Origin: Verrucomicrobiota bacterium
Lineage (GTDB): Bacteria > Verrucomicrobiota > Verrucomicrobiia > Chthoniobacterales > UBA10450
Assembly (NCBI GenBank): GCA_003218415.1
Contig: QHNK01000076.1
Coordinates: forward strand, 1 to 36,505
Direction of reading: 5' to 3'
DNA length: 36,505 nucleotides
In this document: piece by piece, positions 1-36,505 of the stretch
Numbering within the stretch: position 1 is the stretch's first letter
Layout: every line of letters starts with the position of its first letter
Notes under the pieces: generated by a model
Database searches by the model: none
Seen by the model: only the letters and a program-made list of their open reading frames with translations
What the model was told of the DNA's origin: nothing
Position numbers and translations under genes: made by a program

Positions 1-74
1 TCGTCGTTAGCCATGAAACACGATACAAACGGGCAAAAACTCGGCAATGGTAGCGTCGGCGTGCCGCGTCGACC

Positions 75-99
75 GGACGCCGCAGCGCGGCGTCCCTAC
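75..99 (-). repeat. GTAG-headed REP-like hairpin
   Basis: On the minus strand this reads GTAG followed by a perfect 9-bp stem (GGACGCCGC / GCGGCGTCC) with a 3-nt loop. It has the same design as the element at 7683-7707, but with paired base changes in the stem. A GTAG tetranucleotide at the foot of a hairpin is the mark of REP elements mobilised by RAYT (Y1) transposases. It lies in the leader of the kinase-etherase gene. The rest of positions 1-152 shows no gene. Confidence 0.7.
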
Positions 100-152
100 C
101 AGCCAAACCAAGACTTTCAAATTCCCGGAAAAGCGGCTAAGCATAAACAATC

Positions 153-1955
153 GTGAAACCCGGTGAGCGCATCCTCGGGGTGGAAGGCGGTGGCACAAAA
201 ACCGCTTGGGTGCTGGTGGAGACTTTAACCGGAGCAGATGCGCCCGGCTGTGAATTTCGCATTATCGACCAGGGAAAACTGCCTCCGTCGAATTTCCGGC
301 TCACCACGTCGAAGCGCCTGCGCCTAATTCTCGCTGAACTGCCAAAGCAAATCGATCTCGCGGGAGTTTTTCTTGCCGGTTGCGCCACAGAGGAAGATCG
401 CCGCTTACTCGAGCAAATCTGTCTCGAGGTCTGGCCAAACGCCAAAATTGTCACAGGCAGTGATCGCGACTCCGGGCTGGCAGCGGCGCTCGATCATGGT
501 GACGGCATCGTCGTCAACGCCGGAAGCGGTTCCTCTGTAACTGGACGCCGCGGCGACCGGATCGAGAGAGCGGGCGGGTGGGGGCACATCTTGGGCGATG
601 CCGGAGGCGGTTATTTTCTTTCCATCCAGGCGCTTCGCTTGATCCTACGCGAACACGATTTGCATCAAAGCGAGATGCAGTTCACTGCGAAAATTCTGCA
701 CGCGCTTTCATTGAACAATTTTGATGAACTGGTTCGCTGGGTGCAAACAGCGGACAAAATGGACATCGCAATGCTGGCGCCGGTGGTGTTTGAAGCCGCA
801 ACTGAGCGTGACGCGCGTCTGATGGAGATCATCGAAGAAGGCGCGCGCGTCCTCTGCGAATACACCGAGGCGGTCGCATCCCGGCTGCACCTGCTCGCGC
901 CAAAAGTCGTGTTGATGGGCGGCCTTTTCTACCGTGACTCCCTCTACACGCATACGTTCCGGCGCAGACTAAAAAAGAATCTTCCCGATGCGCGCGTGGC
1001 AACCGCGGCGCGAGCTCCTGAGCTAGGCGCCGCGTGGCTGGCAACAGAAGCGGGCGATCACGCCGCGTTTCACCCAAAGCCATCCCAAAGCGAAATCGAC
1101 AGTTTGGCGGCCGCGCTTACCGAGCAGCGCAATCCGCGCTCAGAGAACCTGGAGAAAATGAGCGCACAAGAGCTCGTCGAAGTGTTTGTGGAGGAAGAAA
1201 AACTGGTTCAGGACGCCTTGCGCAACGCGACGGCAGCTCTTGTCGGCGCGATTCAAATCGTGACTGAATCGCTGCGAAATGGTGGCCGCCTGTTTTATGT
1301 CGGTGCTGGGAGCAGCGGACGCATCGGCGTACTTGATGCGAGCGAAATCCCGCCCACTTTTGGCGCGCCGCCTGATCTTGTGCAAGGAGTGATCGCCGGC
1401 GGCGTAACGGCGCTTTACCGAAGTGCGGAAGGCGCGGAAGACGAGGAAAGTGCCGGCGCATTGGCTTTGGATGAGCGCCGAATAAAAGGCCCCGATGTTG
1501 TGGTTGGAATTACGGCCAGTGGCAGGACGCCTTTTGTACTCGGCGCGCTTGCCCGGGCAAAGTCGTTAGGGGCAAAAACGATTTTGCTCACCTGCAATCC
1601 GGATTGTAGCCACCGGCCTGTGGCCGGTCCGACTGATAGCCCACAAGGCCGTAGCTACAGCGATCTCGATCTACTAATCACGCTCGCGGTTGGGCCAGAA
1701 CTCTTGACTGGATCGACCAGATTGAAGGCCGGCACAGCGACCAAGGTTGCCCTCAATATCATCAGCACCGGTGCCATGGTCGCGCTGGGTAAAGTGCGCG
1801 GCAATCTGATGATCGATCTGCACGCTACCAGCACGAAATTGCGTGATCGCGCGGTGCGGGTTCTCGCCGAACTGGCGCAATGCGACTACGAGTCAGCCCG
1901 CAATTTGCTGGAAGCGAACGACTGGGACTTGCGCGCGGCGCTGGAGAAACTGTAG
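153..1955 (+). CDS. murQ: Fused amino-sugar kinase and N-acetylmuramic acid 6-phosphate etherase
   Basis: This 600-residue protein joins two enzymes of peptidoglycan recycling. Residues 1-300 are a BadF/BcrA-type (ASKHA) sugar kinase with the phosphate motif GVEGGGTKT at 9-17 and GGWGHILGDAGGG at 141-153, like GlcNAc/MurNAc kinase MurK. Residues 323-600 are MurQ, which cleaves the lactyl ether of MurNAc-6-phosphate to give GlcNAc-6-phosphate. The MurQ part shows TEQRNP, GAGSSGR, DASEIPPTFG with the candidate acid/base Glu398, EGAED with Glu429, SGRTP, and LTGSTRLKAGTATK. A kinase feeding MurNAc-6-phosphate directly to its etherase is a sensible fusion. About 16 extra residues at 485-503 interrupt MurQ and coincide with a palindromic repeat. 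The start is GTG with no strong ribosome binding site, so the exact start is less certain than the identity. Confidence 0.93.
   Translation: MKPGERILGVEGGGTKTAWVLVETLTGADAPGCEFRIIDQGKLPPSNFRLTTSKRLRLILAELPKQIDLAGVFLAGCATEEDRRLLEQICLEVWPNAKIVTGSDRDSGLAAALDHGDGIVVNAGSGSSVTGRRGDRIERAGGWGHILGDAGGGYFLSIQALRLILREHDLHQSEMQFTAKILHALSLNNFDELVRWVQTADKMDIAMLAPVVFEAATERDARLMEIIEEGARVLCEYTEAVASRLHLLAPKVVLMGGLFYRDSLYTHTFRRRLKKNLPDARVATAARAPELGAAWLATEAGDHAAFHPKPSQSEIDSLAAALTEQRNPRSENLEKMSAQELVEVFVEEEKLVQDALRNATAALVGAIQIVTESLRNGGRLFYVGAGSSGRIGVLDASEIPPTFGAPPDLVQGVIAGGVTALYRSAEGAEDEESAGALALDERRIKGPDVVVGITASGRTPFVLGALARAKSLGAKTILLTCNPDCSHRPVAGPTDSPQGRSYSDLDLLITLAVGPELLTGSTRLKAGTATKVALNIISTGAMVALGKVRGNLMIDLHATSTKLRDRAVRVLAELAQCDYESARNLLEANDWDLRAALEKL
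1606..1658 (+). repeat. In-frame GTAG/CTAC palindromic element inside murQ
   Basis: GTAGC at 1606-1610 and GCTAC at 1654-1658 bracket a 53-nt stretch that contains a perfect hairpin, ACCGGCC-TGT-GGCCGGT, at 1612-1628. It lies where the MurQ domain has about 16 residues more than the usual family spacing between CNPD and VGPE. This suggests a small REPIN-type element that inserted in a surface loop without breaking the frame. Confidence 0.55.
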
Positions 1956-2032
1956 AAATTTTTGTTCGCCATAAGCGCAACAGAAGTGGCTCGTGCGAAG
2001 CTAGGTATGACTTAACCGAAAGGAACAACCCT

Positions 2033-2182
2033 ATGCTCTGGACAATATTTGTGATTCTGCTGGTCCTATGGCTGCTTGGATTGGTCAGTTCGTACACGCT
2101 CGGCGGGTTTATTCACATCCTGCTCGTCATTGCGATTGTGGTGCTGATTATCAATTTGATCCAAGGCCGGCGGCCGTTGTAA
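2033..2182 (+). CDS. Small two-helix membrane protein, lmo0937 type
   Basis: This 49-residue protein has two membrane segments (roughly 1-19 and 25-42), a central SSYTLGGFIH hinge and a short basic end QGRRPL. The pattern matches the small lmo0937-family membrane proteins, which are often stress-linked and of unknown function. The ATG at 2033 is chosen because AAAGGAAC lies 8-14 nt upstream. The frame is open further 5', but that part overlaps the end of the murQ fusion gene and looks non-coding. It is followed after 10 nt by another tiny membrane protein, so the two may be co-transcribed. Confidence 0.75.
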   Translation: MLWTIFVILLVLWLLGLVSSYTLGGFIHILLVIAIVVLIINLIQGRRPL

Positions 2183-2192
2183 GCTCGCGCCA

Positions 2193-2414
2193 ATGAAACC
2201 AGCCGGCGTTGTCGGCATTATTCTCATTATTGTCGGCCTCATCGGCTTTGCCTGGGGCGGTTTGGGTTGGACGACAGAAAAGAAAGACGCCCAACTGGGC
2301 CCACTTGAAATCACTCACAAAGAGAGTCACGGAATTGCCTTTCCGCCGATCGCGAGTGGAATTTGTTTAGTCGGCGGAATCGTGCTGGTAATTATCAGCA
2401 GCCGAAAAACCTAG
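2193..2414 (+). CDS. Small membrane protein, DUF3185-like
   Basis: This 73-residue protein has an N-terminal membrane helix (about 5-25), a polar middle that includes DAQLGPLEITHKE, and a second helix (about 51-69) ending in a basic SSRKT tail. The layout fits the DUF3185-like group of small bacterial inner-membrane proteins. That assignment is by resemblance only and no biochemical role is known to me. The stop codon overlaps the stop of the convergent protease gene by a few bases. Confidence 0.65.
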   Translation: MKPAGVVGIILIIVGLIGFAWGGLGWTTEKKDAQLGPLEITHKESHGIAFPPIASGICLVGGIVLVIISSRKT

Positions 2415-3874
2415 CCGCCCGCTTTTAGCACAGCGAAAGTCTTGCTGCCTTTGCGGTCGAGGTACAGGAGGACGCCGCGTTTCGGGTCGGCTTTGTTCAG
2501 CGCTTCGCGGAATGATTGCACGTTTTTCACTGGTTTGCCGTCCACTTCGGTAATGACGTCTTCGCGCTGGAGGTCCTGAGCCGCAGCAATGCTGTTGTCC
2601 TCCACATCGGTGACAACCACACCTTTTTCGACGGGGAGATGAAGACGTTCGGCAACATCTTTAGTCAATTCCTGCACCTGCAATCCAAATTTGCCGACTT
2701 CCTGCCGCTCTGGCTGTGCGGGCCGGGGCGGTTCATTTGACGCTCGCGCGATCTCGTTAGGTAATTCACCGGTCTTGATGGGAACTTTTATGGTCTGGCC
2801 TTTGCGCCACACGGTCAGCTGGACATTTTGGTCGATCTTCTTTTTCAGAATCTCGTGCTGAAGTTGCGAGTCGGTTTCGATCGGCGTTCCATCCACCTGG
2901 GTAATTACGTCGAACGGGCGCAAATCACTTCTGGAAGCAGGCGCATCGGCTTCGATGGTGCGCACCACCACTCCTTTTTCCGTGCCTTTGAACAAATCCC
3001 GGATCGCCGGGTCGTCTCCCAGCGTCTCGATGCGAATGCCCAGCCAGGGGCGCACGATCTTGTGGCCGGCAACCAGCTCGGCGCCGATTTCCTTTGCCAT
3101 GTTAATTGGAATGGCGAAGCCCAGCCCGCGGTTCATGCCGTTGATCAGCGTGTTCATTCCAATCACTTTGCCGTCGATATCACAAAGGGGGCCGCCGCTG
3201 TTGCCCGGATTAATTGAAGCATCGGTCTGCAAATAATCCGAGATGGAGTACCCGCCCGTCTGAAACAATTTGCTTCGGCCTTTGCCACTAACCACGCCGT
3301 AGGTGAATGTGTAATCGAGCTTGAACGGCGCGCCGATGGCGAACGCAAACTGTCCAACCCGCACAGTATCGCTATCACCAAGCTGGACGACCGGCAAATC
3401 CTTCGCGTCGATCTTGACGACTGCGATATCGGTTTTTTCATCCGTGCCCACCACCCGTGCCGGAAAATTCCGCCCGTCTCGCAACTTCACCTCGATTTTG
3501 TCTGCGCCTTCGACCACGTGAAAGTTCGTGAAGATGTAGCCATCGGGCCGCACGATAAAACCAGAGCCTTCGCTTTGGACCGGACGCAGTGCTCCCGGGT
3601 TTCGCCGCGGGTTGTTTTCATCGGGCGGTCCTTGGAAGAACAGGTCCTCCAGCGGCGAGCTTTCGCTGATTTCGTTCTTTTTGGAAATCTCAATAATGAC
3701 AACGCTAGGCGCCACGGTTTCGAAGACTTTTGCGAAGGCGTTGTTCAATTGATGAACAACATCCTTGCCTGCCTCCGCCGCAGCAGCAGGAACACTGGAA
3801 GTTGGGACGGCCTCGGGTTGTGCCGCAAACGATGTACTGAGTGCAACGCACAGGGTCAAAATGGATAAGCGCAT
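2411..3874 (-). CDS. DegP/HtrA-family periplasmic serine protease with two PDZ domains
   Basis: This 487-residue protein starts with a signal peptide (MRLSILTLCVALSTSFAAQ), so it is exported. The trypsin-like domain carries the full triad: His119 in TNFHVVEG, Asp149 in EKTDIAVVK, and Ser226 in NPGNSGGPL. Two PDZ domains follow (about 265-365 and 385-480), the second containing GVVVTDVEDNS. Such proteases degrade or refold misfolded envelope proteins. The ATG at 3874 is preferred over a TTG 39 nt upstream because the signal peptide begins there. The region between the signal peptide and the protease domain is Ala-rich and acidic. The gene is divergent from the ankyrin/transpeptidase gene, another envelope protein. 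Confidence 0.93.
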   Translation of the reverse strand: MRLSILTLCVALSTSFAAQPEAVPTSSVPAAAAEAGKDVVHQLNNAFAKVFETVAPSVVIIEISKKNEISESSPLEDLFFQGPPDENNPRRNPGALRPVQSEGSGFIVRPDGYIFTNFHVVEGADKIEVKLRDGRNFPARVVGTDEKTDIAVVKIDAKDLPVVQLGDSDTVRVGQFAFAIGAPFKLDYTFTYGVVSGKGRSKLFQTGGYSISDYLQTDASINPGNSGGPLCDIDGKVIGMNTLINGMNRGLGFAIPINMAKEIGAELVAGHKIVRPWLGIRIETLGDDPAIRDLFKGTEKGVVVRTIEADAPASRSDLRPFDVITQVDGTPIETDSQLQHEILKKKIDQNVQLTVWRKGQTIKVPIKTGELPNEIARASNEPPRPAQPERQEVGKFGLQVQELTKDVAERLHLPVEKGVVVTDVEDNSIAAAQDLQREDVITEVDGKPVKNVQSFREALNKADPKRGVLLYLDRKGSKTFAVLKAGG

Positions 3875-3971
3875 CGGTTGGAATTTGGACAGCACTGAAG
3901 ATGCAACGTTCAACTGGATACGTCCAATCCCAGCTTACTCAAAGGCGCGCTCGCAGTTCCGCCATATTTCT

Positions 3972-4000
3972 ACTACATTCTCTGACGAAGCTCGTATAAT
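3972..4000 (+). promoter_or_regulatory. Candidate sigma70-type promoter for the ankyrin/LDT gene
   Basis: A perfect TATAAT -10 box lies at 3995-4000, 20 nt before the ATG at 4020. A weak -35 (ACTACA, 3 of 6 matches) sits 17 nt upstream. If real, the transcript has a leader of only about 12-15 nt. It agrees with the divergent gene arrangement. Confidence 0.4.
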
Positions 4001-4019
4001 TTCCGGCCCAACCCTGTTT

Positions 4020-5312
4020 ATGCACGCGTTCAAGAGGCGAGTCGTCTTTGGGGCAGGCGTCGTGCTTTTGATATTGTTTTGGGCAATCGCGGTTGGCCCC
4101 GAGCCGCCTGCGCGCATCTCCATCTCGCCGGAGGAACTGGTTCGAGCTGTCACCATTCAGCGCGATTCGCTAATCGACCTCTGCCTGATCGAGCACGTCA
4201 ATCCAAACGGGCGCGATGCGCAAGGGCGCACGCCGTTGCTAATCGCAACATCGCAACAGGATTGGAAAACGGCGCTCCGGCTCGTTGAAGCCGGTGCGGT
4301 GGTTGATCTTGCAGATAAGAACCGTTTTACGCCGCTCATGGCGGCAGCGATGCACGGTAATCTGGAAATCTTTCAGTTGCTCCTCGCACGCTCAATCAAT
4401 CTTCATGCCGAAGCCACGTGCACGGACGGGCGGGATCTCCTAGGAGTGGCGCTCGAGGGCGAAAATCCGGAGATCGTCAAGACCGTGATCGAGCGGTTAC
4501 CGACGATGCCGCACTGGAAAACCAGTACGCGACGCGCTCTGACCGCAGCGCTCCAAGCGGGGAACAAGGACCAAATCCGATCGCTCCTTCGCAAACATTC
4601 AACACCTCCGACGCCTGAGGGCAGGAACGTGCCGTTCCTTGCCTATTCGATCGCGGGAAACAACTCCTCGCTTTTTAGCACGCTTCTGGGTTGCGGAGCC
4701 GATCTCAACACCGTTCTTCCATCGCGCTGCGATAAGGATTTTCTCGCGCTGCTGCCGTCGAAGTCGCTGCGCAGTTACGTTGAAGAAGACCGCAATCTTA
4801 CCGTCGTGATGCTTGCCGCGGGGCTTGGACAGGACGATTACCTGCGCGCGCTGCTCGATGCGGGAGCCAACCGGAACCGGCTGACGAGCCGGGATAAGAT
4901 GTCTGCGTTGGATATTGCCGCAGAGACGGGTCATTGGCGGGCCGCACAAATTCTTCTTGGCGGCGGGCCATCGCCAGATCGGTTGCGCCTCGAAATTTCT
5001 CTCGCTTTGCAACGGGTCGCCCTCGTTAAGGATGGTGCGCCGGTGTATCGCACGCAATGTTCGACTGGCCGACCAGGTTATTCGACGAAAACGGGCGAAT
5101 TTGTGATCACCAATAAGGAACGATACCATCGTTCCACCATCTACCACGTGGACATGCCGTATTTCATGCGGCTGAGCTGTCTTGATTTTGGAATGCACGC
5201 CGGGTACGTGCCGAATCACCCGGCGTCACACGGTTGCATTCGGTTGCCGGAGGAAGCTGCTCGCAAATTTTTCTCCGAACTTCCGGTCGGCACGCTTGTG
5301 ACGGTGCAATAA
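4020..5312 (+). CDS. Ankyrin-repeat protein fused to an L,D-transpeptidase (YkuD) domain
   Basis: The protein has 430 residues when started at the ATG at 4020. An N-terminal membrane anchor (about 7-25) is preceded by basic residues. Ankyrin-type repeats follow (about 40-310), with units such as GRTPLLIATSQQDWKTALRL, NRFTPLMAAAMHGNLEIFQL and MSALDIAAETGHWRAAQIL. A C-terminal YkuD domain (about 315-430) ends in the catalytic SHGCIRLP motif, with nucleophile Cys406 and His404, and a conserved upstream GMHAGY. YkuD enzymes make 3-3 peptidoglycan cross-links or attach proteins to the wall. The anchor suggests a periplasmic domain held at the inner membrane, with the ankyrin array as a binding scaffold. 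The combination is unusual. A longer reading to 3765 is open but overlaps the protease gene and is not credible. Confidence 0.88.
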   Translation: MHAFKRRVVFGAGVVLLILFWAIAVGPEPPARISISPEELVRAVTIQRDSLIDLCLIEHVNPNGRDAQGRTPLLIATSQQDWKTALRLVEAGAVVDLADKNRFTPLMAAAMHGNLEIFQLLLARSINLHAEATCTDGRDLLGVALEGENPEIVKTVIERLPTMPHWKTSTRRALTAALQAGNKDQIRSLLRKHSTPPTPEGRNVPFLAYSIAGNNSSLFSTLLGCGADLNTVLPSRCDKDFLALLPSKSLRSYVEEDRNLTVVMLAAGLGQDDYLRALLDAGANRNRLTSRDKMSALDIAAETGHWRAAQILLGGGPSPDRLRLEISLALQRVALVKDGAPVYRTQCSTGRPGYSTKTGEFVITNKERYHRSTIYHVDMPYFMRLSCLDFGMHAGYVPNHPASHGCIRLPEEAARKFFSELPVGTLVTVQ

Positions 5313-5411
5313 GGCGACAGCCGATTGCCTGCCGGAAATCCGACGTCGCGGAGAGGTATCTCTGATTTCCTCGAATCCAAACTGACTTGTGTGGCATCTC
5401 AATGGAATCCT

Positions 5412-6110
5412 ATGGAAACAAACGATATTCGAGCGGCATCCTTTGTTATGACGAACGAGCATGCGGTGGCGAGGAAGATTTCGCCGGCCACGTGGATCGG
5501 ACTCTTCCTCTCATTGTTCGCGATGGTCGTAATTCGCTATGCGTTCGTGTTCTTTGTACCCGAAATGACGTTCGCCTCGGCAATTTTAAAGGAAACGTTG
5601 ATCTGGGCGAGCGCAGCCGCTCTCCTTGTTATCATTCTGTGCGCCGAACATTTGCCCCTGCGCTCTATCGGCCTCGGCACCGCGCGCTGGTGGATGTCGA
5701 TCTTGTGGGGGCTCGTAGTTGCCGTGGTATCGGCAGCGGTCGTCGGCGGGCTGGCTTATCTTACTGGTTACGGCCACGGTCCCGGATCCGCCGCGTTCGA
5801 GAAACTGCCGCTTTGGTTAATTACGCTCATCGTTTGCCGGGCCGGAGTGGTAGAAGAATTATTTTATCGCGGTTACGCCATCGAACGTTTGCGGATGATT
5901 GGTCTCGGACGCTTCTGGTCGGTCACAATTCCGCTGGTTGTTTTTTCACTTGGCCATTGGTCCGGAGGGGCTGCAAATATTCTGATCGCGCTTGCGGCGG
6001 GTATAATCTTAACGGGATTCTATTTGTGGCGTCGTGATTTGGTCGCCAACATGATCGGCCACGGCTTGGTGGACTTTGTTGCCAATGTGGTGCCCAAATT
6101 GTTTTCCTAG
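5412..6110 (+). CDS. CPBP-family intramembrane metalloprotease
   Basis: This 232-residue protein has about six membrane segments. It shows the three CPBP (Abi/Rce1-like) motifs: EELFYR (Glu148, Glu149, Arg153), FSLGH (His182) and a late His217 in IGHGLVDF. These residues form the metal/water-activating site of glutamate proteases such as Rce1. Bacterial members process or bind membrane proteins, and some protect against bacteriocins. The substrate cannot be read from the sequence. The ATG at 5412 is used, but the ATG at 5448 is an equally good alternative. Confidence 0.88.
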   Translation: METNDIRAASFVMTNEHAVARKISPATWIGLFLSLFAMVVIRYAFVFFVPEMTFASAILKETLIWASAAALLVIILCAEHLPLRSIGLGTARWWMSILWGLVVAVVSAAVVGGLAYLTGYGHGPGSAAFEKLPLWLITLIVCRAGVVEELFYRGYAIERLRMIGLGRFWSVTIPLVVFSLGHWSGGAANILIALAAGIILTGFYLWRRDLVANMIGHGLVDFVANVVPKLFS

Positions 6111-6158
6111 CAATCCAACCTTTCATCTGCGGATTTTTGAAAAAGCCGCTGACTAGCG

Positions 6159-6179
6159 CGTAGGCTTTCGTAGCTTACG
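6159..6179. repeat. Short imperfect palindrome, possible GTAG-type repeat or terminator
   Basis: CGTAGGCT and AGCTTACG can pair over 8 bp (one G-U) around a 5-nt loop, 50 nt after the CPBP stop. No T-tract follows, so it is a poor intrinsic terminator. It contains GTAG like the other palindromes in this window. Confidence 0.35.
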
Positions 6180-6195
6180 AGACGGATTGCAAGGA

Positions 6196-6804
6196 ATGAC
6201 ACCATTGCTTTTGTTTGCTGCAGGCGCAGGAGCGCCTTCGTCGCATCCCTGGATACAAGATTGGAGAAAGCGTTTGTCTCGAATCGGCATCGTCGAGACC
6301 TTCGATTACGATTACATGCGCGAAGGCCGAAAGCGACCCGATCGCTTGCCGCAGCTTATCGCCGCGCATCGAAAAGCATTAAACCGGGCGCGAGAGCGAC
6401 ATCGCGCTGAATCAACCATCCTCGTCGGCAAGAGCATGGGCGGCCGCGTTGGATGTCATTTATCGCTGGAGGAAAAAGTGGATGGATTAGTTTGTCTCGG
6501 ATACCCGCTCTGTCCGATGGGCGATCAGACGAAACCTCGCGATGAAGTTTTGCGCGCTCTTACCACACCGATTCTTTTTGTGCAAGGCGCGCGCGACTCG
6601 CTGTGTCAGTTGGATCTTCTGGAGCGCGTTCGAGCCGAAATGAAAGCGCCAAACTTTTTGCATATCGTTGAAGAAGGCGACCACTCCCTGCGGGTGCCAA
6701 AGCATCAGCTACAGGCGAGCGGCCAAACACAGGAAGCTGTCGATCAAACAATTCTCAACGCGATCGTTGGATTTGTTGAACCCTTGGTGGTGGCCACGGA
6801 TTAG
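6196..6804 (+). CDS. Small alpha/beta hydrolase, KANL3/TEX30-like
   Basis: This protein of about 202 residues has the nucleophile elbow GKSMGGR, a later acid in VQGARDSLC and a histidine in EEGDHSL, which complete an alpha/beta-hydrolase triad. The N-terminal LLLFAAGAGAPSSHPW gives the oxyanion-side strand. The size and elbow fit the TEX30/KANL3 dienelactone-hydrolase-like group. The substrate is unknown. The ATG at 6196 has AAGGA immediately before it, which is too close, so the TTG at 6187 is a possible alternative start. The channel gene begins 6 nt after its stop, suggesting co-transcription. Confidence 0.82.
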   Translation: MTPLLLFAAGAGAPSSHPWIQDWRKRLSRIGIVETFDYDYMREGRKRPDRLPQLIAAHRKALNRARERHRAESTILVGKSMGGRVGCHLSLEEKVDGLVCLGYPLCPMGDQTKPRDEVLRALTTPILFVQGARDSLCQLDLLERVRAEMKAPNFLHIVEEGDHSLRVPKHQLQASGQTQEAVDQTILNAIVGFVEPLVVATD

Positions 6805-6810
6805 AAGAAC

Positions 6811-7686
6811 ATGAGGAGAAGGCACAATCGCGTTTCCATACGCGCCGGTCAGGTCGAATTCGTCAAAGTCGGGACAGACGCTTGGCGGTGGCGCGATGTC
6901 TATCGTTGGCTGCTGGGCTTGAGGTGGCCGCGGTTCGCGGCGTTTGTCGCCAGTCTTTACGTCGGGCTAAACCTTCTTTTCGCCGCGCTTTACAGTCTCC
7001 AGCAAAACAGTATCGCCGGCAGCACTGGCGGGCATTGGTTTTTTGATTGCTTTTTTTTCAGCGTGCAAACGCTGGCAACAGTCGGCTACGGCCACATGTA
7101 TCCGCAAACGCTTTACGCTCACGTCGTCACCACGATTGAAATCATGACTGGGATATTTTTGCTCGCGGTGATGACCGGCCTCATCTTCGTGCGCTTCTCG
7201 CGCCCGATTGCGCGCGTCGTGTTCAGCAATTCCATCGTCATCGCGCCGTTGAATGGGAAGCCGACGCTGATGGTGCGAATCGGCAACGAAAATCAGCACA
7301 GCATGGTGGAGGCCGAGTTCCGGATCATGTTTTCACGCGATGAACCGTTGCTCGAAGGCGGAGATTTTCGCTACTTTTATGTCCTTAAACTTCAGTTTGA
7401 TCGGCTGACGGTCTTTCCCGCGGCGCTGACTTTGCGGCACACCATCGACGAGAAGAGTCCGCTTTTCGGCGCGACTGTTGAATCTCTCCAAGCCAGGCGT
7501 GCGCTGTTTTTAGTATCGGTCGTTGGAATCGATCCGGTGATCGCCGCGTCGGTCCAAACGCAAAAGGATTACACCTGGCGCGATATTCAATTCGGCCATC
7601 GCTTTGTCGAAATCTATACCGAGCATGGCGGCGGCAGACTGACGGTCGATTACGGCCGGCTTCACGACACTGAACCAGTGTTGTAG
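6811..7686 (+). CDS. Inward-rectifier-type potassium channel (KirBac)
   Basis: This 291-residue protein has the Kir layout. There is a slide helix (WRDVYRWLLGLRWPRF), an outer helix (about 42-62), a pore helix and the selectivity filter TVGYGH at 90-95, an inner helix (about 107-128), then a beta-rich cytoplasmic IRK domain to the end. It forms tetramers in the inner membrane and conducts K+. Bacterial Kir channels are gated by the cytoplasmic domain and often by lipids. The stop codon TAG is part of the GTAG head of a REP-like hairpin, so the 3' end may have been reset by the repeat. Confidence 0.93.
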   Translation: MRRRHNRVSIRAGQVEFVKVGTDAWRWRDVYRWLLGLRWPRFAAFVASLYVGLNLLFAALYSLQQNSIAGSTGGHWFFDCFFFSVQTLATVGYGHMYPQTLYAHVVTTIEIMTGIFLLAVMTGLIFVRFSRPIARVVFSNSIVIAPLNGKPTLMVRIGNENQHSMVEAEFRIMFSRDEPLLEGGDFRYFYVLKLQFDRLTVFPAALTLRHTIDEKSPLFGATVESLQARRALFLVSVVGIDPVIAASVQTQKDYTWRDIQFGHRFVEIYTEHGGGRLTVDYGRLHDTEPVL

Positions 7687-7707
7687 GGACATCGCGCTGC
7701 GATGTCC
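7683..7707 (+). repeat. GTAG-headed REP-like hairpin supplying the channel stop codon
   Basis: GTAG at 7683-7686 is followed by a perfect 9-bp stem, GGACATCGC / GCGATGTCC, with loop GCT. The channel gene ends on the TAG of this GTAG. Compared with the element at 75-99, the stem differs at two adjacent positions and both are compensated on the other arm. It could also act as a weak bidirectional hairpin between the convergent genes. Confidence 0.75.
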
Positions 7708-7713
7708 GCCGCT

Positions 7714-8208
7714 CTATTCAGGCGGCTGTAGAATCATGCGCGCGAACTGAAACATCGCGCCGATAAGCTGAACAACGATCCCGGTGAAGAATGGCCAGAA
7801 CGCGCCCAGCAAGGCGACGTTACATAATTGCAACAGGATCGCTCCCCACCCAAGAGTGGCGAACAAATGAAAAATGAAGTTGGCGGATGCGTCTTGTAAC
7901 TGCCGTAGATGAAGACGGCGAGAGCTGATGTTTACCGTGATCCCGAATGCCAAAAAAACTACGAAGGCGACACCACTGCACCATCTCCACACGCTCGTCA
8001 GCGCAGGCTCGACGGTCAGCAACAACAGCGCGATCATGCAAAGACCAAGCGGTAATACTGAATTGGCTAGCAAAAGCCGTAGCCGGAATTTATCGAGTGC
8101 CGACCAGTCGTGGATCGCCTCGCGGCGAAAAACGACCACTACGCCGGCAAAACCGGCAAGAGCGACAGCAATTTGGGACGCAGTGCTGAGCGCTTCCCCC
8201 GGTTCCAT
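7714..8208 (-). CDS. Unknown four-helix membrane protein
   Basis: I do not recognise a named family for this 164-residue protein. Four hydrophobic segments are visible (about 10-27, 44-64, 70-90 and 110-155, the last long enough for two passes). A conserved-looking N-terminus (SQIAVALAGFAGVVVVFRR) occurs in many uncharacterised bacterial membrane proteins. The ATG at 8208 is the first good start. The gene is convergent with the K+ channel gene, with a REP-like hairpin between them. No catalytic motif is visible. Confidence 0.72.
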   Translation of the reverse strand: MEPGEALSTASQIAVALAGFAGVVVVFRREAIHDWSALDKFRLRLLLANSVLPLGLCMIALLLLTVEPALTSVWRWCSGVAFVVFLAFGITVNISSRRLHLRQLQDASANFIFHLFATLGWGAILLQLCNVALLGAFWPFFTGIVVQLIGAMFQFARMILQPPE

Positions 8209-8345
8209 GGATTATCACTTCAACATTCGACGGCGAAGTGGGGAAGAATATTTTTCAAAGCGGATTCCAAGCTTTGTGGTTTTGCTCAGACGCAGATTTA
8301 AACTAGTCTGTTAGATCCAACTACAGGAAAGGAGTAACGCTACTT

Positions 8346-8639
8346 ATGGCTACTTATATCGGGCTGATTCAGTTTACAGACCAGGGTATTCGCAACGTTA
8401 AAGACACAGTTAAGCGCGGCGAAGCTGCGATAGCTGAGGCGGAGAAAATGGGTATGAAGATCGTGGAGGAATTCTGGACGATGGGCGCTTACGACGTTGT
8501 CGTCCTGTTCGAGGCGCCGGATGACGAAACGATGAGCGCGTTCATACTTAAAGTCGGCGCGCTCGGCAACGTCCGGGGTCAGACCTTGCGCGCCTTCCGC
8601 CGGCAGGAAATCGAACAAATCCTGTCGAAGATGAAATAG
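8346..8639 (+). CDS. GYD-domain protein
   Basis: This 97-residue single-domain protein begins MATYIGLIQFTDQGIRNVKD and contains WTMGAYDVVVLFEAPDDE, the signature of the GYD family of small ferredoxin-fold proteins. Members are probably oligomeric and their role is unknown. A strong ribosome binding site (GGAAAGGAG at 8326-8334) is 11 nt from the ATG, so this is likely a well-expressed stand-alone gene. Confidence 0.9.
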   Translation: MATYIGLIQFTDQGIRNVKDTVKRGEAAIAEAEKMGMKIVEEFWTMGAYDVVVLFEAPDDETMSAFILKVGALGNVRGQTLRAFRRQEIEQILSKMK

Positions 8640-8742
8640 CCGTTTGTTAAGATCCGAGTCGCGCTAGCTCCGCTGCGTCGGGTGTTGCAGTGAATTGCTC
8701 GGCTGCGTTTGCAATCTGAGCGCGATCCGCTTCGACGAAGTC

Positions 8743-9072
8743 ATGTTTCCGTATGTTGCGTTAAGCAAAAACAAAGCCTGGCAGCCGGGGCCATACGAAG
8801 GCGTTGAGTTGATGATTCTGCATCAGCAGGAGAGCACGGGCGGGCTCGTCGTCCTCCGCAAATTCAAGGCCGGTTACACCATCCCAGCGCACACCCATCC
8901 GGCGGCGAACGAATGGGCATACGTGCTCTCAGGTGAATGGGAGGAATCCGGTACCACTTACACCACGGGCGCGCTGTTCTTTGCGCCCAAAGGCACGCGG
9001 CATGGTCCGCACATCGCACGTACGGAAGTGATCAGCCTCACGATCTTTGACGGACCGCTGACCGTCGAGTGA
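8743..9072 (+). CDS. Small cupin-domain protein
   Basis: This 109-residue single cupin barrel has metal-ligand motif 1 visible as PAHTHPAANEWAYVLSGEW (two His and a Glu) and motif 2 in FAPKGTRHGPH. It resembles ChrR-type or anti-sigma-like cupins and small dioxygenase-like proteins. The reaction, if any, is not evident. The ATG at 8743 fits the domain edge. An upstream in-frame TTG would add 16 residues of no cupin character. Confidence 0.82.
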   Translation: MFPYVALSKNKAWQPGPYEGVELMILHQQESTGGLVVLRKFKAGYTIPAHTHPAANEWAYVLSGEWEESGTTYTTGALFFAPKGTRHGPHIARTEVISLTIFDGPLTVE

Positions 9073-9110
9073 TGCCCCAGCAGGATGCGATATCTAACTG
9101 CGGTCCCGAC

Positions 9111-10106
9111 CTACCCAGCAATGGCGTCGATCGCTTTCCATTCTTCCGGAGTCAGCTTGAGCTTGGCGGCAGCAACATTGTCTTCCAAATGCGCGAGAGA
9201 CGACGTCCCGGGGATGGGCAGCATGACGGGCGATCGAGCCAGAAGCCAGGCCAGCGCAACTTGATAAACACTCACGCCGTGGGCCTTTGCCGCGAGATTC
9301 ACTGGGTTCTCAGGTTTCAAACCGCTGCCTCCCCCGATGGGAAACCATGGCAGAAAGCCAAGATTCTCCTTCTCGCAATAAACCAGAACGTTTTCCGATT
9401 TGCGGTCCTCGATGTTGTACCGGTTCTGCACGCTGACGATCGGAACAATCTTGCGCGCCCGCACAATTTCTTCCGGATCAACGTTGGATAATCCGATGTG
9501 CCTGATCTTCCCGGCATCTTGCATTTGCTTGAGCGCACCGAGCGACTCCTCGATGGGGACTTTGGGATCCACAGTATGCAATTGATACAAATCGATTCGT
9601 TCCAAGCGGAGCCGCTTCAAACTTCCTTCGACAGCTTGTTTGAGATGTTCGGGTCGGCAATTTGGTACCCACTCGCCGGGTCCCGGCCGTGTGAGACCGC
9701 CTTTTGTCGCGATGACGAGTCCCTTCGGATAAGGATGGAGCGCTTCGGCTATGAGCAATTCGCTCGTGTCCGGCCCATACGCATCGGCTGTGTCGATCAA
9801 ATCGACACCCAGCCCGGTTGCGCGTCTGAGAACTTTGAGCGCGTTCTCTCGATCCGGTGGCCAACCCCAAATACCTTCCCCGGTGATACGCATGGCGCCA
9901 AAGCCCAGCCGATTGACCGCCAGGTCGCCGCCCAATTTAAAAGTCGTGTTCATAGCAATTGTTGGTGTAGTTGATGACTGAGCTCCAAAGATCACATCGG
10001 ATTTCCCTGCCAAAAGCGCGGCTGCACTTGCCAGACTCATCCCAAGAAACGTTCGCCGGGTGACGCCCCGTCCTTGGCTTGGCTCAGGAAATCCATTCGT
10101 CATCAT
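9111..10106 (-). CDS. Aldo/keto reductase with a Tat signal peptide
   Basis: This 331-residue protein has a twin-arginine signal (RRTFLGMSLASAAALLAG at 17-34), followed by a complete aldo/keto reductase barrel. The catalytic tetrad is visible: Asp105, Tyr110 (DTADAYGP), Lys135 (ATKGG) and His177 (YQLHTVD). Such enzymes reduce aldehydes with NADPH. The start ATG overlaps the stop of the class II aldolase gene by 4 nt, so the gene is third in a coupled operon. That suggests it may reduce the aldehyde released by the aldolase. The export signal conflicts with that idea, unless an internal start near Met52 (MNTTFKLGG), where a normal cytosolic reductase would begin, is also used. Confidence 0.88.
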   Translation of the reverse strand: MMTNGFPEPSQGRGVTRRTFLGMSLASAAALLAGKSDVIFGAQSSTTPTIAMNTTFKLGGDLAVNRLGFGAMRITGEGIWGWPPDRENALKVLRRATGLGVDLIDTADAYGPDTSELLIAEALHPYPKGLVIATKGGLTRPGPGEWVPNCRPEHLKQAVEGSLKRLRLERIDLYQLHTVDPKVPIEESLGALKQMQDAGKIRHIGLSNVDPEEIVRARKIVPIVSVQNRYNIEDRKSENVLVYCEKENLGFLPWFPIGGGSGLKPENPVNLAAKAHGVSVYQVALAWLLARSPVMLPIPGTSSLAHLEDNVAAAKLKLTPEEWKAIDAIAG

Positions 10107-10741
10107 GCAGGAGTACGTTTGTGGAAAGCGCCGTCAACGCAAGGAGATGATTCCTTTCGCTCATGAATCAGAACGGCGAATGCCTCTTCGAGATCTCCGC
10201 CGAACGTAACGACACCTCCTTCGTGACCGGCCATTACCAAAATCTTTCTGCTTTGCAGATCGCTCACCTTGAACAGACGCATAATTTCGTACGCCACTTC
10301 TGGCGTGCCATAGCCAACAGCCTTCGAGCTCGTCGGCGCTTGATTTAGAATGGCCGTCCACAAGGTTGAGTCGTGACAATGAATCACCGCACCGGCCATT
10401 GCATTGGATTTGTAAATCGCCGCATGCGTCAACGATTCCGATGAAGGAACCGTGCTCCCTTCGTATCTCACCCAGTTCCTTTCGAAATCGTAAGCCACGA
10501 CTTTGGTCCAATCCGCACGTGTCAGATCGGGCACCCCGCCGGTCGCCGAACCAGTGATATAAAAATTCCTGGTCGCGCCGTCTCTTACGCTCAGGTTACC
10601 GAAGCTGGTACCATTTGAGTCCACACCGATTAGTCGCAACTGAAGAAGTTTCCGCCTGCATGCGTTCAATTCGGCAAACCTGTCGAACGGAGTGACCTCG
10701 GCACGCGCGCGCTCGTGCGTGAACTTTACGTATTTGCTCAC
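10103..10741 (-). CDS. Class II aldolase/adducin family protein (Ald2/DrdA/MtnB-like)
   Basis: This 212-residue enzyme has the class II aldolase fold. The N-terminal SNGTSFGNLSVR binds phosphate, VIHCHDS gives two metal histidines, and a later GHEGG supplies a further one. The GTG start at 10741 overlaps the stop of the isomerase gene (GTGA), so it is translationally coupled to an MtnA-like isomerase. In the DHAP shunt an aldolase of this type splits methylthioribulose-1-phosphate, or 5-deoxyribulose-1-phosphate, into dihydroxyacetone phosphate and an aldehyde. The MtnB dehydratase of methionine salvage has the same fold. I favour the aldolase role because no other methionine-salvage gene is adjacent and a reductase follows. 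Confidence 0.82.
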   Translation of the reverse strand: MSKYVKFTHERARAEVTPFDRFAELNACRRKLLQLRLIGVDSNGTSFGNLSVRDGATRNFYITGSATGGVPDLTRADWTKVVAYDFERNWVRYEGSTVPSSESLTHAAIYKSNAMAGAVIHCHDSTLWTAILNQAPTSSKAVGYGTPEVAYEIMRLFKVSDLQSRKILVMAGHEGGVVTFGGDLEEAFAVLIHERKESSPCVDGAFHKRTPA

Positions 10742-11847
10742 GTCGCGTGCTCGGGAAAAAGGGAGAAAATGCTTTTTTCGTTCGCTTCGCACACGCCGCG
10801 CTCGGTAATCAGTCCGCTCACCAAGTGCCTCGGCGTAACGTCAAACCCGTAATTTGCGGTGGGACTTCCCTCTGGCGCAATACGCACTTCGACCTGTTGC
10901 CCTTCAAACCATCCATCAGCGTGTTTTATTTCCTCCGCGCCGCGCTCCTCGATTGGGATCTCTTTCAAACCGTCCCGCATATCCCAATCAATCGAAGCCG
11001 AAGGCAGCGCGACGTAGAACGGTACGTTGTTGGCCTTGGCCGCCAGCGCCTTCAAATATGTGCCGATCTTGTTCGCGACATCTCCCGTGTACGTGGTGCG
11101 ATCCGTTCCGACAATCACCAGATCGACTTCGCCATGTTGCATCAAATGGCCTGCCGCGCTGTCCGCGATCACTCGATGCGGCACGCCGTGCTGACCCAGT
11201 TCCCAGGCTGTAAGCTTTGAACCTTGATTCCTGGGTCTGGTTTCGGCCACCCATACGTGGAGCGGCAACCCGCAATCGTGCGCGGCATAAATCGGACCGG
11301 TGGCTGAGCCGTAATCAACAAAGGCGAGCCATCCGGCGTTGCAGTGCGTTAGCACATTGACCGGCTTGCCTGTTTTCTTCCTCGCAATTTGCTGAATGAG
11401 GGCTAGTCCGTGTTGCCCGATCATCCGGCAGTGCTCCACATCTTCTTCAGCCATCGAATTGGCTGTGCGCAGAGCAAGAGCGACCTTTTCTTCTGCGGTT
11501 TTTCCATCGGCGATACTCCTTAGCTGGCGCTCGATGGCCCAGGAAAGATTCACTGCGGTCGGCCGTGTCGCCCTGAGTTGCTCCGCTGCGCGGGCCATGT
11601 GCTCATCGAACGCAGCGCGCGCCGCTGCCTCAATTGCCGCCAGATACATCCCATACCCCGCGCTCGCGCCGATCAATCCCGCCCCACGAACATGCATTTC
11701 CCGAATGGCCGTCGCCATTTGTGCAACGGTGCGGACCTCTTCGATCATGAAACGATACGGCAAAAATCGTTGATCGATCAGCTGCACGACGCCTTCATCG
11801 TCTGGCTTAACCCAAATCGTTCGAAAATATCTGCCGCCTACTTTCAT
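10738..11847 (-). CDS. mtnA: MtnA-family sugar-1-phosphate isomerase (methylthioribose-1-P or 5-deoxyribose-1-P)
   Basis: This 369-residue protein converts an aldose-1-phosphate to the ketose. It keeps the family catalytic cysteine (Cys169 in VLTHCNAG) and aspartate (Asp249 in VIVGTDR), with TRPRNQG and GDVANKIGTY as substrate-loop motifs. Its wording departs from classical MtnA: RGAGLIGASAGYGM instead of RGAPAIG, and GTDRT instead of GADRI. I recall this variant subgroup next to class II aldolases, as in 5-deoxyribose disposal (DrdI) and DHAP-shunt loci. It is the first gene of a three-gene operon with 4-nt overlaps. Family assignment is firm. The exact substrate is inferred. Confidence 0.9.
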   Translation of the reverse strand: MKVGGRYFRTIWVKPDDEGVVQLIDQRFLPYRFMIEEVRTVAQMATAIREMHVRGAGLIGASAGYGMYLAAIEAAARAAFDEHMARAAEQLRATRPTAVNLSWAIERQLRSIADGKTAEEKVALALRTANSMAEEDVEHCRMIGQHGLALIQQIARKKTGKPVNVLTHCNAGWLAFVDYGSATGPIYAAHDCGLPLHVWVAETRPRNQGSKLTAWELGQHGVPHRVIADSAAGHLMQHGEVDLVIVGTDRTTYTGDVANKIGTYLKALAAKANNVPFYVALPSASIDWDMRDGLKEIPIEERGAEEIKHADGWFEGQQVEVRIAPEGSPTANYGFDVTPRHLVSGLITERGVCEANEKSIFSLFPEHAT

Positions 11848-11869
11848 AAATTTCGATTATGATCAGCTC

Positions 11870-12295
11870 CTAAACATCAATTCCCATCGCGATCGCGCCG
11901 GGGATCGTCTCCCAGCCGCAACGTTTCCAGAATTCGGCGCCGCGCTGGTTGTCATCAGCCACCAGGATAATAGCGCGTTGCACCCCAGCCCTGCGTAAGC
12001 CATCGAGGCATTCATCCAGCAGACGCTTACCGAGTCCGCGCCGCTGATATGCGGGATCAACGGCCAAATGATAAATGTGTCCACGACGTCCGTCGTGCCC
12101 GCATAACGCGACTCCAAGAATTGCCGATCCATCGATCGCCACTCTGCTCAACCCTGGGTTCCGCGCGAGAAATCGAGCGATGCCTTCCCTGTCGTCCCCC
12201 TCGGCGATCTCAAGACCTTCGACGCGCTGCCACACCTGAAGCGCCCCGTCGTAATCGCTGATGGAAAATTCTCGCGTGTCGATGTTGCGGCTCAT
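11870..12295 (-). CDS. GNAT-family N-acetyltransferase
   Basis: This 141-residue single GNAT domain has the acetyl-CoA loop visible in LAVDPAYQRRGLGKRLL, followed by the VADDNQRGAEFWKRCGW segment typical of strand 5 / helix 4. The size and pattern resemble YpeA/RimI-like small acetyltransferases. The substrate is unknown. The ATG at 12295 is chosen because the longer open frame upstream runs into the divergent gene and has no domain content. It precedes the mtnA-like operon by 22 nt on the same strand and may be its first gene. Confidence 0.85.
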   Translation of the reverse strand: MSRNIDTREFSISDYDGALQVWQRVEGLEIAEGDDREGIARFLARNPGLSRVAIDGSAILGVALCGHDGRRGHIYHLAVDPAYQRRGLGKRLLDECLDGLRRAGVQRAIILVADDNQRGAEFWKRCGWETIPGAIAMGIDV

Positions 12296-12389
12296 GTTGT
12301 AGCCGGAAATACTAGCACGATGCGGCGTTTTTGGCTGAGGATTGCGTGAACGCGGTTGCAGATTTCTGTGAATGTCCGACTGAAACAAT

Positions 12390-12806
12390 GTGAAGCAATT
12401 TAGCCTCATCGTTCTGGCGATTCTCGCAACCTTGATCTGCGGCTGGGCTAATTTGGGCGACGGCAGCGACAAAGTTGATGACTCATACGGCAACCTGGTG
12501 CAGCGACGTTTGCGTGACGACGGAACGGTCAGCGTTCTTTACCATAAAGATCGCTACCTTTACGAGGTGATCTTTGCTAATGGCCGGAGCGTTTCGGAAA
12601 CGTATTTCAACGTGAAGGGAACCGATCTTTCCGAGAAAGAGATCACGAGATTCCTGAAGGCAAACGCCGCCGGTGGTACGTGGACACCGGACAATACGGC
12701 GAAGGAACGGCGCTTCAAACGCGGCGATGGGAAAGCTGAGGCAACGTACGGAAACGTGAATGGACGGCCGGGACTGACGGTGCGGGAACTTCGTGCGAAA
12801 CCTTAA
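12390..12806 (+). CDS. Secreted protein of unknown function
   Basis: This 138-residue protein has an N-terminal signal peptide (MKQFSLIVLAILATLICGWA) and then a polar mature part. The mature part contains YHKDRYLYEVIFANGRSVSETYF and many charged residues. No family is recognised. The start is GTG at 12390, because the ATG one base earlier is immediately followed by a stop in its own frame. It is divergent from the GNAT gene, and its stop overlaps the stop of the convergent membrane-protein gene by 4 nt. It is probably a small periplasmic protein. Confidence 0.7.
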   Translation: MKQFSLIVLAILATLICGWANLGDGSDKVDDSYGNLVQRRLRDDGTVSVLYHKDRYLYEVIFANGRSVSETYFNVKGTDLSEKEITRFLKANAAGGTWTPDNTAKERRFKRGDGKAEATYGNVNGRPGLTVRELRAKP

Positions 12807-13396
12807 CGAATCGCGTCAGTCGGAGCGCGCATTGGCAAGACCAGCGCAGTAACAATGCCCACAAGAAAGAAACCGACGATCTGAATGAACATGTAGCCAG
12901 CTGTGTAAGCAGACGGAAACCCGTACCAGTTCCAGTAGGAAACGTTCGTCGTGATGGCAGCCAGAATTCCGGCAACGAGCACAAAACCGACCCGGCCGGC
13001 AAAGGTGGTGATGCGCGTTTGGGCCAAAAGGAACACGACCAGGATGGCTTCGAACAGTTCGGTGCCAAATTCGATGCCGAGCCATTTGCCAAACGTGAAC
13101 GGCCGGCCGGGCGCGTGATACATGAGAATTCCGGAAGGGTTGGCCGCCATTTTTTCCACCATGTGTTTCATCGCGTCGTTCTTTTCCTGTCGAGTTGCGT
13201 TTTTGCCAACGCCAGGGCCGGGAAAAACATAAAGGCCGCTGTGCTCGCCGATGGTGCTTTGCATCGAGCTTAGGACGGCAGACTCGTTTGGAATTTCGCC
13301 AATGCCAGCTTCGCCCAGAGGCAGCGCCATATGGGCAATCGACGTCCAGATAAACATGACGATTCCACCGAGGAGGCCGGCAACAAGAAGTTTCAT
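12803..13396 (-). CDS. Unknown membrane protein with four helices
   Basis: This 197-residue protein has a hydrophobic first helix (MKLLVAGLLGGIVMFIWTSIAHM). A soluble section of about 80 residues follows, with GLYVFPGPGVGK and ILMYHAPGRPFTFGKWLG, then three more helices to the C-terminus (ending in TALVLPMRAPTDAIR). Similar proteins of unknown function are common in soil bacteria. The ATG at 13396 is used, since the signal-like helix begins there. Nothing in the neighbourhood fixes a role. Confidence 0.75.
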   Translation of the reverse strand: MKLLVAGLLGGIVMFIWTSIAHMALPLGEAGIGEIPNESAVLSSMQSTIGEHSGLYVFPGPGVGKNATRQEKNDAMKHMVEKMAANPSGILMYHAPGRPFTFGKWLGIEFGTELFEAILVVFLLAQTRITTFAGRVGFVLVAGILAAITTNVSYWNWYGFPSAYTAGYMFIQIVGFFLVGIVTALVLPMRAPTDAIR

Positions 13397-13437
13397 TTGA
13401 AGATTATTTCGCTTACCAACAAACGCTTCGCAAGATG

Positions 13438-13466
13438 TTGACAAACGGCTCTTATTGCGATTGAAT
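13438..13466 (+). promoter_or_regulatory. Candidate sigma70-type promoter upstream of yebC
   Basis: A perfect TTGACA (13438-13443) is followed after 17 nt by TTGAAT (13461-13466, 4 of 6 matches to TATAAT). It lies in the divergent gap before yebC, about 100 nt from its ATG. Confidence 0.45.
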
Positions 13467-13565
13467 ATTGCGCGTTAGTTTCCCCTTCTCGCTAGCCATT
13501 CTCTTGGCGAGGTGTTGTTCGGAAATTCGCACAGTTCAATCAGCAATTGCATAAAATCCGCACGT

Positions 13566-14321
13566 ATGGCGGGACATAGTAAGTGGTCGAAGGTCAAGCG
13601 GTTTAAGGGCGCGATCGACGCGAAACGCGGCAAGATCTTCAGCAAATTATCGAAGGAAATCACCATCGCGGCAAAGGCCGGCGGTGGCGATCCGAATGGC
13701 AACCCGCGTCTGCGCAGCGCGATCCAGGCTGCACGGGCGCAAAGCATGCCGAACGATAACATTGAGCGCGCGATCAAACGCGGCACGGGCGAGGGGAGAG
13801 ACGGTCAACAAATCGACGAGATCGTTTATGAGGGTTACGCGCCCGGCGGCGTGGCGATTATTGTTGAAACTGCGACCGATAACAGAAACCGCACCGGGGC
13901 GGAGATTCGCAAAATTTTCACCCAGAACAATGGCAACCTCGCCTCGAGCGGGAGCGTTTCGTACATGTTCCACCGGAAAGGCCAAATCACCGTTCCGCGG
14001 TCGAGCATTGACGAGGATCGGCTGCTCGAAATCGCCCTGGAAGCCGGCGCGGAAGAGTTGACAACCGAGGAGGATCAGTATGTTATTATCACTTCCCACG
14101 ATCAGCTATACGCGGTAGCTGAGGCGCTCAGAAACGAGGGCGTAACGACCGATGGGCAAAAGCTTACATTCATTCCCGATACGACTGTTCCGGTGCCCGA
14201 CGAGGCCGCGGCGCGTCAGGTGCTCCACTTATGTGATGCGCTTGAGGACGACGACGACGTGCAAAACGTCTATTCAAATCTAGAAATTCCCGACGAATTG
14301 CTGGCCAGGTTGCCGGCCTGA
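13566..14321 (+). CDS. yebC: YebC/PmpR-family regulator / translation factor
   Basis: This 251-residue protein is full length for the family. It opens with the canonical MAGHSKWSKVKRFKGAID and carries NPRLRSAIQAARAQSMPNDNIERAIKRG, the stretch conserved in all YebC proteins (shown here in part). Members have been described as DNA-binding regulators and, more recently, as helpers of translation through difficult residue runs. The ATG at 13566 matches the conserved N-terminus. It lies upstream of rho on the same strand, with a 63-nt gap. Confidence 0.96.
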   Translation: MAGHSKWSKVKRFKGAIDAKRGKIFSKLSKEITIAAKAGGGDPNGNPRLRSAIQAARAQSMPNDNIERAIKRGTGEGRDGQQIDEIVYEGYAPGGVAIIVETATDNRNRTGAEIRKIFTQNNGNLASSGSVSYMFHRKGQITVPRSSIDEDRLLEIALEAGAEELTTEEDQYVIITSHDQLYAVAEALRNEGVTTDGQKLTFIPDTTVPVPDEAAARQVLHLCDALEDDDDVQNVYSNLEIPDELLARLPA

Positions 14322-14384
14322 AAAAGTATTGCTTACAGGAAACGTGTTAAGGCGCCGCCCCGCCGCAGCCAAGAATTTTAGCTT

Positions 14385-15752
14385 ATGAACGAAGAAAACG
14401 AAAACCAACCCGTGCCGACTGAGTCCGCCCTGCCGGAACAACGCCATCATCGCCCGCGCCGCCGTTTTCCGCGAAAACGTTATCGGGATCGGGGCGACCG
14501 GTTCAGGCGCGATGATTCCGGCGAATCGCCGAATTCTTCGTCAACCAATACCGATCCTGCCGGCGCGGTTACTGATGTCGAGACCCTTGATCGACAACCA
14601 CGCGAGGCCGCGGAGACCGTTGTGGAAAGTGGCGAACAAGTTCAAGCTGAGCCGGAATTCGGCGAAGGCATCATCGAAATCTCGGGCAAAGGCTTCGGGT
14701 TCCTGCGCGATCCGAAGCGCAACTTTGTGCAGACGCCGCAGGACATTTTTGTCACTCCTGAAATTGTGCGCCGCTTCGCTTTGCGCGACGGGATGTGGAT
14801 TTACGGTGAGACCCGACGCGGCAGCCGTGGCCCGCAATTGGTGAAGCTACTCAAGATCAATGGCGAAGAGCCGGCGAAATATCAGGGGCTCCGTCCATTT
14901 GAGGAATTGACCACGATCAATCCGGACAAAAAAATCAAGCTCGAGACCGTGCCGGACCGTTACACAACGCGGATCATGGACTTGATGACGCCGCTGGGAA
15001 TGGGCCAGCGCGGGTTGATTGTCGCGCCACCGCGCACAGGCAAGACGACGCTGCTGCATCATATCGCCGATGCGGTCACCAAAAATCATCCGGAGATGAT
15101 CCTGATCATTCTTCTGGTCGATGAACGCCCGGAGGAAGTGACCGATTTTCGTCGTTCGCATCCGACCGCGGAGCTGATGGCCAGCTCTAACGATGCCGAC
15201 ATCAAGAGTCACACGCGCATCTCGCAGTTGGCGATTGAGCGCGCCAAACGACTTGTCGAAGCAGGCAAACATGTATTTATCCTGCTCGACTCTATCACGC
15301 GCACGGCTCGCGCGTTCAACAACGCGATGGGCGGCGGCGGCCGCACCATGAGTGGCGGTATCGATGCGCGCGCCATGGAAATTCCGAGGAAAATTTTCGC
15401 AGCTGCGCGGAATACCGAGGAAGCAGGTTCGCTTACAATTGTCGCTACGGCGCTGATTGAAACCGGCAGCCGCATGGACGAATTGATCTTCCAGGAATTC
15501 AAAGGCACCGGGAACATGGAAATGGTGCTCGACCGAAAGATCAGCGACCAGCGCATTTATCCCGCAATCGACATTTTCCTTTCCGGAACGCGGCGTGAAG
15601 AATTGCTGTTGCAACCGTGGGAATTGGAGAAGGTTAATCTCATCCGGCGCGGCCTCGCCGGTCACAAACCGGAGGAAGCGATCCAGCGGCTCTTGATGTT
15701 CGTCAAAAAGTTCCCTACCAACACCGAAATGCTCAAAGGCATTCCGGGTTAG
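14385..15752 (+). CDS. rho: Transcription termination factor Rho
   Basis: This 455-residue protein is a hexameric RNA helicase that ends transcription. The first 95 residues are a disordered, Arg-rich extension (HHRPRRRFPRKRYRDR), as in several non-proteobacterial Rhos. The Rho RNA-binding OB domain follows (about 96-165, GFGFLRDP), then the RecA-type ATPase. The ATPase has Walker A APPRTGKTTLL (Lys220), Walker B around LIILLVDERPEEVTD, and the Q/R-loop region (GGRTMSGGIDARAME). The C-terminus NTEMLKGIPG is normal. It converges on glnE, 24 nt away, and no clear intrinsic terminator separates them. Confidence 0.97.
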   Translation: MNEENENQPVPTESALPEQRHHRPRRRFPRKRYRDRGDRFRRDDSGESPNSSSTNTDPAGAVTDVETLDRQPREAAETVVESGEQVQAEPEFGEGIIEISGKGFGFLRDPKRNFVQTPQDIFVTPEIVRRFALRDGMWIYGETRRGSRGPQLVKLLKINGEEPAKYQGLRPFEELTTINPDKKIKLETVPDRYTTRIMDLMTPLGMGQRGLIVAPPRTGKTTLLHHIADAVTKNHPEMILIILLVDERPEEVTDFRRSHPTAELMASSNDADIKSHTRISQLAIERAKRLVEAGKHVFILLDSITRTARAFNNAMGGGGRTMSGGIDARAMEIPRKIFAAARNTEEAGSLTIVATALIETGSRMDELIFQEFKGTGNMEMVLDRKISDQRIYPAIDIFLSGTRREELLLQPWELEKVNLIRRGLAGHKPEEAIQRLLMFVKKFPTNTEMLKGIPG

Positions 15753-15776
15753 CGGAGTTAAGGCGTTTAGGCGAGG

Positions 15777-18566
15777 CTAATCTCCCTTCCTTGGCTCTAC
15801 GTGGTGTTCGTACAGCGCGTGAATCGCATCGCGCGCATCGAGATAATCCCGGCGAAACGTTTCGAAATCATCGTAGCCAAGGCGAACTGAAACTTTTCGC
15901 TGGTCATCCGGGTCGCGTGGAAGAGCCGAGACGGCTTTATTCTCGTAACGTCGCAATGCGGATTCGTACCGGCGCAGCAATCCGTAAGCTTGTTTGAGTT
16001 TCGCAGCTTCGGCATTGTTCAGGATTTCGCGTTCACGCAATCGATCGACTGCGCGCTCCCAGTTCGGTTCCGAGATGTTTTCGCGCATTTGCACTGCTTG
16101 CACGAGAAATTCCGCTTCGATCATGCCGCCGACCCCCGTCTTGAAATCAAGAAAATCTGATCCGCTGCCGCGTTCGCGCCGAATACGCTCAAGCATGTTG
16201 TCGATTTGCTCGAAAAGATCGGGGCGCCGGCTGGCTTTTCTCCAGTAATGTTGCGCCATCTGAATGAATCGAGCGCCCAACGGACCGGTGACCGGCCGCG
16301 CGCGAGTCAACGCGTGAATCTCCCAGAGCTGCGCCCGACTCTCATAATACGTTTGGTAAGTCTCGAGAGGACAAACCAGCGGGCCTTTTTCGCCTTCAGG
16401 GCGCAGCCGCGCATCGAGGACCCAAATGTTTCCTTCTGAAGTCGGTTGCGCCATGTTGACAACTAAATTTTGCGCGGCCCGAACCTCTTCGCCCGCCTTC
16501 ATCTCACTACTGTGCGCCCCGCCGACGAACAAAACATCGAGATCGGCGCCATAGCTGAGCTCGTGTCCGCCAAATTTTCCGAGAGCAATCACAGTCAACT
16601 GCTTTCCTGCGAGGCGGCGGATCGTAAATAGCAGGCACGCTTCCGCTAAATCAGAAACCTCAGATCCCAAGTTCTTCGAGGTTGCCGGCCTGCCAGAATC
16701 AAGGACATCGCGCAGCATCACGCGCAAGATTTGCCGCTGCCGGTACGCGCGAACGGGATCGAGGTGGAACACGCTCGCGCCTAGCGAATCGAGGCGCCGC
16801 AGGTGCTCCGCCATTGGTCTGGCGCCGGAGAAAGTTGGATCGCGCGTGATTTCTTCGAGCAGTTGCGGACGGCGAATCAACAAGTCGCCGGCGAACCGGC
16901 TGGCATCGAAAGTTTTGACCACCAACTCAAGCAATTTCGGGTTCGCAACGAGCAATTCGAAGAGCAAACTGCGCAGCCCGTAAGCTTCCACGAAGCGAAC
17001 GAATTGATTGAGAGTCGCGTCCGGGTCCGCTGCCTTCCCCAGCCAATCCAGCAAAGTCGGCTGCAGCTTCCGGGATATTTGTCGAGTCCGCGGCGCGACG
17101 TGGAAACTCCCCGGGCCACGTTCTAGATCTCCCAGTGCTTTTGCTGCGCGTTTTGGGTCATTGAAAATTTCCAGATTGATTTTGGTCAGGTCCGCAGGCG
17201 TTTCGCAGATGATCCGTTGAAAAATGGGACGGACGGAACCCATCCTCTCGTGCAGCGCCGCGGTGAAATCCTTAGCGGAGGAAAAGCGGAGACTGCGTGC
17301 GAGGCGGCCCAATGCATCCGTCTCTTCTGGAACGGTGTGGGTCTGCTGTTCGGCCTCGATTTGCAGACGATGCTCGACGCGGCGCAGAAATCGATAGGCG
17401 CCATCAAGAGCCAAAACTTCCTCGCGGGGGAGAAAATTCAATTCACGCAGCGCTCGTAACGCCTTGAGCATGCTCGGTTCCTGTAGGAACGGGTGCCGCG
17501 CTCCATTGATGAGTTGCAGTGCCTGGACGATGAATTCGATTTCGCGAATGCCGCCGACGCCAAGCTTGACGTCACGATGGAGGTTCTCCGGTCCAACTAC
17601 GTCGCGTTCGATGCGGCGCTTGATGTTGGCGATCTCCTCGAGGAGATCCGGTGTCGCGCTCTTCGGATAAATAAAAGGCTGATGTTGCCGCAGGAATTCA
17701 TATGCCAGCTCGCGACTGCCAGCGATGCCGCGCGCCTTGATTAGCGCGAGGCGCTCCCAGGTTTCGCCGAAGCCAGCATAGTAATTTTCCATGCTATCGA
17801 GCGACCGCGCGAGCGGGCCGGCCGAGCCTTCCGGGCGCAGGCGCAGATCGACCCGAAAAAGTGATCCCGCCGGATGCAGAGTCGAAAATGTCTCGAGGAT
17901 CCTTTTTGCCAGGCGGTTGAAGAACTCGTGATAGGAAATGTGCGGCGTGAGCTGGCCTTCCTCGCTGTACAGAAAAAGAAGATCGACATCCGAGCTGTGA
18001 TTCAGTTCACCGCCGCCGAGTTTTCCGAGCGCGAGAATGGCAAACTCCGCCGTGGGCGACCCGTGGCGTTGTCGCAGGTCGGTGTTCCAATGTTCGAATA
18101 CGCGACGGATGCAAATCTCCGCGATCTGTGAAAGCTCGCCGGTCGTCTCTTCAAGCGGCGCGACATTCGCAAGTTCGCGAAGCGCAACGCGCGTCATCTC
18201 GCGGCCTTTCCAGAAACGAAGCGCCGCGAAATCTTGCGTTGCCACAGAATCGCCCGCCAAAGCGTGCAACTCGCTGAGCATTTCAGCGTACCCGCGAGAG
18301 GCCAGACACACTTCAGGTTGGGAAAGCCACAGGAGCGCTTCGGGATTTTGCGTCAGTCGCGTCGCGCAAATGCTCGAGACTGCGAGAAGATGCAGCATCG
18401 CCAGTTCGCCCAGCGGGAATTGTTCGATGATACTGACCAGGGGCAACGCGTTTGCCGGCCATCGTTCGCTGAGCTGGATCAGAGTAGTTTCGACCTGCGA
18501 AGGGTTCAGCGATGCCGCCGCTTTCTCCCGAATCCAACGATTCCCGCCGTCCATCACGCAAAACAT
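15777..18566 (-). CDS. glnE: Glutamine synthetase adenylyltransferase / deadenylylase
   Basis: The protein has about 929 residues, the usual size for GlnE. It holds two nucleotidyltransferase domains: the N-terminal one (around residues 180-200) shows GGGELNHSSDVDLLF and the C-terminal one (around 660-680) GGHELSYGADLDVLF. Each is followed by a helical GlnD-like domain. The enzyme attaches AMP to, or removes it from, glutamine synthetase in response to nitrogen status through PII. The ATG at 18566 is preferred because the frame further upstream overlaps the lipid-kinase gene. It lies 43 nt after that gene's stop on the same strand. Confidence 0.94.
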   Translation of the reverse strand: MFCVMDGGNRWIREKAAASLNPSQVETTLIQLSERWPANALPLVSIIEQFPLGELAMLHLLAVSSICATRLTQNPEALLWLSQPEVCLASRGYAEMLSELHALAGDSVATQDFAALRFWKGREMTRVALRELANVAPLEETTGELSQIAEICIRRVFEHWNTDLRQRHGSPTAEFAILALGKLGGGELNHSSDVDLLFLYSEEGQLTPHISYHEFFNRLAKRILETFSTLHPAGSLFRVDLRLRPEGSAGPLARSLDSMENYYAGFGETWERLALIKARGIAGSRELAYEFLRQHQPFIYPKSATPDLLEEIANIKRRIERDVVGPENLHRDVKLGVGGIREIEFIVQALQLINGARHPFLQEPSMLKALRALRELNFLPREEVLALDGAYRFLRRVEHRLQIEAEQQTHTVPEETDALGRLARSLRFSSAKDFTAALHERMGSVRPIFQRIICETPADLTKINLEIFNDPKRAAKALGDLERGPGSFHVAPRTRQISRKLQPTLLDWLGKAADPDATLNQFVRFVEAYGLRSLLFELLVANPKLLELVVKTFDASRFAGDLLIRRPQLLEEITRDPTFSGARPMAEHLRRLDSLGASVFHLDPVRAYRQRQILRVMLRDVLDSGRPATSKNLGSEVSDLAEACLLFTIRRLAGKQLTVIALGKFGGHELSYGADLDVLFVGGAHSSEMKAGEEVRAAQNLVVNMAQPTSEGNIWVLDARLRPEGEKGPLVCPLETYQTYYESRAQLWEIHALTRARPVTGPLGARFIQMAQHYWRKASRRPDLFEQIDNMLERIRRERGSGSDFLDFKTGVGGMIEAEFLVQAVQMRENISEPNWERAVDRLREREILNNAEAAKLKQAYGLLRRYESALRRYENKAVSALPRDPDDQRKVSVRLGYDDFETFRRDYLDARDAIHALYEHHVEPRKGD

Positions 18567-18609
18567 CACGCGATTTTGATGCAAAGACCAGTCAACGCGC
18601 AGCGCTGGC

Positions 18610-19485
18610 CTACGACGCCGGAAGAGGCGCCAGAACGTGAAGGGCTTTTTGCTGGATCTGGAATTCAACCGGACAGTTGCCAGCGAGCTCGCCGTCAAGC
18701 TCCAAGGGGACATCCTGCTCGCTCGTTATGCGCAGTCGGCGAGTCTGAAAATATTCAATTTCAGGAGCGCGGATTTCGGAGCTGAATATAACATCCTGGA
18801 GATACTTGATTATTTCGAGATAGCCGAGCCGTTTGAACACAACGACATCGAACAAACCATCATCGATAATGGCGCGCTTGAAAAATGGGAAAGGGCCGCC
18901 GTAAAGGCGCCCGTTTCCGATGAGAACAAACGATCCTTCCCCCACGGAGCCGCTCTCCGACTCAATATAAAGTTTCGGCGGTTGCCGCGCCGCAATCTGT
19001 GCTGCCGAGATTAGATAGCTTAGCGGACCGAAACTGCGCTTTGACGCGAGGCTGGTTTCTTTGACGACTTGTGCGTCGAGCCCAACGCCAGCAAGCTGCA
19101 CAAAACATTTTCCATTCGCGCTCGGTAGATCGACCAGACGCGTATTCTCCCCCTCGATGATTTCCCAGCAAAGCTGCAGATTGTGCAACGGCAGACCAAG
19201 CTCCATCGCGAAAACGTTCACTGTGCCCATGGGCAGAAGACCCAACGTCGTATTACTGCCGGCCAGCCCATTTGCCACGTGATTGACTGTTCCATCGCCG
19301 CCCGCTGCAACGACTCGTGCGAAGCCTTCCTCGACGGCGCGCCGGGCCAGCGCTTCCGCTTCGCCCGCATGCGACGTAATGCGGATGGGGCAACCGCGGG
19401 CGATCGATTCGACGCGCTCCTGCCAATCCCGAAGACTTTCGGGACTGCCCGCGGCTGGATTGAGAATGACAACTGTATCAGTCAC
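18610..19485 (-). CDS. Diacylglycerol-kinase-family lipid kinase
   Basis: This 291-residue protein has the DAGK catalytic domain: ILNPAAGS at 7-14, GGDGTVN at 62-68, and LLPMGTVNVFA, the nucleotide-binding GT motif. A C-terminal beta domain carries PLELDGEL. The family (YegS, DgkB, and the related ceramide and sphingosine kinases) phosphorylates diacylglycerol or similar lipids. Here it sits between the divergent AsmA-like gene and glnE. The start is GTG. A role with the sphingolipid-like genes about 4 kb away is conceivable, but nothing in the sequence shows it. Confidence 0.88.
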   Translation of the reverse strand: MTDTVVILNPAAGSPESLRDWQERVESIARGCPIRITSHAGEAEALARRAVEEGFARVVAAGGDGTVNHVANGLAGSNTTLGLLPMGTVNVFAMELGLPLHNLQLCWEIIEGENTRLVDLPSANGKCFVQLAGVGLDAQVVKETSLASKRSFGPLSYLISAAQIAARQPPKLYIESESGSVGEGSFVLIGNGRLYGGPFPFFKRAIIDDGLFDVVVFKRLGYLEIIKYLQDVIFSSEIRAPEIEYFQTRRLRITSEQDVPLELDGELAGNCPVEFQIQQKALHVLAPLPAS

Positions 19486-19548
19486 ACGGGGAAAGTAACG
19501 GAGGGCTTTGATCTTTTCTTCAAACTCGGGCTGCGTAACGTCTCAGGG

Positions 19549-21129
19549 GTGAAAAAATTGCGCCGGATCACGTTGATTGCTCTAGGGGTGGTGATCGGGC
19601 TTGGCGCGGTTCTCTTGATCGGCGTGAACTTGTATGTGCAATCGCAGGGCGCACAAGCAAAGATTCAACAAGAACTGAGCCGACGGCTCGGCACCCCGCT
19701 GGAAATTCGCAGCATGAGCGTGACTCCCTGGGGCGGACTAGAGCTGAGCGGCATTACAATTGCGCAGACTTCCTCAGCGGGCCCAAGGCATTTCCTCGAA
19801 GCAAAGACATTTCGGCTGCGCGTGCGTTTCCTCTCGCTTTTTTCGCGGCGACTGGTGATCAAGGAAGTCTCGCTCATCAATCCGAACGTCGTTTGGCCGC
19901 AGAACGCGGAAGGAAAATGGAGATTACCCAGCTCACAAGAAGTACAATTGCCTGTCGTTTCTGTGCAGCAGGCTGCACGTGTCTCCCAGCCGCAAGTACA
20001 AAGCGAATTTGTCCAAACAAACGCGGCTCCCGTGGTTACTGCCGCACCGGCTAATCCTCCCGCTGAATCTGAGGTCACCGTTAACAGTAAACCGCCGAGA
20101 GAGGAACCGAGACTGGCAGTGGCTCCGGAAGTTCGACGAGTCAGCATTAAGAATGGCAATTTCAGTTTTCTCGATCAGGCCGGCGCACTGCTCGCGAGCT
20201 TTCGTGGGGTGGATTTTCAGAGTCGTATTCGCAGCGCGCTGGCGCTTCGCGGCGACACTAAGGTGGGAAAAATTTCGTTGCGGGACCGCTTTTTTCTGGA
20301 ACAACTGCATTCACTGCTTCGCTACGAGCCTGACGTGTTGGAGCTTTCCAGGATTTCTGCGCGCGCCGCAAACGGCGAGATCAACGGCTATTTCGCCATG
20401 CAACCGGAAGCGGAGGATTCTCCGTTCACCACGAGCGTGAAGTTTCGCGATGTGCTGGCCGATCAGATTGTCGAAAACGCCGGCGGCCCCAAAGGAATGG
20501 TCAATGGCAAGTTGGAGGGGAGTTTTCAGGCTTCCGGGAAAACCGCCGACCCGAATGCCCTCATTGGCAGCGGCGAAATTTTCCTGCGTGATGGGCGAAT
20601 TCAACAATACAGCTTACTCGTGTTGCTCGGGCAGGTTCTCCAGATCGAAGAACTAAAGGAGCTTCATCTTGAGCAAGCGGAAGCAAAATATCATTTGAGC
20701 CCGGGCTTGGTCACGGTCGATGAACTGATTTTGCGTTCGCCAAATATTCGCCTCACTGCGTCCGGCACAGTCGCGTTTAATGGTAAATTGAAACTCGATT
20801 CTCAACTCGCGATCAACGACAGAATTCGTGGCCAGCTTTTCAAAGCGATTCGCGAGAATTTTCAGCCCATCAGTGAACCGGGCTATTCTGCCATCGACTT
20901 TCAGGTTGTCGGCACCGTTGATCGACCAAGTACAAATTTGGTGGAGCGGCTGGTCGGGCGCGATCTCAGCAGTATGCTCAACAGTTTGTTTGGCGGAAAA
21001 AGGGACCGATCAAAAAAGAAAAAGAAACAGATCGAAGAAGCCAAGCCCGCCGTACCATCGTCCGCTGCTTCGCCGGAGGAAGCGCTGCCTCAACCCACTG
21101 CGACGGCAACGCCGATCGCGTCGCCATGA
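19549..21129 (+). CDS. AsmA-family envelope protein
   Basis: This protein of about 526 residues has one N-terminal membrane anchor (LIALGVVIGLGAVLLIGVNL), then a long periplasmic part. The latter begins with the AsmA-like segment LSRRLGTPLEIRSMSVTPWGGLELSGI and ends with an AsmA C-terminal domain (about 280-470) in which LNGKLKLDSQ-type repeats occur. A Lys-rich stretch and a Pro/Ala/Thr tail close it. AsmA-like proteins are tied to outer-membrane assembly and phospholipid transport between membranes. The GTG at 19549 is chosen because it directly precedes the KKLRR-anchor. The open frame further upstream runs antisense through the lipid-kinase gene. The stop overlaps rsmD by 4 nt. Confidence 0.85.
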   Translation: MKKLRRITLIALGVVIGLGAVLLIGVNLYVQSQGAQAKIQQELSRRLGTPLEIRSMSVTPWGGLELSGITIAQTSSAGPRHFLEAKTFRLRVRFLSLFSRRLVIKEVSLINPNVVWPQNAEGKWRLPSSQEVQLPVVSVQQAARVSQPQVQSEFVQTNAAPVVTAAPANPPAESEVTVNSKPPREEPRLAVAPEVRRVSIKNGNFSFLDQAGALLASFRGVDFQSRIRSALALRGDTKVGKISLRDRFFLEQLHSLLRYEPDVLELSRISARAANGEINGYFAMQPEAEDSPFTTSVKFRDVLADQIVENAGGPKGMVNGKLEGSFQASGKTADPNALIGSGEIFLRDGRIQQYSLLVLLGQVLQIEELKELHLEQAEAKYHLSPGLVTVDELILRSPNIRLTASGTVAFNGKLKLDSQLAINDRIRGQLFKAIRENFQPISEPGYSAIDFQVVGTVDRPSTNLVERLVGRDLSSMLNSLFGGKRDRSKKKKKQIEEAKPAVPSSAASPEEALPQPTATATPIASP

Positions 21130-21731
21130 GGGTGATCGCCGGCAGCGCCGGCGGGATCCGCCTGGCCGTTCCCAAGCGCGGTGTGCGACCGACCATGGAT
21201 CGCGTCAAAGCTGCCATCTTTTCCAGCCTGGGCGACGCGGTCGCGGGCGCGCGCGTCCTCGATCTTTTCGCGGGAAGCGGCGCTCTTGGAATTGAAGCGC
21301 TCAGTCGGGGCGCGTCTTTCGCCATGTTTGTCGAGGAAGATCGGCAATCGGCCGAGATCATCGAGCGCAATCTGGCCAAGACCAAATTAAAGGGACGCGT
21401 TCGACAGCAGGACGTTTTCGATTTTCTCCGGCACATCTCCGGGGCGGAAACATTTCAGATCATTTTTGCCGATCCCCCCTATGAGAAGACAAAGCACGGC
21501 GATAGCTATACTGAGAAGCTTGTGACAAACGAAGTGTTGCCACGATTGCTGGACTCCAGCGGCGTTTTCGTTTTGGAGAAGCGACCGGCTGAGACTCTTT
21601 CTGAAATGCAACTCTGGCGCCTGGTTCGGCAGAAGACATACGGTACCACGGAGGTCTTGTTTCTCTCCGCAATCCGCAACCGGCAACTTGTCCGCCGTAG
21701 CCTTGGCGAAGGCAGATCCACAATCAAATGA
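21126..21731 (+). CDS. rsmD: 16S rRNA (guanine966-N2)-methyltransferase RsmD
   Basis: This 201-residue protein opens with MRVIAGSAGG and shows the SAM-binding stretch VLDLFAGSGALGIEALSRGA (about 44-63) and the catalytic DPPY at 116-119. It methylates G966 of 16S rRNA. It is coupled by an ATGA overlap to the AsmA-like gene before it and to waaA after it. The family normally ends near YGTTEVLFLS. The extra tail (about 18 residues, containing LVRRSLGEGRS) is encoded by a GTAG-headed repeat. Confidence 0.93.
   Translation: MRVIAGSAGGIRLAVPKRGVRPTMDRVKAAIFSSLGDAVAGARVLDLFAGSGALGIEALSRGASFAMFVEEDRQSAEIIERNLAKTKLKGRVRQQDVFDFLRHISGAETFQIIFADPPYEKTKHGDSYTEKLVTNEVLPRLLDSSGVFVLEKRPAETLSEMQLWRLVRQKTYGTTEVLFLSAIRNRQLVRRSLGEGRSTIK
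21691..21715 (+). repeat. GTAG-headed repeat forming the 3' end of rsmD
   Basis: TCCGCC (21691-21696) is followed by GTAG (21697-21700) and the small hairpin GCCTT-GGCG-AAGGC (21700-21713). The outer TCCGCC also partly pairs with GGCAGA. I recall this motif as a recurring intergenic repeat in related genomes. Here it is translated as the non-conserved RsmD tail. Confidence 0.5.
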
Positions 21732-23029
21732 TCCGCTTCATCTACAATCTGCTTTGGCCCCTTGGCCTGCTGTTCTTCTTACCGGGCTATTTCACGAAGA
21801 TGCTTCGTCGTGGCGGTTACCGGGAAAAATTCGGACAACGCCTGGGAATTTACGATCGTCGACTGCGCGCGCGCCTGTCGAAGCAAAGATCGACATGGCT
21901 GCACGCAGTGAGTGTGGGAGAAGTAAACGTCGCGCTGAAATTAGCCAACGCATTGCGCACGCACGAACCGGATTTGCACTGCGCTTTGACTACAACGACC
22001 ACGACCGGATTCGCCTTGGCGCGCAAAAACGCTCCGCTTTGGATCGAAGTAATGTACACGCCGTTAGATTACTGGCCTATTATGCGACGTGCGTTTTCTT
22101 TCATTCGTCCGGTGTGCATCGTTCTGGTTGAGGCGGAGATTTGGCCCAATCTCGCCGCCGAAGCGCACGCGCGTCGGATTCCGCTTGCGCTGGTCAACGC
22201 GCGGTTGTCCGCGCGCTCTGAGCGAAGATATCGGCAATTTCGATTCTTTATCGCGCCGACGTTCCGACTTCTCGATTTGGTTTGCGTACCAGAAAAAGAA
22301 GATGCCAAGCGCTGGGCGGCGCTCGGTGTTTCGCAAGATCGAATCCGTCTGACAGGCAGCATCAAGTACGATCCTGCCGGTCTTGACCAGGTAGCGGAAA
22401 TTCAAGAGACCGCCCATCCGGTGTCCTTGAATCATCTGGAGCCAGAGAGCCCCGTGCTCTTTGGCGGTAGTACGCATCGCGGTGAAGAAGAAGTTCTAGC
22501 CAACATTTTTCTGCGCTTGCGCCAGCAATTTCCGTCCTTGCGTCTGTTCATTGCGCCGCGTCACGTCGAGCGGCTGCGCGAAATCCGCGCGCAATTGGAT
22601 GCCTTGCGGTTGCAGGTGACGTTGGCGAGTGAAGCACTCGCTCATCGCGAACTCAATGTGGACTGCCTGCTCCTCGACACGACTGGTGAACTTCAACGCT
22701 GGTACGGTATCGCCACGGTTGTGTTCATTGGGAAAAGTATAACTGCGCACGGCGGGCAAAATCCTGTGGAACCAATTTTGGCTGGCAAACCTGTCGTGTT
22801 TGGACCGCACATGGAAAATTTCGCGACCCTCGCGAAAGCGCTTGTCTCAAAAAAGGGTGCGATCCAGGTGCGCGATATCGATTCGCTTGAACTGGCGATT
22901 GCCGAGCTGCTGCGCGACAGCGATGCTCGCCAGCGGCTCGTGCAAAGCGCGCATGAAGTTTTGAGCGAGCACCAGGGCGCCACCATGCGCGCCGCTATGC
23001 TGATTCACGAACTTCATCTGGGTCTGTAG
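21728..23029 (+). CDS. waaA: 3-deoxy-D-manno-octulosonic acid (Kdo) transferase
   Basis: This 433-residue protein is normal in length for WaaA/KdtA. It has an N-terminal membrane-associated helix (YNLLWPLGLLFFLPGY), then the first GT-B domain with WLHAVSVGEV and catalytic base Glu65, VEAEIWPN, and a C-terminal donor domain with FGGSTHRGEEE and GGQNPVEP. It adds Kdo to lipid A on the cytoplasmic face of the inner membrane, which indicates an LPS-bearing organism. It starts within the rsmD stop (ATGA). Its own TAG stop lies in the GTAG head of a palindromic element. Confidence 0.95.
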   Translation: MIRFIYNLLWPLGLLFFLPGYFTKMLRRGGYREKFGQRLGIYDRRLRARLSKQRSTWLHAVSVGEVNVALKLANALRTHEPDLHCALTTTTTTGFALARKNAPLWIEVMYTPLDYWPIMRRAFSFIRPVCIVLVEAEIWPNLAAEAHARRIPLALVNARLSARSERRYRQFRFFIAPTFRLLDLVCVPEKEDAKRWAALGVSQDRIRLTGSIKYDPAGLDQVAEIQETAHPVSLNHLEPESPVLFGGSTHRGEEEVLANIFLRLRQQFPSLRLFIAPRHVERLREIRAQLDALRLQVTLASEALAHRELNVDCLLLDTTGELQRWYGIATVVFIGKSITAHGGQNPVEPILAGKPVVFGPHMENFATLAKALVSKKGAIQVRDIDSLELAIAELLRDSDARQRLVQSAHEVLSEHQGATMRAAMLIHELHLGL

Positions 23030-23092
23030 CCACGGCGCTGCTCGTCACGTCGAAGCATTGCGAAGGCGGATGCGCCGTCTCAAGCGCGCTAC
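23026..23092. repeat. GTAG...CTAC palindromic element supplying the waaA stop codon
   Basis: GTAGC at 23026-23030 and GCTAC at 23088-23092 bracket 67 nt. ACGGCGC (23032-23038) pairs with GCGCCGT (23072-23078). The waaA stop TAG is part of the leading GTAG. This is the second such case in the window, after the K+ channel gene. Confidence 0.55.
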
Positions 23093-23126
23093 GTCCCAAA
23101 GTTCGAAAACAGTTCGGCAATTTGCC

Positions 23127-23155
23127 TTGCGTCCAAGAGCAGCAATTCCGATATT
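23127..23155 (+). promoter_or_regulatory. Candidate promoter for tRNA-Glu
   Basis: TTGCGT (23127-23132) and GATATT (23150-23155) are spaced 17 nt apart, each with a partial match to consensus. The tRNA begins 15 nt after the -10 box. If this is right, it may also drive the transporter gene that abuts the tRNA. Confidence 0.35.
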
Positions 23156-23169
23156 GCCCGCGCTTTTGT

Positions 23170-23242
23170 GACCCTATCGTCTAGAGGCCCAGGACACCGC
23201 CCTTTCACGGCGGTAACACGGGTTCGAATCCCGTTAGGGTCG
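23170..23242 (+). tRNA. tRNA-Glu (anticodon TTC)
   Basis: The acceptor arms GACCCTA (23170-23176) and TAGGGTC (23235-23241) pair perfectly. The anticodon stem CCGCC/GGCGG encloses the loop CTTTCAC with anticodon TTC. The T arm shows GGTTCGAATCC. The discriminator base is G, and CCA is not encoded. The length is 73 nt. The next gene starts about 10 nt downstream. Confidence 0.97.
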
Positions 23243-23251
23243 CACTGGTTG

Positions 23252-25336
23252 ATGCTGCTGATCACCGGCGTGTTGTTCGTGCTGGTCGTGACACTCGTGG
23301 ATCTGAAGCCGGTGGTGGATCAGAATTTTTTCTTTTCAACCAGCGATCCCGGTATCCAGCAAACCAAAAAGATCGAGCGACGTTTTCCCTCGCAGCCGGA
23401 AGTGATTCTGGCCGTGTCGTCGCGCGATATTTCTTCGCAGCGATATCTGGGTCGAATCCAAAAACTCACCCAACGCGTCCACACCATTGGCGGCGTCAGC
23501 GCGGTCAAAAGCCTGGCTGAAGGACCGAAGAGTTTTGACGACGCGCTAAAGAGCCCGTTTTGGAGCCGGTTGCTGGTGGCGCACGACCGGAAGTCAAGCA
23601 ACGTGATCATTTTCATGAAAGGCAGGCATACGGAACAGCCGATCCAGCGCCTGGAGCAGATCGTGCATGAGCTCGACGCGCCAGATTTTCGGATTCATAT
23701 CGCTGGTCCGCCGTACGTGGTGGAAATGCTTCGGCGGAGCCTCGCTCACGATTTCCGTTACTTCAGTCTCACAGCGGTTGTGTTGTTTGGTCTGACGATG
23801 GCCGCATTGTTCCGATCCGTCCGGTTGTTTATAGGAATGCTCTGCGCATGCGCGAGCGCTGTTTTATTGACTCTGCTCGTGCAATCGATGCTGGGTCACA
23901 AGATCGGAATCCTAACGGTGAACCTTGGCACGATCGTCTTCGTTATTGCGTTGTCGCACCTGGTTTATATGACGTTCAACTGGCAAACGCTCGCCGACCG
24001 CGCACACCGCATAGAAAAAGAGTCGCCGAACCTCGCGGGGGACGCGTTACGCATGACTTTCCCGGCTTCGTCTTGGTCGATGGTCTGCGCATCGTTAGGC
24101 TTCGCCAGTTTGCTCATTGTGCAGGCCAAGCCGCTGCGTGAGCTGGGATTTGGCGGCGTGCTCGGGACGGTCGTGGCGTTTGCCTGCGCCTATTTGATGT
24201 ATCCGGCGTTCCTGCGCTGGGCCGTGCCGCGCAAAAGCAAAATCGTAGAGGCGGAACCTACACACGCATTTTGGTCGCGCCGTTTTGGACTGCTCTCGTT
24301 AGGCGTCATTTTGCTTGGCGCGGTCTTGGGGCTGGGCCTGGTCAACGTGAACACCGACCCGAGCCTTATGGATTATTTCAAGCCCAATCAGGAACTGCGC
24401 GATGGATTGGAATTTGTGGATCGCACCGGCGGCTCGAATCCGCTCACGCTGGTTGTGTCCTCGTCAAACGGCGCCCTGCTGAACACGGACGCGGCTTACG
24501 AAAAGATGTGGAGGCTGCACGGCGCGCTGGAGAACCAGAAAAGCGTCGGGACTGTGACTTCGCTGCCAACTCTTCTGGCCGAAGGCGACCGCGTGCCGTT
24601 TTCGTTTCTCATCAGCTACGAAAAAATGATGGAGATCATGTCGCAACCCAAGTACGCGCGGGTCTCGAAAAGTTTTGTGACTGACGACCGCAAGGAAGCA
24701 GTGTTTATGCTGCGGATGGTCGAGGGGCGTCGTACGAAATATCGGGTGGACCTGGTAGATGATCTTCGCGCTGTCTGCCGCAAGTACGGATTCAAGGCTG
24801 ACCTCGTCGGCGGCATCTATTACTTGCAAGGGCGACTCGCCAAACTGGTCGCTGAAAGCTTGGTGACCGGTTTGTTCTGGCTGAATCTGTTGTTCATCGT
24901 GATCGCGTGGGTCGTCGCGCGGTCCGTTCGCGGCGCAGTGGCGATGATCGCGAGCGTGACTCTCGTGCCACTATCGATGCTTGGCGGCATCGGCTGGTTC
25001 CATGTGCCGGTGGACATCATTTCTGCGCCGGCCACGAACGTCTGTATCGGCATCGCGATTGATTCGATGATTCATCTCGTCTTCGGCGTTCGCCGTGCGC
25101 AACGCGACGGAAAGAAAGGCTGGGACGCATGGGTCTTCGCGCGCGAAGAACAATGGCGCGGAATCGTTTATTCGGATGTGATCATCGCCGCCGGTTTCGC
25201 CATTTTCGTGCTCTCGGATTTTCCACCGACACAACGGTTCGGTCTCGTCGTTCTCGCTGGATGCGTCATCGACATCCTGGCGAATCTATTCGTATTGCCG
25301 CTACTCGGCGGCGCGGAATTGAAAAAGCGCGTTTGA
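23252..25336 (+). CDS. RND-superfamily (MMPL) lipid exporter
   Basis: This protein of about 694 residues has the two-fold RND layout. Helix 1 is followed by a periplasmic domain (about 25-180), a block of five helices, a link at about 370, a second helix and periplasmic domain, and a final block of five helices. GIAIDSMIHLVFG, near the C-terminus, matches the GxxxDxxxH motif of proton-driven MMPL/HpnN proteins. Relatives move hopanoids, mycolates and other large lipids. The desaturase gene follows after 33 nt, so this is probably the exporter for the lipid made by the locus. The ATG at 23252 (or the TTG just before it) is the only sensible start, because upstream lies the tRNA. The first helix is correspondingly short. 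Confidence 0.87.
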   Translation: MLLITGVLFVLVVTLVDLKPVVDQNFFFSTSDPGIQQTKKIERRFPSQPEVILAVSSRDISSQRYLGRIQKLTQRVHTIGGVSAVKSLAEGPKSFDDALKSPFWSRLLVAHDRKSSNVIIFMKGRHTEQPIQRLEQIVHELDAPDFRIHIAGPPYVVEMLRRSLAHDFRYFSLTAVVLFGLTMAALFRSVRLFIGMLCACASAVLLTLLVQSMLGHKIGILTVNLGTIVFVIALSHLVYMTFNWQTLADRAHRIEKESPNLAGDALRMTFPASSWSMVCASLGFASLLIVQAKPLRELGFGGVLGTVVAFACAYLMYPAFLRWAVPRKSKIVEAEPTHAFWSRRFGLLSLGVILLGAVLGLGLVNVNTDPSLMDYFKPNQELRDGLEFVDRTGGSNPLTLVVSSSNGALLNTDAAYEKMWRLHGALENQKSVGTVTSLPTLLAEGDRVPFSFLISYEKMMEIMSQPKYARVSKSFVTDDRKEAVFMLRMVEGRRTKYRVDLVDDLRAVCRKYGFKADLVGGIYYLQGRLAKLVAESLVTGLFWLNLLFIVIAWVVARSVRGAVAMIASVTLVPLSMLGGIGWFHVPVDIISAPATNVCIGIAIDSMIHLVFGVRRAQRDGKKGWDAWVFAREEQWRGIVYSDVIIAAGFAIFVLSDFPPTQRFGLVVLAGCVIDILANLFVLPLLGGAELKKRV

Positions 25337-25369
25337 GGATGCGGCTGCGATGCAATAACTTGGAGGGCG

Positions 25370-26398
25370 ATGCAGGCCGCGTTTTACCAGTCGGAATCTG
25401 ATCAGCCGCATCCGGGGCGGGCGCGAGCGGTCATTAAGGCGCATCCGGAAGTTCGCCAGTTGATGGTGCGCAATCCGTGGACTGCTTTGCTCGCGGTCTC
25501 GATCGTGATCCTGCAGACGGCGATCGCATGCTGGATGGGCACGCTTGGGTTCGGTTATTGGTGGCTGAGTCTACTTATCGCCTTTTGCATCGGCGCGTTC
25601 GCCAATCATGCCAACTACGTGATCATACATGACGCGACGCATAACCTGATTTTCCGCAGCCCAGGCTGGAACAAAATGGTCGGCATCATCGCCGATCTTC
25701 CCAACCTGGCGCCGGGCGCGATGGGGTTTCGCGTTTATCATTTGAAACATCATTCGCACCAGGGCGATTACGAATACGACGCCGATCTGGCGAACCATTG
25801 GGAGGCGCGCCTCGTGGGCAACAAGTGGTATCGCAAGGCGATCTGGCTAATGCTCTTTCCGTTCTTTCAGGTGACACGCCCGCCGCGGTTGAAGGCGGTC
25901 AAGATGTGGGACCGATGGTTCTCCACCAATCTCGCATGTGCGGTCGCGTACGACGTCGCGATCGTTTATTTCTGCGGCTGGGCCGGATTTCTCTATCTCG
26001 TGTTCGCTTTTTTCTTCTCCATTGGTTTGCATCCGGTGGGCGCACGGTGGATCCAGGAGCATTACACGTACGATTTCGACCAGGAAACTTTCAGTTATTA
26101 CGGGCCGATCAATCGGGTGGCGCTGAACATGGGCTATCACAACGAACACCATGATCTGCCATCGATCCCATGGAACAATCTGCCGAAGCTGCGCGCCATG
26201 GCACCCGAGTTCTATCAGAATTTAAAATATCACTCGTCATGGAGCCGACTGTTATTTCAGTTCGTTTTTGACAAGCGGTATAGTCTCTATTCGCGAGTCG
26301 AACGAATGAAACAAAGGGCAGGGTCCCAAGGGACTCCAGAAGCGACAAGCAGTCGGACTGGCGATCTTGATCTCAGTGCCCGGCCCATTAGTTTTTAG
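25370..26398 (+). CDS. Sphingolipid delta-4 desaturase-like (DEGS-type) membrane desaturase
   Basis: This 342-residue di-iron membrane desaturase has three histidine boxes: HDATH at 87-91, HLKHH at 124-128 and HNEHH at 257-261. Compared from memory with human DEGS1, it matches in N-terminal wording (QPHPGRARAVIKAHPEVRQLM against QPHADRRREIL...PEIKSLM), in GLHPVGARWIQEHY, in SYYGPIN, and most strikingly in NMGYHNEHHDLPSIP and LYSRVERM. DEGS introduces the 4,5-trans double bond of ceramide and carries the Lipid_DES N-terminal domain seen here. Four or more membrane helices are present. Ordinary bacterial acyl desaturases lack this N-terminus and C-terminus. The hydroxylase gene starts 2 nt after its stop. 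Confidence 0.88.
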   Translation: MQAAFYQSESDQPHPGRARAVIKAHPEVRQLMVRNPWTALLAVSIVILQTAIACWMGTLGFGYWWLSLLIAFCIGAFANHANYVIIHDATHNLIFRSPGWNKMVGIIADLPNLAPGAMGFRVYHLKHHSHQGDYEYDADLANHWEARLVGNKWYRKAIWLMLFPFFQVTRPPRLKAVKMWDRWFSTNLACAVAYDVAIVYFCGWAGFLYLVFAFFFSIGLHPVGARWIQEHYTYDFDQETFSYYGPINRVALNMGYHNEHHDLPSIPWNNLPKLRAMAPEFYQNLKYHSSWSRLLFQFVFDKRYSLYSRVERMKQRAGSQGTPEATSSRTGDLDLSARPISF

Positions 26399-26400
26399 TT

Positions 26401-27015
26401 ATGGCGGAGCGACTCTACGTCTCGAACAAGAACGAAACGGTTCGAATGTTCGAGAGCGATTTCATGGAATTGTTTTCGCGGGTGCACCCGGCAACTCCGT
26501 TGGTCCTTTACCTGCCGGTAGTCGGCTCCATGCTTTACCTCGCGCTGTGGCGACAAAAATTATCGATCCTAGCGGTCGCAGGATTTTTTCTGCTGGGTGT
26601 TCTGCTTTGGACATTGCTCGAATACCTCATCCACCGGTACATATTTCACTACGAACCCAAGACACGCCTGGGGAAACGGCTGCATTACATCATTCACGGC
26701 GTGCATCACGATTATCCAAACGATGCGCGGAGGCTCGTCATGCCGCCGAGCATCAGCGTGCCGCTTGCTTTTCTTTTTTACGGCGTGTTCCTGCTAATCT
26801 TCGCGCGCTTCGCGTCGAGCGCATTCGCGGGGCTGGTTTTTGGTTACATTTGTTACGACATGCTTCACTACGCGACCCATCATTTTCCGATGAAACGCGG
26901 CGCGTGGCTATGGCTGAAGCGGTATCACCTGCGCCATCATTACAGGGATGATCACGTGGGATACGGCATCAGCTCGCCGCTTTGGGATTACGTCTTTCGG
27001 ACCACGCGGAAGTAG
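26401..27015 (+). CDS. Ceramide fatty acid 2-hydroxylase-like (FA2H/Scs7) protein
   Basis: This 204-residue member of the fatty acid hydroxylase superfamily has four membrane helices. The histidine clusters follow the Scs7/FA2H order: HRYIFH (78-83), HYIIHGVHH (95-103), HYATHH (156-161) and HLRHH (176-180). WTLLEYLIHRYIFH, DARRLVMPP and GYGISSPLWDYVF are close to the human FA2H wording, as I recall it. FA2H lacks carbon-chain specificity for free lipids and hydroxylates the alpha carbon of the ceramide acyl chain. The cytochrome b5 domain of the eukaryotic protein is absent, so a separate electron donor is needed. It is tightly coupled to the desaturase gene. Confidence 0.86.
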   Translation: MAERLYVSNKNETVRMFESDFMELFSRVHPATPLVLYLPVVGSMLYLALWRQKLSILAVAGFFLLGVLLWTLLEYLIHRYIFHYEPKTRLGKRLHYIIHGVHHDYPNDARRLVMPPSISVPLAFLFYGVFLLIFARFASSAFAGLVFGYICYDMLHYATHHFPMKRGAWLWLKRYHLRHHYRDDHVGYGISSPLWDYVFRTTRK

Positions 27016-27045
27016 CGCACCGATTTCGATCCACGACCTTCACGT

Positions 27046-27159
27046 GTCATCCCGAACCGCGAAGACGGTGAGGGACCTCACCTACGAAGTATGCGGCACA
27101 CGAATTAACCCGTGTGCTCGATCAGCTTGTGCGAGGTCCTTCGCTTCGCTCAGGATGGC
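27046..27159. repeat. Large inverted-repeat element between the hydroxylase and SPT genes
   Basis: The left arm, from GTCATCC (27046-27052) to AGGGACCTC, is an imperfect reverse complement of the right arm, which runs from CGAGGTCCTTCG to GGATGGC (27153-27159). A nested perfect 7-bp pair, GCACACG (27096-27102) / CGTGTGC (27111-27117), forms the tip. It fills much of the 350-nt gap 27016-27365. I see no gene there. It resembles dispersed intergenic repeats and may terminate or separate transcription within the locus. Confidence 0.65.
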
Positions 27160-27365
27160 GCCTGCAAACAGCGAAGCCGTAGTTTACTAAAATCTTGTCC
27201 TGAAATCCGAACTCCGCTAGATTGGCTGCCCCGACACGGAACTCCGCGGTATGCAGATGTAGCGGACAACTTCGTAAGGAATCTAGTGAAGCACAAAAAA
27301 TCTCAATTTTGCTGGGAAACATCGTTCGCAACGACGGGAGCGAGCGAACCACAGTATATCGTTTC

Positions 27366-28622
27366 ATGAACGAGGACCCGGCAAAACTTAGTCTGAGCAA
27401 TTTTCTGGCGGGCGAAAGCGACGATCCGCTGCAAGCTCCAGCGAGCTTTACGGACTGGATACGTCTTGGTGCGTGGGCGGTTGAATTGTACGAACCTGAG
27501 CTCCTCGCCACCGCAGATGCGCGCACCGTTATTAACTATGGTGGAAAACCGCGGCCGGTTATTAATCTCTGCTCCTACAATTATCTCGGCCTTGCCAATC
27601 ATCCCGAGGTGCTGGCCGTTGCCCATGAGGCTCTGAGGACGCACGGGATGGGGGCGTGCGGTTCGCCGATGCTCTCAGGAATGACGGACCTGCATCGCGA
27701 ACTGGAGCGGCGCGTCGCGAAATTTCTCGGACGCGAGGACGCGATGCTTTTCAATAGCGGGTTCGGTGGCGCGCTGGGCACGATCTCGGGCCTACTTCGC
27801 AAGAGCGATGTGGCCATTCTGGACAACCGTTCGCACCTTAGTCTTCGCGACGGCGCCGTGTTGTCCCGGTGCAGGACAGAGAAGTTTGAGCATAACGATC
27901 CAGCCTCGCTTGATGTGGCATTGACCCGTCAAAAAAGGCGTCGGCAGCTCGTGATTGTCGAAGGCATTTATTCCATGGACGGCGACTTCGGGAACCTGAG
28001 GGAATTGCTTGCTGTCGCGGAGTCTCATGGCGCCAGTGTTTTCATTGACGAAGCGCACTCCATGCTGGCATGCGGCGAGCATGGCCGTGGAGCGGCTGAG
28101 AAGTTTGGCGTAGAAGATCGCGTCCCGCTCCTTTATGGAACGTTCTCCAAGGCGTTCGGCGCGCTGGGAGGTTTTGTTGCGGGCTCGAAAGAGACGCTGC
28201 AATACCTGCGTTTCTATGCGCATCCTTATGTTTACTCCTGTGCGCTGCCGCCGGTGGTGATTGCGGCCATTTTGAAGGCGCTCGAGCTCGGCACCAGTCA
28301 GCCGGAATTGCGCGCGCAACTTTGGGAAAACGCCGATTACTTCCACGCGCAACTTCGAAGCCTTGGACTCGATAGCGGAGCATCGACAACCTATGTGATG
28401 CCGATCGTCATCGGCGATCGAGAGCGGATGTATCGGCTTGGGCATGAACTTCGGCGGCGTGGTCTTTGGGTTGCGCCGGTGGATTATCCGGCTGTGCCGC
28501 AAAATCGAATCTGTTTCCGTGCCTGCGTAACCGCCAAGCATACGCGTGCAGACTTGGACGAAGCCCTGAATATTCTCGCGGACACGCTCGTCCCTGCGAT
28601 GCTACAAAGGCAGAGCGCCTGA
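27366..28622 (+). CDS. spt: Serine palmitoyltransferase-like alpha-oxoamine synthase
   Basis: This 418-residue fold-type I PLP enzyme has the Schiff-base lysine Lys262 in YGTFSKAFGALGG, Asp228 in DEAHS (for the PLP nitrogen) and His157 (ring stacking, in DNRSHLSL). The DEAHSMLACGEHGRG and GTFSK wording is that of serine palmitoyltransferase. BioF and KBL normally show TLGKALG-type lysine motifs. SPT condenses serine with an acyl-CoA or acyl-ACP to 3-ketosphinganine, the first step of sphingolipid synthesis. The ATG at 27366 is chosen because the upstream open frame is repeat-derived. It heads a run of four closely spaced genes with two phosphotransferases and a GNAT. The nearest alternative is another alpha-oxoamine synthase such as CqsA. 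Confidence 0.84.
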   Translation: MNEDPAKLSLSNFLAGESDDPLQAPASFTDWIRLGAWAVELYEPELLATADARTVINYGGKPRPVINLCSYNYLGLANHPEVLAVAHEALRTHGMGACGSPMLSGMTDLHRELERRVAKFLGREDAMLFNSGFGGALGTISGLLRKSDVAILDNRSHLSLRDGAVLSRCRTEKFEHNDPASLDVALTRQKRRRQLVIVEGIYSMDGDFGNLRELLAVAESHGASVFIDEAHSMLACGEHGRGAAEKFGVEDRVPLLYGTFSKAFGALGGFVAGSKETLQYLRFYAHPYVYSCALPPVVIAAILKALELGTSQPELRAQLWENADYFHAQLRSLGLDSGASTTYVMPIVIGDRERMYRLGHELRRRGLWVAPVDYPAVPQNRICFRACVTAKHTRADLDEALNILADTLVPAMLQRQSA

Positions 28623-28640
28623 GTTCTTGCGCCAAGTAAA

Positions 28641-29579
28641 TTGACGTCTCAACCGACAGAGACCTCGCATTCGCGCGTCGCAGCCACCTACAAAGCGCGC
28701 GAGGTAGAAGGCGTCCTCGATCTGTATTTTTACAGGCCGTTAGGGTTCCGGCTCGCCGAGTTTTTCGCGCGACTCAAGATGACGCCGGCGGCTGTGACAT
28801 TGCTGGGCGGCGTCTGCGGCGTCGTTGCGGGACACCTTTATTACTATCGTGATTTACGCATCAATATCATGGGCATGCTGCTGCATGTTTGCGCTAATGC
28901 GCTCGACAACGCGGACGGTCAGCTCGCGCGTTTAACTCAGAGGGAAAGCCGCAAAGGCCGCATTATCGACAGCGTCGCCGACCATTTGGTGTTCGTGAGT
29001 ATTTATCTGCATCTGACTCTCCGCTGTGTGTTCGAAGGTTCGTCACCGGCGATCTGGGTTCTCGCTTTTGCCGCTGGAATCAGTCACGCGTTGCAAGGAG
29101 CGACGGCGGACTATTACCGCAGCACCTACCTTTACTTTACAGCAACCGGAGGGCGAACCGGATTGGACTCCTCCTCTGGAGTCCGATCAGAGTATCAGAA
29201 GTGGAGCTGGCATCAGAGACCATGGGACAAACTTCTCCTCGCGCTGTATTTGAATTTCACTCGCCAACAGGAAATGCTCGCGCCTCGTCTGAAAAAGCTG
29301 CGCGAGACAGTCACCGAACTTTTCCACGGCCAAATCCCGGGTTGGCTACAGCAGCGTTATCAAAACCTGGCTGGCCCGATGCTGAAGTGGTGGAGGTTAC
29401 TCATGACGAACACGCGAATGCTGGTTCTATTTGCGCTCCTGCTCATAGGCCGGCCGATTTACTTTTTCTGGTTCGAGCTCATACCCTTTAATTTGCTGTT
29501 CGTTTACCTGATTTTCCGCCAGGAAACTATAGCTGAGTCGATGCAAGAAGTTGCCCAGAAATGGAGAGACTTGGCCTGA
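28641..29579 (+). CDS. CDP-alcohol phosphotransferase, first copy
   Basis: This 312-residue membrane protein has the complete CDP-alcohol phosphotransferase motif from Asp89 to Asp114 (DNADGQLARL, then Gly106, Asp110, Asp114), which binds the metal ions and the CDP-alcohol. Several helices follow (about 50-68, 75-88, 117-150, 258-300). A long soluble insert at about 165-250 is distinctive. The enzyme moves a phospho-alcohol from a CDP carrier to a lipid hydroxyl. The start is TTG at 28641, 18 nt after the SPT stop. No ATG precedes the conserved N-terminus. The acceptor is plausibly ceramide, by context only. Confidence 0.84.
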   Translation: MTSQPTETSHSRVAATYKAREVEGVLDLYFYRPLGFRLAEFFARLKMTPAAVTLLGGVCGVVAGHLYYYRDLRINIMGMLLHVCANALDNADGQLARLTQRESRKGRIIDSVADHLVFVSIYLHLTLRCVFEGSSPAIWVLAFAAGISHALQGATADYYRSTYLYFTATGGRTGLDSSSGVRSEYQKWSWHQRPWDKLLLALYLNFTRQQEMLAPRLKKLRETVTELFHGQIPGWLQQRYQNLAGPMLKWWRLLMTNTRMLVLFALLLIGRPIYFFWFELIPFNLLFVYLIFRQETIAESMQEVAQKWRDLA

Positions 29580-29595
29580 ATCGCCATCTAAGTTC

Positions 29596-30729
29596 GTGTC
29601 GGATATTGAAATTTCAGAAGTCAACTCGCGTCGGGAGCGCAGCGCGTTCATCAAATTTCAATGGCAAATTTATTCGAATGATCCCGCGTGGGTGCCGCCG
29701 TTGATCATCGAACGGAAAACGTTCCTCGATCGAAAGCGGCATCCCTTTTACAGGCACGGCGACGCGGCCTTATTCCTGGCGCGGAAAAATGGCGAGATCG
29801 TTGGTCGCATCATGGCCAGCGATGATCCCAATTACAATTCGCTGCACCAATCAAACGTGGGCTGTTTTGGCCTGTTCGAATCCATCGACGATCAGGATGT
29901 AGCTACTGCGCTGTTTGACGCTGCGGCCCGTTGGCTTCGCACGAAGGGGCGGACTGAGATGATGGGGCCAATCGATTATTCAACCAATTACGTCTGCGGC
30001 CTGTTGATCGATGGATTCCAGTTTCCGCCCACCATATTGACCGCGCACAATCCGCCGTACTACCGCGACCTGATCGAGAGATGCGGCTTTACAAAAGCAA
30101 AGGATTGGTACGCGTGGTGGTTCGTCGATCCATCAAAAGCCGTGGCGCATTTGCAACGATTGGCCGCACGTTTCAATGCGCGCTGTCCCGCCATTATCCG
30201 TCCGGCGAACCTTAAGGATCTTCGCGATGAAAGCAGACGGCTTCGAGAAATTTACAATCGGGCATGGGAAAAGAACTGGGGTTTCGTGCCGTTTACAGAA
30301 GCGGAGATCGAGTTCATGACGCACGAGCTCAAGCCGCTCGTTATTCCGGAGTTCGCGCTCATTGCCGAAGTTGGCGAAGAGCCAGCCGGCTTCATTCTGG
30401 GTGTGCCGGACATCAACGTCGCCCTGCGTCATATCAACGGCCGGCTTATGGCTTTTGGATTGCCAATCGGCCTCCTAAAACTTCTATATTACAAGAACCG
30501 CACGCGGACTGCGCGGCTTATCGCGCTTGGCGTGATTGAAAAATATCGCCGTAGCGGTATTGCCGAAATGCTCGTGCTGCGGATCGTCGAAGACGCAATG
30601 ATCAAACGTGGATTCGCGGGAGAACTCAGTCTCACGCTTGAAGACAATTTCATGATCAACCGTTTTCTCGAAGCAATGGGAGCGCAGCGCTACAAGACAT
30701 ATCGAATTTTTGACAGGACGCTGACTTAA
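29596..30729 (+). CDS. GNAT-fold acyltransferase, candidate bacterial ceramide synthase
   Basis: This 377-residue protein appears to hold two GNAT-like halves. The N-half has NDPAWVPPLIIERK, HPFYRHGDAALFLARKNGEIVGRI and MMGPIDYSTNY...HNPPYY. The C-half has LIALGVIEKYRRSGIAEML, an acyl/acetyl-CoA loop. This WVPP/NPPYY family is the one to which, as I recall, the Caulobacter acyl-CoA-dependent ceramide synthase bCerS belongs. If so, it N-acylates sphinganine made from the SPT product. GTG at 29596 is preferred, being 16 nt after the preceding stop. A TTG 45 nt upstream overlaps the previous gene. It overlaps the next gene by one base (TAATG), so it is cotranslated. Confidence 0.78.
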   Translation: MSDIEISEVNSRRERSAFIKFQWQIYSNDPAWVPPLIIERKTFLDRKRHPFYRHGDAALFLARKNGEIVGRIMASDDPNYNSLHQSNVGCFGLFESIDDQDVATALFDAAARWLRTKGRTEMMGPIDYSTNYVCGLLIDGFQFPPTILTAHNPPYYRDLIERCGFTKAKDWYAWWFVDPSKAVAHLQRLAARFNARCPAIIRPANLKDLRDESRRLREIYNRAWEKNWGFVPFTEAEIEFMTHELKPLVIPEFALIAEVGEEPAGFILGVPDINVALRHINGRLMAFGLPIGLLKLLYYKNRTRTARLIALGVIEKYRRSGIAEMLVLRIVEDAMIKRGFAGELSLTLEDNFMINRFLEAMGAQRYKTYRIFDRTLT

Positions 30730-31436
30730 TGAGCAAGCCCCAAGACGGTTTCGTTTCGCGGTTTTTGAATCGGCCGATTTCGCGCCGGATAACGAGGTTT
30801 CTGCTCAAGGTTCCGATTCATCCCAACGGGTGGACGATATCGATCTTTGTTTTGCCGCTAATCGCGGGCGCATTCCTGGTGCGCGGCGATTACGCCAGCG
30901 TCGTCATTGGCGCGGCTATTTTTCAAGCGTTCAGTATTCTCGATGGTTGCGACGGCGAAATTGCGCGCGCCAAAAATTTGGAATCGACCTTCGGGGAACG
31001 TTTGGATTATTTCTGCGATTTTCTCGCAAGCCTTATCTACGTTCTCGCGCTTGGGTTAGGGCGTCATCATTCAGTCGAAGGAATCGTCTGCGCCGGCTTC
31101 ATCGCGGCTAACGAATGGCTTCTGCGAGGTGGCAAGAACGAAATGCAGATTGTTTCGGCGATGCTGCACGAGTCGTATTATGCGAGGCACCACGGAATGA
31201 TCGGGCATTCCGGTTTGCTGAATCTCGGTGAACGATTTGTGTGGTGGCTCTTTCAGCTGACCAAGCGGGACATGGCTATGCTCGTTTTTCTCATGCTCGC
31301 GTTAGTCGACTTGGCTGACTGGATCCTTCATCTTTGGACGATTGTTGCCGCAGCAAGCCTGATTCTCAGCACGATAGCCACGATCAGATCCAGCGTGGCC
31401 GATGGCGATGTTGTTACGCGCGAGCCGCGATCGTAA
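30729..31436 (+). CDS. CDP-alcohol phosphotransferase, second copy (DIPPS-like)
   Basis: This 235-residue membrane protein has the full motif at 72-97: DGCDGEIARAKNLESTFG, then Asp93 and Asp97. The DGCDGEIAR form and the size resemble the phosphotransferase half of IPCT-DIPPS proteins, which use CDP-inositol. About six helices are present (36-52, 56-72, 95-118, 170-190, 195-225). It starts on the last base of the GNAT stop codon. With the nucleotidyltransferase encoded convergently, it could make an inositol-phosphate-containing lipid or head-group precursor. CDP-glycerol, CDP-choline or another CDP-alcohol cannot be excluded. Confidence 0.83.
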   Translation: MSKPQDGFVSRFLNRPISRRITRFLLKVPIHPNGWTISIFVLPLIAGAFLVRGDYASVVIGAAIFQAFSILDGCDGEIARAKNLESTFGERLDYFCDFLASLIYVLALGLGRHHSVEGIVCAGFIAANEWLLRGGKNEMQIVSAMLHESYYARHHGMIGHSGLLNLGERFVWWLFQLTKRDMAMLVFLMLALVDLADWILHLWTIVAAASLILSTIATIRSSVADGDVVTREPRS

Positions 31437-31468
31437 TTCCCGCCTGTCGACCGGAATGATGTCCCATC

Positions 31469-32221
31469 TCATTTGACTAAGCGTGACGGGCGCTTAGCCA
31501 TCTCTTTCTCGGCATGCTGGAACATTTTCGGAGTATCGATGTCTTGCCACCAACCCTGGCCGATATCTATGGCACGGACTTTGTTATCGGCTGCCATTAA
31601 TCGAACTCCATCAGCTAGGCTGCAATCATTTCGGCGGCCGTCGGATTTCGCTCGCTTGAGATAGCCGAAGATTTCCAGCGGGCAAACAAGCAAACCGGTA
31701 TCAACCGCATCGTAATCCCGCAGATCTTTTCCGATGCCGATCACTCTGTTTCCCCGGGTTTGGACTTTCATCGCATCTTCCAAATCGAAAATGGAACCGA
31801 GTTTTCGATCCACCGCGATGTTTAGGAAATCGGAATCAAAAGAATCGAGCAGGTGATCAACGATCACATCGTCGAAAAGGTGATCGCTCATTGTCAGGAG
31901 AAATGGCCCCTCGACGTGATCGGCCGCCGCGAATAAAGAAATGCCATTCTGTTTTCGCCAATCGCAATTTTCGATGAAGAACGCGCTGACGCCAGAAGGA
32001 ACCAACCGTTTGAGCTGTGCAATCATGCGCTCGCTTTCGTAGCCGACCACGAAGTGGACGGTTTTGATCCCTGCGCGGGTCAATGCATCCAGAGTGTACG
32101 AGATTAAGGGGCGGCCGAGCACAGGGACGAGCGGTTTCAGGAAAGTCTTATCCGAACTGCGCAGGCGCGAGCCTTCCCCGGCGGTCAAAACTACTGCTTC
32201 GGAAACAGGAGCCATAAACAT
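31469..32221 (-). CDS. Sugar/alcohol-phosphate nucleotidyltransferase, IPCT-like
   Basis: This 250-residue GT-A-fold nucleotidyltransferase has the signature GEGSRLRSSDKTFLKPL (15-31). The segment ENCDWRKQNGISLFAA and MSDHLF at 111-116 recall archaeal and Thermotoga inositol-1-phosphate cytidylyltransferase, where the metal-binding Asp lies in this SDH motif. It ends with WWQDIDTPKMFQHAE, normal for the family. It would activate an alcohol phosphate to a CDP form for the two CDP-alcohol phosphotransferases. LicC-type phosphocholine cytidylyltransferase is the main alternative. ATG occurs at 32221 and again at 32215. A stable hairpin ends exactly at the first ATG. Confidence 0.82.
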   Translation of the reverse strand: MFMAPVSEAVVLTAGEGSRLRSSDKTFLKPLVPVLGRPLISYTLDALTRAGIKTVHFVVGYESERMIAQLKRLVPSGVSAFFIENCDWRKQNGISLFAAADHVEGPFLLTMSDHLFDDVIVDHLLDSFDSDFLNIAVDRKLGSIFDLEDAMKVQTRGNRVIGIGKDLRDYDAVDTGLLVCPLEIFGYLKRAKSDGRRNDCSLADGVRLMAADNKVRAIDIGQGWWQDIDTPKMFQHAEKEMAKRPSRLVK

Positions 32222-32248
32222 GTAGGGGAAGCTGTCAGTTTCCCCTAC
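32222..32248 (-). repeat. GTAG-footed hairpin abutting the nucleotidyltransferase start
   Basis: GTAGGGGAA and TTCCCCTAC pair over 9 bp, and a further G-U and C-G pair can form inside. In the minus-strand transcript the hairpin ends right at the ATG and buries the only G-rich stretch that could serve as a ribosome binding site. It could be a REP-type repeat, a translation-control hairpin, or both. Confidence 0.6.
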
Positions 32249-32269
32249 AGGTACAGGGATCAGGGTTAG

Positions 32270-33070
32270 TCATATTCCGTAGTATCTCTTCAGTCCCCAG
32301 AGGCGAACGCGCTGCGGAAGAAATCTGAAAATCATCGGTGCAATTTTGGATTCGAACACATTGCCCACCGTTTTCCGAGGCGGCGGGCGCACGGCGTTGA
32401 CTAAGCTTAGAACATGCCGGGCGACGAGGTCCGGGCCTGGTGCCTTTTTCATGTTGCGCTCGACGATTTCCCAAGTCTTGGCGATTTTTGAGTCGTAGCG
32501 CTCGGCTTTCGCGCTCTGGACCACGCTCTTGTTAAATTGCGTGGAAATGTCGCCCGGCTGAAGGTCAACAATGTGCACCGGGGAATCGGCCAACTCGAGC
32601 TGGATTGACATGGTAAAGGCTGCCAGCGCTGCTTTAGCGGAGTTGTAAGCCGCCATGAACGGCACTGGAAGCCGGGAGGCTAGCGAAGTGACGTTGATGA
32701 TCAAACCTTCGCCACGCGCCTGCATGTGGCGCAACGCGAGCTGCATCAATTGGATTTGACCGAAAACCAGAATTTGAAACTGACTGGCGATCGTTTCCAT
32801 GGGCAGGAACTCAGCGGGGTCAAAGTGACCGGCGCCGGCGTTGTTGATCAAAACGTCGAAGTAACCAGCTTCCGTGAGCGCAGCATTGAATGCATCTTCG
32901 ATCGAAAGCCGATCGGCCAGATCGAGACGGACCGCATGGCATCGCGGCATTTTGGGGATGCGTTGCAAATTGCGCGATGTACCCCACACTTCGTGACCTT
33001 CACCGACGAGTAACTTTGCAATGGCAAGACCGATGCCAGAGCTCGCACCGGTGATAAAAATGTGTTTCAT
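32270..33070 (-). CDS. Short-chain dehydrogenase/reductase, candidate 3-ketosphinganine reductase
   Basis: This 266-residue classical SDR has the NAD(P)-binding GASSGIG at 8-14, NNAGAGHF at 76-83 and the catalytic Ser129 / Tyr142 / Lys146 (AYNSAKAAL), followed by LQPGDISTQF. The C-terminal hydrophobic/basic part (about 225-266) suggests membrane association. In this context it could reduce the 3-keto group of the SPT product, as KDSR does in eukaryotes. The Caulobacter enzyme CerR is from a different SDR branch, as I recall. The ATG at 33070 overlaps the stop of the GT-C gene (ATGA). The family is certain and the substrate is inferred. Confidence 0.8.
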   Translation of the reverse strand: MKHIFITGASSGIGLAIAKLLVGEGHEVWGTSRNLQRIPKMPRCHAVRLDLADRLSIEDAFNAALTEAGYFDVLINNAGAGHFDPAEFLPMETIASQFQILVFGQIQLMQLALRHMQARGEGLIINVTSLASRLPVPFMAAYNSAKAALAAFTMSIQLELADSPVHIVDLQPGDISTQFNKSVVQSAKAERYDSKIAKTWEIVERNMKKAPGPDLVARHVLSLVNAVRPPPRKTVGNVFESKIAPMIFRFLPQRVRLWGLKRYYGI

Positions 33071-34563
33071 GAAGAGCGACGCCGTTCGACAAGATAAAGC
33101 CGGACACGGCGATGTTGAGGAAAAATCAACATTGAGCGCCTGAATTCGGCGAGCTCTATCAAGTAACAATCTTTCTGCTTCAGGGATGGATCCTCAGTAT
33201 AAATCGCCGCCGCATTACGCAGCACTTCTTCATCCTCCTCGGAGATGGGGAGATGGTCGAGTATTTTGAATTGCGGCGCGTACCACTGGGCGGAACGGCG
33301 CGTAGTAGGCAGAATCAAGACCACGTTGCCGCGCTTCGAAGGCGGATAAAGCCTCTCCAAATAGCGCACGAGCCGGACGGGCGGTGCTTCATCACGGTGA
33401 TTTTCTATCCCTAAAGGAACGGCGATATAAAGGAGCAATGCCGGAACGCAGATCGCCGAGAAGTTCCACGGGCTTGGTAATCGTAAAAGACCGCGAAGCA
33501 TCACGACAAGAAGCAGCGGAAAGACCATGAGATAGTACCTTTGATCGCCCGGAAGAGCGATAAAAGTGATCGCAATTTGCACGAAAAGCCAGGGAGCGTG
33601 AAACTTCCAAAATCGCCGATCCGTCGCATCGTATCCGTACCGAATATAAGCAATCGCCGCACACGTTGTAAGAACGATACCGGCTCCGAGCACGCGGGGC
33701 GATTGAATAAAGCCGAACCCTTTCGAAAACCACCCGAGAATGTGGGAGGCAAACCGCACTCCCAGATAGTGAGGAGTCCAATCGCCGGCCCCGATATAAA
33801 TGGAAGGTCGATTTAGACGCCAGCGCCATTGGCCGTACACGAGCTCGGGATAAACCCGCCAGAATCCCCCACTCGGCCGGAGTTGAGACTGTATGTACCA
33901 CATTGGCAAAAGCCAGGTCAGACAACCCGCGACCAGCAGCGCATACGAAAGACACCATGTCTTCGCATCCACCGAGCCTTTCTTGAGCGGAATGCCAAGA
34001 ATCAGTGCGACTACGGGAAACAATTGCGGTCGCGTGCCGGCTGCGGCCGCCCCCATGAGAGCAGCCCAGACAATCAGGCCGCGCTTCTTCTGTTTTAAAA
34101 AGTAGACAGCGGCAAGTAACTCCGTGCTCATGAAACCGGCTGCCAACATGTCGGTCAGCGCCTTCGTAGCGGTCATCCAAATCACTGGCGTCATCAGCAA
34201 GGAAATTGCGACCCACCATGCGAGCTTCTCGGAAAACTGCGCGCGAATAATCGAGAACCAGGCCGCGATGAAAAGTCCGCCGCCAAATGCCGAAACGCAG
34301 TAAAGCGAAGATTCCGTTCCGGTGTGGAAAAGTTTCGTCCCGAGCCAGCCTAAAAAAATGAAGAGTGGATACCCGGGTGGATGCGGCTGGTGATGCCAGA
34401 GATCGAATGAGCGCACGCCCATCGCAAATTGCACAGCATCGATTTCATCGAGCGCCGGCGAATGTGTGAAAAAATAAAGCGTGAAGGCGGCTAAAAAAAG
34501 GAGCACGCCTTTAATCACGGATTGCTGGCTCGAATCGCCTTGTTCCATCTCGGTTGAGGTCAT
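33067..34563 (-). CDS. GT-C-fold membrane glycosyltransferase, DUF2723/PMT-like
   Basis: This 498-residue protein has about ten membrane helices. The first periplasmic loop carries acidic DEID (39-42) and QPHPPGYPLF (60-69), typical of DUF2723-like and PMT/ArnT-type GT-C enzymes, which use polyprenyl-phosphate sugars. A soluble C-terminal part (about 390-498) contains VVLILPTTRRSAQWYAPQFK and YLIELAEF. It is the first gene of a minus-strand trio with the SDR and nucleotidyltransferase genes, overlapping the SDR by 4 nt. It might glycosylate the lipid head group on the outer face of the inner membrane. Confidence 0.8.
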   Translation of the reverse strand: MTSTEMEQGDSSQQSVIKGVLLFLAAFTLYFFTHSPALDEIDAVQFAMGVRSFDLWHHQPHPPGYPLFIFLGWLGTKLFHTGTESSLYCVSAFGGGLFIAAWFSIIRAQFSEKLAWWVAISLLMTPVIWMTATKALTDMLAAGFMSTELLAAVYFLKQKKRGLIVWAALMGAAAAGTRPQLFPVVALILGIPLKKGSVDAKTWCLSYALLVAGCLTWLLPMWYIQSQLRPSGGFWRVYPELVYGQWRWRLNRPSIYIGAGDWTPHYLGVRFASHILGWFSKGFGFIQSPRVLGAGIVLTTCAAIAYIRYGYDATDRRFWKFHAPWLFVQIAITFIALPGDQRYYLMVFPLLLVVMLRGLLRLPSPWNFSAICVPALLLYIAVPLGIENHRDEAPPVRLVRYLERLYPPSKRGNVVLILPTTRRSAQWYAPQFKILDHLPISEEDEEVLRNAAAIYTEDPSLKQKDCYLIELAEFRRSMLIFPQHRRVRLYLVERRRSS

Positions 34564-34707
34564 AGTGACCAGCGCATTCGTTGTTGTTCGGCCACTGATT
34601 CGTATTTTAACTGTCAGGCTGCTGCAAGACAGTCTCGTGAGTGAGTGTAATTGTTATCCGTGTCATCTCGAAAAATTCTCTGATCATATGATGTCGATCT
34701 TGTCCCC

Positions 34708-35598
34708 ATGTTTCCGCTGATTTGCGCGGCCCTTGTCATTTTGGGTGTGCTCGGTCTCAAGCGTCTGCTTCCTGGTAGTAGAAAGCATCGGCGACAAGTC
34801 CGTTTCATCCGTGAAACCTTGGCAAGCAGCAAGAAATCAGGCGATCGCCGTGTGATTGTTTCGCTTTCGACGGTACCAGAGCGGATGGGCAACCTAGGGC
34901 CGACGATTCGCTCTCTGCTGAGACAGACGCGGCCACCGGATGAGATCGTCCTGGCCATCCCGGAATTTTCGATTCGGGAACAACGGCCTTATGCAGTGCC
35001 CAAACATGTTTCGCGTTGGCAGCGAATGCGCATTCTGCACTGTCGCAGGGATTGGGGACCGGCTACAAAGTTTATCCCCATCGTTCGAGAAGAATTAGCG
35101 GCGGGCCGGGGAAATACATTGATCATGGTGGTGGACGATGATCGAATGTATCCGCGAGATGCACTCGAAACGTATCTCCACTACAACAAGCAATTACCTG
35201 ACGCGGTTCTTTGTTTTCGCGGTGCCGCAATGCCGCGAAATCTGGATTGGCGACACGCCAAGATGATTCGCGCGCGTGAGCTTCGCCAACCGCAACCCGC
35301 GGCGGTGATCACAGGGTGCGGAAGCTATTTGATCCAACCGAGGTTCTTCGACGAATCGCTCTGGGATTATTCCCAAGCGCCGCAGGGAGCATTTTACATG
35401 GACGATATTTGGATCAGTGGGTGTCTCGCTCGTCGCAACGTGAAGAGATATGTTGTGCCTGCATCGGCCATGATGCGAAGTGTGTTTCGCCAACGGCGGA
35501 CCTTATCGCTGCACGATGTTCCTGACGGACGTCAATACAACAACAACGAAACGATCGCACTTTTCGGGGACGCCTGGGATGTCTTCGCTTCGTATTAA
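34708..35598 (+). CDS. GT-A-type glycosyltransferase-like protein
   Basis: The protein has 296 residues. A short N-terminal membrane anchor (1-21) precedes a Rossmann-like domain. It contains VSLSTVPERMGNLGPTIRS, the metal-binding VVDDDRMYPRDALE (Asp143-145) and a later FYMDDIWISG (Asp232-233), which could be the acceptor base. The layout is that of an inverting family-2-like glycosyltransferase. The N-terminal SLSTVPERM wording recalls an uncharacterised group also seen in eukaryotic algae. The donor and acceptor are unknown. It is divergent from the GT-C gene (144-nt gap) and its stop overlaps that of the flippase at a shared TTAA. Confidence 0.76.
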   Translation: MFPLICAALVILGVLGLKRLLPGSRKHRRQVRFIRETLASSKKSGDRRVIVSLSTVPERMGNLGPTIRSLLRQTRPPDEIVLAIPEFSIREQRPYAVPKHVSRWQRMRILHCRRDWGPATKFIPIVREELAAGRGNTLIMVVDDDRMYPRDALETYLHYNKQLPDAVLCFRGAAMPRNLDWRHAKMIRARELRQPQPAAVITGCGSYLIQPRFFDESLWDYSQAPQGAFYMDDIWISGCLARRNVKRYVVPASAMMRSVFRQRRTLSLHDVPDGRQYNNNETIALFGDAWDVFASY

Positions 35599-36505
35599 GG
35601 ACGTTTGTCCTTGCGATGGATATGGTGCTGCAACCATTGAACACCAAAGACCGCCAGGAAAGCCGCAGCGCTGACGACTTGTCCGGCAATTCCGCTCAGG
35701 AATGTGCGGCAGATGAGCGCGGGAACAAGCGCAATTCCCGCGGCGATCAGAGGTGGGCGAATGTCGCTCCATGAATCTTTCCAGTGAAAGATCCATCGCA
35801 GTGTCGTGTAACGCAGAATGCCTTGAACGACGTAGGGCAAAAGGATACCGAAGGCCGCACCCATCACACCGAAGCGCGGAATTAACCAGAGAAGCCCGGC
35901 AGCAGCAACGGTGCACGTGATCGAAGAATGCAGAAGATTCAAATGTGGCCGTTGCACCATGATTACTGTTTCGCCTAATGCCACAAACGCGTTGATAGCA
36001 CTGGCAAGAGCGACGATGCCGAGCCAAACACCGCCCTGCTGGAATGCTGGACCGTAGATGAGCAGAATCGTGCTGCCGGCGAGCGACATCACTGCTACCA
36101 GCGGCAACAGGATCCAGAGCATCCACTGAGCAAGTCGAGCGTAAGTAGCGGCAGCCACGTCGTGATCGCCCGTCGCGGTCATACCCGCTACGACTGGCGC
36201 GAAAATGGGGTTGAAAGTCTGATTAACTTTTCGCAGCCCGTTCGCGGTGCCGATGACTGCACTGTAAACACCGACGGTTACAAGCGTCACACCCGGCGCG
36301 CGTCCAACGAAGTAGCCAAGCATGATGAGATCCAACCGGGCAATGAACGCGTTAATCAGCTGATAAATGCTGATGGGAGCCGCATAGGCGATTAGCAACC
36401 GTGCTTCGGCGAGAGGGGAAACAACCTCCGTTTGTGCCGGAATATGGCGAAACAACGTTGAGGCGAGTGCGAGCGCGACAAGCCCTGATGCTGCCGTTCC
36501 GACGA
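35595..36505 (-). CDS. Wzx-like polysaccharide/lipid-oligosaccharide flippase (partial)
   Basis: The gene is open to the window edge and its N-terminal half is missing. The visible 302 residues hold about eight membrane helices with the MATE/Wzx pattern: LIMLGYFVGRAPGVTLVTVGVYSAVIG, NQTFNPIFAPVVAGM, and a polysaccharide-synthesis C-terminal domain. Such proteins flip undecaprenyl-linked oligosaccharides, or lipid-linked sugars, across the inner membrane. Being convergent with a glycosyltransferase gene and near a GT-C gene, it points to a glycan or glycolipid export function. The C-terminus ends in a basic HHIHRKDKRP tail. Confidence 0.88.
   Translation of the reverse strand, partial: VGTAASGLVALALASTLFRHIPAQTEVVSPLAEARLLIAYAAPISIYQLINAFIARLDLIMLGYFVGRAPGVTLVTVGVYSAVIGTANGLRKVNQTFNPIFAPVVAGMTATGDHDVAAATYARLAQWMLWILLPLVAVMSLAGSTILLIYGPAFQQGGVWLGIVALASAINAFVALGETVIMVQRPHLNLLHSSITCTVAAAGLLWLIPRFGVMGAAFGILLPYVVQGILRYTTLRWIFHWKDSWSDIRPPLIAAGIALVPALICRTFLSGIAGQVVSAAAFLAVFGVQWLQHHIHRKDKRP

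Follow-up and report, generated by a model that had tools for sequence, protein, structure and literature searches.

Gene content of the locus

The window, meaning the whole 36,505-nucleotide stretch of DNA analysed, comes from a Candidatus Udaeobacter-like MAG. The three open reading frames that the first-pass annotation had picked out are all present at the coordinates it gave: two CDP-alcohol phosphotransferases, PT1 and PT2, and a nucleotidyltransferase, NT. They are embedded in a ceramide-type gene cluster comprising a desaturase, a hydroxylase, a serine-palmitoyltransferase-like (SPT-like) enzyme, a bacterial ceramide synthase and an SDR. The features are:

23168..25336, + strand: MMPL/RND-type transporter, possible lipid exporter (PF03176; placed in the module by position alone)
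25370..26398, + strand: fatty-acid/sphingolipid desaturase (PF00487 and N-terminal PF08557, sphingolipid delta-4 desaturase, above cut-off)
26401..27015, + strand: fatty-acid hydroxylase, probable ceramide or sphingoid-base hydroxylase (PF04116; synteny)
27222..28622, + strand: alpha-oxoamine synthase, probable serine palmitoyltransferase (NCBIfam scores and context)
28641..29579, + strand: PT1, CDP-alcohol phosphotransferase, 312 aa, proposed CDP-inositol:ceramide phosphoinositol transferase (PF01066)
28905..28982, + strand: PT1 catalytic motif DNADGQLAR-x8-G-xxx-D-xxx-D, residues 89-114 (alignments)
29551..30729, + strand: GNAT-type bacterial ceramide synthase, bCerS-like (homology to a Roseomonas cluster protein)
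30729..31436, + strand: PT2, CDP-alcohol phosphotransferase, 235 aa (PF01066; matches to 4o6m and 4mnd)
30942..31019, + strand: PT2 catalytic motif DGCDGEIAR-x8-G-xxx-D-xxx-D, residues 72-97 (alignment)
31469..32221, - strand: NT, nucleotidyltransferase, 250 aa, proposed CTP:inositol-1-phosphate cytidylyltransferase, IPCT (PF12804/PF00483)
31937..31948, - strand: NT motif N92-G-I-S95, nucleotide-binding side (alignment)
31880..31891, - strand: NT motif M111-S-D113-H114 (alignment)
32270..33169, - strand: SDR, KdsR-like (3-ketodihydrosphingosine reductase), probable ketosphinganine or ceramide reductase (NF049977)
35595..36455, - strand: Wzx/MATE-type flippase, truncated at the contig end (full-length relative has PF01943/PF01554)

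The gene order of the PT1/PT2/NT block is kept across the host family. In relatives, the desaturase stays near the SPT-like gene, the SDR adjoins NT, and the flippase is in many cases a conserved neighbor of the SDR; among the mapped relatives, a full relative of the MMPL/RND transporter adjoins the cluster in one (G184). The SPT-like enzyme reaches 341 bits on the BioF model and at most 320 bits on SPT models, all under the equivalog cut-offs, and its SPT role is therefore assigned from context. Its translation probably begins at the ATG at 27366, because the relatives are mostly 416–438 aa long. The SDR scores 160 bits on NF049977 (cut-off 400), and every score of the SPT-like enzyme, SDR, NT, PT1 and PT2 lies under the NCBIfam equivalog cut-offs. 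The bCerS-like gene is placed between PT1 and PT2, with its stop codon overlapped by one base by the PT2 start codon, and its product matches a protein of a Caulobacter-type sphingolipid cluster in Roseomonas (36% over 386 aa, E 1e-73). This counterpart is presumably bCerS, as in the Caulobacter cluster. The first-pass annotation was silent on the ceramide-synthase-type GNAT gene, on the surrounding ceramide cluster and on the acceptor.

The nucleotidyltransferase

NT is above the Pfam cut-off for PF12804/PF00483 and has the G-x-G-x-R ... K signature, in which G15, G17, R19 and K29 are invariant. Its nearest PDB sequences are the IPCTs of A. fulgidus and T. maritima (E 1e-17 to IPCT). The comparison with the Archaeoglobus structure that had been suggested places 2xme among the top fold matches of the AF2 model (pLDDT 91), alongside 4jd0 of T. 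maritima. The residues E84-N85 ... N92-G-I-S95-L and M111-S-D113-H114 include six positions (N92, G93, S95, M111, D113 and H114) that do not vary among 20 relatives drawn from about 10 phyla. The motifs noticed at first, DGCDGEIAR in PT2 and ENxxxxxxNGxSL...MSDH in NT, are real: they are intact, with invariant positions in NT, and the matches at E 1e-17 (NT to IPCT) and 2e-18 (PT2 to AF2299), together with the kept gene order, exceed what chance would give. Among NCBIfam models, the bifunctional IPCT/DIPPS family (NF041135) tops the list for NT at 120 bits, with the next model at 84; this model describes a single polypeptide and has a cut-off of 580 bits, well above the scores of NT and PT2 (72 bits), which are separate genes. 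The tree of NT sequences was not used as proof, because its backbone is unresolved and long branches lead to T. maritima IPCT and to the Sphingomonas row.

Could NT have a different substrate? CpgD, a CTP:phosphoglycerate cytidylyltransferase, likewise acts in a sphingolipid pathway and has an IPCT-like fold (PMC12275187). The Caulobacter ceramide diphosphoglycerate pathway (CpgD and CpgA) also combines a COG1213-type cytidylyltransferase, a CDP-OH-PT and a GNAT-type ceramide synthase, and clusters of this kind have a ceramide synthase homologous to the one in the window. NT might then be of the CpgD type, or a different member of COG1213 (LicC, for example), and ceramide phosphoglycerates would be formed. 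However, the glycerate contacts Asn110 and Ser170 (PMC13228409) correspond to Met111 and Asp174 in NT when it is aligned with CpgD-like enzymes, as in A. fulgidus IPCT, whereas the CpgD-like enzymes of Roseomonas keep N and S at these positions. The MxDH of NT is shared with A. fulgidus IPCT, where CpgD-like enzymes have LNGDT, and a CpgD-like NTase reaches only 45 bits on the IPCT/DIPPS model that gives 120 for NT. The active-site residues, which the first-pass annotation had proposed to weigh against LicC- and GlmU-type substrates, fit IPCT better than GlmU, LicC or CpgD-type enzymes. No ceramide kinase was seen among the window genes scanned.

Linkage to inositol-1-phosphate synthase

The search for inositol-1-phosphate synthase that had been proposed found the gene, INO1, in the MAG, on a contig other than that of NT. 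In 18 relatives, the two genes lie on the same contig, 6–25 kb apart. INO1 adjoins NT in 23 of the 24 loci of the Bacteroidota sample, and it is also found beside NT in Sphingomonas, Myxococcota, Gammaproteobacteria and Acidobacteriota. Outside the host order, all 20 NT-bearing genomes have it. In the Acidobacteriota, INO1 is present in 11/11 genomes with NT versus 60/108 others (p 0.002); since its base rate there is 71/119, weight is put on the paired test and on physical adjacency. In the host family, INO1 also occurs in 10/14 genomes without a strong NT match, so that presence alone does not discriminate; this is probably due in part to MAG incompleteness.

This pervasive linkage sets NT further apart from the Caulobacter pathway. 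Residues, profile scores and INO1 linkage together led to the rejection of a CpgD-type substrate, which is a very improbable reading. On the other hand, the IPCT-like, inositol head-group reading of the first pass fits the nearest sequences, the folds and the linkage, and the prediction that NT is an inositol-1-phosphate cytidylyltransferase is strongly supported.

The first phosphotransferase

PT1 matches PF01066 above cut-off, and its motif, D89-N-A-D92-G-Q-L-A-R followed by G106, D110 and D114, agrees with the CDP-alcohol phosphotransferase signature DxxDGxxAR...GxxxDxxxD. In 29 sequences, D89, D92, G93, A96, R97, G106 and D110 are invariant and D114 is at least 90% conserved. The long insert ascribed to PT1 is borne out as additional helices, presumably soluble, at residues about 178–228 of the predicted model (pLDDT 89). 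Fold searches gave weak, superfamily-level matches in which PIPS is about as similar as AF2299, and do not identify the substrate.

The suggestion that PT1 takes a different substrate, leaving PT2 as the inositol enzyme, is probably wrong, because PT1 homologues sit in operons with INO1 and NT and co-occur with NT. In a Sphingomonas PT-INO1-NT operon, the PT is a full-length homologue of PT1 (29% over 286 aa, E 4e-24), and PT1-INO1-NT operons occur in Sphingomonas and seven Bacteroidota genomes. (A Parabacteroides plasmid match to the Sphingomonas PT was dropped, its neighborhood being different.) In the Bacteroidota, PT1 is present in 15/24 genomes with NT versus 0/24 without (p 1e-6). Of the 20 NT-bearing genomes from beyond the host order, three are strong PT1 carriers, and all three have the ceramide synthase gene, a count with few genomes behind it. 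Some genomes with NT and INO1 lack both PT1 and the ceramide synthase gene. In one group of relatives (g4), a divergent PT occupies the PT1 position, and the operon that holds it has an NTase of its own, a HAD, an aminotransferase and a Gfo/Idh enzyme; PT1 may therefore carry another head group there, with PT2 left as the inositol enzyme.

Alternatively, PT1 or PT2 might be a PIP synthase, joining CDP-DAG and inositol phosphate independently of NT as in the BT_1523/mycobacterial route. The equivocal fold of PT1 and weak scores of both proteins on the PIP synthase model (34–39 bits) would allow this, but their 21–39 bits on NF045883 and NF052561 compare with cut-offs of 170 and 350, and both PT types occur fused to NT or in an operon with it, an association for which the PIP route has no need. 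Such an activity is thus highly unlikely.

The second phosphotransferase

PT2, also above the cut-off for PF01066, has D72-G-C-D75-G-E-I-A-R followed by G89, D93 and D97, again in agreement with the DxxDGxxAR...GxxxDxxxD signature. Its best matches are AF2299 (4o6m, 1.9e-18) and IPCT-DIPPS (4mnd, 3e-13). As had been suspected, the two halves of IPCT/DIPPS are here split into separate genes: NT and PT2 are each homologous to one half of the fused enzyme (A. fulgidus 4mnd and 2xme; T. maritima IPCT 4jd0), with the same motifs and a shared juxtamembrane DGF(V/I)SRxxNRxIS segment. NT-PT2 fusions occur in four phyla, and one aligns with 4mnd across both domains (6e-49). In most relatives, PT2 resembles AF2299 in carrying, ahead of this juxtamembrane segment, an additional N-terminal domain of some 160 aa, which is absent from the window genus. 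A PT2-like match in Sphingomonas taxi was set aside, as it sits in a polysaccharide locus.

Given this homology and the existence of fusions, the module might make soluble di-myo-inositol phosphate, with PT2 as DIPPS and the ceramide genes as mere neighbors. However, the block stays together with the ceramide genes throughout the family, PT1 would be left without explanation, and di-myo-inositol phosphate is known chiefly from hyperthermophiles, so that little credence can be given to this reading. Unlike IPCT/DIPPS, the window has split genes, an extra PT1, a ceramide cluster and a mesophilic host, and the acceptor is probably a lipid. The surrounding genes point to ceramide rather than the inositol phosphate used by DIPPS.

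The acceptor of PT2 is less certain than that of PT1; candidates are diacylglycerol, ceramide and the inositol lipid itself. Among the 20 NT-bearing genomes outside the order, the ceramide synthase gene is missing from 11/14 PT2 carriers, so that PT2 there probably has a non-ceramide acceptor. This absence also suits a scheme in which CDP-inositol is made but PT1, PT2 or both form phosphatidylinositol from diacylglycerol, any ceramide inositol arising by later exchange, an order proposed by Heaver et al. 2022 for a cluster of NTP transferase, CDP-OH-PT and HAD hydrolase (PMC9246714). Against it, PT1 adjoins the ceramide synthase gene within a conserved ceramide cluster, and neither a HAD hydrolase nor a PAP2-type exchange enzyme (AUR1/BT_1522) was found among the ten window genes scanned. 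The diacylglycerol scheme is therefore unlikely in the window.

A proposed pathway for inositol phosphorylceramide

The preferred reading, with a probability of about 0.65, is that the genes of this region first make ceramide and then add a head group by a route that depends on CDP-inositol. What was observed directly is the gene content, the motifs, the fold and the genetic linkage, whereas the lipid product and the substrates assigned to NT, PT1 and PT2 are predictions. INO1, encoded elsewhere in the genome, would convert glucose 6-phosphate to inositol-1-phosphate (1L numbering), from which NT would make CDP-inositol and pyrophosphate with CTP. The desaturase, hydroxylase, SPT-like enzyme, ceramide synthase and SDR would provide ceramide, which may be desaturated or hydroxylated. 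PT1 would then transfer the head group from CDP-inositol to ceramide, yielding inositol phosphorylceramide and CMP, and CDP-inositol would also be the donor for PT2.

This predicted route to an inositol sphingolipid differs from that of fungi, plants and Bacteroides. B. thetaiotaomicron (BT_1522/1523/1525/1526) and fungal AUR1 lead to inositol phosphoceramide, the product predicted here, and likewise rely on MIPS, but proceed by way of PIP/PI and an AUR1-type exchange, whereas CDP-inositol is the predicted donor in the window. A CDP-inositol route has already been proposed for Prevotella and B. vulgatus by Heaver et al. 2022 (PMC9246714), whose alternative cluster is alike in gene content, with an NTP transferase, a CDP-OH-PT and MIPS. 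Unlike that cluster, the window genes are embedded in ceramide biosynthesis, with INO1 several kb off in relatives; what is new here is a variant in which the scanned window genes include neither AUR1 nor HAD, although in g4 relatives the operon with the divergent PT1 does have a HAD.

Implications

Candidatus Udaeobacter ranks among the most abundant bacteria of soil, and no description of its sphingolipids was found in the open-access literature searched. If the pathway is correct, it makes inositol ceramides like those of fungi and plants, by different chemistry. At even odds, PT1 is the founding member of a Kennedy-type family of inositol phosphorylceramide synthases that use CDP-inositol as direct donor, without PI, PIP or an AUR1-type exchange, and that span Verrucomicrobiota, Bacteroidota, Alpha- and Gammaproteobacteria and Myxococcota. 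Such a family could explain inositol ceramides in bacteria without either known cluster. One case is Novosphingobium acidiphilum, in which inositol dihydroceramide is unexplained and neither known cluster is present (PMC9246714); the PT1-INO1-NT gene set of Sphingomonas offers a concrete candidate for its source. Two families of CDP-inositol-linked transferases, PT1 and PT2, can now be told apart.

A predicted route to inositol phosphorylceramide

The region is predicted to make inositol phosphorylceramide via CDP-inositol, a reading that we put at roughly two in three. The case is built from observed gene content, motifs, fold, linkage, fusions and co-occurrence. Three genes are central, and the coordinates assigned to them in the first-pass annotation proved exact when the ORFs were re-checked:

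28641-29579, + strand: PT1, CDP-alcohol phosphotransferase
30729-31436, + strand: PT2, CDP-alcohol phosphotransferase
31469-32221, - strand: NT, IPCT-type nucleotidyltransferase

The surroundings are those of a ceramide gene cluster. The + strand reads MMPL, desaturase, hydroxylase, SPT-like enzyme, PT1, ceramide-synthase-like GNAT and PT2; after PT2, the - strand carries NT, an SDR and a PMT_2-like protein. Across 386 aa, the GNAT shares 36% identity with its counterpart in a Roseomonas Caulobacter-type sphingolipid cluster; we take this counterpart to be the bacterial ceramide synthase. The SPT-like enzyme scores 341 bits with BioF and at most 320 bits with SPT models, every one below cut-off, so its role rests on context. 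A sphingolipid delta-4-type desaturase, with the PF08557 N-terminus, and a hydroxylase occupy 25370-27015, suggesting a desaturated or hydroxylated, eukaryote-like ceramide.

The whole window is one contig, C199, from a MAG of 2.05 Mb and 87% completeness; NT has its closest named relatives in Candidatus Udaeobacter and in further Chthoniobacterales MAGs. The block is kept in the mapped relatives and in most fetched loci of the host family. A Udaeobacter-type cluster (56-80% identity) also occurs on a contig titled Acidobacteria (QIAB01000086.1), which is probably mis-binned or transferred.

The nucleotidyltransferase and its link to INO1

NT is an IPCT-type enzyme. In the PDB, its closest sequences are the A. 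fulgidus and T. maritima IPCTs (1e-17), and the IPCT/DIPPS model leads in NCBIfam (120 bits, the runner-up 84). A fold search with its AlphaFold2 model (pLDDT 91) ranks the T. maritima IPCT first (E 1.9e-21, TM 0.86) and that of A. fulgidus second. In alignment, NT and the A. fulgidus IPCT share N-G-x-S, M-x-D-H and I-G-K-x-L-x-x-(Y/F)-D-x-x-D-T-G. At the N, G, S, M, D and H positions, 20 relatives show no variation. Could NT instead be a CpgD, which acts on phosphoglycerate in Caulobacter sphingolipid synthesis (PMC12275187)? CpgD contacts glycerate through Asn110 and, via water, Ser170 (PMC13228409). In an alignment with Roseomonas CpgD-like proteins, these positions correspond to Met111 and Asp174 in NT, whereas the Roseomonas proteins retain N and S; the one that was scored reached just 45 bits on the IPCT model. 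NT very likely makes CDP-inositol.

A genome search for inositol-1-phosphate synthase, proposed in the first-pass annotation, finds INO1 (PF01658) at one end of contig C102. In 18 relatives, a single contig carries both NT and INO1, 6-25 kb apart. The genes downstream of INO1 in relatives are also downstream of it on C102, so C199 and C102 probably flank a gap. Among 197 genomes of the order, NT (E < 1e-50) is found in 53, all of the host family, and INO1 in 58/68 members of that family versus 9/129 others.

The linkage extends beyond the order. INO1 is present in all 20 NT-bearing non-Chthoniobacterales genomes tested, and NT adjoins it in Myxococcota and Gammaproteobacteria loci. In Sphingomonas parapaucimobilis, the NT homologue is the final gene of a PT-INO1-NT operon. 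IPCT-type NT occurs in 24 of 248 sampled Bacteroidota genomes, with a clear gap down to weaker matches; INO1 is directly adjacent and co-directional in 23 of these loci, the remaining one being an NT-PT2 fusion with no INO1 within the 1.5 kb seen. Since INO1 is common in Acidobacteriota (71/119), its presence there was compared in a paired test between genomes with and without NT (11/11 versus 60/108, p 0.002); the two genes lie within about 1 kb in four of the 11.

Two phosphotransferases and their acceptor

PT2 best matches AF2299 and the DIPPS half of the fused A. fulgidus enzyme (4mnd). NT-PT2 fusions occur in Methylomirabilota, Gemmatimonadetes, Acidobacteria and Myxococcales, and the Methylomirabilota fusion aligns with 4mnd over both domains (6e-49). 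PT1 was suspected in the first-pass annotation of taking another substrate, a guess that is probably wrong. A full-length match to the PT1 profile (E < 1e-35) is found in 15/24 Bacteroidota genomes with NT and 0/24 without (p 1e-6), and seven of the 15 have the operon order PT1, INO1, NT; PT1, not PT2 alone, is therefore tied to CDP-inositol. PT1 and the Sphingomonas operon PT are homologous over their full length (29% over 286 aa, E 4e-24); PT2 resembles the latter only locally. We have good confidence that PT1, PT2 or both use CDP-inositol.

Which lipid is the acceptor? A ceramide synthase gene is present in 9 of the 20 NT-bearing genomes outside the order, including 3/3 strong PT1 carriers; it is missing in 11/14 PT2 carriers and present in 6/6 without PT2 (p 0.002, on small numbers of non-independent genomes). 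PT2 thus often works without ceramide, while PT1 tracks with it. On the other hand, one genus of relatives, g4, has an operon in PT1's place, flanked by the SPT-like and ceramide synthase genes (L064 4229-9837; also L066, L074, L076, L085-L086), encoding a Gfo/Idh/MocA enzyme, an aminotransferase III, a 270-aa protein, a second NTase, a HAD hydrolase and a divergent PT1. This operon resembles a second head-group pathway, one with an amino modification, and counts against a tidy division between PT1 with ceramide and PT2 without it; since a divergent PT with its own NTase operon holds the PT1 position, PT2 may be the inositol enzyme in g4. For the window cluster, the acceptor is probably ceramide, and the balance tilts towards PT1 as the main enzyme transferring phosphoinositol to it.

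Relation to earlier proposals and variant arrangements

An in silico proposal for B. vulgatus and Prevotella (PMC9246714) has inositol lipids made via CDP-inositol, using a HAD hydrolase and passing through PI; a 2023 review still described this route as incompletely characterized (PMC10191378). In the window, the gene set is embedded in a ceramide cluster and implicates a distinct PT family, and a scan of ten window genes showed neither a HAD nor a PAP2 enzyme. The open-access papers searched contained nothing relevant on such a route in Udaeobacter or Verrucomicrobia.

In most members of the host family, PT2 bears an additional N-terminal domain of ~160 aa; this domain is absent from the window's genus. 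Some Acidobacteria have, beside NT, a fusion of PT2 with an LPG-synthase-type (LPG_synthase_TM) membrane domain (L164 10707-13148, L172 10644-13148); a homologue of such a protein was noted beside both Bacteroides inositol clusters (Heaver et al., PMC9246714). A third CDP-alcohol phosphotransferase (L062 9971-12416; also near INO1 in many relatives, families F15 and F13) carries a long N-terminal domain resembling a degenerate NTase, is frequently partnered by a radical SAM enzyme, and in four genomes (G008, G019, G091, G175) replaces PT2, with the ceramide synthase gene on one side and NT on the other. Bacteroidota also have a second tier of NTases (L267-L271), 25-30% identical to NT, directly adjoining a CDP-alcohol phosphotransferase. 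Between the flippase and INO1 (L065 4280-9611 and equivalents), conserved genes encode a MacB-type ABC exporter, an HlyD protein and two outer membrane efflux proteins, which may export the lipid.
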